A DNA stretch of 64,000 nt, from positions 62,001-126,000 of the forward strand of contig JAKASJ010000002.1 in the NCBI GenBank assembly GCA_021819085.1. Direction: 5' to 3'. The stretch's first letter is position 1. Every line of letters starts with the position of its first letter. Made by a program: the position numbers and the translations under genes. This document shows positions 1 to 64,000 of the stretch, piece after piece. The DNA is from Pseudomonadota bacterium (lineage in GTDB: Bacteria > Pseudomonadota > Gammaproteobacteria > Acidiferrobacterales > UBA6901). The notes below the pieces were generated by a model, which made no database searches, had not been told where the DNA came from, and saw only the letters and a program-made list of their open reading frames with translations.

Positions 1-710
1 TTGGTCTGCTTGCCAATCTCGGCGGCGAGACGCAAAACCTCCAGGCGGTGATCCAGAAACCCAAGGACCTTGTCGAGCCGCGTCTGCACATCGAGTGTTT
101 CCAGGACTTCCTGTTTTTCGGCCGGCTTCAGCTCCAGAAATCCGGCAATGAGATCCGCCAGGGCCGCCGGCGCGTTGGTGCTTTCGATCGCCGCAGCCAG
201 TTCCGGCGGCGCCTGCGGCATGAATTCGAGCGCCGCGGCAGCCTGCTGCTTGAGGCGGTGCGTGCGCGCCTCGATTTCCCTCGTTGTCGTTTCCACTTCT
301 TCCATGGGTGCGACGCGTGCCACCAGGAACGGATAGCCTTCAAGGAACTCGAGGATTCCAAACCTTTGCTGCCCCTGGGCGATGATATGGTGAGACCCGT
401 CGGGAGCCGTGATATAGCGAACAATGGTGGCGATTGTGCCGATCCGGTAGAGGTCGGCCTCGGTCGGGACATCGGCTTCGGCATTGCGCTGCTGCAGGAT
501 GCCGATGGAACGTTCACTGCGTGCAGCCTCCTGGGCGGCCGTGACCGACATGGGGCGTCCGATGCTGATCGGCTGGATCATGCGCGGAAACAGGACGGTA
601 TTCCGCACCGGCAGGATGATCAGCGCATCCGGCGGGACCGGCCGCGGTTCAGCATGCGCGGTTTCCGGGGCGGCAATCTCCTGTTGCGTCTTGTCGTCGT
701 GGTTTTCCAT
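1..710 (-). CDS. lon: Lon protease, N-terminal part (runs off left edge)
   Basis: ATP-dependent serine protease of the cytoplasm that degrades misfolded and regulatory proteins. Only the first 236 codons are present; the AAA+ and protease domains lie beyond base 1. The translation begins MENHDDKTQQ and contains the Lon substrate-binding (LAN/PUA-like) domain from about residue 28, with the typical ILPVRNTVLFPRMIQPISIG stretch, followed by the helical region that ends near VLRLAAEIGKQ. The ATG lies 20 bases downstream of the stop of the Hsp20 gene on the same strand, so the two are probably one heat-shock operon. The reading frame is open throughout, so I see no sign of decay. The truncation is only the window edge. 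Confidence 0.93.
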   Translation of the reverse strand, partial: MENHDDKTQQEIAAPETAHAEPRPVPPDALIILPVRNTVLFPRMIQPISIGRPMSVTAAQEAARSERSIGILQQRNAEADVPTEADLYRIGTIATIVRYITAPDGSHHIIAQGQQRFGILEFLEGYPFLVARVAPMEEVETTTREIEARTHRLKQQAAAALEFMPQAPPELAAAIESTNAPAALADLIAGFLELKPAEKQEVLETLDVQTRLDKVLGFLDHRLEVLRLAAEIGKQT

Positions 711-730
711 AGTTTATGCACCTGATCGTG

Positions 731-1135
731 CTACACCTTGCGCAGACTCAGTATCAGAACGCCGTTGACCAGATCCCTATGGTCGAATTCATAACGCCCG
801 GGAGGCAGTTCGATACGCCGTTCATAGTGTCCATAGGGAATCTCAAGGCGGTGTATCGTCGCGGCGCGCAGCTCCGGCGGCAGCGTCCGGTCTCCGGAGA
901 CCCGCAACACACCAGCCTCGATGGCGACCTGAACCTGTGCTGCAACCATCCCCGGCAAGGCGATCATCATCCACAGATGACGGGATGTTTCGAAGATGTC
1001 CGCCGGCGGTTCCCAGATCGGGCGCTGCCCGGTGCTCTGAGCGAGGCGGAAGAACTGCCGCTGCATGCGTTCGGCCCGTTCCAGAAGTTCGAGGGCCTCG
1101 TCCCACATCCAGGATTTCGGATCATGTCTTGACAT
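731..1135 (-). CDS. Small heat shock protein, Hsp20/alpha-crystallin-like
   Basis: A 134-residue protein with an alpha-crystallin-type beta-sandwich: an N-terminal helical stretch (WMWDEALELLERAERMQRQF), then WEPPADIFETSRHLWMMIALPG, the usual 'P..D..ET...' entry into the ACD fold, and a C-terminal strand ending LSLRKV. It is expected to act as an ATP-independent holdase in the cytoplasm. The ATG at 1135 is preceded by AGAGGGA at a good distance; an upstream in-frame extension to 1216 has no homology-like content and was not used. The gene is followed by lon after 20 bases, which would put a holdase and a protease under one promoter. The sequence is divergent from classical IbpA and lacks an obvious C-terminal IXI motif. 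Confidence 0.8.
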   Translation of the reverse strand: MSRHDPKSWMWDEALELLERAERMQRQFFRLAQSTGQRPIWEPPADIFETSRHLWMMIALPGMVAAQVQVAIEAGVLRVSGDRTLPPELRAATIHRLEIPYGHYERRIELPPGRYEFDHRDLVNGVLILSLRKV

Positions 1136-1566
1136 GCGGTCCCTCTGACCTATATGCAAGAGAACTTCGAAGATAACACCGCGCCCCTTAACGCACGCCT
1201 CATTCCCTGGTGCCACCCGTGCGGTGCGACCTGCGGTGCCGGCCGCACGGGTGCAGGGGCTGCGGGAGTACCTGTGAATGCACGCCGCCCGAAAGCCGCT
1301 GCGGCCGCAGCCTTCGGTGCCCGGCCCATGGTCGCACTCTTACAGCTATGCATGCGGACGCATCGGCCGGTTTGCAAGATCCCCGGGCCGGATTCGATCC
1401 TCATATTATGTTCCGCCACCGAATGCCGCGGCGCAACCGCTATCCGGTGGCCGCCGGACCGGTGGCAAACCCCTGTTTGTGCCCGTCCGATCGAAGTCCG
1501 CACACCGTGCTGGCGCGTTTCCCGAATTTCCCGAAAGGGCCGCGTCATCTTGTGCTGCCCACGACC
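1136..1566. other. Intergenic region, with one perfect 14-bp palindrome
   Basis: No convincing gene. Overlapping open frames on both strands have low-complexity Arg/Ala/Pro-rich translations typical of shadows in GC-rich DNA. The Hsp20-lon promoter should lie in the part next to 1135. A self-complementary GCTGCGGCCGCAGC sits at 1298-1311. No T-run follows it, so it is not an obvious intrinsic terminator. Confidence 0.5.
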
Positions 1567-2097
1567 CTACAGATCGAATGTGATGACCTCGGCGTTGGCA
1601 AAGCGCAGCGCCAGCATCTGCTGATCGGAGAGCCCAAGTGAATGGGCGACTGCTGCCCGCATCGTTTCCTCGTGGGCAACCACCAACACTGTACGCTCCG
1701 GCTGCAACCGCAGCCAGTCGAAAAAGCCAAGCACACGCTGCTTGTGTTCGAAGAGCGTTTCGCCTCCGCCTATGCGGGTATGCATGGGATCAGCGGCGAT
1801 GGCGCAGTATAGCTGCCTCACCGTCTCGCCATCGAGACCGGTACGGAAGTCGTTGATCGCGGGATGCGCGGTGATGGGCGCATGATGATCACCATTGATT
1901 ATCTCGGCTGTCTGCCGCGTGCGTGGCAGCTCGGAGACGACGATACGCTCCAGGGCCACATCCTTCAGATCGTACGCCGCACGCCGCACCTGCTCTATCC
2001 CCAGGTCGGTCAGGTGAACCGGCCGTGCCGGGTCGTCGTTGCACAGACCGAGAACATTGTAATTTGTCTGTCCGTGACGCATGAAGTATGTTTTCAT
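1567..2097 (-). CDS. Histidine phosphatase family protein (phosphoglycerate mutase-like)
   Basis: A 176-residue cytoplasmic phosphatase of the branch-1 histidine phosphatase superfamily. The N-terminus MKTYFMRHGQTNYN carries the RHG motif with the phospho-accepting histidine at residue 8. A second catalytic region SELPRTRQTAEII supplies the arginine, and the second conserved histidine is in LVVAHEETMRA near the C-terminus. This length fits broad-specificity phosphatases such as the GpmB/CobC/SixA group, so the substrate cannot be told from sequence. The ATG at 2097 begins exactly where the family begins; an in-frame extension upstream to 2448 is not family-like. It stands alone between an intergenic gap and an insertion sequence. 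Confidence 0.85.
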   Translation of the reverse strand: MKTYFMRHGQTNYNVLGLCNDDPARPVHLTDLGIEQVRRAAYDLKDVALERIVVSELPRTRQTAEIINGDHHAPITAHPAINDFRTGLDGETVRQLYCAIAADPMHTRIGGGETLFEHKQRVLGFFDWLRLQPERTVLVVAHEETMRAAVAHSLGLSDQQMLALRFANAEVITFDL

Positions 2098-2467
2098 GGC
2101 CGCGCCCGTCGTGGACCATGCTGCCGCGGATGGCGTCCGGCATATCCCGATCCGCGTCCGCCGCTTGCGGCAGTGACCGCATTTTCGTAGTCTGGCATCG
2201 TTCATCCGGTGGCCATGCAGTGATGAGGCGCGATTGTATGCCGTTTGGATCGTTGGGTCGAAACGTCCGGGAAGCTCTTTGATGATCAAGGCGGAGCCGG
2301 CGAGGGTGCACGCGGGCTGGCTGGGCAGGTGGTATGCCGAGCCGCTGGTCCCGGAACAGGCGCGCAGCCTGCTGGAGCAGGCGCAGCGCATCATGCACCG
2401 CGGGCAACGCTCCGGGCACCATTGCATCACCGGGCGGCTGCAAATCATGATTGCGCGCTATAGTCAA
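2098..2467. other. Intergenic region next to the insertion sequence
   Basis: It lies between the histidine phosphatase start and the left terminal repeat of the IS. Open frames exist on both strands, for example one reading MIKAEPARVHAGWLGRWYAE on the plus strand, but none shows a recognisable domain or a good ribosome binding site. It could hold the remains of a gene disrupted by the IS. Confidence 0.4.
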
Positions 2468-2491
2468 TTCCAATTCAGGTATGAGTCTGAA
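2468..2491. repeat. IS left terminal inverted repeat
   Basis: Core AGGTATGAGTCTGAA preceded by TTCCAATTC. It matches the reverse complement of the right-end repeats at 3825-3847 and 3861-3883. Confidence 0.7.
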
Positions 2492-2535
2492 CAAAGGATA
2501 TCTGAACATAGAACCAAAGGGGGTAGAAACCTCCA

Positions 2536-3783
2536 TCAGGCTGCCTGTCTGGATCGACGGTTAATGGACTGGAAGAGCTTCTTTCGTGCCCGGTTAAGTT
2601 GTTCAGCCGCCTCGTTATCGCTCAGGGCCGCGGCGGTCTGATCGAGCTCATCGAAGGTCACGCCAGACTTGAGGAAGGCTTCGGCGTTTCCCAGTGATTT
2701 CAGCTTCTCATACGGCGTCATCATGTCCTTGAGGAGGTAGCGTTTGCGGGTTTTCCCCTTCGCATCCGTGATCGATTCGGCGAAAAAACAGGGCCGGTGG
2801 AAGTTGACATAGGGGTTGAGATAATCCCGGCAGAAGACGTTGACCTGGGCGGCATAGTGCTGCGGGATATGGCTGTAGCCCAGGTGTTTGCGTACGATCG
2901 CCCCGTTCTTGGTCTCGGCCAGCCCATTGTCATTGCTGTGGCGGGGGCGAGATTTGGTGAAGTCCACCCGTAGTTTTTCCAGGAGCCTCGCCACCGTGTG
3001 GTTGATGTACTCCGAGCCGTTATCGGCATGAAAACCGAGGATCCGGAAGGGAAAGGCCTCGAGCAGCGTTTCGATCACCGGCAGCAGGTAGACTTCGCTC
3101 AGGCGCGCACAGGTGGCGACGATCTCGAACTGGGTCACACAGTCCACCGCGTTGATGTGGTAGAGCCCCTTTACCCCGTCCTGATCACCCTGGTGTACGG
3201 AATCGATGCGGATGAAGCCCGGACGATGGTCGGGGGCCGGGGCGCGGCGCTCGGCAATCGGGACGTTATAACCCCGGGTCTTGGTCCAGTGCCGCCGCCG
3301 TGCCTGGTAGCCTGCGGCCCGGCGCAGGGTGTAGAGGTGCGCCACCGAGATGCCGGCCAGACGTTCATAGCGGCTGTCCCCAAAGACCTCCATGGCACGT
3401 TGCATGAGGCACTTCGTGGCCGGGCCTGACAGTGTCCCATGCAGCGCATCGGTCTCGGCCAGCAGCGCCACATCGATGGCCGTAAACTTGCGGGCAAAGC
3501 CGGGCGTCGGCGCCGCATAGCGTTTGGCGAGGATCCCCCCGTGCCGTACCCGCTTTACTAGGCGCGTCACCTGCTGTCGCGAGTAGCCGGTGGTGCGTTC
3601 CAGGTAACGCATCACCACCCCCTTATCGGGCCGGGGCAGGCGTCCGTAGCGCAGACGCCGTACTACCGCGGCAATAAAGGCGTAGCGCTCGGTATCCTCG
3701 CCCATCGGCTCAAAGCGCACCTCCTGCGTACCGTCTAAAAAGGCGCGTAAGCGCGCCACCGTATTGAGTTGTTGTTCGTTCAT
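2536..3783 (-). CDS. IS transposase, integrase (rve) core domain
   Basis: A 415-residue transposase. Residues from about 15 to 100 form a helix-turn-helix-rich DNA-binding region (TGYSRQQVTRLVKRVRHG). The rve/RNase H-like catalytic domain follows, with the DDE acidic residues visible in RIDSVHQGD, GFHADNGSEYINH and GLAETKNGAIVRKHLG. This places it with the IS481/IS1202-like integrase-type transposases; I cannot assign the exact ISfinder family. I used the ATG at 3783 (MNEQQLNTVARL), preceded by GGTGAT; an ATG at 3795 adds four residues without an obvious ribosome binding site. The frame has no stops or frameshifts. The C-terminal 60 residues are charged and helical. Confidence 0.9.
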   Translation of the reverse strand: MNEQQLNTVARLRAFLDGTQEVRFEPMGEDTERYAFIAAVVRRLRYGRLPRPDKGVVMRYLERTTGYSRQQVTRLVKRVRHGGILAKRYAAPTPGFARKFTAIDVALLAETDALHGTLSGPATKCLMQRAMEVFGDSRYERLAGISVAHLYTLRRAAGYQARRRHWTKTRGYNVPIAERRAPAPDHRPGFIRIDSVHQGDQDGVKGLYHINAVDCVTQFEIVATCARLSEVYLLPVIETLLEAFPFRILGFHADNGSEYINHTVARLLEKLRVDFTKSRPRHSNDNGLAETKNGAIVRKHLGYSHIPQHYAAQVNVFCRDYLNPYVNFHRPCFFAESITDAKGKTRKRYLLKDMMTPYEKLKSLGNAEAFLKSGVTFDELDQTAAALSDNEAAEQLNRARKKLFQSINRRSRQAA

Positions 3784-3824
3784 ATCGATCACCATGGGGG
3801 TAATGATCGACCCAAACGCTACCC

Positions 3825-3847
3825 TTCAGACTCATACCTCGTTGGAA
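3825..3847. repeat. IS right terminal repeat, inner copy
   Basis: TTCAGACTCATACCTCGTTGGAA-type end (23 bases), the inverted counterpart of the left end at 2468-2491. It sits just upstream of the transposase start and may overlap its promoter. Confidence 0.68.
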
Positions 3848-3860
3848 ATACGTGCCCCCG

Positions 3861-3883
3861 TCCAGACTCATACCCTGTTGGAA
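3861..3883. repeat. IS right terminal repeat, outer copy
   Basis: A second, slightly diverged copy of the right-end repeat (two to three differences), in the same orientation as the inner copy. Multiple terminal repeats suggest transposase binding sites extending past the inner end, or a remnant of a second insertion. Confidence 0.6.
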
Positions 3884-3930
3884 GAGACTGCTATTGGCTG
3901 GAGGGAGCAGCGCAATGTTACGATTACGAT

Positions 3931-4254
3931 ATGGCTGTGCGCGCCGGTGGCCGCAACCGCCGGGCCAGGGCGCTTGCCGAACTTGTATATGGCCAGCTCC
4001 TTCTCAGCCGCAAGCTCACGGGAGCATTCGACCACCTGGGTGCCGGGTTCTCGCTTGCCGGCCCGATGATGATGGCAGAAGATTATCTGAACGTGCGGCG
4101 CCGTCACGCCCTGTTGCGCCGGCTCGAGCTGGCATCGACGCCAGCATCACCGCACAGCCTCGATGCGCTGCTTGTTGAAGCCGCGGTCATCGTCAAGCTG
4201 GAAGGCAGATCGATGCCTCGGTTCACGCATGATCCATGTGATACCTCGGGCTAG
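3931..4254 (+). CDS. Hypothetical protein or gene remnant beside the IS
   Basis: A 107-residue open frame beginning MAVRAGGRNRRARALAELVYGQ directly outside the IS right end. The composition (amphipathic helical stretch RALAELVYGQLLLSRKLTGAFDHL, then YLNVRRRHALLRRLEL) looks more protein-like than the shadow frames nearby. However, I recognise no family, and only a displaced GGAGGGAGC lies upstream. It may be the 3' part of a gene broken by the IS. The remainder, from about 4260 to 4397, contains nothing I can identify. Confidence 0.25.
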   Translation: MAVRAGGRNRRARALAELVYGQLLLSRKLTGAFDHLGAGFSLAGPMMMAEDYLNVRRRHALLRRLELASTPASPHSLDALLVEAAVIVKLEGRSMPRFTHDPCDTSG

Positions 4255-4397
4255 GAGCCGGGGCGTCTGCCGGCAGGCGACAACGGTACCGTGCTGATTC
4301 CGGTCCGCGCAGCCGGCGGGGTCAGCGGCGCCGTGTGCAGCATCGCGGCGCATGGATGTGCAGGCAGCCCGATCCGCTTCGACAGCCTGCAACGACA

Positions 4398-7226
4398 TCA
4401 TCCGGTATTGCGCATCCCGGCGGCGATGGCGTTGATGGAGCGCAACAGCGGGTCGCGCCAAACGGACGGACGGCTCTCGTCACCGGGTGCGGCGCGGTAG
4501 CGCTTGAGCAGAACCGTCTGGATATGGTTGAGCGGATCCAGATAGGGGTTGCGGCGGGCAAGCGAAAGCGCAAGGACCGGATTGTCCTCGATCAGATGCT
4601 TGGCACCGGAGACATCCAGCGCCTGGGTTATGGTGCGATGGAATTCGTCTTTTATCATCCGGTAGACCCTCTGGCGTGTATCGGGGTCCGGGCATAGTTC
4701 GGCGTACTCGCGCGCGATATCCATGTCACTCTTGAAAAGTGCCATCTGGGTATTGCTGAGCAGCGACCGGAAGAATGGCCATTCAAGATACATGCTCTGC
4801 AGTTTAGCCAGCCGCGCCGGATCGTTGGCGCGCCAGGATTCGAGCGCGCTGCCAAGGCCGTACCATGCCGGCAGAGTGTGACGCGATTGGGCCCAGCCGA
4901 ATACCCAGGGGATCGCACGTACCGAAGCTTTCGACCGGTCAGTCCGGTTCCTGTGGCTCGGGCGCGAGCCGATGTTCAGCAATCCGATCTCGTTGACCGG
5001 CGTTGCCTCGTAGAAATAGTCCATGAAGCCCGGAGTGTGGTCGGTCAGCGACCGGTAACTCGCTTCACCAGCGCGTGCGAGTTCTTCCATGACGGCGAGA
5101 TGGTCTTTGCGGTCCTGCACTGTGGGGCGCACGAGAGAAATGCTTGCCTTCATGAGACCCGTGGCGCCCATTGTAAGCTCATAGGCAGCGGTCTCGGCAT
5201 TGCTGTACTTGTAGTACAGCACCTCGCCCTGTTCGGTAAACTTGATCTGGCCGTTGACCGTTCCGGGAGGCTGGGCCAGGATTGACTCGTGCGTGGGCCC
5301 ACCGCCCCGGCCGATGGTGCCGCCCCGGCCGTGAAACAGGCGGCAGCTGACTCCGAAGTGCTCGGTAATGCCGATGATCTTCTTCTGTGCCTCGTACAGG
5401 TTCCACGACGAAGACAGGGTACCGCCGTCCTTGGCGGAGTCGGAGTAGCCGAGCATGACCTCCTGCACGTTTCCGGAAGCCTTCAGCAGCGCGCAATAGG
5501 TCGGAATGCTGAGCAGCGTGTGCATGACGTCCTCGATACGTGCAAGGTCGTCGATCGTTTCGAACAGCGGGCTTATCCTGATCTCGCAGTGCCAGCCCTC
5601 CGCGCCCAGCCCGGCCAGCCCCGCCAGACGTGCCAGCAGCATCACCTCCAGAATGTGGCTGGCTGCATGGGTCATAGATATCACATAGTTGCCGAACACA
5701 TGGCGGCTGACGTTGTCCTGGAGCCGCGCCATCAGTTCGAAGGTTTCGAGGGTCTCGCGAGCGGCCGGGCCCAGACGTCGGCGATCGACCGCCATGGGGG
5801 CGGGTGCCGCGATCAGTTCGGATAGCAGCTGCAGTCGCGCCGGCTCGTCGAGGGAGACGTAGGACTTCTGTCCCGGAAGTTGTGCCAAAATCTCGTTCAG
5901 GGCCTCGGAGTGGCGCGAGGCCTCCTGTCTTATGTCGAGCTGCACAAGGTGGAAGCCGAAGGTTTCCGCCAGGCGAATCAGGTCCTTGAGCTCGCCATCG
6001 GCTATTTCCTGGTCACGATGACTGACAAGCGAGTTGCGGATCAGGTACAGGTCGGCGAGGAACTGTTCGTCTCGTCCATATGCTGCCGACACGTCTCCGC
6101 CGGGCTCGCCGTGAAGCCGCTGATGTACCGCGCGCAGCGTATGCTCGAGCCGGTAGCGCATGAAGTAGAGCTTGCGGCGGTAAGGTTCGGAAAAGAACTG
6201 TTCCGGCTTGGTGCCGAACGCGTGGTGTCCGAAGCGTTCGTCGCGCGCCAGGCTCTTCATCAGCTCATCGGATGGGCGGGTGAGCAGTATCGAATAGGTA
6301 AGTATGTTGCTGAGCGCAGTCAGCCGACGCATGTATTCCTGCAGAATCTCCTCGACGTGGAAGCCAACCGCGAGCAGCGTGGTCTCCGGTTTTACATTGG
6401 GGTTGCCGTCGCGGTCTCCGCCGATCCATGAGCCGAACCTCAGGAAGCTGGGGACCCGGACAAGGGGCTGGCCGGCGGTGTCGTCGCCGTAGATCCTGCG
6501 CACGGCGCCTTCGACCAGCCGGTAGGTGGTGGGCACCGCCCGAAATAGACTTTCGCGGAAATAGAAAAGACCATTGCGGATCTCATCGCGCACCGCGGGA
6601 CGCAGCGTCCGTACCTCGTCGGTTTTCCAGAGGATCTGGATCTGGGCCCTCAGCTGCCCGATGGTATCCTGGATTTCCTCTTTGCCGAGGCGCGGATCGT
6701 TGAGGCACTCGGAAGTCACGAAAATCCGCCTCAGTGCTTGCATGATCGTGCGGCGCTTGGCTTCGGTGGGGTGGGCGGTGAACACCGGCACAAACATCAG
6801 GCGGTCGAACAGCGTCTGCAGCTCGTCCGCGCCTATGCCCTGCGCATGGAACCAGCGCAGTGTTTCATCGAATGACCCGGTCCACAACGGCCCGCCCGAG
6901 CGCATCATGCGCCGCCGCTGGCGGTGCTGAAACGCCTCCTCCGCGATGTTGACCAGGCTGAAATAGGCGTTGAATGCCCGCAGGACGTGGGTCAGGGTTT
7001 CGGGGTCAAGGCGGTCGATGAGGCGCATCAGCTGCCGCCGAATGCGCGGATTTTCCCGCCGGTGCAGACTGATGAATCCCTTGCGCAGCGTTTCGACCGC
7101 CTTCAGTACCTGCCCGCCAGCCTGGCTGTGCAGGACGTCGCCGAGGAGTTCGCCGAACAGCCTGACGCGGCTGCGCAGCTCCTTGTCACCGGGGATGGAT
7201 TCTGGGTTCGTGTTTTGTCGGTTCAT
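4398..7226 (-). CDS. ppc: Phosphoenolpyruvate carboxylase
   Basis: Cytoplasmic enzyme that carboxylates PEP with bicarbonate to oxaloacetate, the anaplerotic feed of the TCA cycle. The 942 residues are slightly longer than the E. coli enzyme (883). All signature motifs are visible: FTAHPTEAKRRT with the catalytic His near 152, GGDRDGNP near 269-276, GYSDSAKDGG near 593, the glycine-rich FHGRGGTIGRGGGP near 631-644, the PSHRNRTDRSKASVRAIPWVFGWAQSR region, and a C-terminus ending RNTG (QNTG in most family members). The ATG at 7226 (MNRQNTNPE) was preferred over upstream in-frame codons because homologues start close to the LFGELLGDV helix. It appears monocistronic, facing away from the next gene. 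Confidence 0.97.
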   Translation of the reverse strand: MNRQNTNPESIPGDKELRSRVRLFGELLGDVLHSQAGGQVLKAVETLRKGFISLHRRENPRIRRQLMRLIDRLDPETLTHVLRAFNAYFSLVNIAEEAFQHRQRRRMMRSGGPLWTGSFDETLRWFHAQGIGADELQTLFDRLMFVPVFTAHPTEAKRRTIMQALRRIFVTSECLNDPRLGKEEIQDTIGQLRAQIQILWKTDEVRTLRPAVRDEIRNGLFYFRESLFRAVPTTYRLVEGAVRRIYGDDTAGQPLVRVPSFLRFGSWIGGDRDGNPNVKPETTLLAVGFHVEEILQEYMRRLTALSNILTYSILLTRPSDELMKSLARDERFGHHAFGTKPEQFFSEPYRRKLYFMRYRLEHTLRAVHQRLHGEPGGDVSAAYGRDEQFLADLYLIRNSLVSHRDQEIADGELKDLIRLAETFGFHLVQLDIRQEASRHSEALNEILAQLPGQKSYVSLDEPARLQLLSELIAAPAPMAVDRRRLGPAARETLETFELMARLQDNVSRHVFGNYVISMTHAASHILEVMLLARLAGLAGLGAEGWHCEIRISPLFETIDDLARIEDVMHTLLSIPTYCALLKASGNVQEVMLGYSDSAKDGGTLSSSWNLYEAQKKIIGITEHFGVSCRLFHGRGGTIGRGGGPTHESILAQPPGTVNGQIKFTEQGEVLYYKYSNAETAAYELTMGATGLMKASISLVRPTVQDRKDHLAVMEELARAGEASYRSLTDHTPGFMDYFYEATPVNEIGLLNIGSRPSHRNRTDRSKASVRAIPWVFGWAQSRHTLPAWYGLGSALESWRANDPARLAKLQSMYLEWPFFRSLLSNTQMALFKSDMDIAREYAELCPDPDTRQRVYRMIKDEFHRTITQALDVSGAKHLIEDNPVLALSLARRNPYLDPLNHIQTVLLKRYRAAPGDESRPSVWRDPLLRSINAIAAGMRNTG

Positions 7227-7577
7227 ATTGCTGCAAATACCCACCGTCAGCACGCGCTTTGCGCCCAGATCGGCCGGGATGATCGGCAATGACGGGGCGT
7301 TATCATGCCCGAAGCCGGCCTCAATATAAAGCCGCGCGGGCTGGCGTCGTGCCACGCGTGGGCGATGGCTGCGAACGGCGCGCCCGACGAATACGGGATG
7401 GTGGCGACGGACCAATTCGGAGCGCGCCCATTATGGTGCGTATGACAGCGTTTTGGATTCCGTGTTAGGCTTAATATGAAAGCGGGTCGACAGATGCAGG
7501 GCGGATTTGCTCGGTCCCCGAGCCCGTGGCGCACCGGGCAGTCGTGCCGATTTCACAGATTCTTTGGAGTGCGGTCA
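7227..7577. other. Divergent intergenic region between ppc and the Xre/MbcA-like gene
   Basis: About 350 bases between two divergent genes, so both promoters should lie here. I see no hairpin with a T-run, no recognisable riboswitch and no reliable -35/-10 pair. Open frames in it are low-complexity. Confidence 0.45.
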
Positions 7578-7970
7578 ATGCATGAACTGAGTCACGAACA
7601 GCGCGTGGATCTCGCGCGGGCGGTCATATCCATACTGGACCACTGGGGGTTGTCGGCGGCGGATCAGGTGACGATTCTTGCGCTCCCGCCAGGTACCCGC
7701 CCCGGAATGATAAGACAGTACCGCGAAAACAAGGCGCTTCCCGACGATGCCGAGGTCGCCGAGCGCATCGAGCATCTGGCCGGAATCGCGGATGCGCTTC
7801 GTACCAGTCATCCGCTCAACGGTACAATGGATGCGATATGGTTGCACACGGCCAATCGCCGATTCGACGATCGCACGCCGCTCGAGGTCATGATCAACGA
7901 CGGGCTGAGCGGAGTCATTGCGGTGCGCGCGCATCTGGACTGCACCTTCGACTGGAGCCGTCTGGCCTAA
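7578..7970 (+). CDS. Antitoxin Xre/MbcA/ParS-like protein (DUF2384), no adjacent toxin
   Basis: A 130-residue protein. Residues 1-70 form a helical Xre-like DNA-binding region (ALPPGTRPGMIRQYRENKALPDDAEVAERIEHL). The C-terminal 50 residues match the MbcA/ParS/Xre toxin-binding domain: WLHTANRRFDDRTPLEVMINDGLSGVIAVRAHLD, with the typical 'N..f....PLe.m..G' pattern. In known systems this family neutralises RES-domain NAD+-degrading toxins encoded next to it. No RES gene is adjacent: the upstream neighbour is ppc and the downstream one a convergent oxidoreductase. The ATG at 7578 is preceded by a weak TGGAGT. It is therefore either an orphan antitoxin, a stand-alone regulator, or the partner of a distant toxin. 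Confidence 0.72.
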   Translation: MHELSHEQRVDLARAVISILDHWGLSAADQVTILALPPGTRPGMIRQYRENKALPDDAEVAERIEHLAGIADALRTSHPLNGTMDAIWLHTANRRFDDRTPLEVMINDGLSGVIAVRAHLDCTFDWSRLA

Positions 7971-8005
7971 ATCCAGGACTGATTGTCCCGGTGCTGCCGG
8001 TCCTC

Positions 8006-8021
8006 CCGGACTGCGGTCCGG
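8006..8021. terminator. Short hairpin between convergent genes
   Basis: CCGGAC-TGCG-GTCCGG, a perfect 6-bp stem with a 4-base loop in the 87-base gap between convergent genes. No T-run follows on either side, so it is a weak terminator candidate only. Confidence 0.25.
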
Positions 8022-8057
8022 AGCGCAGGTACCGGCCCAGGCGCGACCCTGCCCGGT

Positions 8058-11000
8058 TCAGAGCAGAACCTGCTCCAGTCCGCCACGGCGGACGCGTTCG
8101 ACGAAATGCCGCTGCCAGTCCGCGCCCAATTGCTGATTGGCCAGTTCGACGACGATGTAATCCGTGTCGAGTCCGGTTTCGTCGCGGTATCGGGACAGAC
8201 CCTGTACGCAGGCGGGGCACGAGGTGAGTATTTTCATTCCAGTGCCGGACGTCTGGTCTTGCCCCGCGCTCCGCTGACTTGCGCGACGTAGCTCCTCCAG
8301 TTTTCGAAATCTGACCTGGTTTGCGATGTCGGGACGTGCAATGGCAAAGGTTCCGGCTTCCCCGCAGCAGCGGTCGGACAGAGTCACCTCCTGTCCCATC
8401 AGCTTTGAGGCGACGCTCACGGGAGCGTAGGTCTTCATGGGTGTATGGCAGGGATCGTGGTACAGGTAGCGCACGCCCTTGACCCCGGTCAGGCGCACGC
8501 CTTTTTCCATGAGGTACTCGTGGATATCCAGAAGGCGGCATCCGGGAAAGATCGCATCGAACTCGTATTTGAGCAGCTGATCCATGCAGGTGCCGCAGGA
8601 AACGATCACGGTCTTGATGTCGAGATAGTTCAGCGTGTTGGCGACGCGGTGGAAGAGGACGCGATTGTCGGTGGTTATCTTCGAGCCCCTGCGCTCGTCG
8701 CCGGCAGACAGTTGCGGGTAGCCGCAGCACAGATAGCCGGGAGGCAGGACCGTCTGCGCACCGACTTCGTAGAGCATCGCCAGCGTCGCGAGCCCCACCT
8801 GGCTGAACAGTCGCTCTGATCCGCATCCGGGGAAATAGAACACCGCGTCCGAGTCTTCGCTGATGCGGGCCGGATCCCGCAGTATCGGAATTGTCTTGCT
8901 GTCTTCGATTCCAAGCAGCGCGCGCGTGGTCATGGACGGCAGGCCGCCAGGCATCGGTCTGCGCACGAAGTTGATGATCTGCGCAGAAACCCGGGTATGC
9001 CCCGTCGTTGCCTCGGGCGGCCTGCTGTTGTGCAGCAGGCCGACATGCCGGGCAAGACGATAGGCAATGCGTTGCGCGCCGTAACCCCACTCGATGAGCG
9101 ACTTGCGCAGCAGCCTGATTTTTGTCGGGTCGGTGGCGTTGAGATAGGCCATGGACAGCCAGGTCGCGGGATTCGGACTGCGCTTGCCCCGGTCCTTGAG
9201 GATCCGGCGCATGCGGATCGTCACGTCCCCGAAATCGATGTCGACCGGGCAGGGGTTGAGGCACTTGTGGCAGATCGTGCAGTGGTCGGCGACATCGTTC
9301 ATCGCCTCGAAATGGCGCAGCGAGATGCCGCGACGTGTCTGCTCCTCGTAGAGAAAGGCCTCGATGATGAGACCCGTGGCGAGGATCTTGTTGCGCGGGG
9401 AGTACAGCAGGTTTGCTCTGGGTATGTGGGTGCTGCACGTCGGCTTGCATTTTCCGCAGCGAAGGCAGTGGCGAATGTCGTCATTGAGGGCGCCGAGCTC
9501 GCTTTCCTCCAGTATGATTGCCTCCTGCTGCAGCAGGCGCAGGGACGGCGTGTAGGCGCGTTCCAGACCCGATTCCGGCAGCAGCTTTCCACGATTGAAG
9601 TTTCCGTTCGGGTCGACCGTGCGCTTGTATTGCGCGAACGCCTCGATGGATGCCTTGTCGAGATACTGAATCTTGGTGATGCCTATACCATGTTCTCCGG
9701 ATATGACTCCGCCTAGCGACAACGCCAGGGCCATGACACGCGCAACGATTCGATCCGCCTCCTGCAGCATACCGTAGTCGTTGGAATGGACCGGAATGTT
9801 GGTGTGGACGTTGCCGTCGCCCGCGTGCATATGGGTCGCTACGAAAAGCCGGGCGTTGCGCACCCGCGAGTGGATCGCGTCGAGTTGCCGGTGTACGGGC
9901 AAGAATTCAAGTCCCCCGAAAATCTGCTTCAAGGGTCGTTCGACATCCGTGCGATACGAGAACCGCACGTCACGCCGCAGCAGCTGTTGGATCAGCGTCT
10001 CGCCCGGCTGTGCCGGCGCCTGCACCTCCACGTCGAAAAGATTTTCGGCGGCGTCGACAGTCCGGTCGAGCCCGCCCAGGATGGATGACCAGCGTGCATG
10101 TACCCGATCGAGCAGTTCCAGGGCGGCCGCCTTCTTGTCGCCGAGAATGGCCATCGCCTCATGGCTCGTCTCGTAGTCGGCGGCCGGCGGTGGAACGTCG
10201 GAAAGACCCTGAAGGTATTCACGGACCGCCTCGATAATGTGCAGCTTGTTGGAAATCGACTGCTCTATGTTGATGCGTTCGATGCCTGCGGAGTATTCCG
10301 CGAGCCGGTCCAGGGGGATCACTACGTCTTCATTGATCTTGAAGGCGTTGGTGTGCTTGGCGATGGCCGCCGTGCGCGAGCGGTCGAGCCAGAACCGGCG
10401 CCTGGCTTCCGGGCTCACCGCGATGAACCCCTCCGCCCCGCGCGCATTGGCCATGCGTACTACCGCAGACGCGGCGGTGGCTACCGCCGCCTCGTCGTCG
10501 CCTGCCACATCGACGAGCAGCACCATCTTGGGGCGATCCCGCCGCGCGGCTTTGGTTGCGTAACCGACTGCTTTCAGGTATCGCTCATCCAGGTGTTCCA
10601 GGCCCGACAAGAAGACCCCCGGGCACCGGTCGAGGTAATTCTTGGTCTCGACAATGGCAGGAACCGCCTTGCCGAGATCGTGACCGAAGAACTCAAGACA
10701 CAGGGTACGCAAATAGGTCGGCATGCGGTGCAGGATGAACACCGCGGAAGTGATCAGGCCGTCACACCCCTCCTTCTGCACCCCCGGCAGACCGGCCAGA
10801 AACTTGTCGGTCACGTCCTTGCCCAGCCCGATCTTGCGGAAAGCCTTTCCCGGGACGGACAGCATGTGCGGCTCGCCCAGCGGGGTGCGGCCGTCGATCT
10901 CGTAGCGCGTAATGCGGAACAGGACCTCCTCCTGCTCGTGAATTTTTCCCAGATTGTGATTTAGCCGCGTCACCTCCAGCCAGCGCGCATCCGGAGTCAC

Positions 11001-11894
11001 CATGCGCCACGATGCGAGATTGTCGAGCGTCGTGCCCCAGAGCACCGCCTTCTTGCCTCCGGCGTTCATCGCGATGTTGCCGCCGATCGTGGAGGCATCC
11101 TGGGACGTAGGATCGACAGCAAAGCTGTAGCCGCTTGCTTCCGCGAGCTTTGCGACGCTCAGGGTGATCGCTCCGGCCTGGGCCCGTACCACCGGCACAG
11201 GCGACGTGACTCCCTCCAGCTGCCGGACTTCCACGGGCCCGAGCTGGTCGAGCTTTTCGGTGTTAATCACCACCGATTCGGCGTGCAGCGGGACCGCGCC
11301 GCCCGTATAGCCGGTGCCTCCGCCGCGCGGAATGATGGTCAGCCCGAGATCTATGCAGGCCCGGACGATGTGGGCCGTTTCTTCCTCGCTGTCCGGGTAC
11401 ACGACCGCCAGCGGATATTCGACGCGCCAGTCGGTAGCGTCGGTAACATGAGAAACGCGTGCGAGTCCGCTGAAATCCACATTGTCGCGGCGCGTCAATC
11501 GTCCGAGGTATTTGCGCAGACGCCGACGCCACGCACGTTGGCGAGGGAACCAGTTCTCGAACTCGTGTACCGAATCGCGCGCGCGCGCCACCAGCGCCAG
11601 CGTGAGCGGGTTGCCTTCGGCGCGTTCGCTGATCTGATCCAGGCGATGATGCAGGGCGTGGACCAGCGACCCCCGCCGTTTCCGGTTCTCCAGGAGGTCG
11701 TCCTGGATGTAGGGGTTGCGGTGGATCACCCACATGTCTCCCAGGACCTCGAACAGCATGCGTGCCGAGCGCCCGGTGCGGCGGGTGCCGCGCAGTTCGT
11801 TGAGGGTTTCCCACATCGCATCGCCAAGATAGCGGATGACGATTTCCCGGTCGGAGAAGGACGTGTAGTTGTAAGGAATTTCGCGGATTCGCAT
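8058..11894 (-). CDS. Fused FAD-linked oxidoreductase / iron-sulfur protein (DUF3683, GlcD-like, CCG domains)
   Basis: A 1278-residue redox protein. DUF3683 occupies about residues 1-150 ([17 protein letters not shown]). The FAD-binding type-4 (GlcD/D-lactate dehydrogenase) domain follows, with [15 protein letters not shown] at about 188-202. The FAD-oxidase C-terminal domain has [12 protein letters not shown] near 688 and GEHGIG near 733. Two 4Fe-4S motifs follow: [11 protein letters not shown] near 810 and [12 protein letters not shown] near 872. Two cysteine-rich CCG domains of the heterodisulfide reductase/GlpC type end it: PGCG and CCGYP near 1023-1058, and HDPCH, CCGEAG and SCPAC near 1146-1229. 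It probably oxidises a 2-hydroxy acid such as D-lactate or glycolate and passes electrons to quinone through the clusters. The start at 11894 fits homologues; ATG 11945 adds 17 residues. Neither has a strong ribosome binding site. Confidence 0.88.
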
Positions 11895-12162
11895 AAAGCC
11901 GGGGCTCGTGGGACCGTGCCGATTTCCCTGGGGCACGTTACGCATATTAGCATGTACTTCTGGGTTTGCCCGATCGGCCGCAGACATGCCGGTTAGGCCC
12001 GTGCGCCGGATTTCCGGTATCAGCGGCTTCTCGGCCGATGGATCGAGCCGGGCCGTGCGGCCGCCCGCCCGCCGCAGTGGCGGAACATTGCCCCATGGAG
12101 CGATGATCGGCGCATTTCCCGCATGGGAAGCAGCGCAGCCGAGTTCGTGGCTCCGGCGGATT

Positions 12163-12176
12163 TTGACATGGGTCAA
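12163..12176. promoter_or_regulatory. FNR/DNR-like dyad TTGAC-N4-GTCAA
   Basis: TTGAC-ATGG-GTCAA is a perfect dyad with the 5-4-5 spacing of Crp/Fnr-family boxes (FNR: TTGAT-N4-ATCAA; NnrR/DNR types allow TTGNC-N4-GNCAA). It lies 62 bases upstream of the PilZ gene and about 220-270 bases upstream of the divergent iron-sulfur flavoprotein, in a 290-340 base intergenic region that otherwise shows nothing. Function as an oxygen- or NO-responsive site is inference from the motif alone. Confidence 0.42.
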
Positions 12177-12238
12177 TGCGTCCATGCAGGCCGGATGACT
12201 ATGCTCTTCCATGATGGTAGATACAGGGAGAGTGTGCC

Positions 12239-12628
12239 ATGGAGCATCGCTGGAACGCGCGTCGGCCGCTGACGGTGAAGGCCATACTTCACAGTCCCGT
12301 GCTCGGGACCAAACGAGTAAAAATACGGGACCTCGGAGCGGGCGGAGTACGCGTGGAGGTTCAGGACCATGCCCCCGCTACAAATCTCCATGTCGAGCTG
12401 GTTTTCGTAGGAAACGAGCGCGGCATTCTGCGTATTTACCGGGTTCCCGCGCTCATCGTGTGGACATCCAGAAATACGGTCGGCCTCATGTTTTACGAAA
12501 TGAGCCCCCGCGCCGTCGTGGCGGTACTGAATGCGCTCTCAGTGGGCGAGGTAGAAGGGGACTTCGAGTCCGGGCCGAGTTTTGCCGGTGGGCCGGGTAA
12601 TGCGCCGGGCAAGCTGACCAGACCCTGA
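12239..12628 (+). CDS. PilZ domain protein
   Basis: A 129-residue single-domain protein starting [20 protein letters not shown]. The N-terminal R...R-type basic cluster and the following [10 protein letters not shown] (position of the PilZ D/NxSxxG motif, here DxGxxG) fit a PilZ beta-barrel for binding cyclic-di-GMP. The barrel strands continue to [13 protein letters not shown]. The C-terminal 30 residues are probably disordered. Because the canonical serine of D/NxSxxG is replaced, actual c-di-GMP binding is uncertain. It lies 16 bases upstream of a YbaK-like gene on the same strand, likely co-transcribed, with a regulatory dyad upstream. Confidence 0.75.
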
Positions 12629-12644
12629 AAGGGAGGGTATCCCT

Positions 12645-13109
12645 ATGGCTGTTGCCAGAACGATCACCGATTTTCTCCAGCGACAGCGTGCGCACTATGC
12701 AGTCGTACCTCACCCGCACACCGAGACGAGCCGGGCGACAGCCCATACCGTCAGGGTAGCGGCGGACCAGCTGGCCAAGGCCGTGGTTTTGATCGACGAG
12801 CGCGGCTACGTGATGGCCGTCGTTCCCAGCAGCCGTCATGTGAGCACCAATCGGCTATCGGAACTCCTCGGCCGCCGCCTTGAGTTGGCGACCGAGAGCC
12901 GTATTGCGCCGGTATTCCGGGACTGCGATCCGGGGGCGATCCCGCCGCTGGGACCCGCGTATGGCATGGACACGATCGTCGATGACAGCTTGGTTGGCCA
13001 ACCGGTGATCTATTTTGAGGCCGGTGACCACGAACAGGTAATCCAGGTGGACGGCGAGGTATTCCTTTCGCTGCTGAAAGAGGCGCGGCACGGCCAGTTT
13101 ACGCACTAA
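12645..13109 (+). CDS. YbaK/EbsC family aminoacyl-tRNA deacylase-like protein
   Basis: A 154-residue protein with the YbaK/ProX fold. The N-terminal helix (ITDFLQRQRAHYAVVPHPHTETSRATAHTVRV) leads to QLAKAVVLIDERGYVMAVVPSSRHV, which carries the conserved lysine-containing 'aK.v.l' strand. RIAPVFRDCDPGAIPPLGPAYGM is the glycine/proline loop typical of the family. Members hydrolyse mischarged aminoacyl-tRNAs (Cys-tRNA-Pro, Ala-tRNA-Pro), but several act only as structural paralogues, so the substrate is not fixed. AAAGGGAGG lies upstream of the ATG. It follows the PilZ gene after 16 bases. Confidence 0.8.
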   Translation: MAVARTITDFLQRQRAHYAVVPHPHTETSRATAHTVRVAADQLAKAVVLIDERGYVMAVVPSSRHVSTNRLSELLGRRLELATESRIAPVFRDCDPGAIPPLGPAYGMDTIVDDSLVGQPVIYFEAGDHEQVIQVDGEVFLSLLKEARHGQFTH

Positions 13110-13253
13110 GCCCGGGAATTCGTGGCCGGGTTGCCACGGGAAGCGGCGGTGTGCAATGCAGAATGATCGGCCACGGCTCCGGCCCGTGTATCCCTACGCC
13201 GCGGCGGTGAAGAATGCGGCGGGGTTCTCCACCGGCTGAAGGGCGGTGATTAG

Positions 13254-14240
13254 ATGGATGTCGCAGACATCAGCCTGTTCGCGCTCAATTGCGGCTCGGA
13301 TCTTGCGTCGCGCGTTGCCGCATCGCTGGACCTGCCTCTGGGCCGGCACGAGGAACGGGAATTCGAGGACGGTGAGCACAAGATACGGCCACTCGAGAGC
13401 GTTCGGGGCCGGGATGTCTTCGTTGTCCAATCTCTGCATGAAGAGCCGGCCGGCAGCGTCAATGACAAACTGTGCCGCCTGCTGTTCTTCATCGGTGCCC
13501 TCAAGGACGCGGCTGCCGCGCGAGTCACTGCGGTCGTGCCGTATCTTTCCTATGCGCGCAAAGATCGCAAGACCCAGCCGCGGGATCCGGTGACTACGCG
13601 CTATGTTGCGAAGCTGTTCGAGAGCGTCGGCACGGACCGGGTGATGACGGTCGACGTCCACAACCTTGCCGCATTCCAGAATGCATTCCGGTGTCAGACC
13701 GAGAACCTGGAGGCGCGTGTGCTGTTCGTCAGGCACTTTGCGCAGCGCATCCGGGGAAACAGCGTGGCGGTCGTTTCGCCTGATGTCGGCGGCGTCAAGC
13801 GTGCAGAGCTGTTCCGCCAGGCTCTGGCGGGTGCGCTCGGGCGCGAGGTCGACATGGCCTTTATCGAGAAAGAACGCGCACTCGGGAAGGTCACCACAGG
13901 AGCGCTGGTCGGGGAGGTGCGCGGACGTATCGCCATCATCGTAGACGATCTCATCAGTTCCGGCACAACCATTGCGCGTGCCGCCAGTGTCTGCCGCACG
14001 GCCGGAGCGGTGTCGGTTTTCGCGGCGGCAACGCATGGGTTATTCGTGGCTGACGCCGAAGCGGTCATTGCCGAGGCGCCCATCGAACGCGTGCTCGTTA
14101 CCGATACGGTTCCCGCATTCCGCATCGCAGGGCAGGTGGCACGCGCGAAACTCGAAATCCTGGATATTGCCGGATTCCTGGCGGAGGCGATACGTCGGCT
14201 GAATGCAAACGAATCCCTTGTAGAGCTCAACCGGGCATGA
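13254..14240 (+). CDS. Ribose-phosphate pyrophosphokinase-like protein (divergent PRPP synthetase)
   Basis: A 328-residue protein with the two phosphoribosyltransferase-fold halves of PRPP synthetase. The catalytic flexible loop reads YLSYARKDRKTQPRDPVTTR, where the housekeeping enzyme has RQDR..R. The PRPP-binding loop is IIVDDLISSGTTIARAA at about 225-240. This loop variant resembles the divergent second PRPP synthetases found beside AMP phosphorylase-type genes in some proteobacteria, so this is probably not the housekeeping Prs (normally next to ispE). The expected reaction is ribose 5-phosphate + ATP to PRPP + AMP; a related substrate is possible. The ATG at 13254 opens the frame directly after a GC-rich 144-base gap and ends 14 bases before a convergent gene. 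Confidence 0.82.
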   Translation: MDVADISLFALNCGSDLASRVAASLDLPLGRHEEREFEDGEHKIRPLESVRGRDVFVVQSLHEEPAGSVNDKLCRLLFFIGALKDAAAARVTAVVPYLSYARKDRKTQPRDPVTTRYVAKLFESVGTDRVMTVDVHNLAAFQNAFRCQTENLEARVLFVRHFAQRIRGNSVAVVSPDVGGVKRAELFRQALAGALGREVDMAFIEKERALGKVTTGALVGEVRGRIAIIVDDLISSGTTIARAASVCRTAGAVSVFAAATHGLFVADAEAVIAEAPIERVLVTDTVPAFRIAGQVARAKLEILDIAGFLAEAIRRLNANESLVELNRA

Positions 14241-14254
14241 GCCGGTCCGGCAGC

Positions 14255-15304
14255 TCAGCCGAGGTCCAGATCCCGCACATACCGTTCGGCGCGATCGAGA
14301 TAGTCGCACGCCGCCGCCGACCATTTTTTCGTGTCCCGGACCTCGGGGTCCAGGACGTGCCAGACCGCAATCTTGCAGCGGAAGCAGGCCCAGCAGCTCT
14401 TGTAGAAACTCAGCAGCGCCGGCGCAGGAGTGTCGGAGCTGATGCGTGCGTGAACTTCGATGAACAGCCGCCCGACCTGCGCAGCGCCAAGCCGCTCGCA
14501 CTCCACAGCGAGCAGGGAAAGTTCATCGGCGGAGTCAAGGATGCGGAAATCGCGGTTGAATTCCAGACGGTCGATGATCACCGGTTCCGGAACCAAGCAG
14601 ATGTGCTCCGGTCTCAGGTCGCCATGAGCCTCGATGATTTTGTCGTGTTCCGCACGCTCGTCGACAAGCGTCTGGTGAATGTCGAGGAACCGGAGCTGGG
14701 CGGCGGCGACATGCCTCAACTGCGCTTCGGGCAGCGCGCATTCCGGGCGCGAGAGCTCGCGGCAGGTATCCTCGACCCGGTCGCGCAGGCGACGGCGATA
14801 GGTTGTGCATTCCATCGCAATCGGGCGGGCCTGCCGGTAGAAGCAGGCCAGGCGCTCGGCCGCCAGGCGCGTTTCGGACCCGGGGACAGAGCCATTCAGT
14901 ATTGCCTGATCAAGGAATCGCTCCGCCGGCAGGCGCCGCATCTTCACCAGCCAGTCGGCCACCGGACCGTCTCCGCCAAGCCGAAGCTCGCCGGACAGGC
15001 TCACAATGAGCGGGATCATCCCCAGGTAAATACCCGGAGCCAGCGGGCGATTGAGTATGACTTCTGCTTCGCAGTCGCGGCGTCGAAGTTCGATGGAGCT
15101 GAAGTCCAGAAAGTCCCGGCGGACCGGCTTCTTGAGCTTGTATGCATGCGTATCGGTGAGAAATACCCAGGACATGTGGGTTTCGAGCGCGTAAACTTGC
15201 AGGGGATGTTCCGGGTAGGCGTGCGGACGGGAAAGGAACGCAACCTTGGCGGCCGTCGGTATCTCCGGTTCACCGCGATTCCTGGAATTCGGTGCCATGG
15301 TCAT
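14255..15304 (-). CDS. Aminoglycoside phosphotransferase-fold protein (APH family)
   Basis: A 349-residue kinase-fold protein. The N-lobe includes HMSWVFLTDTHAYKLKKPVRRDFLDF with the ATP-anchoring lysine. The catalytic region is EAHGDLRPEHICLVPEPVII followed by DRLEFNRDFRILDSADELSLL, the HGD..... and D..EF patterns shared with the APH-like half of the widespread 'aminoglycoside phosphotransferase / AAA ATPase' bifunctional proteins. The usual C-terminal zeta-toxin-like P-loop domain is missing, so this is a stand-alone kinase-like half. The expected brace aspartate of the metal-binding DFG-like segment appears as the D of IIDRLEF. The substrate is unknown and drug resistance is not implied. 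The start at ATG 15304 was chosen over a TTG at 15322. Confidence 0.72.
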   Translation of the reverse strand: MTMAPNSRNRGEPEIPTAAKVAFLSRPHAYPEHPLQVYALETHMSWVFLTDTHAYKLKKPVRRDFLDFSSIELRRRDCEAEVILNRPLAPGIYLGMIPLIVSLSGELRLGGDGPVADWLVKMRRLPAERFLDQAILNGSVPGSETRLAAERLACFYRQARPIAMECTTYRRRLRDRVEDTCRELSRPECALPEAQLRHVAAAQLRFLDIHQTLVDERAEHDKIIEAHGDLRPEHICLVPEPVIIDRLEFNRDFRILDSADELSLLAVECERLGAAQVGRLFIEVHARISSDTPAPALLSFYKSCWACFRCKIAVWHVLDPEVRDTKKWSAAACDYLDRAERYVRDLDLG

Positions 15305-15480
15305 GAGCCAGTTCTGCAGCAAGCCCGCCGGCTAACACTATCGCAAAAGGCGCACGCGTCAAAATATCGCTCTGACGAGGCGGCGCCGTGAGCCCGAGCG
15401 AGGCACTTGTCAGTACGCCGGATAGGGGCCAATATTCAGGCAGTCGTGCGAACGCTGCCAGAAGAGGATTCGACACGCGG

Positions 15481-16227
15481 ATGCAGCTTCGGATTGTATC
15501 GTACAACATCCATCGTGCGATCGGCATTGATCGCCGTTTCCGTCTCGACCGGATCGTGACGATTCTTGGGCATGTGCGGCCGGACGTCGCGCTGCTGCAG
15601 GAAGTTGACTCCGGAGCGCCCCGCTCAGGAAACCTCGATCTCGCGCGCGAGCTGGCGGATCTGCTTGGATACCCTTACTACGCGGTCGGTCACAACGTCG
15701 ACCTGCGCAAAGGGCGCTACGGTAACGCGACGCTCAGCCGTTTCCCGATTCTGCGCGAACGCAACATCGATCTCACGATCGATTCGCACAAGCGCCGCGG
15801 CTGCCAGCACACCCGCATCCAGGCGCAGAAGCAGTTCGGTCACCCGCATATCATCGAGGTATTCAATCTCCACCTGGGTCTATCGGCGCGCGAGCGGCGG
15901 CTTCAGGTTGCGCTTCTGCGGCGCTCCAGAGAGTTCTCGGACCTGGACCAGGCTCACGCCTGTCTTGTTGGCGGAGACTTCAATGACTGGCGCAGCCAGT
16001 TGCCGCCGATATTCACCGAAGAGCTGGGATTCCAGTGCGCGACGTCGCGCGGTGGCGGGCGGCAGTATCCAATGCGGACCTTCCCGGCGTTTTCTCCGAC
16101 CGGGGGCCTGGACAAGATCTTCTTCCGCGGCCAGTTCCGGCTGCTCGATGCGCGTACCTGCCATTTGCGTGTCTCGCGTGTGGCAAGCGACCATCTGCCA
16201 GTGATTGCGGATTTTGAATTGCAGTGA
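15481..16227 (+). CDS. Endonuclease/exonuclease/phosphatase (EEP) family protein
   Basis: A 248-residue metal-dependent hydrolase. The EEP signatures are in order: RIVSYNIHRAIG near residue 4 (catalytic Asn), LLQEVDSG (metal-binding Glu), NLHLGLSARERRLQ, VGGDFNDW (D-x-N pair), and the C-terminal ASDHLPVIADFEL (DH pair). Such proteins cleave phosphodiesters in nucleic acids, phospholipids or phosphoinositides. Its stop overlaps the GTG start of a cardiolipin synthase, a pairing seen with ClsB in several bacteria, which suggests a role in phospholipid metabolism. The ATG at 15481 matches the domain start; a GTG at 15388 preceded by GAGG would add 31 residues of no recognisable content. Confidence 0.83.
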   Translation: MQLRIVSYNIHRAIGIDRRFRLDRIVTILGHVRPDVALLQEVDSGAPRSGNLDLARELADLLGYPYYAVGHNVDLRKGRYGNATLSRFPILRERNIDLTIDSHKRRGCQHTRIQAQKQFGHPHIIEVFNLHLGLSARERRLQVALLRRSREFSDLDQAHACLVGGDFNDWRSQLPPIFTEELGFQCATSRGGGRQYPMRTFPAFSPTGGLDKIFFRGQFRLLDARTCHLRVSRVASDHLPVIADFELQ

Positions 16228-17417
16228 ATGTACCTGTAGTCAAGGTGCCGTCGGCGGCGGGCCGGGAGCGGCGACCTTCAATCTCGAAATACCGGTTTCC
16301 ATGGCGCGGCGGCAATCGCTTCCAGCTGCTGGTCGACGGCAACCGGTTCTTCCCGCACATGCTCCAGGCCATCAACGACGCGGCCCATCACGTGTATCTG
16401 GAAATCTACCTTTTCGAGACCGGGACCGTTGCCGGCCGCTTCATCGACGCGCTGGTAGCGGCAGCGGCACGCGGTGTGGATGTGCGCGTCATACTGGACG
16501 ATTTCGGTGCGCGCGGCCTCGGCCGCGGTGACCGCGAGCGCCTGCGCAGCAGCGGCGTGAAGCTTGCCTTCTACAATCCATTGCGTATCGGGAAATGGCT
16601 GAAGAATCTTGCCCGGGACCACCGCAAGCTCCTGGTCACAGACGGAACGACGGCGTTTGTCGGAGGAACCGGAATCACCGATGAATTCGACCCGGCGGAC
16701 TCGCCGGAATCGCGTTGGCGCGAAACCGTAGTGAAGGTGGCGGGGCCCGTGATTTTTGACTGGCAGACGCTGTTCATCGAGAGCTGGAAGCGCCATAGCG
16801 GAGAGATGCTGCAACTTCCGGACAAGCCGGCAGTCGCTGCGGGCGAGCGCATGCTGGGGCGTGTCACATTGATGCGGGGAAGGTCGCAGCAGGGAATAAA
16901 GCGTGATCTGATTACGCATGTGCATTCCGCAAAGCGGCGGGTGTGGTTTTCCACTGCCTATTTTGTGCCACCGCGCCGTATCCGGCGCGCGCTCCGGAGG
17001 GCTGCACGTCGCGGCGTCGATGTGCGGTTGCTGCTGCCGGGTCCGCGAACCGACCACCCCGCTGTGCGTCTGGCGGGAAGGAGATTCTACGCTTCGATGC
17101 TCCGAAGCGGGGTGCGTATTTTCGAATTTCAGCCACGCGTTCTGCACAGCAAAGTGAGCCTGTGCGATTCCTGGGTGTCGATAGGGTCGAGCAATCTCGA
17201 TAACTGGAATCTGCGCTGGAACCTGGATGCTAACCAGGCAATCGAAGACCATGAATTCGCTGAGCAGGTTCGCGCCATGTTCGACGCCGATTTCGCCCAA
17301 ACCATCGAGTACACCTACCGGGACTGGATGCACCGGTCGTGGCACTCACGCGCCAGTGAGTGGCTGTGGGGGCTGGTTGACCGGTTCCTCAACAGCATCG
17401 GTGATGGACGGCGCTGA
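16224..17417 (+). CDS. clsB: Cardiolipin synthase-like phospholipase D protein (ClsB type)
   Basis: A 397-residue phosphatidyltransferase of the PLD superfamily, expected at the inner membrane making cardiolipin. Two HKD motifs are visible: HRKLLVTDGTTAFVGG near residue 133 and HSKVSLCDSWVSIGSSNLDN near 307. There are no long N-terminal membrane segments, as in ClsB rather than ClsA. The GTG start overlaps the preceding TGA (GTGA), which shows translational coupling with the EEP protein. The C-terminal region (HSRASEWLWGLVDRFLNSI) may be an amphipathic membrane anchor. The symbol is by similarity; related PLD synthases cannot be excluded. Confidence 0.85.
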   Translation: MNVPVVKVPSAAGRERRPSISKYRFPWRGGNRFQLLVDGNRFFPHMLQAINDAAHHVYLEIYLFETGTVAGRFIDALVAAAARGVDVRVILDDFGARGLGRGDRERLRSSGVKLAFYNPLRIGKWLKNLARDHRKLLVTDGTTAFVGGTGITDEFDPADSPESRWRETVVKVAGPVIFDWQTLFIESWKRHSGEMLQLPDKPAVAAGERMLGRVTLMRGRSQQGIKRDLITHVHSAKRRVWFSTAYFVPPRRIRRALRRAARRGVDVRLLLPGPRTDHPAVRLAGRRFYASMLRSGVRIFEFQPRVLHSKVSLCDSWVSIGSSNLDNWNLRWNLDANQAIEDHEFAEQVRAMFDADFAQTIEYTYRDWMHRSWHSRASEWLWGLVDRFLNSIGDGRR

Positions 17418-17432
17418 CGGCGCGTAAGATGT

Positions 17433-18458
17433 TCAGGCGGGTTCCGGAGCATTTCCGGAAAAGGCTTCCTCGACCTCTCGGTAAATGTCTGCCTCGTCAC
17501 CGGCATAGCGTGCCGAAAAGTGCATGGGCACCAGGCGCCTGGCGCCGCAGGCGCGCCCGAGCGCGCCGGCCTGACGTGTCGTAAGGTGGTATTTCCGGGC
17601 GGCATGGTCGGCGTCCCGGTGCAAGAAGACCGCCTCGATGAACAGGCAGTCGGCATTGTGCGCGAGCCGGCGGACGCGCTGCACATTGTCCGCGTGGTAG
17701 ACGATATCGACAATATAGGCGATCTTCTGGCCAGTGGCGAAGCGCAGCACATCGCGGCGCAGGTCGCCGAGCGGAATCACGCGTTCATGATGGCCGCCGC
17801 GGTCGGTCCAGTGGACGCGGACTTTCGTGTCATCGGGGTCTCCATGGCGCACTGCCGCTTTCAGTTCATTCAGCCATGGACCTGTGGGAAGCCCGAGTTC
17901 GGTCAACCGGTTCTTCCAGATGTTGATGTGCTGTTTTTCCTCGAGCGCGAAGCCCAGGCATGCGGTACGGTGATCGAGCAGCGTGGCGAGCACGCGAAAA
18001 TTCTCCTCATCCAGCAGCACGCCGTCGGCAGCAGGCCGGGACGGCAGATCCTCGCGTTTGAAACCTGATCGGCAGCGGAAGCGGGCCATGCGCAGCTCTC
18101 CCGACGGCCGCCATTCGTTTGCCTCGAGCGTAAAATCGGTCGCGTAGCCTTGCACGAGATTCCAGGTATAGGCTGCGAGCTTGTGTTCGACGCGGTCAAT
18201 GAATTCCTGAGGGCCGAACAGGGCGAGAGTGCGGGCACGACCCAGGCAGATGCGCACGATCCGGTCGAGCCCCATGAAGTGATCCATGTGGGCGTGCGAC
18301 ACGAAAATGTGCGTCAGACGAAGTATCTTGCGTGCCGGCAGCGACTGGATATCTCCCACGTCGAAGAGCAGCGCACGTCTGGCAAACCGGAAATCCACGT
18401 AAACCGAGGGGTCGCCAAACGGACCATTGACGAGGAACGGCTGTAGAATCGACGTCAT
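17433..18458 (-). CDS. Ribonuclease Z-like metallo-beta-lactamase-fold protein
   Basis: A 341-residue cytoplasmic MBL-fold hydrolase. The zinc-binding SHAHMDHFMGLDRIV motif is near residue 54 and a C-terminal MHFSARY histidine completes the site. The long central insertion, with TACLGFALEEKQHINI, corresponds to the substrate region of RNase Z-type proteins. It resembles the 'ribonuclease Z' group of proteobacteria that process tRNA 3' ends or act on other phosphodiesters. The ATG at 18458 fits the family (LVNGPFGDPSVYVDF follows at once, giving the first beta strand). It is convergent with the cardiolipin synthase and lies 97 bases downstream of the divergent sen cluster. Confidence 0.8.
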   Translation of the reverse strand: MTSILQPFLVNGPFGDPSVYVDFRFARRALLFDVGDIQSLPARKILRLTHIFVSHAHMDHFMGLDRIVRICLGRARTLALFGPQEFIDRVEHKLAAYTWNLVQGYATDFTLEANEWRPSGELRMARFRCRSGFKREDLPSRPAADGVLLDEENFRVLATLLDHRTACLGFALEEKQHINIWKNRLTELGLPTGPWLNELKAAVRHGDPDDTKVRVHWTDRGGHHERVIPLGDLRRDVLRFATGQKIAYIVDIVYHADNVQRVRRLAHNADCLFIEAVFLHRDADHAARKYHLTTRQAGALGRACGARRLVPMHFSARYAGDEADIYREVEEAFSGNAPEPA

Positions 18459-18555
18459 GGCGAACCCGCCGCTGTGGTCATTATCGGGGTGGGTGTTCCA
18501 TGTTAACGCACGCCGCGACCGGCGCCTGATGCGGGCGAACTTCCGGTCGACGGTG

Positions 18556-19854
18556 CTAGCGTGCGCAGCTGCGAAACCCCGCGAATATGTCGTTTCTGTC
18601 GGGCGTGAAGAAGTTGCGCCAGGTGTTCCACACCAGTCGCGCCGGGGTTGCCCAGCTTCCGCCGCGCAGAACCTTGTGCGTTCCGAACCATGGCGCGGAA
18701 TAGTCGCGGTAAGGGTCGGGAGAAAACCCGGGATAGGGAGCGAAAGTGGATGCGGTCCATTCCCAGACATTGCCGATCATCTGGCGGCAGCCGCAGGCGC
18801 TGTCGCCCTGCGGGAGCGCCGCAACATCGATGCCGGCGAGTGTGCCGCCATTCAGATTGGCATGCGCTCCGGTCGGGGTTTCGTCCCCCCAGGGATAACG
18901 GCGCTTCCGCGCACCCATCACGCCGCCCGGCATGACCTCGCAGGCTGCCGCCGCCTCCCATTCGGCTTCGGAAGGCAGCCGCCGCCCCGCCCAGCGACAC
19001 CAGGCCTGGGCTTCGTGCCAGTTCACGTGCATCACCGGCGCGTGCGGTGCCAGTGCGGTCCAGCGATCGAAACGGCGCACTTCCCAGTCCGAACCGTTCC
19101 TGCGCCAGTACCGGGGCACTTCGCTGCCGGCCCGTGTGCGCCATTCCCATCCGGAATCGTCCCAGAACTCGCGTCGGCCGTACCCGTGGTCGTCGACGAA
19201 GGCCACATAATCCGCATTGGTGACCGGCGCCCGTGCTATCCGGAATGGCGCCAGTTCCACCGGATGCGCCCACTTTTCGTTATCGAACACAAAACCCTCG
19301 GTCGACGTGGCGCCAAGCAGGAAGCGGCCGCCCGGCACCTCCACGTCCCCCGGCAGCGACCCGGCCGGCGTCGCAATCGCAGCGGTTTCGGCCGGCGCCG
19401 GATACCCCAGGGTCTGGCGCGTGTACATGAACGCCTCGGAGTGCATGTCCTGGTGGAAAATGGCGAGCAGATAAAAGTAGGCATCCCTGTCTGGCAGCGA
19501 GTCTCCGTGGTCATGCAGGCGCTGGCGCAGCGCATCATTCACGGCCTGCAGATAGGCGAGGGTGTCCACGACCCGGGGCAGGGGCAGGTCCCAGCGCCGG
19601 TCATGCGCGATCGCGGAGGAGTCGTACAGGGCATCGGCCTCGGGCATGAGCGGGGCACGCCGGTCCAGATTGCGCAGGACCCAGTATTCGCTGAACCACG
19701 CCAGGTGTCCGATTTCCCAGTTCGGGGGGTTCACCGTGGGCAGACGCGGGCCGAGCATCTGGTCCGGGCCGAGATCGGTGACCAGACGCAGGATGCGCGT
19801 GTGCGTATCGTCGAGGTATCCGAGAAGTTCTGCCGCCGTCACGGGATTGGCCAT
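18556..19854 (-). CDS. senA: EgtB/SUMF1-type non-haem iron enzyme, probable selenoneine synthase SenA
   Basis: A 432-residue protein with an N-terminal DinB-like helical bundle and a C-terminal formylglycine-generating-enzyme (SUMF1) fold, the architecture of ergothioneine sulfoxide synthase EgtB. Candidate iron ligands are His50 (NPPNWEIGHLAWF), His134 and His138 (FHQDMHSEAF), at the spacing used by EgtB. The SUMF1 part has WCRWAGRRLPSEAEWEAAA and GNVWEWTASTF. EgtB-like proteins next to selD and this glycosyltransferase family were shown in 2022 to be SenA, which joins a selenosugar to hercynine. Here senB starts 38 bases away on the opposite strand and selD lies beyond it. Assignment as SenA rests on this context; plain EgtB activity is the alternative. 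The ATG at 19854 is followed by MANPVTAAELLGYLDD. Confidence 0.82.
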   Translation of the reverse strand: MANPVTAAELLGYLDDTHTRILRLVTDLGPDQMLGPRLPTVNPPNWEIGHLAWFSEYWVLRNLDRRAPLMPEADALYDSSAIAHDRRWDLPLPRVVDTLAYLQAVNDALRQRLHDHGDSLPDRDAYFYLLAIFHQDMHSEAFMYTRQTLGYPAPAETAAIATPAGSLPGDVEVPGGRFLLGATSTEGFVFDNEKWAHPVELAPFRIARAPVTNADYVAFVDDHGYGRREFWDDSGWEWRTRAGSEVPRYWRRNGSDWEVRRFDRWTALAPHAPVMHVNWHEAQAWCRWAGRRLPSEAEWEAAAACEVMPGGVMGARKRRYPWGDETPTGAHANLNGGTLAGIDVAALPQGDSACGCRQMIGNVWEWTASTFAPYPGFSPDPYRDYSAPWFGTHKVLRGGSWATPARLVWNTWRNFFTPDRNDIFAGFRSCAR

Positions 19855-19892
19855 ATACTATGCCTGTTCCGACTGATGTCCCTGTGAAATCC

Positions 19893-20840
19893 ATGCGTAT
19901 ATTGATTGTGACGCCTGCGCCGCGAGGATCGCGGGCCGGCAACCGCACCACTGCATGCCGCTGGGCCAGAATCCTCAGGGCCGAAGGCCACCGCGTCTCG
20001 GTTACGGTCGGGTACGATGGTGCGCCGGCGGACCTGATGGTCGCCTTGCACGCCTGGCGCAGCGCCGATGCAGTGCAGCGTTTCCGGGAGCGTTATCCGC
20101 AGCGGCCATTGATTGTAGCACTGACGGGTACGGATCTTTACCACTTCCTGCGTGCCGATTGTGAAGTCACAACGCGTTCCATGGAGCTCGCTGACCGGCT
20201 CGTGGTTCTGCACGAGGCTGCGATCGACACGGTTCCTCAGCCGCTGCGCGGCAAGGTGCGGGTGATTCTGCAGTCGGCGGGCGCCTTTCCCGCGAGAAAA
20301 CCGTCTCCGCGGCGTTTCCTCATCTGCGTGATCGGACATTTGCGCGATGAAAAGGACCCGTTGCGCACGGCCTATGCTGTCCGCGACCTTCCTTCGCAGT
20401 CGCAACTGCAGGTGCTGCAACTGGGGAAGGCGCACACGGATGCCTGGGCGCAGGCGGCGCGCGCAGAAATGGCGCGAAACCCGCGATATCGCTGGCGCGG
20501 CGAGGTCCCATACCGGGAGGTGCGGCGGGTGCTCGCGCGCAGCCGGCTCATGGTGCTGTCATCGCGCATGGAGGGGGGCGCCAATGTGATCTCGGAAGCT
20601 GTGGTCGCCGGTGTTCCGGTGATCGCCTCGCGCATCGACGGATCGGTCGGTCTGCTTGGCCCCGGGTACCCGGGGTATTATCCGGTCGAAGACACGGCGA
20701 CGCTTACCGGGATGCTGTTGCGGGCCGAGAGCGACCCGGTTTTCTACGCGCGCCTTCAGGATGCCTGTGCACTGCGTGCGCCACTGTTCGATCCGCAGCA
20801 CGAGCGGCAGGCATGGCGCGCTGTGCTGGCCGGGTTGTAG
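19893..20840 (+). CDS. senB: Glycosyltransferase-fold selenosugar synthase, SenB-like
   Basis: A 315-residue GT-B-fold protein starting MRILIVTPAPRGSRAGNRTT, the typical N-terminus of the family known as TIGR04348, a neighbour of selD. The C-terminal donor site is visible in LMVLSSRMEGGANVISEAVVAGVPVIASRI (E..g..v.Ea...g.Pvias). In the described selenoneine route, SenB joins selenophosphate to a UDP-sugar to give a selenosugar. I used ATG 19893, which starts at the first beta strand; an in-frame ATG at 19860 would leave only 5 bases to the divergent senA start. Neither is preceded by a strong ribosome binding site. It ends 19 bases before the convergent selD fusion. Confidence 0.82.
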   Translation: MRILIVTPAPRGSRAGNRTTACRWARILRAEGHRVSVTVGYDGAPADLMVALHAWRSADAVQRFRERYPQRPLIVALTGTDLYHFLRADCEVTTRSMELADRLVVLHEAAIDTVPQPLRGKVRVILQSAGAFPARKPSPRRFLICVIGHLRDEKDPLRTAYAVRDLPSQSQLQVLQLGKAHTDAWAQAARAEMARNPRYRWRGEVPYREVRRVLARSRLMVLSSRMEGGANVISEAVVAGVPVIASRIDGSVGLLGPGYPGYYPVEDTATLTGMLLRAESDPVFYARLQDACALRAPLFDPQHERQAWRAVLAGL

Positions 20841-20859
20841 CGGACGGTTCTGACCTTCA

Positions 20860-23124
20860 TCACAGGACGAGTGTCACCGATGCAGCCGCGTTGCCCGGTT
20901 CCATGACGCGCCCTATGACCGCGCTCCGGGCATAGCCGAGCCGGCGCAGGGCGGCAAGGCAGACGTCCGAGTTTTCCTCGGGGACGGACGCCAGCAGACC
21001 CCCCGCCGTCTGGGGATCAAACAGCAGCGGGTAGCGCGCATGCGCAACGGCGGCATCGAGGTTGCAGATCGCGCGCCGCAGGCGGATGTTCTCCGGCTGC
21101 AGGGAACTGAAGATCCCTTGTGCCAAGGATTCGAGTGCACCGTCCAGGACCGGCAGACTGTCGAGTTCTATTTCGACGTCGACCTGGGAAGGGCGGGTCA
21201 TCTCCAGGAGGTGACCCAGCAGCCCGAATCCGGTGACGTCGGTGCAGGCACGAGCTCCGTGAAGCATCAGGCAGTCGGCGGCCGCGCGGTTTGACTGTAG
21301 CATGGACTCCAGCGCCGCATCGATCCAGCGTCCCTTGGCAAGCCGGCGCATGTCGGCGGCGAACAGCGTGCCGGTGCCCAGGGCTTTCGCGAGAATCAGT
21401 CGGTCTCCGGGGCGCATGCCGCCCTTGCGCAGAAGCCGTCCGCGTTCCGCCAAGCCGTTGACGCACAGGCCGAAGGCCAGCTCGGCGCCCTCGCTCGAAT
21501 GTCCGCCGACGAGTGCCGCTCCGGATTCTTCGAGCGCCACGGCGGCGCCGGCCATCATCTCGTAGAGCGCCTGCTCGATCTTGGCTTCAGGACCGAACGG
21601 AACGCTGGCAATGGCGAGGGCCGACTGTGGCTGTGCGCCCATCGCATAGATGTCGCCGAGGCTGTGGTTGGCAGCGATTCTGCCGAACAGGTACGGATCG
21701 TCGACAATGGCGCGGAAGAAATCCACAGTGTGCACCATGACCTGTCCGGCGGGCACTTCGACGACTGCCGCGTCGTCCGCATCGCGCATGCCGACGAGAA
21801 TGTCGGTGCGCGGTACTATCGGGATGCGGGCAAGTACGCGGGCAAGTACCGTGCTGCCGATCTTGGATCCGCATCCGCCGCAGCGCATCGCCCACGCGGA
21901 TATCTCGCGTAAAGCCTCGCCATCGGCGGGGGTATCCGGCCCGCCCGCGCCGCCGGCCATGCGGTTCGGCGGCGGCAGGTCCCGGTAGCGCTCCATCCAG
22001 CGCCTGTCTATCCGGTCCTTCCAGCGCCATATGGCTGCTCCTTCGATGGTCAGCGGTCCGCGCGAAGCGATGGCGGAGCAGTCTCCGGTGCCTATCAACG
22101 CGAGAAAACGGCGCTGCGGAACAAACGCGACCAGCGGTTCGCATTTCGAAGCGCGCCGCAGATTCGCGGCAAGCGCCGGACCCTGTCGTACCGCCATCAC
22201 GCCGGATTTCGCGCGCGGATGATTGCGCATGGTCGCGATGTCGCCGGCGGCGAAAACACCCGGGTGAGAATAGGACTGCAGGAAGTCGTCGACCTCGATA
22301 AAGCCATCGGAAGTGGTCGTGAGTCCGGTGCGGGCGATCCAGCCCGGAGCCGCCGCGTTCGTCGCCCAGATGAGCGCATCGTAGGGAAAGGACAGAGCGG
22401 TGCCCGCATGTGTGGCAGTAAGATGTTCCGCCGTGACTTTGAGCACGCGATGTTCGGGATAGACCGATACTCCCCGGTCCGAAAGGATGCGCATGAACTT
22501 CCGTCTCACCCGCGCATGGTGCGTGGGGAGGATCCGCGGTGCCTCCGAAAACAGGTGGAACTGCACCCGCGCGGTGCCGCAGGCGGATGCAATGCGATGC
22601 TGCAGCGAAAGCGTGAGCTCTACGCCTCCGGCGCCGGCGCCCACCACTGCGATGCGGAAGGTACGCGCGGCATTGCGCACGCGCCTCTCGATCAGATCCC
22701 ATCCTGCGAGAAAGCGGTCGACAGGCTTTACCGGCAGCGCATGCTCTGCCACTCCCGGAATGCCGCTTTCGTCCGGTGTCGAGCCGATATCGATCGAGAG
22801 CACGTCATAGGGGACGGCCGGGCGCCCGCTGCACAATACCTGGCGGTTCTCCAGTTCCAGCCCGACCATTTCGTCGTGATAGAGCCGGCAGCCGGCGAAG
22901 TGCGCGAGCGGGCGCAGGTCTACGTGAACTTCGTCGAAGCTGTAGTGGCCCGCGATATAGCCGGGCAACATGCCGGAGTAGGGTGTGTGGACGTCGCGCG
23001 TTATGAGGGTGAGCCGTACTCCCGGTTCGGGGCGCATTCCGAAAGCCCGGAGCACAGCTACGTGGCTGTGGCCGCCGCCAACGAGCACCAGATCCTTGCG
23101 AACGATGTTTGACTGGCCTTGCAT
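20860..23124 (-). CDS. selD: Selenide, water dikinase (SelD) fused to an N-terminal flavin oxidoreductase
   Basis: A 754-residue two-part protein. Residues 1-375 are a pyridine-nucleotide-disulfide/NDH-2-like flavoprotein: DLVLVGGGHSHVAVL near 11-25, a second nucleotide-binding VVGAGAGGVEL near 160, and FAAGDIATM near 290. Residues 408-754 are selenophosphate synthetase: RCGGCGSKIG puts the catalytic Cys at 418 and Lys at 421 (no selenocysteine needed), followed by DFFRAIVDDPYLFGRIAANHSLGDIYAMGA, VGGHSSEG and TDVTGFGLLGH. It makes selenophosphate from selenide and ATP. The N-terminal domain may reduce selenium compounds or regulate redox state. Such fusions are known (flavoprotein N-terminal to SelD). 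Next to senA and senB it fills the role called SenC, but it could also serve tRNA or Sec selenation. Confidence 0.92.
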   Translation of the reverse strand: MQGQSNIVRKDLVLVGGGHSHVAVLRAFGMRPEPGVRLTLITRDVHTPYSGMLPGYIAGHYSFDEVHVDLRPLAHFAGCRLYHDEMVGLELENRQVLCSGRPAVPYDVLSIDIGSTPDESGIPGVAEHALPVKPVDRFLAGWDLIERRVRNAARTFRIAVVGAGAGGVELTLSLQHRIASACGTARVQFHLFSEAPRILPTHHARVRRKFMRILSDRGVSVYPEHRVLKVTAEHLTATHAGTALSFPYDALIWATNAAAPGWIARTGLTTTSDGFIEVDDFLQSYSHPGVFAAGDIATMRNHPRAKSGVMAVRQGPALAANLRRASKCEPLVAFVPQRRFLALIGTGDCSAIASRGPLTIEGAAIWRWKDRIDRRWMERYRDLPPPNRMAGGAGGPDTPADGEALREISAWAMRCGGCGSKIGSTVLARVLARIPIVPRTDILVGMRDADDAAVVEVPAGQVMVHTVDFFRAIVDDPYLFGRIAANHSLGDIYAMGAQPQSALAIASVPFGPEAKIEQALYEMMAGAAVALEESGAALVGGHSSEGAELAFGLCVNGLAERGRLLRKGGMRPGDRLILAKALGTGTLFAADMRRLAKGRWIDAALESMLQSNRAAADCLMLHGARACTDVTGFGLLGHLLEMTRPSQVDVEIELDSLPVLDGALESLAQGIFSSLQPENIRLRRAICNLDAAVAHARYPLLFDPQTAGGLLASVPEENSDVCLAALRRLGYARSAVIGRVMEPGNAAASVTLVL

Positions 23125-23181
23125 CCACGGCCCACTGGCATGGTGACGTCGCAGATCGCTTCCCCGGCGGCGGACCGCCGT

Positions 23182-23859
23182 CTATTTGATCTTCAGAAGT
23201 TCAATGTCGAAAATCAGCGTCTCATTCGGCCCGATGACGCTGCCCACACCGCCCGCGCCGTAGGCGAGATTGGCGGGAATGTAGACCCTCCACTTGGATC
23301 CGACGGGCATCAGCTGCAGCGCCTGTTGCCAGCCCCGGATCACTCCGGTGAGCGGGAACGTCGCCGGTTTCCCGCGCTTGTACGAGCTGTCGAACTCGGT
23401 GCCATCGAGCAGCAATCCCCGGTAGTTTGCGACGACGGTGTCGCTCACGTTCGGCCTGGGACCCTTGCCCTCGGTGATCACCTTGTACTGCAGTCCGCTG
23501 GGAAGGGTGACGACCCCCGGTTTTTTCGCGTTTGCCGCGAGAAACTTCGTTCCCGCCGCCAGATTCCTCTGTGCCAGTGTGGCCTGGTCGGCCTCGCGCT
23601 GGTGCTGGTAGGCGAGGACCGCTGCGCGCATCTGGCCGCTGCTGAGCCGCGCCGGCCTGCCGCTTTCTGCATCATTGATCGCCAGCATCAGCGCCTTGGA
23701 ATCGATATCCATGCGCTCATTCTTGAGATTCTCCCCGATTCTATATCCGACCACGTAGCTGATGCGCTGCTTTTGGGTAGTCAGTTTCGAGGGGGTCGCG
23801 GCACAGCCGCACACAAAAATCGCGACCAAGGCGAAGCTAAGTGGATTCCGGATGCTCAT
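23182..23859 (-). CDS. FKBP-type peptidyl-prolyl isomerase, lipoprotein-like (FkpA/Mip type)
   Basis: A 225-residue secreted PPIase. The N-terminus MSIRNPLSFALVAIFVCGCAAT is a signal peptide with a plausible lipobox (cysteine 19). Residues about 30-115 form the helical dimerisation domain (ISYVVGYRIGENLKNERMDID). The FKBP domain follows: LPSGLQYKVITEGKGPRP, VVANYRGLLLDGTEFDSSYKRG, VIRGWQQALQLMPVGSKW, and NLAYGAGG ending FDIELLKIK. It folds periplasmic or outer-membrane proteins by cis-trans prolyl isomerisation. It stands 57 bases downstream of selD on the same strand orientation; the stretch between contains a small GC-rich inverted repeat but no clear terminator. Length and domain order match the Mip/FkpA class. 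Confidence 0.92.
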   Translation of the reverse strand: MSIRNPLSFALVAIFVCGCAATPSKLTTQKQRISYVVGYRIGENLKNERMDIDSKALMLAINDAESGRPARLSSGQMRAAVLAYQHQREADQATLAQRNLAAGTKFLAANAKKPGVVTLPSGLQYKVITEGKGPRPNVSDTVVANYRGLLLDGTEFDSSYKRGKPATFPLTGVIRGWQQALQLMPVGSKWRVYIPANLAYGAGGVGSVIGPNETLIFDIELLKIK

Positions 23860-24304
23860 GACTGTCCCTCAGGGATTGCTTGTGTGATGTTCTCATCCAG
23901 GAATGGACCGGCAGTGCCGATTCCCTTCGGTGCCCTACGGGCTGTGAATGGGAGCGCTCCCCGGTTCCGGTCCCGTCACGGCCTCATGTTCCCATAACCT
24001 TTCGTTCCAGCCAAGCGCGCAGCGCTGCAGCTGCCGGCGGTGCTGCGCCCAGCAAAGACTTTTTGTCGTCCGGGCGTGCGACATCGAACCCGGGAGCAGC
24101 CGCGCCTGCCGCAGGCCGTGACGCCGCGACCGGTGCCGTTGGTCCGCATCCGTAATCGGTGTCGCAACGGCGCCGTTGCGCGCCAGCACCGGCGGGCAGG
24201 CCTTGCACGGACATGTTAAAGTTACGGCGAGTGCAGTGGGATCGCCAGCGCTGTCGCGCCTGGGTTCCTGGTTTTTCAAGCGCAACCGGCGGGAGTGGCA
24301 ACAG
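23860..24304. other. Divergent intergenic region between the FKBP gene and pepN
   Basis: Both promoters should lie in these 445 bases. I see no RNA gene, repeat array or strong hairpin. Short open frames here are Ala/Arg-rich and unlike their neighbours in composition of real genes. Confidence 0.4.
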
Positions 24305-27016
24305 ATGGCGGCATCCAAGGCAGCGGGCAAGGCAAAAGCGGTTTACCTCAAGGACTACCGGCCGCCTGACTATCGCATCGATCATGTGCACCTCGAGTTT
24401 TTCCTGGACGAGCAGGCAACCCGGGTACTTGCGCAGCTGGATGTGACCGGCAGTGACATCTCCCGCGGCCGGCCGCTGGTGCTCGACGGACGCGAGCTTG
24501 ACCTGAAGTCGATTGCGCTGGACGGGCAACGCCTCGGTTCCGGCAGGGACTATCTGCTGGATGCCGAGTCCCTGACGATTCCACGCGTTCCGGGCCGTTT
24601 CACCCTGGAGATCGAAACCGAGATTCATCCGCGGAACAACACCACGCTCACGGGGCTGTATGTCTCCGGTGGCAATTTCTGTACCCAGTGCGAAGCCGAG
24701 GGCTTCCGCAAGATCACGTTTTTCCCGGATCGCCCGGATGTGATGGCCAGGTATACAACCACGATCGTGGCGGACAAAGTCCGCTATCCGGTTCTGCTGT
24801 CCAATGGCAATCCATCGGAGCGCGTCGACCTGGGCAATGGCCTGCATCGCGCAACCTGGGTGGATCCGTATCCGAAACCTTCCTACCTGTTCGCGCTGGT
24901 AGCCGGAGATCTTGCCTGTATCGAAGACCGGTTTGTGACGCGCTCCGGTCGTTCCGTGCAGCTGCGCATGTATGTCCAGCACCACAATGCCGACAAATGC
25001 GGGCATGCCATGGCGTCGCTCAAGAAGGCGATGCGCTGGGACGAGCAGGTGTTCGGGCGCGAGTACGATCTCGATATCTACCAGATCGTCGCCGTCGATG
25101 ATTTCAACATGGGAGCGATGGAGAACAAGGGGTTGAATGTTTTCAACTCCGTGTATGTCCTGGCCAGACCCGATACCGCTACCGATGCTGACTATCAGGC
25201 GATCGAGCGGGTGATCGCACACGAGTATTTTCATAATTGGTCGGGAAACCGGGTGACCTGCCGCGACTGGTTCCAGCTGAGTCTGAAGGAGGGCTTTACC
25301 GTGTTTCGCGACCAGGAGTTCGGCGCGGACGTGACCTCTCGCGGGGTGGCCCGGGTGCAGGACGTGAACGTGCTGCGCACGCACCAGTTCCGGGAGGACG
25401 CGGGGCCGATGGCGCATCCGGTACGGCCCGAATCCTACGTCGAGATCAACAATTTCTACACGACGACGGTCTACAACAAGGGTGCCGAAGTGGTTCGCAT
25501 GCTCCGGGAGCTGATCGGGGCAGACGCATTCCGCCGTGGCACCGATCTGTATTTCGATCGGCACGACGGCCATGCCGTTACGACCGACGATTTCGTCAAG
25601 GCGATGGAAGACGCCAGCGGCATCGATCTGGGACAGTTCCGGCTCTGGTACGGCCAGGCGGGCACGCCGCAAGTGCATATCGGGCGGGCCTATGATCCAC
25701 GCTCGGGGGTGTACATCCTGCATGTGCGCCAGACCTGTCCGCCGACACCCGGCCAGCCGCACAAGGAGCCCTTTCACATCCCGTTCGCGATCGCATTGCT
25801 CGATGGAGACGGACGGGAGCTGTCCGTCAGCCTGATGGGTGAGCACTCCGGGGTGGTGGGCACGCGTGTGCTGCAGGTGCGGCAGGCCGAGGAAACCTTC
25901 GTGTGCGTCGGTGTTCCGCAGGAGCCGGTACCATCGCTGCTGCGCGGATTTTCGGCGCCGGTCAGACTGCAGACCGATCTGAGTGAGCGCGAACGCTGCT
26001 TTCTGCTGGGCTGCGACCGTGATCCGTTCAGCCGCTGGGAAGCCGGCCAGCAGCTGGCTGCCGGATTCATCCTCGATCTTGCGGCAAAGCCCCGCAGGCG
26101 CGGCATGCAGCCACTGGATCCGCAGTTCGTCGAAGCCTTCCGTGCGACGCTGCGCAGCGACGATCCGGACAAGGCGATGATCGCGCAGGTGCTAGCCCTG
26201 CCGTCCGAAGCCTACCTTGCCGACCTGATGGATCCGGTCGACCCCCAGGCGCTGCACGACGCACGCGTGTCGGTGCTTCGTGCCCTGGCGCTGACGCTGC
26301 GCGACGATCTGTTTGCCATATACCAGGACAATGTCGGGCGGGGAGGCTACAGCGTCGATCCGGAGTCCGTCGGACGCCGCAGTCTTAAGAATCTGTGCCT
26401 TTCGTACCTGATGGAGCTCGATGATCCGCAAGTGCGGGAGATGTGTGTCGCGCAGTTTCGCCGCGCCGACAACATGACCGACGTGATGGCTGCATTGCGG
26501 GCACTCGCCGGCACCGACTGCCGCGAGCGCCGTGATGTGCTTGCCGAGTTTCATGATAAATGGCGGGATGAGCCGCTGGTTCTGGACAAGTGGTTCGCGC
26601 TCCAGGCCACGTCGCGGTTGCCCGGGACACTCGCCGAGGTGAAGGCGCTCACGCGCCATCCGGCGTTCACCTTGAAGAATCCCAACCGGGTGCGTGCACT
26701 CATAGGTTCGTTCTGCGCCGGCAATCCCGCTCGGTTCCACGACCGCAGCGGCGCCGGCTACACGTTTCTGGCCGACCAGGTTCTGAAAATCGACCGGCTG
26801 AACCCGCAGCTCGCGGCCCGGCTCGCCGGGGCGCTCAGCCTGTGGCACAAGTATGAAGCGCGGCGCCAGGTGCTCATGAAGAAGCAGCTCGAACGCATTC
26901 TGCGCGAGCCGGCGCTTTCCCGGGACGTGCAGGAAATTGCGTCGAAGAGTCTCGGATCAGCGGGTGTGGAAGGGAAGACCCGGGGCGGTGCGCGTCGCCG
27001 GAGCGGGCGGCGCTGA
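24305..27016 (+). CDS. pepN: Aminopeptidase N (M1 family)
   Basis: A 903-residue zinc aminopeptidase of the cytoplasm that removes N-terminal residues from peptides. Visible features: KDYRPPDYRIDHVHLEF start like E. coli PepN, the GAMEN exopeptidase motif near residue 270, zinc ligands HEYFHNWSGNR near 306-316, and the third ligand Glu in LKEGFTVFRDQEF near 329. The C-terminal HEAT-like domain is full length and ends with a basic tail (GGARRRSGRR) not found in E. coli. The ATG at 24305 has GGGAG at 9 bases and matches the homologous start; a longer in-frame extension to 24176 is not family-like. It abuts the convergent DUF465 gene with no space. Confidence 0.96.
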   Translation: MAASKAAGKAKAVYLKDYRPPDYRIDHVHLEFFLDEQATRVLAQLDVTGSDISRGRPLVLDGRELDLKSIALDGQRLGSGRDYLLDAESLTIPRVPGRFTLEIETEIHPRNNTTLTGLYVSGGNFCTQCEAEGFRKITFFPDRPDVMARYTTTIVADKVRYPVLLSNGNPSERVDLGNGLHRATWVDPYPKPSYLFALVAGDLACIEDRFVTRSGRSVQLRMYVQHHNADKCGHAMASLKKAMRWDEQVFGREYDLDIYQIVAVDDFNMGAMENKGLNVFNSVYVLARPDTATDADYQAIERVIAHEYFHNWSGNRVTCRDWFQLSLKEGFTVFRDQEFGADVTSRGVARVQDVNVLRTHQFREDAGPMAHPVRPESYVEINNFYTTTVYNKGAEVVRMLRELIGADAFRRGTDLYFDRHDGHAVTTDDFVKAMEDASGIDLGQFRLWYGQAGTPQVHIGRAYDPRSGVYILHVRQTCPPTPGQPHKEPFHIPFAIALLDGDGRELSVSLMGEHSGVVGTRVLQVRQAEETFVCVGVPQEPVPSLLRGFSAPVRLQTDLSERERCFLLGCDRDPFSRWEAGQQLAAGFILDLAAKPRRRGMQPLDPQFVEAFRATLRSDDPDKAMIAQVLALPSEAYLADLMDPVDPQALHDARVSVLRALALTLRDDLFAIYQDNVGRGGYSVDPESVGRRSLKNLCLSYLMELDDPQVREMCVAQFRRADNMTDVMAALRALAGTDCRERRDVLAEFHDKWRDEPLVLDKWFALQATSRLPGTLAEVKALTRHPAFTLKNPNRVRALIGSFCAGNPARFHDRSGAGYTFLADQVLKIDRLNPQLAARLAGALSLWHKYEARRQVLMKKQLERILREPALSRDVQEIASKSLGSAGVEGKTRGGARRRSGRR

Positions 27017-27223
27017 TCAGGCGTTCAGGTCCGGAATCATGCGGCTTTCGAGACGCGCGATGAAGTCCTTCAACTGCAGTTTTCGTTTCTTCAGGCGCCG
27101 CAGCTGCAGCTGGTCGGCGAACAGATCCGCCGACAGCTGGGAAATGACCTGATCGAGACCCCGGTGCTCCAGGCGCAACTGCAGCAGCAGCTGCCGCAGA
27201 GATTCGCCGTCTTCGTTTTCCAT
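27017..27223 (-). CDS. YdcH family protein (DUF465)
   Basis: A 68-residue helical hairpin protein. The C-terminal LRRLKKRKLQLKDFIARLE is the hallmark of the DUF465/YdcH family (L..lK..KL.LKD.i). Function is unknown in the family; members are small, charged, and predicted coiled-coil. The stop codon abuts the stop of the convergent pepN (27016/27017), so no terminator can fit between the two coding regions. Confidence 0.82.
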   Translation of the reverse strand: MENEDGESLRQLLLQLRLEHRGLDQVISQLSADLFADQLQLRRLKKRKLQLKDFIARLESRMIPDLNA

Positions 27224-27839
27224 GTTCGTATTCTTCTCGTTGCTGCCAGGTCGATACCCCGTGCCTCATGACGATCAATGCCGCGATCCGGCGCCACCCG
27301 CGGCCGGATTCCAGCTGTGATCATAGGGCTTTGCCATGTTCGGGTACACGCCGGTGCAGGCTGTATATTGATGAATTATAGTCGCATGGAGCCGGAAGCG
27401 ACGGATCCGCGGCTGCCATCCTTTGTCCGCGACATGCGGTCCGAAGCTGCCCGGAAAAGTCGCGAGCCGGGCGGTTCTGTTCCGGTTTCAGGCACGTTCT
27501 GCAATGTGGCCGATCAACCAAGGTGCGATGTCTGAGATCGTCCTCCCGGTGGAGATTTCGCGCAACCGCGCCCCCCGCCCGGGTGGGCTGCGGCGCAGCG
27601 GGGCGCCAAGAAATTTCCGGCGGCGCCGACCGGCCCCGGGGCTGGACGACGGGGCGGAATAGCGGGAACATGGTCCGGCAGATCGAACTATTGCTGCCCA
27701 GGCTGCGGGGGCGGTAGGGCGCCGGTGCGCAGGCTGTTGCGTCCGTCCTGTCTCCGGAAGCGGCCGAGGAACCATTGGCTCCGGGCGCTGTCGGACGGAT
27801 CAGATCCCTGAATTGAAGCACTGTTAGAGGAACACGAAC
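27224..27839. other. Long intergenic region, no gene seen
   Basis: A 616-base gap between the DUF465 start and the next plus-strand gene. There is a small AT-rich patch around 27360-27385 (tgtatattgatgaattatag) that could hold a promoter. Open frames on either strand are Arg/Pro-rich shadows. No RNA motif is recognised. Confidence 0.4.
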
Positions 27840-28235
27840 ATGGATTACACCGAGGCAGAAAATCAAATCGCACAGGTCCAGCAGCAGTCCCAGACCGTGA
27901 TCCAGAATATGCAGCAGTTCGCACAGAAGCTGCGTTCGGCGGCCCCGGACGAGACGACCGGACGCGAATGGGCGCTGGACTTGCGTGAAATCGCGATGTC
28001 TATGCAGACCCAGAATCAGGCCATGGTGGGACTGGTCAACCAGATGGCAGAGTACATCAAGACGCTGGAGTCGCAGCTGGCGACGCACCCCAGCCCGAGC
28101 ATTCAGCCGCGCGGATGGGCAGCGCAGTCGTCCGGCGGCGGAGGGTTCTGGAGCAGCGTCACGAGCGGCCTGGGGGTTGGCGCCGGATTTGCCGTGGCAA
28201 ACGATCTGGTCGGTGACCTTTTCAACATGTTCTAG
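27840..28235 (+). CDS. Hypothetical protein with coiled coil and glycine-rich C-terminus
   Basis: A 131-residue protein of unknown function. Residues 1-85 are strongly helical and Gln-rich (QIAQVQQQSQTVIQNMQQFAQKL, then MQTQNQAMVGLVNQMAEYIKTLES), likely a coiled coil. Residues 100-131 form a short hydrophobic glycine-rich tail (GFWSSVTSGLGVGAGFAVANDLVGDLFNMF), like the glycine-zipper tails of some membrane-associated small proteins. AGAGGAA lies at a proper distance before the ATG, which supports real expression. There is no signal peptide. The pattern suggests a small oligomer that touches a membrane; this is inference. Confidence 0.6.
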   Translation: MDYTEAENQIAQVQQQSQTVIQNMQQFAQKLRSAAPDETTGREWALDLREIAMSMQTQNQAMVGLVNQMAEYIKTLESQLATHPSPSIQPRGWAAQSSGGGGFWSSVTSGLGVGAGFAVANDLVGDLFNMF

Positions 28236-28380
28236 CCGGATTCCGGCGCGTTACCATGCGGTTTCCGGGCCGGCTCTGTCCGTCCCGGGTGCCGCGGTGG
28301 ACTGATTGCGCAGCCCCATAAATTGTTGGCGAGCCGCGAGATGAAGTTTTCCGTTCCCGTCGGACGGTCAAAGTTCTCCC

Positions 28381-28734
28381 ATGGACAAACCCAAGATAAT
28401 CACGGCCCTGCCGCAATGCCGCTACAAACTCGGCGCATTCCTCATTACCGTGCTGGGTGAGGTCGAAAGCGGCGATGGGGTGAGTTATCGCTACATTGCC
28501 GCTGTCATTACGGAAGGTGATCCGGAGCCGGGTCTGTACGTGACGTCCGAGCGTGCGGCCGGCAGTTCCGGGCATACGGGCAAGCATGCCATGCGTATCA
28601 TCATGCGCGACGGTGCGCAGGTCATCGGTACTTCGGACCGCTGGGGCAATCTCGATATGTTCGTCAGCGATGCCCTGGAAGTCGTGGCGCGGCTCCTGGA
28701 CCTGCAGGATGAGCAGCCTTATCCGCTGAGTTGA
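28381..28734 (+). CDS. Conserved-looking hypothetical protein
   Basis: A 117-residue soluble protein beginning MDKPKIITALPQCRYKLGAF. Its predicted alternating beta strands (FLITVLGEVES, YRYIAAVITEG, GLYVTSERA) and a C-terminal helix (DMFVSDALEVVARLLDLQDE) suggest a compact alpha/beta fold. I do not recognise the family. The codon choice and composition match the surrounding genes, so it looks real. It is 145 bases downstream of the glycine-tailed protein on the same strand and may or may not share its transcript. Confidence 0.6.
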   Translation: MDKPKIITALPQCRYKLGAFLITVLGEVESGDGVSYRYIAAVITEGDPEPGLYVTSERAAGSSGHTGKHAMRIIMRDGAQVIGTSDRWGNLDMFVSDALEVVARLLDLQDEQPYPLS

Positions 28735-28848
28735 TCCGCAGCGCCGTGCCTGCCCCGGACAGGAATCCCCGCGGCGTGCGCAGTTCAGATCCGCTGCCGC
28801 CGATCTGACCCCTTAATCCAGCCCGGCCGGTCTCGTCCTGCGGGGTCC

Positions 28849-29157
28849 TCAGTCCTGCTTTTCAGGCTCCCCGGGCTTCGTCCGGCCGACCCTGCTCAGC
28901 GGAATCACGACGTGCCCGGCACCGGCCGGCTCGTCGACATAGCGGGGTCGCTGGTTCATGGACCTTCCGGCCGCCTCCGCGAGTTCTCGCTCACGTGCGG
29001 CAATGAGCCCGAAGCATTCGCGGATCCCCTGCACGGTCTCATCGGAAAGCGGATGGCTGTGTCCGGGCCGGGTAAACGTGTCCTTGGCTACGTCAGCCAG
29101 CACTTTCTTGACTGAGCGCAGAATTCGTTCTTCCGCGGAGAGAGCCTCGGTGTTCAT
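28849..29157 (-). CDS. Conserved-looking hypothetical protein, helical
   Basis: A 102-residue protein starting MNTEALSAEERILRSVKKVLADVAKDT, followed by LSDETVQGIRECFGLIAARERELAEAAGRS and a proline/basic C-terminus ending in PLSRVGR and a charged tail. The two helices with conserved-looking acidic/basic pattern suggest a small helical DNA- or protein-binding module. I recall similar unnamed proteins in other sulfur-oxidising gammaproteobacteria, but cannot name a family. A GAAGGTGA precedes the start. Confidence 0.6.
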   Translation of the reverse strand: MNTEALSAEERILRSVKKVLADVAKDTFTRPGHSHPLSDETVQGIRECFGLIAARERELAEAAGRSMNQRPRYVDEPAGAGHVVIPLSRVGRTKPGEPEKQD

Positions 29158-29263
29158 AGTTCACCTTCTGGCGCCGCCTGACGCCGTCGTGTTTGGAATT
29201 GATTAATACGTATTCTGACACAGTTTGCCTGCCGGTCCGCGATTACTGGTGCCGGCGGGTATT

Positions 29264-30640
29264 TCATCGGGGCATTGCCTGGCTGTTTGGAGCAAGCCTG
29301 TTGGCCGGCGCCGCCGTGGCTGAAAGTGCAAGGTCTTTCAGGGTCTTGTTGCCTATTGAATCCTCCAGGGCCCGATCCATGCCCTCGATCAGCCGGTCCA
29401 CAAAGGGTTCATTCGGCAGCCTGCGGGCCAACGGGGCATTGTCCTCCCCTGAGCTGCGTACCGCGTCCATCAGGGTTGTTAGGGGTACGGTCTCGGGACA
29501 TCTCGCCGGAAGGTAATGCTCCGGTTCTCCGGCCGATCGCACCACGAGTCCGTGCCGTTCGAGCAGGTTCAGCATGCCTGAGACGAGCGTCTCGGGAATT
29601 CCCGCCTGCCTGGTGAGGCTGTCGCGGCTGCACTCCGGTCCGCTGCCGTAGTGATTGCGGACGATCCAGGCCATGAGTATGAGCGCAAGCTGCTCCTGTC
29701 CGCGGGCGCTGAGATGCAGTTTCCGGCGATGCAGGGCGAGAGACTCGGGGTGCTGGTGATAGAAGGCGATGCTGGCGCCCACCAGCAGTATTGACCAGCT
29801 CAGATACAGCCAGATCATGAACATGACCACGATGGCAAAACCTGAATAGATCGCGCTGTAGTGCGTCGAGCCTACGACAAACGAAGCGAAAAGCCAGCCG
29901 GTCCCCTCCCACAGAGCGCCGGCAATGATGCCGCCGGTCACGGCAGACCGCAGCCGTACCTTGGTATTCGGAATGAACATGTAGACAAACGAGAAGGCCG
30001 CGATGACCAACGCGTACGGAACCAGAGCACCAATGATCCGCAGCGCTGCGCCCAGCGGCTCGGTTTGCGCCAATGCCTTTACTATGGATGCATTCATCAG
30101 AGTGGCGGTCAGGCCCATCGCCGAGAACACCAGTACCGGGCCGACGGTCAGTACGCTCAGATACTGGCTGAAGCGCTGAATCAGCGGTCTGGTCTGTTCC
30201 ACCTGCCAGGTGTAGTTGAAGGCGCGCTCCACCTTCTGGACCAGCGACGCTACTGTGTAGATCAGCAACCCCAGCCCCAGAGCGCCGAGTACGCCGACCT
30301 TGATGTGTTCGACGAACCCGATGATACGCGCGCTGATTACGCCGCTCTTGTCGCCCAGCGGCGCCAGAAAGTGAAGCAGCAACGGCCGTATGGCATTGTG
30401 CACGCCGAATGCCTTGAGCACGGAAAAGCTGACGGCAAGCAGCGGCACAAGCGATAGCAGTGTGGTGTATACCAGCCCCATGGCCTGTAGCGTGAGCTGT
30501 CCATCGGTAATGTCGTGTATCACGACATGGACCACGCGTAACAGCCATCGGACCCGCCGGCGCAGCGGGCTAAGCGATGCCAGATCCGCATTCCAGAGGG
30601 ATTCGTTGAGAGCATTGCGGAATCTGCCGAATTCCATCAT
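29264..30640 (-). CDS. YihY/BrkB family inner-membrane protein with C-terminal winged-helix region
   Basis: A 458-residue inner-membrane protein of the YihY (formerly 'RNase BN', UPF0761) family. About six membrane segments lie between residues 45 and 300, starting with LVYTTLLSLVPLLAVSFSVL and including FSFVYMFIPNTKVRLRSAVTGG and FAIVVMFMIWLYLSWSILLVGASIAFY, the family signature. After residue 320 a soluble region includes a winged-helix-like segment (SRDSLTRQAGIPETLVSGMLNLLERHGLVV). It is not a nuclease despite the older name; its function is unclear. The ATG at 30640 has GAGGA at 8 bases; upstream in-frame codons add residues outside the family. Confidence 0.88.
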   Translation of the reverse strand: MMEFGRFRNALNESLWNADLASLSPLRRRVRWLLRVVHVVIHDITDGQLTLQAMGLVYTTLLSLVPLLAVSFSVLKAFGVHNAIRPLLLHFLAPLGDKSGVISARIIGFVEHIKVGVLGALGLGLLIYTVASLVQKVERAFNYTWQVEQTRPLIQRFSQYLSVLTVGPVLVFSAMGLTATLMNASIVKALAQTEPLGAALRIIGALVPYALVIAAFSFVYMFIPNTKVRLRSAVTGGIIAGALWEGTGWLFASFVVGSTHYSAIYSGFAIVVMFMIWLYLSWSILLVGASIAFYHQHPESLALHRRKLHLSARGQEQLALILMAWIVRNHYGSGPECSRDSLTRQAGIPETLVSGMLNLLERHGLVVRSAGEPEHYLPARCPETVPLTTLMDAVRSSGEDNAPLARRLPNEPFVDRLIEGMDRALEDSIGNKTLKDLALSATAAPANRLAPNSQAMPR

Positions 30641-30895
30641 GGCACGCATCCTCATGCCGTCCGTCGGAGCGGTTATTGGCGTATTTCGCAGATTGCGACA
30701 GGCCGGTGACCGGTAATATACAATGATCACGGACACAAGCATAACCGCGGGCTGTCCGGCCGTGCGGTATTGCTTCCGTTTGCGCTCACCGCACGGTACG
30801 GCCGGTGCCGTCATCTTCGTCCGTCCATTGACCGTCTATCCGGCGGGAATTTTCGGGGTGCCGGTTTGCGGAAACAATTGTCCCGGCGCTGGTCT

Positions 30896-31009
30896 ATGAA
30901 GATATGGAACCAGAACCAGCAGCAGTCCCGGGGCTGGCCATGGTTCGTTGTCATGCCGAACAAAACGGGTTTTTGCGGCAAAGGAATTGTTGTCCAGCTT
31001 TGGAGGTGA
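30896..31009 (+). CDS. Possible small protein (37 aa), coupled to the next tiny ORF
   Basis: The peptide reads MKIWNQNQQQSRGWPWFV and continues VMPNKTGFCGKGIVVQLWR. Its TGA lies inside GGAGGTGA, which acts as the Shine-Dalgarno for the ATG at 31018. The polypeptide is less Arg/Ala-biased than shadows in this GC-rich DNA. There is no strong ribosome binding site of its own. No family is known to me. Confidence 0.3.
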   Translation: MKIWNQNQQQSRGWPWFVVMPNKTGFCGKGIVVQLWR

Positions 31010-31017
31010 TCGAGGCT

Positions 31018-31155
31018 ATGAAACTGCGCAATCGGTTTGCGACCATGTCCCGCGTCGTGCGGCAGCGGCAAAAGCGGCGTGCGGACGCCCAACAGCCCGG
31101 AACCCCTCCGGCCAAGCGCCTGAAGGCGCCATGGTCGGTGAAGAGCGATCGATGA
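31018..31155 (+). CDS. Possible small basic protein (45 aa)
   Basis: It begins MKLRNRFATMSRVVRQRQKR and has 13-14 Lys/Arg in 45 residues. It is preceded by a near-perfect GGAGGTGA at 8 bases, the strongest ribosome binding site in this gap. It could be a real nucleic-acid-binding microprotein. The arrangement with the ORF at 30896 suggests translational coupling. Not recognised. Confidence 0.35.
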   Translation: MKLRNRFATMSRVVRQRQKRRADAQQPGTPPAKRLKAPWSVKSDR

Positions 31156-31263
31156 CGCTGTGCCGGGCGGCGGGCGCAAGCTCTGTTATCCGGTGAGGGT
31201 GGAGTCGCGGAATGCACAAAGCCTGAGCGGGCGCGATCCGGCCGCGCGGGATGCGGCCGGCCG

Positions 31264-32721
<1,458 letters not shown>

Positions 32722-32735
32722 CGTTTCTCCCAGTA

Positions 32736-33923
32736 CTACGGATAATCCGCCGTCTCGCCGGTGCGTTCACGCAAAAGCAGCTGCTTGAAGCTGGGCCAGA
32801 TGTCTTCCTTGTTCTCGATCTTGAGGGCGTGGAAGTTGGCAGCTTCTATCTTCTCGAAAAGCTCCAGCAGCGAATCGCCATAGGATCCGGAATTGAGCGG
32901 CTTGATTTCTCCGTAACCGAACAGATTGCAGACTTCGGCCAGTTCCCGCGCCGCTCTGAGCGCCGCCGGATTGTCCTGGGTCCAGTTGTCCCCGTCCGAG
33001 CAATGGAAGGCATAGACATTCCAAAGCGAGGGATGGAACCGCTCCTTGATGATTTCCAGTGCCTTCAGATATCCCGAGGAAATGATCGTTCCTCCAGACC
33101 CACCCTTGGTGAAGAACTCTTCTTCGCTTACCTCCCGGGCCTGTGCATCGTGCGCTATGAATACGACCTGAACATTGTTGTAGCGGGTTCTGGCGAACTG
33201 GTACAGCAGGAAGAAGAAGCTGCGCGCAAGATATTTCTTCATGGTATCCATCGATCCCGAGGTGTCCATGATGCACAGGACCACGGCGTTGGATTGAAAT
33301 CGCTGATCGCGCACGATGTGGCGGTACTTGAGATCATCGCGGTGAAAGGGGAAGCGTGCCAGTCCAAGTTCGCTGACGGGGGTTGTGCGCGCCGCCTGCT
33401 TGCGGCGCATGCGCGCCATCGCCGTTCGCTTCTTGTCGAGGTGGGCACGGATGCCCACTCGGCGGAACCCCTTGCGCTTGCGCATGCTTTCGACAGGAAC
33501 CTCGCGCAGCTTCTTGCGTTCCATGTCGGGCAGCTCCAGGTCCTCGAACATGATGTCGACCAGTTCCTCGAGCGTGATTTCGGTCTCGTAGTAGTCGACG
33601 CCCGGCTGGTTCCCGGCCTTGCCGCCGGACTGTGCTCCTTCGCCCTCGTCGATCACCTGTCCCGGCTGGCTGTCGCCCGGCCCGCTGCCGACTCCCGGGG
33701 AGTCGTCGCCGAATATGAAGTGGTACTCGCGCACGCCGCGGATCGGAACCTTGATGATCTTGTCGCGGCTCTGGCCGATGATGGACTCCTCGGCGACGAT
33801 GTCAGCTACGTTTTCGCGGATGGCCTCGCGCACCTTCTGACGGTGACGCAGACGGTCCCCGGCACTGCGGTCCGAGCGCAGTGCATCGGACTCGGAATAT
33901 GAGCGAAACACCGATTCGGTCAT
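32736..33923 (-). CDS. yeaH: YhbH/YeaH family protein (DUF444)
   Basis: A 395-residue cytoplasmic protein. The N-terminal half is basic and partly disordered (GDDSPGVGSGPGDSQPGQ). The C-terminal half is a von Willebrand A-like domain with the metal-site motif CIMDTSGSMDTMKKYLARSFFF and a TKGGSGGTIISSGYLKAL segment. The family is invariably coupled to the kinase PrkA and probably acts as its partner. It lies 22 bases downstream of prkA and 14 upstream of spoVR on the same strand. The ATG at 33923 has GGAG upstream. Confidence 0.94.
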   Translation of the reverse strand: MTESVFRSYSESDALRSDRSAGDRLRHRQKVREAIRENVADIVAEESIIGQSRDKIIKVPIRGVREYHFIFGDDSPGVGSGPGDSQPGQVIDEGEGAQSGGKAGNQPGVDYYETEITLEELVDIMFEDLELPDMERKKLREVPVESMRKRKGFRRVGIRAHLDKKRTAMARMRRKQAARTTPVSELGLARFPFHRDDLKYRHIVRDQRFQSNAVVLCIMDTSGSMDTMKKYLARSFFFLLYQFARTRYNNVQVVFIAHDAQAREVSEEEFFTKGGSGGTIISSGYLKALEIIKERFHPSLWNVYAFHCSDGDNWTQDNPAALRAARELAEVCNLFGYGEIKPLNSGSYGDSLLELFEKIEAANFHALKIENKEDIWPSFKQLLLRERTGETADYP

Positions 33924-33945
33924 ACCATGAACTCCGCGATCGCAC

Positions 33946-35877
33946 TCAGTCCTTCCACAGGTTGTTTGCGGCGTATTTCAGCACGACTTCCGCTGAATGC
34001 GGACTGTAGCCGCGCTCCAGAAGCGCCTTGACGAGATCATCGTACTTCTTGAGCTGCTCCTCGTCGCGCGTGCGCGATTTGGTGATGACGCGGCTCATTT
34101 CGCGCACCGAGCTCATCAGTTTCCGCTCGATCGCTTCCTTCAGCGGCTCGTAGGAGTGATGCGAAACCTTCTCCCCGCGGCGGCTCTTGGCCCAGAGATA
34201 GGCCATGACCTCCTGCCGGAAGCCCTGCGCAGCGGAGCCGACGATGGCGATCTGTTCCTCGACGGATTTCAGAAAGCTCTCGTCGGGTTGCAGGTCTTCA
34301 CCCGTATTGCGGTCTTTCAGGCGCGTCTTGTTGACGTAGGCCTCGGCATGATCCAGGTAATTCTGGAACAGCGCCTCTGCCTGCTCCTCGAAGGAAAACA
34401 CGAATGCCTTCGTGATTTCCTTTTCCAGCATCTCCAGATAAGCCTTGTGCAGGACGTCCTGCAGAAATTCCAGGTACTGTTTGCGTGTGTCGTCCGGAAG
34501 GTCCGCGCCCTTGACCATGCTGATCAGGGCTTCGCGCACGTTAATCGGGTTAATTCCGTCCGGGCTTTCGGCAAGTGCGTTGTCGATCGCCTTCATGATG
34601 AAGCGTGGCGAGATGCCGAACATCCCCTCGCGCCTCGTTTCCTCGCGCAGCTCGCGCACGTTGATCTTCGCGGTCTTTCCCTTTTCCACCACGTCTTCGC
34701 CGTTGTACAGGCGCAGCTTGGTCATCAGGTCGCACTTGTTGGTCGGTTCGAGACGCGAAAGGATCGCAAACATGGCGGCCAGTTCCAGGGTGTGCGGTGC
34801 GATATGCTCGCGGAAGTCCGACCTCTCCAGGAGTTTCTTGTAGATCCGGATCTCTTCAGCCAGACGCAGGTTGTACGGAACCTTGATTACGACCACGCGA
34901 TCGAGTATCGCCTCATTAGTCGGGTCACCCTTGAACCGCTGCCACTCGGCCTCGTTGGAATGGGCAACGATGCACGTGTCGACGTAGACCGTACCGTGGC
35001 GGCCGGGCGCAGGAATGAACTTCTCCTGGGTTGCCGTGATCATCGTATGCAGATATTCCGGCTCGTTCTTGAACACCTCGATGAATTCGGTCATGCCGCG
35101 GTTGCCGACGTTGAATGCGCCATTGAGATCGAGCACGCGCGGATCACCTTCGGAGTAGGTGTCGAGCTTGGAAATGTCCACCGAGCCGATCAGCACGGAT
35201 GTATCCTGGTTATTCGGATCCACCGGTGGCACCACGCCTACGCCGCGGCGCTCATGCCGCGAAAACGGTACAGTCGCGACCGGCACGTCCTCGTAATGGC
35301 CGTTGAATTCCTCCCTGAGGCGGTGCCGGCACACGGGGCAGAGCTCGCCTTCCAGATGAAGGCCCAGCATCTTCTGGAACTCGCCACGAAGGTGTTTGGG
35401 GATGAGGTGAAGCGGTTCTTCGGCCATCGGGCACCCCTCGATGGCGTATACCGGAGGGCTCTCCTCGAGGCCGCGTTGCAGCCGCTCGACGAGCGAGCTC
35501 TTCCCGGCACCGACGGGCCCCATGAGATACAGCACCTGCCGCGACTCTTCGCCATGCATGGACGCGGAATGGAAATAGCGGACGACCTGAGCAAGCGTGG
35601 GCTCGATTCCGAAGAACTCGTCGCTGAAGAAAGGGTAGATCTTGATCGCTTCGTCGCCGAACAGCCTCTTGATTCGCGGATCGGCGGGGCTTGTGATGTC
35701 CGAGGCGCCGCGCTGGACCAGTGCGTCGTAGATGCGCGCGTGCGCGAGTTTGGGGATGGATGGATCGGCTTTGACCTTTTCGAGGTACTGGAGAAATGTT
35801 CCGCGCCACTCCAGGTTTTCGCGGTTAGCACGGTCTTTCTCGATCAGCTCAACGAAACCGGATGTCCTGTTAGCCAT
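33946..35877 (-). CDS. prkA: PrkA/YeaG family serine protein kinase with AAA+ core
   Basis: A 643-residue cytoplasmic protein of the PrkA (YeaG) family, described as a serine kinase and linked to stress and nitrogen starvation. The AAA+ core has Walker A GPVGAGKSS near residue 120, and a cysteine pair plus CPVCRHRL is near 200. The C-terminal PrkA kinase-like domain runs from about 380 (RREGMFGISPRFIMKAIDNAL) to the end. The ATG at 35877 is preceded by GAGGAGGT; an earlier in-frame codon at 35907 has no such site. It heads the operon prkA-yhbH-spoVR; an AT-rich stretch upstream (35945-35985) is the likely promoter region. Confidence 0.95.
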   Translation of the reverse strand: MANRTSGFVELIEKDRANRENLEWRGTFLQYLEKVKADPSIPKLAHARIYDALVQRGASDITSPADPRIKRLFGDEAIKIYPFFSDEFFGIEPTLAQVVRYFHSASMHGEESRQVLYLMGPVGAGKSSLVERLQRGLEESPPVYAIEGCPMAEEPLHLIPKHLRGEFQKMLGLHLEGELCPVCRHRLREEFNGHYEDVPVATVPFSRHERRGVGVVPPVDPNNQDTSVLIGSVDISKLDTYSEGDPRVLDLNGAFNVGNRGMTEFIEVFKNEPEYLHTMITATQEKFIPAPGRHGTVYVDTCIVAHSNEAEWQRFKGDPTNEAILDRVVVIKVPYNLRLAEEIRIYKKLLERSDFREHIAPHTLELAAMFAILSRLEPTNKCDLMTKLRLYNGEDVVEKGKTAKINVRELREETRREGMFGISPRFIMKAIDNALAESPDGINPINVREALISMVKGADLPDDTRKQYLEFLQDVLHKAYLEMLEKEITKAFVFSFEEQAEALFQNYLDHAEAYVNKTRLKDRNTGEDLQPDESFLKSVEEQIAIVGSAAQGFRQEVMAYLWAKSRRGEKVSHHSYEPLKEAIERKLMSSVREMSRVITKSRTRDEEQLKKYDDLVKALLERGYSPHSAEVVLKYAANNLWKD

Positions 35878-36429
35878 AACCGACCTCCTCATTGATTCTG
35901 CATTCAATTACCGCATGTCGTCACTTTCCCCCTTCGATCCTGGTTTTTGTGGATCTTATTTATCTTATATAGCGCTTTTCCGCACCGGAATCCAAGAGCG
36001 CAAGGTGTCGTGCGCCGTGCACCTTGCGGCGGTGCGGTCTTGACATTTGCGAATCGCGCCACCCAGCGCTTTCCGGGTCTTCTGAGTGCCGGCAGCGATA
36101 CGCATCGCCTGTTGTCCGTCTCCTTATAATGAGTGAGACCGGAAAACGGGCGATGCGTTTCAGGCGACCGGGTTCGGATATCCGGTGTGAAGGCGCCTGG
36201 GTGCCGGGAGTGCGGTTTGCAGGGCACCGGGATGGCATGGACGGATCCGTCCCGACCGAAGACCGCCTTGGTCATCTCGGGCCAAAGGCGCTTCGCGCCG
36301 CTGTCGCGCAGGAAGTTCCCTGTGACGCGCGCCGCCGGCGGCTGATATAGTACCGGCCCGGGGACCGGGTTCGGTTCGGCGCGGTGGCGTGTCCGATCGT
36401 ACAGTGACCGTTGAAGACAGGGGGGAGCA
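35878..36429. other. Divergent intergenic region upstream of prkA and the MarR gene
   Basis: 552 bases without a convincing gene. The part near prkA is markedly AT-rich for this genome (around 35941-35985), fitting a promoter for the prkA operon. A TTGACA occurs at about 36041-36046, but no good -10 follows. No RNA gene or array is seen. Confidence 0.45.
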
Positions 36430-36894
36430 ATGCCTGCAAAAGAAAAACCCGGGGGTCGAGCGGTGACGACGGCGGAATACGAAATGCTCGCGTCATTCCG
36501 GTATGCCCTGAGGCAATTCCTGCGTTTCAGCGAAAACGTCGTGGGCCGCGTAGGACTGACGCCGCAGCAGCATCAGGCACTGCTGGCGATCCGCGGATTT
36601 CCCGGCCGCGAGCAGCTCACCATCGGCGAACTCGCGGAGCGGCTGCAAATCAAACACAACAGCGCAGTGGGGCTTGTGGACCGGCTTGTGAACCGGCATT
36701 TGATGGTGCGGCGTGCGGCATCGGCGGATCGCCGCCAGGTCTACGTATCGCTGACGCCGCGCGGTGCCCGGGTGCTGGAGCGCCTTACCGCGATGCACCG
36801 GGAAGAGATACGGCGGGTCGGCCCCGGCATTGGGCTGCTGCTGCGGCGTCTGACGGTGGCCAAGCGCGGCCCGGGCGTGAAACGGAGACGCTAG
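36430..36894 (+). CDS. MarR family transcriptional regulator
   Basis: A 154-residue winged-helix regulator. The DNA-binding core is LTIGELAERLQIKHNSAVGLVDRLVNRHLMVRRAASADRRQVYVSLTPRGARVLERL, the classic MarR wHTH and wing (split here by residue, full extent 64-121). N- and C-terminal helices form the dimer. It is expected to bind DNA as a dimer and respond to small ligands or oxidants; no conserved sensing cysteine is present. AGGGGGGAGC precedes the ATG, a strong ribosome binding site. The target is not clear, since prkA upstream is divergent and gspA downstream is 438 bases away. Confidence 0.88.
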   Translation: MPAKEKPGGRAVTTAEYEMLASFRYALRQFLRFSENVVGRVGLTPQQHQALLAIRGFPGREQLTIGELAERLQIKHNSAVGLVDRLVNRHLMVRRAASADRRQVYVSLTPRGARVLERLTAMHREEIRRVGPGIGLLLRRLTVAKRGPGVKRRR

Positions 36895-37332
36895 AAGCCG
36901 CATTGCCCCGTTCCGCGGCATGGTCTTCCATGGCCGGAAGTTCTTCCCCCGCCTGCCGCCGGTCGGCAACCGGAGCGGCAGGGCATTCCCCGATTCGAAC
37001 GTGGCGCGGCGCGGTTTGAGACCCGTATCCGGGCAGCGCGGGCAACCTGCGGCCAGTCTTTCCTGTCCGGATCGGTATGAACAGGAGTAGAGGTTGCCTT
37101 TTGCCCTTGCCCCCACCACAATTGACCACAAAAAACAGCAGAATGGCCTAAAATATATTACGAATCCGCCCCTGGCGTTGCCGGGGAAACGGCAAGGGAT
37201 CGACACGGGGCCGGTGATTTTCGAGGATGCCTGCAAGAAGTGTCCTCAGCCAGGCAGATCACGAGGTAGAAGATCTGGACGTCCGCATGGCCACCGATCT
37301 GCTGGTGCGGTGGCAATGAGGAGGGTGGTTGG
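36895..37332. other. Intergenic region upstream of gspA
   Basis: A 438-base gap. An AT-rich patch (ttgaccacaaaaaacagcag, then a TAAAATATATT-like string at about 37121-37160) is a plausible promoter for gspA, but the TTGACC-to-TAAAAT spacing is about 21 bases, longer than ideal. No gene or hairpin terminator is recognised. Confidence 0.4.
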
Positions 37333-39228
37333 ATGTATGAATCCTTCTTCAGACTGAAGGAGAAGCCGTTTTCGCTGCTTCCCGATACGGGCTATCTGTA
37401 TCTGAGTCGAAAGCACGGGACGGCGCTGGCCTTGCTCGAGTACTGTCTGCTCAGACAGGATGGGTTCTGTGTCATCAGCGGCGAGGCCGGTGTCGGCAAA
37501 ACGACGCTGATTCGCCGCCTGCTCTCCGAATACGCCGACCGGTTCACCATCGGGCTGGTCTCCAATACGCAAGGGTCGCTTGGCGAACTCCTCGGCTGGA
37601 TTTCCGTCGCATTCGGGCTCGAGTATCAGGATCGGACCCGGTCGCAGTTGTATGAAGACTTCCTCCGGTTCCTGGCCGATCAGCATGCGCACGACCGACA
37701 GACCGTCCTGATCATCGACGAAGCGCAGAATATTTCGGCCGCGATGGTGGCCGAGCTGCAGGTGCTGTCGAAGGTGAGCGCCGGGTCGAGCCGGTCGCTG
37801 AAGACCGTTCTCATCGGCCAGCCACAGCTGCGGGCGACGCTGGGCTTGCCCGGGCTCGAGCAATTCGCCAGGTACATTGCAGTTGATTACCATCTGGGGC
37901 CGCTTAGCCGCGCTGAAACCGGTGAGTATATCCGCCACCGCCTGTCGGTTGCCGGGGGCGATCCGGGCATTTTCGACGACGAAGCCTGCGATGCGGTTTT
38001 CCATTACAGCGGCGGAATACCGCGGTTGACCAACCTGCTTTGCGACAACGTGCTCGCCTGCGCATATGCCCTGAGGCGGATTACGGTGGGGGCGGACATC
38101 GTGCATTCCGTCATGCGCGAGCGCGAGGCATGCGGGACCTTGCCGCAGTTCGCAACGCGGCCTGCGGCGGAGGCGTTGCGCGAGACGATGCCGGTCGCCG
38201 CGCCGGCTGCCGAGGAGCAGCCGATGCGCAAACGCGGGGCGGTTGGCGGTGTCCTGCCGGTGCAGCCGGAATTGAATGACGAGGCTGCAGATCCGCAACG
38301 AGGTGCGGTCAGCAGACTCGTTGGCATGGAGAACTGGCCGCGCAATGAGCGTCGTGCAGCGGTAGTGCATCAAGTGATGCGCACGGGAGGAGGACGGTCG
38401 GGGCGGGAGGCGTGCGGGTCACATTCGTCACTGGGTACGACCGATGTTGCATCCGCTTCGCCGGCGGGACCCGGATCGGGGGATCAACCGAGACCGCTTA
38501 CGACCGGTCCGGAAGGCGGTTCGCCAAGCGACATCACGGCCACCGACCTTGAAGGAGGGGAGGGCATGGGAAATTACCGAATGGTCCCGCTCGCGGCTGA
38601 CCGGCGGCCGCGGGTCTTCTGGGGTACCGCAGTCATGCTGGGTTTCGTCGCCGGCCTGCTGGTTGCGGTGATCCTGATCGGCGCGGTCTATCTGGATCTG
38701 GGCAGGAACAGGTTGCCGGTTGGCCCGTCACGCACATCCGTGGCGCCCCCCGCTCCGGTCGCGGTTGCACCGCCCGTTGTCCTGCCGCCGGCACCTGCGC
38801 CGGTGGCAGCCGCGATGCGCGCGCCGGCCGTACCGTCGCGCGCCGTCGCAGCGTCCCGGCTGCGCGAATTGCGCAATGAAAGGAATGCGGCGATTGCCGA
38901 GGCCCGCGCCCTGCAGAGGGAACGCGATGCGGCGTTGGCGGTTGCCAAGGCGCGCGAACGTGCAGCCCAGGCGGAGCTGCGTGCCGTCCTGGCGGAAGAG
39001 CGTGCTCAGGCAGCGTTGCGGCGGCGCTCGGCCGAGGAGCGGATCAAGTCTGCCCCCGCCCCGGCCATTGTCGTGGCGGCACATCCGAAGCGGACTGCCG
39101 AAGCGGCGCCGGACATCCGGAAGCCCGCTTTGCCGCCAGTGAAAGGCGCGGTGCCCAAGGCCCTCAAGTTCTCGCCCAACCCCTGCAACGGGCCGGCCGC
39201 CAAATTCCTCTCGACCTGCAAGGAATGA
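37333..39228 (+). CDS. gspA: ExeA/GspA-type AAA ATPase of type II secretion
   Basis: A 631-residue inner-membrane ATPase. It starts MYESFFRLKEKPFSLLPDT, the ExeA family opening. Walker A GEAGVGKTTLI is near residue 49-60 and Walker B VLIIDEAQN near 122-130. The AAA C-domain ends near 265. A low-complexity linker leads to one membrane segment near residues 430-455 (GTAVMLGFVAGLLVAVILIGAV). The periplasmic tail is Ala/Arg/Glu coiled coil (RNERNAAIAEARALQRERDAAL), with no obvious peptidoglycan-binding domain. In Aeromonas, ExeA helps assemble the GspD secretin through the cell wall. It stands apart from gspC/gspD at 61-64 kb. The ATG follows GGAGGGTGGTTGG. Confidence 0.85.
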   Translation: MYESFFRLKEKPFSLLPDTGYLYLSRKHGTALALLEYCLLRQDGFCVISGEAGVGKTTLIRRLLSEYADRFTIGLVSNTQGSLGELLGWISVAFGLEYQDRTRSQLYEDFLRFLADQHAHDRQTVLIIDEAQNISAAMVAELQVLSKVSAGSSRSLKTVLIGQPQLRATLGLPGLEQFARYIAVDYHLGPLSRAETGEYIRHRLSVAGGDPGIFDDEACDAVFHYSGGIPRLTNLLCDNVLACAYALRRITVGADIVHSVMREREACGTLPQFATRPAAEALRETMPVAAPAAEEQPMRKRGAVGGVLPVQPELNDEAADPQRGAVSRLVGMENWPRNERRAAVVHQVMRTGGGRSGREACGSHSSLGTTDVASASPAGPGSGDQPRPLTTGPEGGSPSDITATDLEGGEGMGNYRMVPLAADRRPRVFWGTAVMLGFVAGLLVAVILIGAVYLDLGRNRLPVGPSRTSVAPPAPVAVAPPVVLPPAPAPVAAAMRAPAVPSRAVAASRLRELRNERNAAIAEARALQRERDAALAVAKARERAAQAELRAVLAEERAQAALRRRSAEERIKSAPAPAIVVAAHPKRTAEAAPDIRKPALPPVKGAVPKALKFSPNPCNGPAAKFLSTCKE

Positions 39229-39360
39229 CGCCGGCGCCTTCGTGGCCGTAGCGGTGGTTTGTCGGGCGCGCCTTCCGGCAGACCCCTCAGCGCTGGCCGG
39301 GCGCCATCTCCTGCGTGCCGGTCTGCATGCACCAGGCGCGGCAGGCGCGCAGCATCCGCT

Positions 39361-42210
<2,850 letters not shown>

Positions 42211-42300
42211 GTCGCGTGTTCTTGGCTGAAGAAGCGTGATGTCGGCCGCGATCTGCCTTGCCGCCCTGATCGTCAGTGTCCGGGCAGGGCGTGGCCGGTC

Positions 42301-42330
42301 TTTGCTATCTATTTTTTTGCTATCTATTTT
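42301..42330. repeat. Perfect tandem 15-bp repeat over a stop codon
   Basis: Two adjacent copies of TTTGCTATCTATTTT (42301-42315 and 42316-42330). On the minus strand each copy contains a TAG, and the one at 42324-42326 is the stop codon of the disordered protein gene. The repeat lies in the 113-base gap before valS. Confidence 0.75.
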
Positions 42331-43391
42331 GAGGAGTTATTGTCCATGTTTGCCGCACCCTGTGCCAGCATTTCCTCGAGGATCTGGGCGAGTCGCGTGA
42401 CCACAGAGCTGTCGAGGGATCGCGCGCCCGATTTGCGCAGTTCCACGTCAAGGCGAGCCGCCGCAAGAACCGCAATCCTGTGGGCGTGGGCCGACGGCAG
42501 GGTTGCGGCAGGTGGCGGCTGTGGTTCGCCCGGTGTCGGGGCAGGCGCCGCCTGCCGCTGAGATTCTGCCGAACCTTTTCCGGGCGCGAGATCGACGGCG
42601 TTCTGGAGCACCGGAATGTCATCCCAGTACACTTCGACGGTAGCGGGCGCGTGCGGCGATTCCTGGCCGGGATCGTGCCAGCTGCCGGCCGTAAACCCTG
42701 CCGGTATCCCGGTGTCGGCCGGTGGCGGATGTTCTACGCCCGATTCGCTGGACGTGTCCGAGCCCTCGGTCTGCCGTACCGCGATGCGCTCCGACGGACC
42801 CGGTGTGTCGGGGACTTCCCGGGAAACCACGGGTACAGCATCGGTAAATGGCAGCTCGCGCTGGCTGACTTCGCCTCCGAAACGCCGGTCCGGACGCTGA
42901 TTGGCCGGGACGCTGCTGCCGCGCTGCGGGATGACGGTGCGGGGCGGATTTTCCATTGCCGCGGGTGCAGACTGGCTGAGACCTCCCGGCGCGGGTTGCG
43001 CGTCTCGGGCGATGCCAGATTGGCCTGCGGCATCAACGTGCGGTTCCCGTACCTTGGCGCCGCTCGTACCGTCGGCAGGCCCGTGGCCGTCATCATGACG
43101 GCCGGATGCCGGTGGCCCGGTGTGCGGCGCCGCGATGCCGTGCGCAGCGTCCTGCCCCGAAGACCCGAGCGCGGCAAGGCTCCCTTCGAGATGGGCGATC
43201 ATATCGGTGGGGGTAGGCGAAGCGGGCAATTTTCCGTCGTGCGCCGGTGGTTCCGCGGCCGGTGGGACGGGTTGCCCCGCGCCCTCCTGGAGTTCGTTGC
43301 GCAGCAGGTCCTGCAACGATTGCAGAACTTCCTCCAGGGTGTGTCTGGACGATGGGGTATGTTTCGGCTTGTCGGCGGGCCCGTTTGTCAT
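42324..43391 (-). CDS. Hypothetical, largely disordered protein between holC and valS
   Basis: A 355-residue protein of unknown function. Residues 15-35 form a short helix ([19 protein letters not shown]). The middle 250 residues are Pro/Ala/Gly/Ser/Glu-rich and probably disordered. The C-terminal 60 residues are again helical ([43 protein letters not shown]). The two helical ends joined by a long linker suggest a tether or scaffold, perhaps binding two partners; this is inference. The reverse strand also has a long open frame, but strand consistency with pepA-holC-valS and the start after GGGCTAGTTTAGG-type spacing favour this frame. Confidence in expression is moderate. Confidence 0.6.
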
Positions 43392-43423
43392 TGGGCTAGT
43401 TTAGGTCGCCGCAGCGGACCAGG

Positions 43424-43861
43424 CTAGACGTCGTGGTTCTCCAGCGGGTAGCCGCGATCGCGGTAGAACCGGAACCGGACGCGCGCCTGCTGCTTGTCCT
43501 CCTCGCCGGCGCCGACGAATTCGGCCACGCGTTGGAAGCGGCTGAAGCAGCCCGGCACTTCCGGCCTCAGCGATACCAGGATGTCATGACAGACCGCGGG
43601 CGGTTCCTCGTGTCCGATGAGCACCACCGGACGTGGGTCTTCCGCAGGGTCGAGTCCGCACGGACTGAGCCGGTGCGGGACGAAGCTGCCGGGACTGAAC
43701 GTCCATAACATCTCGTCCAGACGGGCAGTCTGCTGCGCATCCGCGGTCAGGATGTAGGTCTCGTGGCCGTGGCGGAACGCCTTTTCCACGAAACGGCACA
43801 CCAGCAGATCAGGGCTGCCGGCATCCGCGTTGCGAGTCACGTAGAAATCTATGCGGGTCAT
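43424..43861 (-). CDS. holC: DNA polymerase III subunit chi
   Basis: A 145-residue subunit of the clamp-loader complex; chi binds SSB and psi and so links the replicase to lagging-strand DNA. It starts MTRIDFYVTRNADAGSPDLLVCRFVEKAFRHGHETYI, the typical chi N-terminus, with LLWTFSPGSFVPH-like LWTFSPGSFVPHRL in the middle and the C-terminal FRFYRDRGYPLENHDV. Its ATG overlaps the pepA stop (ATGA), so it is translationally coupled to pepA, as in many gammaproteobacteria. The region LAGADEFGHAL on the opposite strand is a shadow. Confidence 0.9.
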   Translation of the reverse strand: MTRIDFYVTRNADAGSPDLLVCRFVEKAFRHGHETYILTADAQQTARLDEMLWTFSPGSFVPHRLSPCGLDPAEDPRPVVLIGHEEPPAVCHDILVSLRPEVPGCFSRFQRVAEFVGAGEEDKQQARVRFRFYRDRGYPLENHDV

Positions 43862-45366
43862 GCCTCCGTCTGTCCGTGATTTTCGCTGCGTTCGATCAGG
43901 AACGTCGTCAGCAGCGGCACTGGCCGCCCCGTGCCTCCTTTCTCCTTGCCGGTTTTCCACGCGGTGCCTGCGATATCCAGGTGGGCCCATTTGAATTTCT
44001 TGGTATAGCGGGCGAGAAAGCAGGCGGCAGTTATCGCACCAGCGTCGCGTCCGCCGATATTCGCCATGTCCGCGAAATTGCTGTCGAGCTGCTTCTGGTA
44101 ATCTTCCCACAGCGGAAGCTGCCAGGCCCGGTCGAAGGAATATTTTCCGGCCCCGATCAGCGAGCGCGCAAGCGGCTCACTGTTGGTCATCAGGCCGCTG
44201 GCGTGTCTGCCCAGAGCGACGATGCAGGCGCCGGTAAGCGTGGCCAGATCGACGACCACCGACGGGTTGAAGCGCTCGGTGTAGGTCAGGGCATCGCACA
44301 GTATCAGGCGCCCCTCGGCGTCGGTGTTGAGGACCTCGATGGTCTGGCCCGACATGCTCGTGACGATGTCGCCTGGCTTGTTGGCGTTGCCGTCCGGAAG
44401 ATTCTCCGAACTCGGGATCACGCCGACCACGTTGATCGGCAGCTTCAGCTCCGCAATGGCCTTGAGAGTGCCTAGCACGGCCGCTGCGCCACACATGTCG
44501 TATTTCATCTCGTCCATCTCAGCCGCCGGCTTGATCGAAATTCCGCCGGCGTCGAAGGTCAGGCCCTTGCCCACCAGCGCCACCGGCGATTGGGTTTCGC
44601 TGCCGCCCCGGTATTCGACGATGATCAGCTTCGGCGGCTGGCTGCTGCCGCGCGCCACCGACAACAGTGCGCCCATGCCGAGCGCGCGCATGTCGTGCTC
44701 CTCAAGCACAGTGGTCTTGACTCCATACTCCTCCTGCAGCGCCCACGCCTGATCGGCCAGGTAGCCGGGAGTGCAGACATTGCCGGGCAGATTGCCCAGG
44801 TCTTTCGCCAGCTTCACGCCGGCGCTGATGGCCTTGCCCTGGCGCACGGCATTTTCGGCGGGGCCAAGATCGCTGCGCTTGGGAACCATCAGCACCATGC
44901 GGCGCAATGCGCGCCGCTTCTCGCTCTTGCGGCTCTTCATCTGATCGAACCGGTAATACGCCTCTTCCGTCATCTCCACCGCGTGGCGCAGCTTCCAGTT
45001 GAGGTCGCGGCCCCTGACCTCCAGATCGGCAAGGAAGACCGCCGCTTCGGTTGCGCCGGTCTCACCCAGGGCGCGCGCGGCGTAGGCGAGAATCGCGCGG
45101 TAGGACCCATCGCCGAGATCTTTCTCTTTGCCGCAGCCGATCAGCAGCACGCGCTCCCCGGGGATGTTCGGTACGTGATGCAGCAGCAGCGATTGCCCCA
45201 TGCTGCCGGAATGGTCTCCGCGGCGGAGGATGGCGGTGAGTGCACCGCCGGAGATTTGGTCGAGCTGCCGGGCGCTGGCGGTGAATTTGCGGCCTTCGAA
45301 CACGCCCACCACGATGCATGCGCTGCGCTGTTTTTCCGGGCCGCCGCTCTTTACGGTGAATTCCAT
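43858..45366 (-). CDS. pepA: Cytosol (leucyl) aminopeptidase PepA
   Basis: A 502-residue M17 dizinc/dimanganese aminopeptidase, hexameric in the cytoplasm. Metal and catalytic motifs are visible: VGKGLTFDAGGISIKP (Lys and Asp), MKYDMCGAAAV, and the family signature NTDAEGRLILCDALTY. In E. coli PepA also binds DNA (Xer sites, carAB regulation). The ATG at 45366 has GAGG at 6 bases; an in-frame GTG two codons upstream is less well placed. holC overlaps at the 3' end. It diverges from lptF across about 250 bases containing an AT-rich core near 45405-45416, as in the usual pepA/lptFG arrangement. Confidence 0.96.
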   Translation of the reverse strand: MEFTVKSGGPEKQRSACIVVGVFEGRKFTASARQLDQISGGALTAILRRGDHSGSMGQSLLLHHVPNIPGERVLLIGCGKEKDLGDGSYRAILAYAARALGETGATEAAVFLADLEVRGRDLNWKLRHAVEMTEEAYYRFDQMKSRKSEKRRALRRMVLMVPKRSDLGPAENAVRQGKAISAGVKLAKDLGNLPGNVCTPGYLADQAWALQEEYGVKTTVLEEHDMRALGMGALLSVARGSSQPPKLIIVEYRGGSETQSPVALVGKGLTFDAGGISIKPAAEMDEMKYDMCGAAAVLGTLKAIAELKLPINVVGVIPSSENLPDGNANKPGDIVTSMSGQTIEVLNTDAEGRLILCDALTYTERFNPSVVVDLATLTGACIVALGRHASGLMTNSEPLARSLIGAGKYSFDRAWQLPLWEDYQKQLDSNFADMANIGGRDAGAITAACFLARYTKKFKWAHLDIAGTAWKTGKEKGGTGRPVPLLTTFLIERSENHGQTEA

Positions 45367-45619
45367 GGACACCTCAGGGTTGTGTGAGCTTTTGCGCGCG
45401 TCGATTATGGTATATTTTGCGCCGCAAGCACATCCCCGCCGCCGGTTCGGGCCGGTGTCTATACGACGAGATTGCAGGGGAGGCTGTATTCGGAATGGAG
45501 GGGTGAGCTATCGCCATGGTTGTTTCCCGCGTTCCGCACGCAGGATATCCGGGGATTGTGCCTGAGGCTTCGGCGCGGGTGCGCCCCGGCACCGCTGCCG
45601 GCAGCGGTGCCGGCGAATC

Positions 45620-46714
45620 ATGCTGATCATCGATCGCGCGCTCATGCGCGAGACATTTCAGTCCAGCGTTGCGGTTACGCTCATTTTTCTCGTGCTTTTC
45701 CTGGTCATCAGCCTGGTCAATGGGCTGGCGAAGGCCGCGGTGGGCGACGTGCCGGTGGCGATCCTGTTCACACTGCTCGCGCTGGAAACCGTAAAGACCC
45801 TCGCCCTGATGTTGCCGCTGTCGGTATTCATAGGGATACTTCTGGCATTCGGCCGCTGGTACCGGGACAACGAAATGACGGTGCTTTCCGCCTGTGGCCT
45901 GGGTATCTTGCATTTCCTGCGTCCCGTCGCGCTGTTGGCCGCGGGCTTTGCCCTGGTCGCCGGGTTCTTTTCCTTTTATCTGGAGCCGCTCGCCTCCGGC
46001 CTCATCCACAAGGCGCAGAGTTCCGGCAGCAGTCACTACCAGGTGAGCGGCATTATTCCGGGTACTTTCAACCAGGTGAAAGGTGGCGGCTTCTTTTATG
46101 TCGGATCGGTCAATCACGCCGAATCCAGCCTGAGCGACATCTTCGTGAACAATGAACAGCTCGGAAAGCAGGGCGTGCTGGTTGCCAAGACAGGTCATTA
46201 CTACACGGACCGGAACACGGGAGACCAGTATCTGGTGCTGGATAACGGTACCCGCTATGAGGGGTTGCCGGGACGGGCCGATTATCGCATCCTCCAATTC
46301 CAGACTTATATTGTGCGGATCGTGCCGCGGGTGGCACCGCCAGTGCCGACACAGATCGACGCGATGTCCCTGGGGCAACTGCTGCATACGAAAAGCCGCA
46401 ACGCGGTTTCCGAGCTGCACTGGCGGATCGCCAAGCCGGTTACGCTGTTCATCCTTGCCTTCATCGCTGTGGCTTTCGCCTATACCAACCCGCGCCGCGG
46501 CCGTTACGCCGGCCTGTTCAGCGCGATACTCGTGTACTTCGTATATGCCAACCTGCTTGCCGTCGGGGATGCACTGATCAAGAGCGGCCGGGTATCCGCG
46601 GCGGTCGGACTGTGGTGGGTCCACGGGATTTTTATAGTCCTGGCCGTTTACCTGCTGATGCGGCGTGCAGGCAACAGGACGCTGCTGCCGTATCCACGGT
46701 TTCTGCGCCGTTAG
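45620..46714 (+). CDS. lptF: LPS export permease LptF
   Basis: A 364-residue inner-membrane subunit of the Lpt ABC transporter, which extracts lipopolysaccharide and passes it to LptC/LptA. Membrane segments occur at about 15-35, 55-75 and 95-120 and in the C-terminal third (PVTLFILAFIAVAFAYTNP and following). The periplasmic jellyroll lies between, with NQVKGGGFFYVGSVN and LLHTKSRNAVSELHWRIAKP, a typical LptF coupling segment. The ATG lies close after a weak GGTGCCGG site. lptG follows after 3 bases. Confidence 0.94.
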   Translation: MLIIDRALMRETFQSSVAVTLIFLVLFLVISLVNGLAKAAVGDVPVAILFTLLALETVKTLALMLPLSVFIGILLAFGRWYRDNEMTVLSACGLGILHFLRPVALLAAGFALVAGFFSFYLEPLASGLIHKAQSSGSSHYQVSGIIPGTFNQVKGGGFFYVGSVNHAESSLSDIFVNNEQLGKQGVLVAKTGHYYTDRNTGDQYLVLDNGTRYEGLPGRADYRILQFQTYIVRIVPRVAPPVPTQIDAMSLGQLLHTKSRNAVSELHWRIAKPVTLFILAFIAVAFAYTNPRRGRYAGLFSAILVYFVYANLLAVGDALIKSGRVSAAVGLWWVHGIFIVLAVYLLMRRAGNRTLLPYPRFLRR

Positions 46715-46717
46715 ACA

Positions 46718-47782
46718 ATGACCCTACTCGACCGGCACATCGCGCGCAGCATTCTGACCAGCACTGCCCTGGTATTCCTGGTGCTCATGGCGTTGTTCAT
46801 GTTTTTCAAGTTCGCCGATGCGCTCGGCGACTACGGCAAGGGAAGCTTCGGGATGTCGGAAGTCGTCGTCTACGTGCTGCTGCGCATGCCCTGGGAAATG
46901 TATCGGCTGTTTCCCATGACGGCACTGCTTGGGACGACGCTCGGTTTGTCTTCGCTTGCGGTGGATTCGGAACTCATCGCCATGCGTGCCGCCGGAGTTT
47001 CGATACTGCAAATCGTCGGAGCTGCGATGAAGATCGGGCTGGTCTTCGCGGTCGCCGCGCTGATCCTGGGCGAGGTCATCGCTCCGGTGACGGAAAACAT
47101 GGCAGAGCGCGGGCGTTCGCAGGCCCTGCACCAGGGGGTCGCGCAGGAAAATAACTACGGCCTGTGGATGCGGGACGGGCTGTCGTTCGTGCATGTCGGC
47201 GAAGTCCTTCCCGACCTGAGTCTGCTAAAGGTCAATATCTATGAATTTGGAGCGGGCGACCACCTGCGCAAGCAGACCTACGCCAGTAGCGGCCGCTACG
47301 TGGACCACCACTGGCAGCTGACCGACGTGCGCCAGAGCTGGATTGAGCATGACCAGGTGCGGACGCGCCATCTGCCCTCGGAAGTGTGGTCGGCTGCCCC
47401 CAAGCCCAGCACGCTCGCCGTGTTCGCCGTCAAGCCGGAAGGCTTGTCGATCTGGAACCTGTATAGCTATATCCAGCACCTGAAAGCAAACAAGCAGGAT
47501 ACCGGCCGTTACGAGCTGGCGTTCTGGAACAAGATTGTTTCTCCGTTTGCCACCGCCGTGATGGTGATTCTCGCGATTCCCTTTGTATTCACGCACCTGC
47601 GCAGCAGCGGTGTGGGCGTGCGCCTGATGATCGGCTTCGGGATGGGCGCTGCGTTTTATATCCTAAGCCGCGGTTTCGGCTACTTCGGCCTGCTCTACGG
47701 ATTGCCGCCCGTGGTCGGTACGGTGTTGCCCACGCTTCTGTTTCTGGGGATAGCGCTCGTCATGCTGCGACGGGTCGGTTAG
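46718..47782 (+). CDS. lptG: LPS export permease LptG
   Basis: A 354-residue partner of LptF in the LptB2FGC transporter. It starts MTLLDRHIARSILTSTALVFLVLMALFMFFKF, the first membrane helix. SELIAMRAAGVSILQIV is the cytoplasmic coupling helix and the periplasmic domain spans about 115-270. The C-terminal membrane helices include FWNKIVSPFATAVMVILAIPFVF and RLMIGFGMGAAFYILSRGFGY. It follows lptF after 3 bases. Its stop overlaps the convergent RDD gene by 4 bases. Confidence 0.94.
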   Translation: MTLLDRHIARSILTSTALVFLVLMALFMFFKFADALGDYGKGSFGMSEVVVYVLLRMPWEMYRLFPMTALLGTTLGLSSLAVDSELIAMRAAGVSILQIVGAAMKIGLVFAVAALILGEVIAPVTENMAERGRSQALHQGVAQENNYGLWMRDGLSFVHVGEVLPDLSLLKVNIYEFGAGDHLRKQTYASSGRYVDHHWQLTDVRQSWIEHDQVRTRHLPSEVWSAAPKPSTLAVFAVKPEGLSIWNLYSYIQHLKANKQDTGRYELAFWNKIVSPFATAVMVILAIPFVFTHLRSSGVGVRLMIGFGMGAAFYILSRGFGYFGLLYGLPPVVGTVLPTLLFLGIALVMLRRVG

Positions 47783-48234
47783 GAGGAGAGTGCGCCCACG
47801 TCCTTCGGGATCACGATCATGCGTGTCCCGGAAAGCCGGTCGTGCCAGGTGCAGCGGTCGCGGTCGGCCAGTACCCAGAGATATCCGGCCCCGAACGGCA
47901 CCCACGACAGCAAAGCAGCCAGGAAACGCAGCAGCGCCTGACTCCAGGAGACCGCGCCACCGGCGCGATTGACGACGCGCAGGCGCCAGGCGCGCATCCC
48001 GAGCGTCTGGCCTCCATGTACCCAGAACCATCCAAAAAACAGGAACGCCACGACAAGCAGGTAGAACTGGAAGAGGTATCGTCCGGCCTCGCTCGTCGGC
48101 GCCCCCCGGGCGATCAGATCGAAGGGCACCGCAGCGACCAGCAGCACGGCGATCAACACCAGCGTGTCGTACAGGATCGCCGCCAGCCGCCGGATGAGAC
48201 CGGCCGGTTCGCTACCGGGGGCGAGGGTCGTCAT
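47779..48234 (-). CDS. RDD family membrane protein
   Basis: A 151-residue protein with the RDD domain: an N-terminal GLIRRLAAILYDTLVLIAVLLVA (conserved Arg and Asp), a second hydrophobic stretch LLVVAFLFFGWFWVHGGQTLGMRAWRLRVV and a third near ALLRFLAALLSWVPFGAGYLWVLAD. It ends RDRCTWHDRLSGTRMIV, the usual C-terminal motif. The function is unknown; some RDD proteins are ion exchangers. It overlaps the 3' end of lptG by 4 bases on the opposite strand. Confidence 0.87.
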   Translation of the reverse strand: MTTLAPGSEPAGLIRRLAAILYDTLVLIAVLLVAAVPFDLIARGAPTSEAGRYLFQFYLLVVAFLFFGWFWVHGGQTLGMRAWRLRVVNRAGGAVSWSQALLRFLAALLSWVPFGAGYLWVLADRDRCTWHDRLSGTRMIVIPKDVGALSS

Positions 48235-48686
48235 GCGTCGGCGATCTCCGTCCCGGGTCGCACGGGAGTCATCCCGGAAGGCGGATTTTGCACAGATGAA
48301 AAAAATCTTTCTGTGACAGAGACTAACTGCATCGGCCGAATATTAGAGAAACTATATATCACTGATTTATAAGCACTATATGAACTGTTTAAAAAATGTT
48401 CAATCCAACTGAAATAGGCTATTCACCCTAACGCAATATCAGAATTCCCAGCTTATACACAAATTTATCCACAGGAACTGTGTACAACCACCATGACCGG
48501 CAAGATACGGTACGCCAGACCGATGGCAGGGCCGAATCCGGCGCTTCCGGGTTCCGGAAGCTGCAACGCCGGGCGCAATAGTAGCCGTTTGTCCTATCGG
48601 CGGGTAGGGCGTAAACTACGCGCTCGCTGCAGTCAGCGGGCTGCCGTTTCTCGAAAGCATCTTCATTGACGGATACCTGTGCTCCT
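48235..48686. other. AT-rich intergenic region with clustered DnaA boxes
   Basis: A sharply AT-rich core (about 48290-48420, including atattagagaaactatatat and atttataagc) is followed by TTATACACA at 48453-48461, TTATCCACA at 48465-48473 and an inverted TTGTACACA at 48479-48487. This looks like a small DnaA-binding locus or an origin-like element. No dnaA, dnaN, gyrB or mnmG is nearby, so it is only a candidate. It also contains the ccmF upstream region. Confidence 0.5.
48453..48487. promoter_or_regulatory. Three DnaA-box-like 9-mers
   Basis: TTATACACA and TTATCCACA are exact matches to the DnaA consensus TTATNCACA, in direct orientation 3 bases apart. A third, inverted TTGTACACA (one mismatch) starts 5 bases later. 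Confidence 0.5.
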
Positions 48687-50708
48687 ATGTCACCGAACGG
48701 CCTTTCCCTCAATCTCATCGAACTCGGTCACTTTGCCGCCATCCTTGCATTCGTACTGGCCTGCGTTCAGGGGCTCACCCCGATCGCGGCGCGAGTGCTG
48801 CGCCGCCCGGAGCTGGCGAGCCTGACGGGCAATCTGGCCGTCGCGGTCTTCGTGCTCACGAGCATCGGCGGGGCAACGATCATTTACTCCTTCCTGACCA
48901 ACAACTTTTCCGTCCTGGTCGTGGCCAGTCATTCGAATACGCATCTGCCCCTGTTCTACAAGGTGGCGGCGCTGTGGGGTGGGCACCGCGGGTCGCTCTT
49001 CCTGTGGATCTGGGTCCTGACCCTGTTCACCATGGTGCTGGCTTTCGACGGCCAGTCGCGCTATCCGGAGCGCCTGCCTGTGATCCTGGCAGTGCAGGGA
49101 TGGCTGCTCGCCGGTTTCTATGGGCTGTCTTTGTTCCTGTCGAACCCGTTTATGCGGCTGTTTCCGGTCCCGGCCCAGGGTGCCGACCTGAATCCGCTGC
49201 TCCAGGACCCGGGAATGGTAATGCATCCGCCGATGCTCTACATGGGATATGTCGGCTTCTCGGTGCCATTCGCCTTTGCGATGGCAGCACTGATTACGCG
49301 CTGGAAGAGTGAGCTGTGGATCGGAATCATCCGCCGCTGGGCGCTGATTGCCTGGGGATTTCTTACCCTGGGCATCGTGCTCGGCGCATGGTGGTCGTAC
49401 TACGTGCTGGGATGGGGAGGATATTGGGCCTGGGATCCGGTCGAAAATGCCTCCTTCATGCCCTGGCTTGTGGGGACGGCGCTGATCCATTCGATCACCG
49501 TGCAGGAACGTCGACGCATGCTGCATACCTGGAACATCTTCCTGGTGATCACCACGTTTTCCCTGTCATTGCTCGGAACCTTCCTGGTGCGCTCGGGAGT
49601 GCTGTCATCGGTACATGCCTTTACCGTCGATCCGGGGCAGGGCTCGTACATTCTGATATTCATGACGGTGGTGTTGACCGTGTCGTTCGGCATCTTTCTG
49701 GTCCGCGGACGCTACCAGGAGGCGGAAGAGACGGTAACCTCGCCGCTTTCACGTGAATCCCTGTTCGTATGGAACAACGTGGTGTTCACGGCAGCCGCCG
49801 GCTGTGTGCTGCTCGGAACGCTGTATCCGCTGGCGATCAATGCGCTGAACGGGTCGCGTATCACGGTTGGACCTCCCTATTTCGATCTCGTGATGATGCC
49901 CATCTTTTTCATCATGCTGCTGCTGATGGCGGTCGGTCCGCTGGTCCCCTGGCGCAAGGCCAACCTGATCCGTCTGCGCGCGCGTGTGGTGATTCCCGTG
50001 ATCATGGGCCTGGTGGCCGGTGTGCTGATGGCCGTGCTCGCCTGGCCCGTATACTGGACCGGACCCGTAGCGATCGGGCTGGTTGGTTTTGTCTTCGGCA
50101 CGCTGGTTGTCGATCTGGCGCGGGCTGTGCTGCAGCGACGCCTGCAGCATGCCTCGGAAAACGTTGCGGCTTCGGTGTGGCGCACGGTAATGGGGAACCG
50201 TCGGCATTATGGCGGGATGATCGTCCACTTTGGCATCCTGATGATCGCCGTGGGTGTGGTCGGCACCGGACTGTTTCGGCTCGAGAAATCCGTCGTGATG
50301 GCGCCCGGCGACGTGGTCAAGATTGGGAACGAGCGCCTGCGCTTCGACGGTGTGCGCACCTTCAAGAAGGCGAACTATGTGGCTTTGCAGGGGCGGCTGA
50401 CCTCACTTGACCACGGGTTCGTGCTGCGGCCGGAACGCAGGGACTATGGCCGGCAGCAGATGCCGACGACGAACGCCTCGGTGAACTCTGATCCGCTGCG
50501 TGATGTCTACGCTGTGATCGGGGGCGCAGTTCCCGGCAAGAATGGAGTTGTGCGCTATGTCGTTCAGGTCTATATCAACCCGCTGGTCGAATTCCTGTGG
50601 CTAGGCGGATTGACCATGATATTCGGGCTCGGAGTCACGTTGAGTCACCGGGTCCGGCACGGGGCGCGTGCCGTCGCTGCGGAGGCCGTCTCGGCCTACG
50701 CCAAGTAG
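48687..50708 (+). CDS. ccmF: Cytochrome c maturation protein CcmF (haem lyase)
   Basis: A 673-residue inner-membrane haem lyase of System I, which takes haem from holo-CcmE and attaches it to apocytochrome c with CcmH. The tryptophan-rich periplasmic motif WGGYWAWDPVENASFMPW lies near residue 243. Many membrane segments follow, and the conserved RVLRRPELA-like N-terminal and GGMIVHFGILMIAVGVVG C-terminal parts are present. ATG 48687 (MSPNGLSLNLIELGHFAAIL) is used; a TTG 21 bases earlier is less likely. ccmH starts 11 bases after the stop. Confidence 0.96.
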   Translation: MSPNGLSLNLIELGHFAAILAFVLACVQGLTPIAARVLRRPELASLTGNLAVAVFVLTSIGGATIIYSFLTNNFSVLVVASHSNTHLPLFYKVAALWGGHRGSLFLWIWVLTLFTMVLAFDGQSRYPERLPVILAVQGWLLAGFYGLSLFLSNPFMRLFPVPAQGADLNPLLQDPGMVMHPPMLYMGYVGFSVPFAFAMAALITRWKSELWIGIIRRWALIAWGFLTLGIVLGAWWSYYVLGWGGYWAWDPVENASFMPWLVGTALIHSITVQERRRMLHTWNIFLVITTFSLSLLGTFLVRSGVLSSVHAFTVDPGQGSYILIFMTVVLTVSFGIFLVRGRYQEAEETVTSPLSRESLFVWNNVVFTAAAGCVLLGTLYPLAINALNGSRITVGPPYFDLVMMPIFFIMLLLMAVGPLVPWRKANLIRLRARVVIPVIMGLVAGVLMAVLAWPVYWTGPVAIGLVGFVFGTLVVDLARAVLQRRLQHASENVAASVWRTVMGNRRHYGGMIVHFGILMIAVGVVGTGLFRLEKSVVMAPGDVVKIGNERLRFDGVRTFKKANYVALQGRLTSLDHGFVLRPERRDYGRQQMPTTNASVNSDPLRDVYAVIGGAVPGKNGVVRYVVQVYINPLVEFLWLGGLTMIFGLGVTLSHRVRHGARAVAAEAVSAYAK

Positions 50709-50719
50709 GTTTCAAAGCC

Positions 50720-51190
50720 ATGCGCCGTTTCCTATTCCTGATGGGTATTCTCGCGCTGCTGGCTCCGGCTTTCGGGGCCACGCCATCGACTGGTGGCAGG
50801 GTGGTGCATGAGGATGCGCTGACGCGCAAAGAACTCTCCATCGCCAGAACCCTGCGCTGCACGGTCTGCCAGAATGAGTCGGTGGCCGACTCCAAGGCCG
50901 GCATCGCCCGGGACATGCGTGTCCTGATCCGCCAGCAGCTGCGTGCCGGCAAGTCGCGCAAGCAGATCGTCGCTTACTTCGTTTCGCGCTACGGCGATTA
51001 CATTCTGCTCAAGCCGCGGTTCGATACGGTTGGCGCGGTCGTGTGGATACTTCCGTTGTTCCTGCTGGCGGTGCTCGCGCTGTCCGGCTGGTTCGTGATC
51101 CGTCGCCACAGCCGCGCTACGGAACCCCCCCCTCCGCTACTTACCGAGGAAGACCTCGCGCGCGTGCGCGCCGCCCGTCAACAGGATTAA
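50720..51190 (+). CDS. ccmH: Cytochrome c maturation protein CcmH
   Basis: A 156-residue thiol-disulfide oxidoreductase anchored in the inner membrane facing the periplasm. It has an N-terminal signal peptide (FLMGILALLAPAFGATP) and the LRCTVCQNE motif with the redox cysteines 47 and 50 (LRCxxC). One C-terminal membrane helix is near residues 108-130 (VVWILPLFLLAVLALSGWFVI). It reduces the apocytochrome CXXCH disulfide. ATG 50720 was chosen; upstream codons run into the ccmF coding end. ccmI follows after 3 bases, as separate CcmH and CcmI rather than the fused E. coli CcmH. Confidence 0.95.
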   Translation: MRRFLFLMGILALLAPAFGATPSTGGRVVHEDALTRKELSIARTLRCTVCQNESVADSKAGIARDMRVLIRQQLRAGKSRKQIVAYFVSRYGDYILLKPRFDTVGAVVWILPLFLLAVLALSGWFVIRRHSRATEPPPPLLTEEDLARVRAARQQD

Positions 51191-51193
51191 GTC

Positions 51194-52108
51194 ATGCTCT
51201 GGATCTGGATACTGCTTTCAGCCGCCGTGCTGTTAGTCGTCGGCACTGTGTGGTTCGTTGCGCGCCCGCTGCGGCGTGCGGCTGCCGTGATTCCCGGCAC
51301 GCCGCGGCATGAGCTGGAATTGGTGCGCGAGCGCCTTGTGGCCCAGCTCAACGAAATCGATGCCGAACGGGCGGACAAGGGGATGGATCCTCAGATAGCG
51401 CGGGACGAGGAACTGCGGGTTTCAGCCGAACTCGCGGCGGTGCTCAGGCAGCTGGAGCAGCTGCCGGCCGATTCGGGCAAGGCGCGGGAGGCAGGTGGTC
51501 CACGCAGACTCTGGCTCGCGACCGTTGTGGCGCTGGCCATTATTCTGCCGACCGCTGCCGTGAGTCTGGATGCCATTGTCAACGGTCCGACCCTCGAGGG
51601 TATGCTGCGCATCGCTGAAGGCAGGTCGCAGGCGCAGGCGGATTTGCCGCCGATGGTCCTGGCAATGGTCGCGAAACTCCACAGGCAGCTCATTGCGCAA
51701 CCGGATGATCCAGTGGGATGGGCGCGGCTGGCGCACTCCTATTTCGTCCTCGGGCGCAAGGGAGATGCATTCAAGGCTTATGCCAAAGCCTACCGGATGG
51801 CGCCGGAGAATTCGGAGATTGTTTCCGATTACGCCTGGGCCAAATTCACCGATAACCCCGGCAAAACGAGCGGACTGGTCTTTACGCTTTACAGCCAGCT
51901 TCACAAGCTGCAGCCGAACAACCCCGATGCACTCTGGTTCCTGGGGCTGGCCGCCTATCATCATGGCGATCCCGCCAAGACGATCGTTTACTGGAAGCGG
52001 CTTGCGGCTCTGATCCCGGGCGATAATCCGGCGCATCATGCCCTGCTGCACGGCATCGCACAGGTGCAGGCACAGATGCAAGCGGCCGAACGCAGCCACG
52101 GGAAGTGA
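51194..52108 (+). CDS. ccmI: Cytochrome c maturation TPR protein CcmI
   Basis: A 304-residue membrane-anchored chaperone that presents apocytochrome c to the CcmF-CcmH complex. Two membrane helices at the N-terminus (ILLSAAVLLVVGTVWFVA and LWLATVVALAIILPTAAVSL near 100-120) flank a cytoplasmic leucine-rich helix. The C-terminal TPR repeats run from about 145 (VGWARLAHSYFVLGRKGDAFKAYAKAYRMAPEN and PNNPDALWFLGLAAYHHGDPAKTIVYWKRL). It overlaps no other gene; 199 bases follow to the stop of convergent ccmG. Confidence 0.92.
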   Translation: MLWIWILLSAAVLLVVGTVWFVARPLRRAAAVIPGTPRHELELVRERLVAQLNEIDAERADKGMDPQIARDEELRVSAELAAVLRQLEQLPADSGKAREAGGPRRLWLATVVALAIILPTAAVSLDAIVNGPTLEGMLRIAEGRSQAQADLPPMVLAMVAKLHRQLIAQPDDPVGWARLAHSYFVLGRKGDAFKAYAKAYRMAPENSEIVSDYAWAKFTDNPGKTSGLVFTLYSQLHKLQPNNPDALWFLGLAAYHHGDPAKTIVYWKRLAALIPGDNPAHHALLHGIAQVQAQMQAAERSHGK

Positions 52109-52307
52109 TCGGTTCCGGGCCCGTGGAGGCCCGGACCTTGCCCGCGGACGGCGCGTTTCTGGCACATTGCCGGTCCGGGCCTGATCCGAGGGCAGCCTGC
52201 GGTCGCGAACTGAAAACAGGCAGAGAATCGCAGTCGGGCCTGCAATGCGGTCCCGGATCGCAATCAGCATTCCGGCGCAGAGCGTCTGCCGGCAGCGAAC
52301 GACCCGC

Positions 52308-52832
52308 CTAACCCTCGAGCCTGCGAACGAGCGGCAGCAATTTGTCGCGCCACGCCCGTGGCGTGATCGGTCCGATCTGTTTGTAGCGGATGATGCCATT
52401 GCGATCGACGACGAAGGTTTCCGGCACGCCGTAAACGCCCCAGTTGATGGCGGCCTGTCCATTGGCATCCAGCACGTCCTTTTCGTAGGGATCGCCGCTA
52501 ACCTTGAGTTCCGCCAGCGCATCGGCGGGTTTGTCCTTGTAGCTGACGCCGATGATGCGCACGATATTCTTGCGGGCGAGATCAACCAGCAGCGGATGTT
52601 CTTCGCGGCAGGACACGCACCACGACGCCCAGATGTTGATGAGCACCACGTGGCCGCGCAGATCGGCATTCGTCAGAGTCTTTCCCGGTTCCTGCAGGAT
52701 CGGCAAGTCGAAATGCGGCAGCGGTTTGCCGATCAATGGTGAAGGAATTCTGCGCGGGTTGAGGCGCAGTCCGTAGGCAAGCAGCAAGCCGAGCGCAGCG
52801 AACAGCCCGATGGGGATCAGGAATTTCTTCAT
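52308..52832 (-). CDS. ccmG: Cytochrome c maturation thioredoxin CcmG (DsbE)
   Basis: A 174-residue periplasmic thioredoxin-like reductase. A single N-terminal membrane anchor (IPIGLFAALGLLLAYG) is followed by the active site ASWCVSCREEHP (Cys72, Cys75; the usual WCPTC has VS here), and GVYGVPETFVVDRNG, the cis-Pro loop. It maintains the CcmH thiols. Its start overlaps the ccmE stop by 4 bases. Unlike E. coli, where ccmF-G-H are adjacent, here ccmG ends the ccmABCDE block on the opposite strand from ccmF and ccmH. Confidence 0.94.
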   Translation of the reverse strand: MKKFLIPIGLFAALGLLLAYGLRLNPRRIPSPLIGKPLPHFDLPILQEPGKTLTNADLRGHVVLINIWASWCVSCREEHPLLVDLARKNIVRIIGVSYKDKPADALAELKVSGDPYEKDVLDANGQAAINWGVYGVPETFVVDRNGIIRYKQIGPITPRAWRDKLLPLVRRLEG

Positions 52833-53299
52833 GGCCTGTAAGATTGCGGTGCCGGATCGACCTGCGCGGTCGAGCTGCCGCCGTGGTCCTTGAGCTCCTG
52901 TGCGACCTCCGGCGGCATGTATTTCGCATCATGTTTCGCCAGCACCTGGTCGGCGATGAACTGGCCACGGGCGTTGAGCCGGCCCTGGCATACCACGCCC
53001 TGGCCAGCGCGGAACAGGTCGGGCAGGATTCCATGGTAATGAACCCGGATGGCTTTGTGGAGGTCGGTCACGACGAAATCCACGGTCAGACCGCCGCCAC
53101 TTTTTTTTATGCTGCCTTTCTCAACGAGACCGCCGACCCGGAACACGCTGTGGACCGGTGCCTTCCCCGCGAGTATCTGGGTGGGGGTGAAGTAGAAAAC
53201 CAGGTTGTTGCGGAAGGCGTTCAGGATCAGCAGTGACGCGACGGTCAGCACGGCCACGCCGCCGACGATGAGAAAAAGCTTCTTGTGTCTGGCTTTCAT
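52829..53299 (-). CDS. ccmE: Haem chaperone CcmE
   Basis: A 156-residue membrane-anchored periplasmic haem chaperone. It has an N-terminal anchor (LFLIVGGVAVLTVASLLILNAF) and an OB-fold ending in AKHDAKYMPPEV. His123 is the residue that covalently binds haem, with Tyr127 in the conserved HxxxY. The last 25 residues are hydrophilic and variable. It passes haem from CcmC to CcmF. It lies 16 bases after ccmD. Confidence 0.95.
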   Translation of the reverse strand: MKARHKKLFLIVGGVAVLTVASLLILNAFRNNLVFYFTPTQILAGKAPVHSVFRVGGLVEKGSIKKSGGGLTVDFVVTDLHKAIRVHYHGILPDLFRAGQGVVCQGRLNARGQFIADQVLAKHDAKYMPPEVAQELKDHGGSSTAQVDPAPQSYRP

Positions 53300-53315
53300 T
53301 GGGATTGATTGAACC

Positions 53316-53525
53316 TCACTCGCTCACGTAACGCTGCGCACCGGTTTCCTTCGGGGCCTGATCGGCAAGCGCGAGCTCGCGCAGCATCTTGAGGACAGCC
53401 TTGCGTTTGCGTACAGCGCTGACCACATTCCAGAACAGCACCAAGGTGGCAAAACCGTAGGCGCCCCACACGTAATCGGCATAGCCACCCATCGCGAAAA
53501 AGGCATGCCAGCTGTTCCAGGTCAT
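53316..53525 (-). CDS. ccmD: Haem exporter protein CcmD
   Basis: A 69-residue single-helix membrane protein. It has a short periplasmic start (MTWNSWHAFFAMGGYADYVW), the membrane helix GAYGFATLVLFWNVVSAV, then a charged cytoplasmic tail (RKRKAVLKML). The family is required for release of haem-loaded CcmE from the CcmABC complex. Its ATG overlaps the ccmC stop (ATGA), showing coupling. Confidence 0.92.
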   Translation of the reverse strand: MTWNSWHAFFAMGGYADYVWGAYGFATLVLFWNVVSAVRKRKAVLKMLRELALADQAPKETGAQRYVSE

Positions 53526-54280
53526 GGACGCGCCCCTTGGGCTTCCATCCCGCTGCGCACGATCTGCGTGACCCAGCCGGTGTGACGCTCGCGTGCCAGG
53601 ATTTCCCCGCGCATGCGGATCAAAACCACCGTGAAGTAGAACACGAAAAAAGCGATGGACATGATCAGCAGCGGATGCAGCATACTCGGATAAATGGTCG
53701 GAGATACGATTCTGCCCAACGAACCTATAGACGCCGGTTGATGCAAAGTGTTCCACCAAACCACCGAGAAATGGATGATGGGAATGTCGACGACCCCGAC
53801 GAGGGCCAGTACCGCACCGGCGCGCGCACTGCGTCGGGGGTCATCGATCGCAGCCTGCAGTGCCATGAAACCCATGTAGAGAAAAAACAGGAGCAGTTCC
53901 GACGTGAGCCGCGCGTCCCACACCCAATACGTTCCCCACGTTGGTTTTCCCCACAGCGAACCGGTAACCAGCGCCATGAGCGTCAGGGACGCCCCGATCG
54001 GAGCGCTCGCGGTAGCGAGCATATCCGCAAGCTTGATGTTCCACACCAGGCCCACCAGTCCGGCACCGGCCATCATGACGTAGACGAACATCGACATCCA
54101 TGCTGCCGGCACATGAATGAACATGATCCGGTAGCTGTCGCCTTGCTGGTAGTCCGGTGGTGCGACGTATAACCCGAGATACAGCCCGAAAACGAACAGC
54201 AGCAGCGTGATCGTGCCGAGCCAGGGAATGAGGCGTCCGGCCAGGGCGTAGAAGTTCTTTGGAGAGGCGTATTTGTACAT
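53522..54280 (-). CDS. ccmC: Haem exporter protein CcmC
   Basis: A 252-residue integral membrane protein with about six helices. It carries the tryptophan-rich motif WGTYWVWDARLTSELLLF in the periplasmic loop, which binds haem and places it on CcmE. Other conserved parts are YIMFIHVPAAWMSMFVYVM-like RIMFIHVPAAWMSMFVYVMM and NTLHQPASI. It is followed by ccmD with overlap and preceded by ccmB 21 bases upstream. Confidence 0.95.
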   Translation of the reverse strand: MYKYASPKNFYALAGRLIPWLGTITLLLFVFGLYLGLYVAPPDYQQGDSYRIMFIHVPAAWMSMFVYVMMAGAGLVGLVWNIKLADMLATASAPIGASLTLMALVTGSLWGKPTWGTYWVWDARLTSELLLFFLYMGFMALQAAIDDPRRSARAGAVLALVGVVDIPIIHFSVVWWNTLHQPASIGSLGRIVSPTIYPSMLHPLLIMSIAFFVFYFTVVLIRMRGEILARERHTGWVTQIVRSGMEAQGARP

Positions 54281-54301
54281 GAGTTTGGTATCCGGCCGCG
54301 C

Positions 54302-54982
54302 TTAGTCTAAGGAGATGCGCAGTGCTGCGGCTGTGGCCCAGGGCGCGAAACCCAGCGCCAGCAGCAAAAAGGCTCCTAACAGGGAGAAATAGGCTTTGGT
54401 ATCAAGACCCGAGGCACTGGCCGTGACGGCCCCCGCTCCGAAAATGAGAACCGGAGTATACAACGGCAGCACCAGCAGGGACAGCAGCACACCCCCTCCC
54501 CGCACCCCGAGGGTGAGGGCGGCGCCGACGCTGCCCAGGAGACTGAGCACGGGGGTGCCGAGAAGCAGCGTGACCGCCAGAGTTCCCATGGCGTGTGCGG
54601 GAAGATTCAGCTGCATGGCCAACAGTGGGCTCAAAACCACCAGCAGCAGGCCACTGGTCACCCAGTGGGCCGCAACTTTGGCGAAAACGAGGGGCGTCAG
54701 GGGGTGCGGACTCAGGGTCATCTGCTCCAGCGTGCCGTCGGCATGGTCACCGGCGAACAGTCGCCCCAGGGAGAGCATCGTGGCAAGCAGCGCGGCAACC
54801 CACAGGACCCCGGGCGCCAGCCTGCTCAGGACGTCCGGTTCAGGTCCGACGCCCAGCGGAAACAGGCTCGAGACGATGACAAAGAACGCGAGTGGAGTGG
54901 CCACATCCGCTGGTTTGCGTGCGGCGAGGATCAGGTCGCGCTGGAAAATACAGCGGGCGGTGCCGAGCAGATTCTGGGACAT
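54302..54982 (-). CDS. ccmB: Haem exporter permease CcmB
   Basis: A 226-residue ABC-type membrane subunit with six predicted helices. It starts MSQNLLGTARCIFQRDLILAARKPADV, typical of CcmB. LFAGDHADGTLEQMTLSPHPLTPLVFAKVAAHW is the cytoplasmic coupling loop. It forms the CcmAB transporter that energises release of holo-CcmE. Its start overlaps the ccmA stop (TGATG). Confidence 0.94.
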   Translation of the reverse strand: MSQNLLGTARCIFQRDLILAARKPADVATPLAFFVIVSSLFPLGVGPEPDVLSRLAPGVLWVAALLATMLSLGRLFAGDHADGTLEQMTLSPHPLTPLVFAKVAAHWVTSGLLLVVLSPLLAMQLNLPAHAMGTLAVTLLLGTPVLSLLGSVGAALTLGVRGGGVLLSLLVLPLYTPVLIFGAGAVTASASGLDTKAYFSLLGAFLLLALGFAPWATAAALRISLD

Positions 54983-55593
54983 CAGGAGTCCAGCCTGATC
55001 TTGCTGATTTGTCCGGTCACCGCCAGCTCCTGGTGCGAGGTGATGACGACCAGTCCTCCGGCCGCGACATGAGCCGTCAGCCGCTCGTTCATGATTGCGC
55101 CGAAATGGACGTCGAGTGCCGTCAGCGGTTCATCCAGAATCCACAGCGGCTTGGTGGCCACAAGCAGGCGTGCCAGCGCGAGACGCCGTTTCTGGCCCTG
55201 CGAAAGAAACTTCGCCGGCAGCCGCGCCGCCTTGGTCAGGCCGACCCGCTCCAGTGCCGCGGCGATGTCGACGTGAGAATCCGCGCCGCCGACGCAGGTA
55301 CCGAACCGCAGGTTTTCGGCGGCGCTGAGATCGCCCTGAATGCCGTTTGCGTGCCCGATATAGCAGAGCTGGCTGCGGTAATCGTCCGCAAGCTGGCTGA
55401 TCGGGGTTCCTTGCCATCGCACTTCCCCATCCGCCGGCTGGGAGAGCCCGCAAAGCGTACGCAGCAGCGTGGTCTTGCCGCTTCCGTTGGCACCCTGAAC
55501 ATAGAGCAGTTCACCCGGCTGTACCGAGAAGGACAGCTTCTCGAACAGAGCCCGGTCCCCGCGCGAGCAGGTTAAATCGACGACTTGCAGCAA
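54982..55593 (-). CDS. ccmA: Haem exporter ATPase CcmA
   Basis: A 203-residue ABC ATPase. Walker A is GANGSGKTTLLRTL near 36-49, the signature FLSQGQKRRLALARLL near 130, and Walker B LWILDEPLTALD near 150. It pairs with CcmB. It heads the ccmABCDE-G block; a tRNA-Arg gene lies 26 bases upstream on the same strand, so the ccm promoter must overlap that space or the tRNA may be co-transcribed. Confidence 0.95.
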   Translation of the reverse strand: MLQVVDLTCSRGDRALFEKLSFSVQPGELLYVQGANGSGKTTLLRTLCGLSQPADGEVRWQGTPISQLADDYRSQLCYIGHANGIQGDLSAAENLRFGTCVGGADSHVDIAAALERVGLTKAARLPAKFLSQGQKRRLALARLLVATKPLWILDEPLTALDVHFGAIMNERLTAHVAAGGLVVITSHQELAVTGQISKIRLDS

Positions 55594-55619
55594 ATTGCCC
55601 CTCCGTATCTGCGGGATAA

Positions 55620-55695
55620 TGGTGCCCCGGAGACGAATCGAACGTCCGACCTGCCGCTTAGGAGGCGGCTGCTCTATCCACTGAGCTACCGGGGC
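55620..55695 (-). tRNA. tRNA-Arg (anticodon CCT)
   Basis: It folds as a complete 76-base cloverleaf: acceptor GCCCCGG / CCGGGGC, D-arm GCTC...GAGC, anticodon stem GCCGC/GCGGC with loop CTCCTAA (anticodon CCT, reads AGG), T-arm GGACG-TTCGATT-CGTCT, and an encoded 3' ACCA. It lies immediately upstream of ccmA on the same strand. Confidence 0.95.
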
Positions 55696-56476
55696 AGTGT
55701 GCGGCGCATTCTAGCACTCATCGGGCCCGTCCGTAGCCAGGAGCCGGTCCAGCCGCGGCAGGCCGCACAACCGGTCTGCCGGAGGCCAAGTCCCGGCCGG
55801 GCTGCGTTCGCAGGCCGCGTGAAAGATCTGGAACGAATCCGAATCCGGATCCAGAGTAGCCTTAATGGGCACGAAAGCATGCCGATTTTACGTGCCACCA
55901 ACCCATACGCTGAAAATATCGCGTCTTTTTGGGCCCTGGTCCCGTTCCGGACCGGCCTGCGGATTGCGTGACCGCCTGCGTCCGGGAGCATTGCGTCTTG
56001 ATTTCAATCCCTCGCCGAAGTCGGCATGGTGCCGCGGGTGCCCGGACCATTCGGGCGCAGACTGCCTATCGGGATCTGCGCGTTTTTGAGGGCATCAACA
56101 GGCACCGTACCGCCGAAATCGAAATATCGGACCGTTCGTTCGTGTTGCGACGTGGCTGGCCGCAGATCCGATTGCATCAGAATAAATTTCATGCAACCAT
56201 TGTAGTGGTAGAATCACTCTAAAGTGATTCTCCGGTCCCGGAGTCGCGTGAAGGCCTGAAACCGCCGCACAGGCGACTGCCGATGCAGTGATGGACGCTG
56301 TTTCTGAAGGAATGCGGAATCCGGTCCGATGTATCGGAACTGACGCAGTGATGCCGGCGACATCAACCGGCAAGGACACGGCGTCGCAACCAAATATGCG
56401 AGCATTGCCAGAGACAGCCGAATTGGCGTTGCTCGATCGAAAGCTGTAGTCCCTGACAGGTACAGGCTGATATCGC
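55696..56476. other. Long intergenic region, one hairpin seen
   Basis: 781 bases with no convincing gene. Open frames are short and of shadow-like composition. At 56210-56231 a perfect 9-bp inverted repeat occurs (AGAATCACT-CTAA-AGTGATTCT). The ctaG promoter is expected toward 56476. Elsewhere I see nothing. Confidence 0.45.
56210..56231. promoter_or_regulatory. Perfect inverted repeat, possible operator
   Basis: AGAATCACT - CTAA - AGTGATTCT, 9-bp arms. There is no T-run, so an operator upstream of the copper-delivery genes is more likely than a terminator. The bound protein is unknown. Confidence 0.4.
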
Positions 56477-57340
56477 GTGCAGCCGATCATCGTCTATCTT
56501 GAGCCCTGGGAGTTTTCTCCCACCGTACTCATTACCTGCATCCTGCTGATTGCCGCCTATGTGCGCGGGCTGGCGCTCACCAGACATGCCGGTGGGGCCG
56601 TTGGTTTCTGGCGGCCACTCTCGTTCTTTGTGGGGCTTGGTCTCATCTATATCGCCCTGCAAACATACTTCGATTTTCTCGCGCAGCACATGTTTTGGAT
56701 CCATCGGCTGCAAGTCCTGTTCCTGCACCACGCCGGGCCGTTTCTGATGGCGCTGGCCGGACCCTGGGATACCATCGCGCGCGGCGTACCCCGCGGCCTG
56801 CGCGAACGGGTGTTTCGCCCCATCTTCGGCAGCCGAGCGGTACGGTCGCTATACGGATTCCTTCAGCATCCCCTCGTGGCGCCGCTGATGTTCGTGGGCA
56901 TCATCTATTTCTGGCTCATTCCCGCTGTTCATTTCACGGCCATGCTGGATGTGAACCGTTATCGCATCATGAACTGGAGCATGGTGGTGGACGGGATGCT
57001 TTTTTGGTGGATCATGGTTGCCCCGCTAAGTGCGCAGGGACACGCCAAACTCCCGTACCTTACGCGTATTGTCATCCTTATTTTCGTGGCGCTGCTTCAG
57101 ATTCCGCTGGGCGCATACATCACGTTTCGGGGGTCCATCATCTACAATGTCTATGGCATCTGCGGGCGCGCCTGGGCGATCAATCCGATGACCGATCAGC
57201 AGATCGGCGGCTTGCTGACCTGGATCCCGCCGGCGATGATGTGCGCGGTCAACATGCTGGTCATCCTGCGCTACATGCTGCACGAACAGGGTGGCAGGCC
57301 GAGTGCCGAATCCACGCTGGCCAATGCCGTGAACGTCTGA
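56477..57340 (+). CDS. ctaG: Cytochrome c oxidase assembly protein, CtaG (caa3-type)
   Basis: A 287-residue integral membrane protein of the caa3-type CtaG family (not Cox11), with about seven membrane segments. Conserved features are LQVLFLHHAGPFLMALAGPW (His-rich pair) and FLQHPLVAPLMFVGIIYFWLIPAVHF, plus MNWSMVVDGMLFWWIMV. In Bacillus CtaG helps form the copper-containing oxidase. The GTG/ATG start region gives MQPIIVYLEPWEFSPTVL. The next gene, a PCu(A)C chaperone, starts 12 bases after. Confidence 0.87.
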   Translation: MQPIIVYLEPWEFSPTVLITCILLIAAYVRGLALTRHAGGAVGFWRPLSFFVGLGLIYIALQTYFDFLAQHMFWIHRLQVLFLHHAGPFLMALAGPWDTIARGVPRGLRERVFRPIFGSRAVRSLYGFLQHPLVAPLMFVGIIYFWLIPAVHFTAMLDVNRYRIMNWSMVVDGMLFWWIMVAPLSAQGHAKLPYLTRIVILIFVALLQIPLGAYITFRGSIIYNVYGICGRAWAINPMTDQQIGGLLTWIPPAMMCAVNMLVILRYMLHEQGGRPSAESTLANAVNV

Positions 57341-57352
57341 GCGGAGCGTGGC

Positions 57353-57862
57353 ATGACATTGCGCATACAGTCGGAACGGATGAAGAAACGCGCGGACATC
57401 GGGGTGCTGGCCCGGTTCGGCCGCTACCTCATCGGTATGACGTTTGTGACCGGGCTGACGGCGCCCGCTGCCTGGCCTGTCACCCCTGCAGCGTCGACCA
57501 CCGTGGTAACGCATGCGCGCATCCGCCTGCTGCCGGGGGACCTGCCGCTGGCGGGTTACTTCGACCTCGCGAACCAGGGAGTCCGGCCGGTGGTGCTGAT
57601 CGCAGCGTCGAGCCCCGCCTTCCGCAAAGCAGAGATCCATCGCAGCATGGAAGAAGGCGGAATGTCGTCCATGGTTCCGGTCCGGCGCCTCGAAATCAGA
57701 GCCGGTGCGATTTTGCGATTCTCTCCCGGGGGGTACCATCTCATGCTGGTGCGACGAGTGAAGCCACTGAGGGTCGGCGATACGGTGCCGGTCACACTGA
57801 AGTTTACCGGCGCGGCACCGTTGCGGGTGATGTTCAGGGTAAATGGGGCTGACAGCGAATGA
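57353..57862 (+). CDS. Periplasmic copper chaperone PCu(A)C
   Basis: A 169-residue secreted copper chaperone. An N-terminal signal-like segment (LIGMTFVTGLTAPAAWPVTPA) precedes the cupredoxin-like domain. The copper site matches H-x10-M-x21-H-x-M exactly: His96, Met107, His129, Met131. It delivers Cu(I) to the CuA or CuB centre of cytochrome oxidase with Sco. The stop overlaps the ATG of the Sco gene by 4 bases (ATGA). An upstream in-frame start at 57353 is used; ATG 57380 is possible. Confidence 0.88.
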   Translation: MTLRIQSERMKKRADIGVLARFGRYLIGMTFVTGLTAPAAWPVTPAASTTVVTHARIRLLPGDLPLAGYFDLANQGVRPVVLIAASSPAFRKAEIHRSMEEGGMSSMVPVRRLEIRAGAILRFSPGGYHLMLVRRVKPLRVGDTVPVTLKFTGAAPLRVMFRVNGADSE

Positions 57863-58473
57863 CGCGCCCGAACTTCGACGCCCTGCGCCTGCGCCGATGG
57901 GCATTGCTGGGCTCGCTCGTGCTCCTGGTCTTTGTGGGAGCCTGCAGCAAACCGAAGCGCTGGATGCTCGACGACATTACGGGCCTCATGCCCGCGCTCA
58001 AGTTCAACCTGACGAATGACTCCGGCCGGGTGGTAGACGCTTCGGCCTACCGCGGCAAGGTGGTACTGCTGTATTTCGGTTATACCCATTGCCCTGACGT
58101 CTGTCCTGCCACCCTCGCCAAACTGGGGGAGGCCATCCACGGCTTGGGGGCAGACGCCGCGGAGGTCCGCGTGCTGTTCGTCACGGTCGACCCGGCCCGC
58201 GACACGACGGCGGTGCTGCATCGCTACGTCCGCGCGTTCGGTCCGGAGTTCGTCGGACTGCGTGGTGGCGACGATGCGCTGGAAAAGTTGGCGAAGCGTT
58301 ACCGCGTGGTCTATACCCGCGGAAAGCCCAATGTCCGCGGCAACTATGCGGTGTCCCACAGCAGTGCGGTGTTCATCTTCGACCGCCACGGCCGGGCGCG
58401 ATTGATTGCCACGGATTCCGACTCCGTTGGCGCCATCAGCCACGATCTTCGTCTCCTGCTTGGCGTCGGCTGA
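57859..58473 (+). CDS. SCO1/SenC/PrrC family copper chaperone
   Basis: A 204-residue membrane-attached periplasmic thioredoxin-fold protein with a lipobox-like VGAC at residue 29 (probable lipoprotein). The copper-binding CPDVC (Cys78, Cys82) and a C-terminal His near 167 (YAVSHSSAV) match Sco proteins that metallate CuA. The family name SenC here has nothing to do with the selenoneine SenC. It completes the ctaG-PCuAC-sco unit, with coupled translation. Confidence 0.92.
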   Translation: MTRPNFDALRLRRWALLGSLVLLVFVGACSKPKRWMLDDITGLMPALKFNLTNDSGRVVDASAYRGKVVLLYFGYTHCPDVCPATLAKLGEAIHGLGADAAEVRVLFVTVDPARDTTAVLHRYVRAFGPEFVGLRGGDDALEKLAKRYRVVYTRGKPNVRGNYAVSHSSAVFIFDRHGRARLIATDSDSVGAISHDLRLLLGVG

Positions 58474-58531
58474 GCCAAGGCCAAACTACCCCGATGGGGC
58501 GGCGCTTTTCATTGTGTCCGCGGCAGCAGCC

Positions 58532-58870
58532 AAAGACCGGAGGTCGCAATTTGCGACCTCAGACGCCGGGCGCGGCGGGCGGCGGTATCTGCCCTATGTC
58601 TTCACTGAGCACGGGGCAATCATGGCGGCCGCGGTACTGAACACGCCGCGCGCGGTCGAGATGAGTCTTTACGTCGTGCGCACGTTCGTGCGGTTGCGCG
58701 AGATGCTCGCCTCCAACAAGGAACTTAAGCGCAAGCTGGATGAGCTGGAACGCCGGCTCGGCGCGCACGATCAGGCGATCGCGAGCATTCTTTCTGCCAT
58801 CCGCGAGTTGATGGTCCCGCCCGAGGTCCCGAAGAAACGGAAGATCGGGTTTATTCAGAACGAGGATTGA
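58532..58870 (+). pseudogene. Truncated ORF6N/KilA-N-like protein
   Basis: The readable part (113 residues) matches the C-terminal two thirds of phage-type ORF6N proteins: RYLPYVFTEHGAIMAAAVLN, then RTFVRLREMLASNKELKRKLDELERRL and the typical PKKRKIGFIQNED end. The N-terminal DNA-binding half is missing, and the frame runs backwards into the end of the Sco gene. It appears to be a remnant of an integrated element. Confidence 0.7.
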
Positions 58871-58931
58871 GACAAGGGGTTGTCGCAGCCCGGGTTGTCA
58901 TGATGCGTCGGGTGTGGGGCGGATGGGGTCT

Positions 58932-59120
58932 TTACTTCTTAGCAATGTAGGTCCAATACGCAGTCACCCAGATAGCGCCCCATACTCCAAGGATGGCCGC
59001 AACCAACAGCGCGAGCATCCAGTCTTTGTCCTTGAAGAGGGCAATGACTTCGAGTCCCATGAGCACGAGGGCGATACCGACCCGGCTCTTGATCACCGCC
59101 CGCCAATACTCGGATACCAC
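58932..59120 (-). CDS. Small membrane protein (62 aa)
   Basis: A short protein with two hydrophobic helices (VGIALVLMGLEVIALF and MLALLVAAILGVWGAIWVTAYWTYIA). It starts at GTG 59120 after AAGGAGGA at 6 bases, a strong ribosome binding site that supports expression. No family is recognised. It sits in the element remnant at 58.5-60.6 kb. Confidence 0.55.
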   Translation of the reverse strand: MVSEYWRAVIKSRVGIALVLMGLEVIALFKDKDWMLALLVAAILGVWGAIWVTAYWTYIAKK

Positions 59121-59280
59121 GACGTCCTCCTTAGGAGACCGGCAACGAGAGCTACCGCTTCAAGAACAGCACCATCAAAACCGAAAAGGGGGGAAAGACT
59201 AAGAAACTACCCAAAGCTTGAGCCATACTGGCTCACATAGATGGGTCAAATTTCAATGCAAAACCCGGGCCAGTGTTAGC

Positions 59281-59586
59281 TGCAACTCAACAACCCCGTC
59301 CCTGGATCATAGTAGCGGTTCCAGTTATCGGAGAGCCCCGTCTCGGAATCGTAGGTCTGGCCCGGATACCGGAGTGTCACATCCAACGGGCTCGGTGGGC
59401 CGAGCGGGGTATTCCCGAAGACCCCCTCCTAGAGCCAGACGATGGTCCCAGTGGGGTTGGTGGCCAACCTTGGGATGTTGTCATAATCGGTGTACAGATA
59501 CGTGACCGTTTCCGTTCCGAGGGAATGGTCGTGGTGCCGGTCACTTTGGAGAGCCGGTTGCCGTTGGCATCGTACGAGACTTTGAG
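59281..59586 (-). pseudogene. Decayed fragment of an Rhs/YD-repeat protein
   Basis: On the minus strand, three pieces in two frames spell Rhs core: KVSYDANGNRLSKVTGTTT, TVTYLYTDYDNIPRLATNPTGTIVWL and RYPGQTYDSETGLSDNWNRYYDPGTGLLS (each quoted in part). A frameshift and a stop separate the pieces, so no functional protein is made. It abuts the antitoxin gene and is part of the same genomic scar. Confidence 0.7.
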
Positions 59587-59587
59587 G

Positions 59588-59869
59588 TTACGCGGCCTTT
59601 TTCACCTTCACGGCCACATGCCGGCCGACGCGCGCCAGCATGTTCACAAGGGCGTCCAAGCTGAATTTCTCAATGCGCCCGCGCAGCAGGTCGTTGAGGC
59701 GTGGCTGCGTGAGCCCCAGATGTTTCGCGGCCTGGACCTGGGTATCGCCACTGGCTTCCACGTAACGCTGGATGGCGATCATCAATTCCGCACGCACGCG
59801 CATGCTGGCAGCTGCACCGGGTGTATCTTCGATGGCATCCCATACACTTGCATAGGTCTGTTTCTTCAT
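59588..59869 (-). CDS. XRE-family antitoxin (HigA-like)
   Basis: A 93-residue helix-turn-helix protein: MKKQTYASVWDAIEDTPGAA, then AAKHLGLTQPRLNDLLRGRIEKFSLDALVNMLARVG, an HTH of the HigA/HTH_37 kind. It would neutralise the toxin and repress the operon. The toxin gene lies upstream on the same strand and overlaps by 4 bases (toxin first, HigBA order). Confidence 0.85.
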   Translation of the reverse strand: MKKQTYASVWDAIEDTPGAAASMRVRAELMIAIQRYVEASGDTQVQAAKHLGLTQPRLNDLLRGRIEKFSLDALVNMLARVGRHVAVKVKKAA

Positions 59870-60189
59870 TGCTCTTTCCTCAGCGCCTTGTAGCGCGTCG
59901 TCGCCAGACTCAAATCGGCCTTGGCGGTTTTCTGGGTCTTTTTCTGGAAAGCGTGCAGCACATAGACAGCTTCCGGAAGCGTGGCGACATACAGCACCCG
60001 AAAGATCCCGCTTTCGACACGCACCCGGACCTCGGTGACACCGGGGCCGATAGTCTTCATCGGTTTCCAGCTCTCTGGTAAGAGTCCGCGTTGCACGCGA
60101 TCCAGTTGTAACCCCGACTCCCGGCGTGCCTCGTGCGGGAAAGCGCGCAGCGCTCCGAGAGAATCACCGAGAAAGGTGATGGGCTTCAT
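59866..60189 (-). CDS. RelE/HigB-like toxin (Gp49 family)
   Basis: A 107-residue toxin-like protein of the phage-derived Gp49/RelE superfamily: ITFLGDSLGALRAFPHEARRESGLQLDRVQ, RVESGIFRVLYVATLPEAVYVLHAFQKKTQKT and the basic tail. The signature FRVLYVA...VLHAFQKK with basic residues is typical of ribosome-dependent mRNA interferases. It precedes the antitoxin with overlap. Confidence 0.85.
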   Translation of the reverse strand: MKPITFLGDSLGALRAFPHEARRESGLQLDRVQRGLLPESWKPMKTIGPGVTEVRVRVESGIFRVLYVATLPEAVYVLHAFQKKTQKTAKADLSLATTRYKALRKEQ

Positions 60190-60340
60190 CAATTAATTAT
60201 ATCAGTGATGATATAAACTGCAACCCGTGCCTGGCTTGAGGCTCAGAAGCGTCCCATCCAGAGTGCACCGAAATGGTGTTCCCTCAGTACATAGGAGGAA
60301 TCATGCCACGTCCTGCAATCAGAGTAGTACCAACGGAACC

Positions 60341-60547
60341 ATGGACCATATCCCATGGGACAAAGACCGTCTGATCGGGCCGAAACCACCCCTCAAGCTT
60401 CGGGAGATCTGGGCCATCCGTATCAGGCTACAACTTGCCAAAAGTACCCGCGATCTGGCCCTGTTCAATCTGGCCATCGACAGCAAGCTCCGAGGTTGTG
60501 ACCTGATCAAGCTCAAGGTTCAACAACTCAAATCGGCAAAAAAATAG
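60341..60547 (+). pseudogene. Truncated tyrosine-type integrase fragment
   Basis: 68 residues: DHIPWDKDRLIGPKPPLKL, EIWAIRIRLQLAKSTRDLAL and FNLAIDSKLRGCDLIKLKV. This is the N-terminal core of a short phage-type tyrosine recombinase family of about 200 residues; the catalytic R-H-R-Y part is absent. It ends 30 bases from the 3' end of tRNA-Ala, the usual insertion target of such integrases. Confidence 0.75.
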
Positions 60548-60577
60548 GCCTAGCAAGCCGCTAAGCCTTTGTTTTTA

Positions 60578-60653
<76 letters not shown>

Positions 60654-60943
60654 ATGGAAACACCCTGCTTCTCTTCCTGCTGCTGCCAGACAGCCAGCGC
60701 GGGCCGCGAAATTGTACCTGCTTTGCAGCGAACGCGGAAGCTCAAGCTCACTGCCAGCCCATGCAGTCACTGCCTGCCGATGGGCCTCGGGCGGCGCCTG
60801 CCGCGTGCAGAAGTACTCGGGTGGCGTGGGGTTCGGCGGGCTATCGAGGTGCAGGAATTCCACCGGCCGGTGTGCCGGGATCCTTTGAACTATCGTCACT
60901 AAACCCCCGCATATGGTTAGTTTTTTCCCGGCAGGTGGATATA

Positions 60944-61861
60944 ATGGGACCCATGAGTACTACAGCACCGGGGCAGTTTATGGGCACCGGGCAAGACATA
61001 ATCGCCACGCTGCGGAGGGGGTCTGCGTCGCCGCTGTTCCGGCGATGGTTCCCTGCCTTCGTCAATATCGTCGCACTGGTCATACTTGCCTGGGGTATGG
61101 CGGAGTGGACATGGATGCTGGTCGTTCCCACCGTGCCGCAGGTGATTCCGGACCGCTATGCGGGAGCCGCGAACCAGTCTCTTAATATACAGCCGGTATT
61201 GGACGCGCAGCTCTTTGGTCAGGCGCCGCAGGTGGCGGGCGCCGGGGGTGAGTCGCTGGACGCAATTCCGATCAGCGGCCTCAATCTCGTCCTTGCCGGA
61301 GTCGTGGCGGCGGGCGGCGCCAGCTTTGCGCTCATCAGCGTCGACGGCCATCCGCAGGAACCCTTCGCCATCGGCCAGGAAGTGACGGCCGGAGCCGTAC
61401 TGCAGGCGGTTTATCCTGACCGTGTCCTGCTCAGACGCAACGGGATCACGGAGAGCCTGATGCTGGAAGGGGTTAAGGGTGACGGGGCTGGCGCATCCGA
61501 GGGGTCAATGCTTCCGGCCGGTCCTGCCCTTACGGGCATACTCAAGCGCGGGCAAAACGATTACGTCGTCCCGCGTGGCGTAATCAATGCCGAACTCCAC
61601 CAGCCGCAGAACCTGTTGACGCAGGCACTGATGGTGCCTGATCCGGGTGGCGGATTTCTGGTGCGCGAGATTCAGCCGAACAGCGTGTACCAGAAGCTCG
61701 GCCTGCATGTCGGGGACGTCATACGCAGCGTGAATGGTCAGCCTGTGAACAACATGCAGGAAGCCATTCATGCCTACCAGCAGGCGTCGACTCTGGCCAA
61801 TGTGCAGCTTCAGATCGTCCGCAACGGCCGCACGGAAGTCCTTCAGTACCAGGTCCAGTGA
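60944..61861 (+). CDS. gspC: Type II secretion protein GspC
   Basis: A 305-residue inner-membrane protein. One N-terminal membrane helix (FPAFVNIVALVILAWGMAEWTWML near 36-59), then the periplasmic HR domain (LVLAGVVAAGGASFALISVDGHPQEPFAIGQEV) that contacts the GspD N0 domain, then a C-terminal PDZ-like domain (GGFLVREIQPNSVYQKLGLHVGDVIRSVNGQPVNNMQEAI). It links the inner-membrane platform to the outer-membrane secretin. ATG 60944 has AGGTGG at 6 bases; ATG 60953 is possible. gspD starts 51 bases after. Confidence 0.92.
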   Translation: MGPMSTTAPGQFMGTGQDIIATLRRGSASPLFRRWFPAFVNIVALVILAWGMAEWTWMLVVPTVPQVIPDRYAGAANQSLNIQPVLDAQLFGQAPQVAGAGGESLDAIPISGLNLVLAGVVAAGGASFALISVDGHPQEPFAIGQEVTAGAVLQAVYPDRVLLRRNGITESLMLEGVKGDGAGASEGSMLPAGPALTGILKRGQNDYVVPRGVINAELHQPQNLLTQALMVPDPGGGFLVREIQPNSVYQKLGLHVGDVIRSVNGQPVNNMQEAIHAYQQASTLANVQLQIVRNGRTEVLQYQVQ

Positions 61862-61912
61862 CCCGTGCGCCATAACGCCTATGGTCCGGTTCTCAGGGGA
61901 AATGATCGCCAC

Positions 61913-64000
61913 ATGAACAATCGTCGGTTTCTGATAGTCGCGCTCTCGCTGTCGGTGGCCGGTCTGGCGGGAATCTCCGTCGGTGCGCATGCCGTTGAGA
62001 TGGTGCCGATAGCGACCAACGGAGAGATTCCCGCGCCGCCGGCATCCCAGCAGGTTCAACCGGCAGTCCCGCCGGCGACGCTGCCGTCGCCGCCCGCTCC
62101 GCCGGTCCCGAGGGAAATGCCGCCGCCGAGCTACTCCCCTGCGCCGTCTGCTCCGACGCGGCCGCTGCGTCCGGGAGAGATGTTGTTCAACTTCCAGAAT
62201 GCCGACATCCAGGCGGTGATCAGGACGGTATCGGAGATCACCGGGCGTAATTTCCTTGTCGACCCGCGTGTCAAGGGTAAGGTGACGATCATCTCGTCCA
62301 CGCCGGTTTCCAAGGCCGCCGCCTACCAGATTTTCATTTCGGCTCTCAAGGCGCAGGGCTTCACCGCCGTCAATGGCCCCGGGGGTATCATCAAGATCAT
62401 ACCCGAGGCCGAGGCCAAGCCCGAGGCGCGAGTGAGTTTCCGGTCGAGCGCGCGCAGGAGTGACCAGTGGACAACGCATGTCGTGGTGGTTCAGCACGCC
62501 TCGGCGCCGCAGCTGTTGCCGCTGCTGCGACCTCTGATGTCGCCGACGGCGATGCTTTCGGTCTACGCGCCGGCCAACGCCCTGATCATCACCGACACGG
62601 CGCAGAGCGTACGCAATGTGCTGCAGGTCATCAGCCGTCTCGATCAGCCCGGAAACACCGGAGTCACGGTGATCCCGCTGCGGCATGCCTCGGTGCTGGA
62701 CGTTGCGCCGGTGATCAGCCGGTTCATAGGAGGGGCCAGTGTCGCCGGTCAGCCGGGACTTCCAGGAGTCGTGCCCGGGGGAGTGGCCGGAGGAAACCGG
62801 CTCGTCGTGGTGCCGGACGTGCGCACCAACAGTCTGCTCGTGCGTGCCGACAACCCCGGGCGCCTGGCTGAGCTGCGATCCCTCATTGCCAAACTTGATG
62901 TCCCGGCACAGCCCGGCGGGAGGACCCATGTCATCTACCTGCGCAATGCCGATGCGACCAAGCTCGCCCAGATTCTGCGCGGGCTTCTTTCCGGTGAAGC
63001 GCAATCCGAGGCGCCGGCACCGAGCGTCAGCGGCGCGACCGCACTGAAGACGCCAGTCGGGAACAAAGAAGCGGCGGCATCACGGATTCAGGCCGATGAG
63101 TCTTCCAATGCCCTGATCATCGACGCCCCGGACTCCGTGTATAACAGCCTGCGCAGCGTGATCGCCAAGCTCGACATACGCCGTGCCCAGGTTTTCGTGG
63201 AAGCCCTGATCGCAGAAGTGTCGAGCGATCGCGCATCGCAGTTCGGCATCCAGTGGGCCGGACTGACAGGGGCAGGCGCGGGCGCCATTGGTGGCGTCAC
63301 AAACTTTTCGTCGCAGGGTGCAGGAATCATCAATGCCGTCGCCAATCCGATCACGACCCTTGGCGCCGCCGACGGACTTTCGATCGGATTCGTGGGACCG
63401 GAAATCGTGCTCCCGGACGGCACCGTGACCCGCGGCCTGGGGGCGCTGGCGCGCGCCCTGGAAACCGACGATAATGCCAACATCCTGTCCAGCCCGGACC
63501 TTCTTACCCTGGACAACGCCCAGGCCAAGATCGTTGTGGCCCAGAACGTACCCTTTCTCACCGGTGAATATGCTCAATCCACGACGACATCGGGTGTGGT
63601 CAATCCGTTCCAGACCATAGAACGCAAGGATGTCGGTTTGACCCTCAAGGTGAAGCCCCAGATCACCGAGGGCGATACCGTGAAGCTGAACATCCAGGAA
63701 GAGGTTTCGAGCGTGGTTCCCTCGTCGAATCCTCTGACCGAGAGCACCAACAAGCGCGCCCTGGATACGACCGTAATCGTTGACGACGGCAATACCGTGG
63801 TGCTGGGCGGGCTGATCCAGAACAGCATCAACACCAACGATGAGTCGGTGCCGGTTCTGGGACATCTGCCACTTCTCGGCTGGCTTTTCCGGTACAAGGA
63901 TCACGAGAAGGTCAAGACCAACCTCATGATATTTCTGCGTCCCGTGATCGTGCGCAGCATGGCCGATGCCCGCGGATTTACCGCGGACCGCTACTCCTAT
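61913..64000 (+). CDS. gspD: Type II secretion secretin GspD (runs off right edge)
   Basis: At least 696 residues of the outer-membrane secretin. There is an N-terminal signal peptide (FLIVALSLSVAGLAGISVGAHA), then a Pro-rich linker. The N0 domain starts at FNFQNADIQAVIRTVSEITG, followed by N1-N3 repeats (VIPLRHASVLDVAPVI, HVIYLRNADATKLAQILRGL). The secretin core starts near QVFVEALIAEVSSDRASQFGIQWAG and includes VPFLTGEYAQSTTTSG and VVLGGLIQNSINTN. A further conserved LLGWLFRYKDHEKVKTNLMIFLRPVIV follows. The pilotin-binding C-terminus is outside the window. It forms the pore for folded exoproteins. Together with gspC it starts a T2SS operon that continues to the right. Confidence 0.95.
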   Translation, partial: MNNRRFLIVALSLSVAGLAGISVGAHAVEMVPIATNGEIPAPPASQQVQPAVPPATLPSPPAPPVPREMPPPSYSPAPSAPTRPLRPGEMLFNFQNADIQAVIRTVSEITGRNFLVDPRVKGKVTIISSTPVSKAAAYQIFISALKAQGFTAVNGPGGIIKIIPEAEAKPEARVSFRSSARRSDQWTTHVVVVQHASAPQLLPLLRPLMSPTAMLSVYAPANALIITDTAQSVRNVLQVISRLDQPGNTGVTVIPLRHASVLDVAPVISRFIGGASVAGQPGLPGVVPGGVAGGNRLVVVPDVRTNSLLVRADNPGRLAELRSLIAKLDVPAQPGGRTHVIYLRNADATKLAQILRGLLSGEAQSEAPAPSVSGATALKTPVGNKEAAASRIQADESSNALIIDAPDSVYNSLRSVIAKLDIRRAQVFVEALIAEVSSDRASQFGIQWAGLTGAGAGAIGGVTNFSSQGAGIINAVANPITTLGAADGLSIGFVGPEIVLPDGTVTRGLGALARALETDDNANILSSPDLLTLDNAQAKIVVAQNVPFLTGEYAQSTTTSGVVNPFQTIERKDVGLTLKVKPQITEGDTVKLNIQEEVSSVVPSSNPLTESTNKRALDTTVIVDDGNTVVLGGLIQNSINTNDESVPVLGHLPLLGWLFRYKDHEKVKTNLMIFLRPVIVRSMADARGFTADRYSY

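Follow-up and report, generated by a model that had tools for sequence, protein, structure and literature searches.

The window, a 64,000-nucleotide stretch of a gammaproteobacterial draft assembly of 78 contigs (G000:C69:62001-126000), carries a divergent pair of genes, one for an RDD family membrane protein and the other ccmF, separated by a non-coding gap that holds an AT-rich patch and a group of DnaA boxes (Table 1). The preliminary description of this DNA had called the gap before ccmF the most AT-rich part of the window, and the measurement agrees: the AT-richest 198-nt stretch, starting at 48284-48287, is 66% AT, against 53.5% for the best such stretch elsewhere. The same description had reported two exact DnaA boxes 3 bases apart plus an inverted third, and these are present as boxes III, II and I of the table. 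Read on the minus strand, the cluster is TTGTACACA-GTTCC-TGTGGATAA-ATT-TGTGTATAA, with spacers of 5 nt and 3 nt. A fourth box, TTTTGCACA, is weaker than the other three and was overlooked in that first reading; it is kept in relatives. The IHF-like site is weak and consists of TATCACTGATTTA on the plus strand (48357-48369, one mismatch), overlapped by AATCAGTGATATA on the minus strand (48367-48355, two mismatches). A search for a terminator found none, and an RNA element was set aside for want of any Rfam match.

Table 1. Features in and beside the RDD-ccmF gap. Positions are those of the window; offsets run from the start of the core. DARS-type, resembling a DnaA-reactivating site.
Feature	Position	Strand	Remarks
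RDD family membrane protein gene	47779..48234	-	PF06271; DARS-type element upstream
Fourth, distal DnaA box TTTTGCACA	48286..48294	+	strand as boxes II/III; offset +193
IHF-like site	48355..48369	.	two overlapping matches, offset about +118 to +120; predicted
Promoter-like TTGAAC-17-TATAGT, toward RDD gene	48375..48403	-	overlaps Fis-like block
Fis consensus GAACATTTTTTAAAC (GnnYAnnnnnTRnnC)	48387..48401	-	exact; +86 from core start; predicted site
DARS-type core, boxes I-II-III	48453..48487	-	geometry of E. coli DARS1 and DARS2
DnaA box III TTATACACA (minus reading TGTGTATAA)	48453..48461	+	exact
DnaA box II TTATCCACA (minus reading TGTGGATAA)	48465..48473	+	exact
DnaA box I TTGTACACA	48479..48487	-	one mismatch to TTATNCACA; head-to-head with box II
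ccmF	48666..50708	+	start TTG 48666 or ATG 48687; divergent from RDD gene

The window as a whole shows no general excess of DnaA boxes, with 16 at no more than one mismatch where 16.7 are expected. Across the 3.42-Mb draft genome, just three sites have two exact boxes within 200 nt of each other: this cluster, one beside dnaA, and C60:22140/22330. The last of these (G000:C60:22140-22338) has its two exact boxes on one strand, at a distance of 190 nt. The three-box layout in the gap has a summed mismatch of 1; when the gap was simulated 1000 times with a first-order Markov model, nothing better than 7 came up. A search for a second core in this genome returned weak candidates only, the best of which (C57:59393) has two mismatches and is without an adjoining box I.

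The three boxes share their arrangement with the two DnaA-reactivating sites of E. coli, DARS1 and DARS2: boxes I to III are all there, box I is opposed to II and III, and the spacings are 5 and 3 nt. The element also is non-coding, lies far from oriC, and has a conserved core spacing. When regions are scored by mismatches to the DARS geometry, the window scores 1, DARS1 2, DARS2 3 and datA 6, with oriC at 9 and both the genome's own dnaA region and the window with the element masked at 10. In DARS1, located between bioD and uvrB, the core reads TTATCCACT-ATTCC-TGTGGATAA-CCA-TGTGTATTA, which has the same I(+)-5-II(-)-3-III(-) geometry and an identical box II, with ATTCC as the spacer in place of GTTCC. 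DARS1 is unlike the window element in its neighbours and in having no Fis consensus at +86; according to PMC4585315, it is reported to require just a specific core-flanking region. The DARS2 core, between rppH and mutH, reads TTATTCACC-TTTTC-TGTGGATAG-AGT-TGTGAAGAA, with the orientations and spacers found in the window, and the likeness extends to a non-coding, mid-replichore location and to an arm with consensus sites for IHF and Fis plus one additional DnaA box. The arms are nonetheless put together differently. In DARS2 the core is followed by IHF (+93/+109), Fis (+145) and an exact box (+) at +211, whereas in the window it is followed by Fis (+86), the IHF-like site (about +120) and a box (-) at +193. 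The order core, IHF, Fis that marks the DARS2 subtype is thus absent; because the arm instead runs core, Fis, IHF-like site, same-strand box, we class the element as a DARS by geometry and not as a DARS2, and the regulation of DARS2 may therefore not carry over. Distance from oriC, as a fraction of half the genome, is 0.66 for DARS1, 0.41 for DARS2, and 0.61 for the window-type site of G012, a complete genome of the same order.

For the RDD protein, 96 genomes were searched, its own included, with a match in 69; 30 loci were fetched, 24 from its own order (the window among them) and six from elsewhere in the class. Twenty-two of the 24 same-order loci have the core upstream of RDD; the six fetched from outside the order have none there. 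The Fis consensus stands at +85/86 in 20 of these 22 loci. An inverted fourth DnaA box lies between +192 and +200 in 14, and only eight have, between +118 and +121, an IHF consensus in the forward sense with no more than one mismatch. An alignment of five congeners has invariant columns at 28 of 35 positions in the core, 20 of 21 in the Fis block and 36 of 40 in the distal box block; the spacer has 12 of 41 and the region beyond 2 of 46. A laxer core pattern detects a core in 52 of 57 same-order genomes, with one in the window's own genome and one or two in most others. Among those with completeness of 90% or more and contamination of 5% or less, 34 of 34 have a core. Exact boxes, spacing and strong conservation together back the earlier suggestion of a DnaA-binding site in AT-rich DNA, here a predicted one.

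The core is not confined to this order. The pattern CACANNNNCTGTGGATAANNNTGTG, with at most one mismatch, is found in 298 of 370 genomes of Gammaproteobacteria. A spacing control, with the same boxes separated by 6 and 5 N instead of 4 and 3, matches 4 of 370, and no reversed core pattern appears among the matches listed for the 370 class genomes. Across the phylum, 200 of 397 genomes have core matches, including members of several families outside the class, f200, f204 and f208 among them. Up to eight DARS-type cores per genome occur outside the class, in f200 above all, and most other families there have none. Three genomes (G097, G223 and G404) have five to eight cores each, where one or two is usual. 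In the 6.4-Mb genome G645, five cores on one strand fall within 1 kb (G645:C1:249540-250477), with three more elsewhere; these five might form an array of DnaA boxes, or an origin.

For closer study we took 110 class core loci, the best 30 plus 80 others among the matches listed, which represent 64 genomes by handle count. Some listed loci were left out, among them two of the four in G367, one member of an overlapping pair in G242, and every one listed for G340, G255 and G406. Arm positions were measured from the core start in 103 of the 110, seven being dropped for short flanks. The pattern by which cores were selected carries no information on the positions of Fis, IHF or fourth-box sites, and each of the three is phased with respect to the core. 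Among the 103 loci, the Fis consensus falls at +86 in 30 and at +85 in eight, where the mean is 0.16 per offset. The IHF consensus WATCAANNNNTTR, at no more than one mismatch, lies within +112 to +123 in 59 of the 103, mainly in one orientation, with a peak at +120 and a mean of 0.23 per offset. An inverted DnaA box is found at +195 to +209 in 72 and at +180 to +194 in 12, as compared with zero to six in intervals of the same size outside the core.

Neighbouring genes, identified by tblastn, vary among the 110 loci: PriA at 33, RpmE without PriA at nine, RDD at seven, and others at 61. DnaA, UvrB, BioD and MutH were sought in the same way and found at none. A Fis consensus within +84 to +87 accompanies the core beside priA in 11 of 32 loci, rpmE in 4 of 9, RDD in 4 of 7 and other genes in 22 of 61 (109 of the 110 loci, one having been dropped for a short flank). 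No open reading frame of at least 100 amino acids crosses the core in 24 of the 30 best class loci. Cores adjoining priA or rpmE recur across the class (L118, L119, L127, L145 and 29 further loci); the priA-rpmE gap of E. coli, tried as a possible third DARS in that species, has no core and scores 9. At L278, L280, L283 and L296 the core lies near an apparent polA, recognized by eye from translation, and a gene for a small secreted protein. In 14 of 80 named RDD loci a core lies within 700 nt upstream, accompanied by the Fis consensus in 13, the distal box in all 14 and the IHF site in seven; the other 66 have none in that interval, and no core lies downstream of RDD in 77 segments from named loci. 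These 66, together with the six out-of-order RDD loci, indicate that RDD is no fixed partner of the site.

The AT-rich patch is probably a DARS-type DnaA-reactivating site, one that would recharge ADP-DnaA, and not the origin of replication whose layout the preliminary description saw in it. That description had proposed GC skew and the position of dnaA as checks, and both come out against an origin. Skew is positive in every stretch computed on C69 (0.010 to 0.050 over 16-20 kb stretches of the 182-kb contig); the genome's own dnaA is on a different contig, C52, where the skew reverses sign near dnaA and the dnaA-dnaN gap holds two TTATCCACA boxes. In the congener G004, a single contig has the element at 153.7 kb and dnaA at 838.5 kb, with 685 kb between them, and skew is negative in 20 of 20 stretches sampled from 1 to 851 kb. 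In G012, the homologous element is mid-replichore, 880 kb from dnaA, and the skew switches at about dnaA (0) and at about 1.4 Mb (40 sampled 20-kb stretches). In ten genomes with dnaA located, picked because they are single-contig and with cores entered by hand, all 21 cores are at least 93 kb from dnaA, and in seven of the ten there are cores on opposite sides of it.

A dnaA-dnaN type origin does share with the element its DnaA boxes next to AT-rich DNA, the feature that made an origin attractive, but the element has no skew switch in any of the three genomes, no linkage to dnaA and a different arrangement of boxes. The review PMC10380432 describes head-to-head boxes I and II as a hallmark of DARS that is essential for function, the boxes of oriC being head-to-tail. 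Cores moreover recur at one to four places per genome in complete genomes of the class. GC skew and dnaA position led us to reject an origin, and to read the element as one, chromosomal or secondary, is scarcely credible. A plasmid-like origin was likewise rejected, the gap having no match among 72,556 plasmids. The fallback offered in the preliminary description, a DnaA-regulated or titration site at most, came nearer the mark, although it now looks too modest.

One alternative is that the element serves the divergent RDD and ccmF genes as a promoter region under DnaA and Fis control, with no role in DnaA nucleotide exchange. This would suit its intergenic position and the overlap between the Fis block and the promoter-like sequence directed toward RDD; we consider it unlikely, as the -10 is not retained in L007-L009 where the Fis block is kept, and the layout of core, Fis, IHF and fourth box recurs by the unrelated genes tallied above for 110 loci. 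Passive titration of DnaA by a cluster of several high-affinity boxes distant from oriC would require no fixed 5- and 3-nt spacing and no constant offsets for Fis and IHF sites, and is extremely improbable. There is also the reverse of reactivation to consider, namely a site like E. coli datA, which promotes IHF-aided hydrolysis of DnaA-bound ATP (DDAH) and so has the opposite effect on DnaA. An effect of this kind is conceivable because the IHF-like site is flanked by the core and by a distal box on the same strand, some 167 nt away from box III, much as datA has an IHF site between its boxes 2 and 3, 162 nt apart. Against it, datA is without a head-to-head 5-nt core, its best score being 6 where the window element scores 1, and the element across the class has a Fis site; a datA-like function is very doubtful, and identity with datA was rejected on the geometry.

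Genes for DnaA, Fis and IHF-alpha, on which a site of this type would draw, are present. The window's own genome has a Fis homologue on C8 (51% identity) and an IHF-alpha above the NCBIfam cut-off; a Fis match was found in 57 of 60 genomes searched, a few of these perhaps merely other proteins with a Fis-like domain. Its DnaA is identical to that of E. coli at 287 of 444 aligned residues and retains the functional residues K178, R285 and R334, along with R227 and L290. The latter two are important for ADP release at DARS2 according to PMC4245941.

As we infer them from the sequence, protein binding, bending, nucleotide exchange and timing at the element might run as follows. ADP-DnaA would occupy boxes I and II head to head, with box III in line, and contact between the AAA+ domains of the bound molecules would loosen the ADP. 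Apo-DnaA would then leave, take up ATP again and be able to initiate at the remote oriC by dnaA. Fis (+86) and IHF (about +120) would bend the AT-rich arm, bringing DnaA on the fourth box (+193) to the core complex; through such an arm the site could respond to growth phase and the cell cycle.

The DARS is a kind of site already known, and the order core, Fis, IHF, box IV is different from that of E. coli DARS2. Searches limited to an open-access library turned up no account of this arrangement, nor of DARS cores beside priA or RDD, and we make no claim that none is in print. To our knowledge, DnaA reactivation is understood mechanistically only from E. coli. The DARS2 core is called specific to E. 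coli's relatives in PMC4245941, and DARS-like sequences are said in PMC10380432 to occur in many proteobacteria. Our data provide a spacing-controlled census together with a fixed layout of Fis, IHF and fourth-box sites across the class. It is about an even call whether the common gammaproteobacterial DARS is one phased composite, made up of a head-to-head core, Fis at +86, IHF at +120 and a fourth box at about +203, present at one to several sites per genome and often located by priA or rpmE or upstream of RDD, with DARS1 and DARS2 of E. coli as relocated and rearranged derivatives. The census of layouts offers an evolutionary test of which DARS parts matter and supplies a panel of sites for nucleotide exchange in vitro. 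It also carries a caution for the finding of origins: DnaA boxes clustered at an AT-rich patch can mark a DARS. If the composite is real, DnaA reactivation would be a class-wide system, positionally tied to replication-restart genes, and not something peculiar to the near relatives of E. coli.
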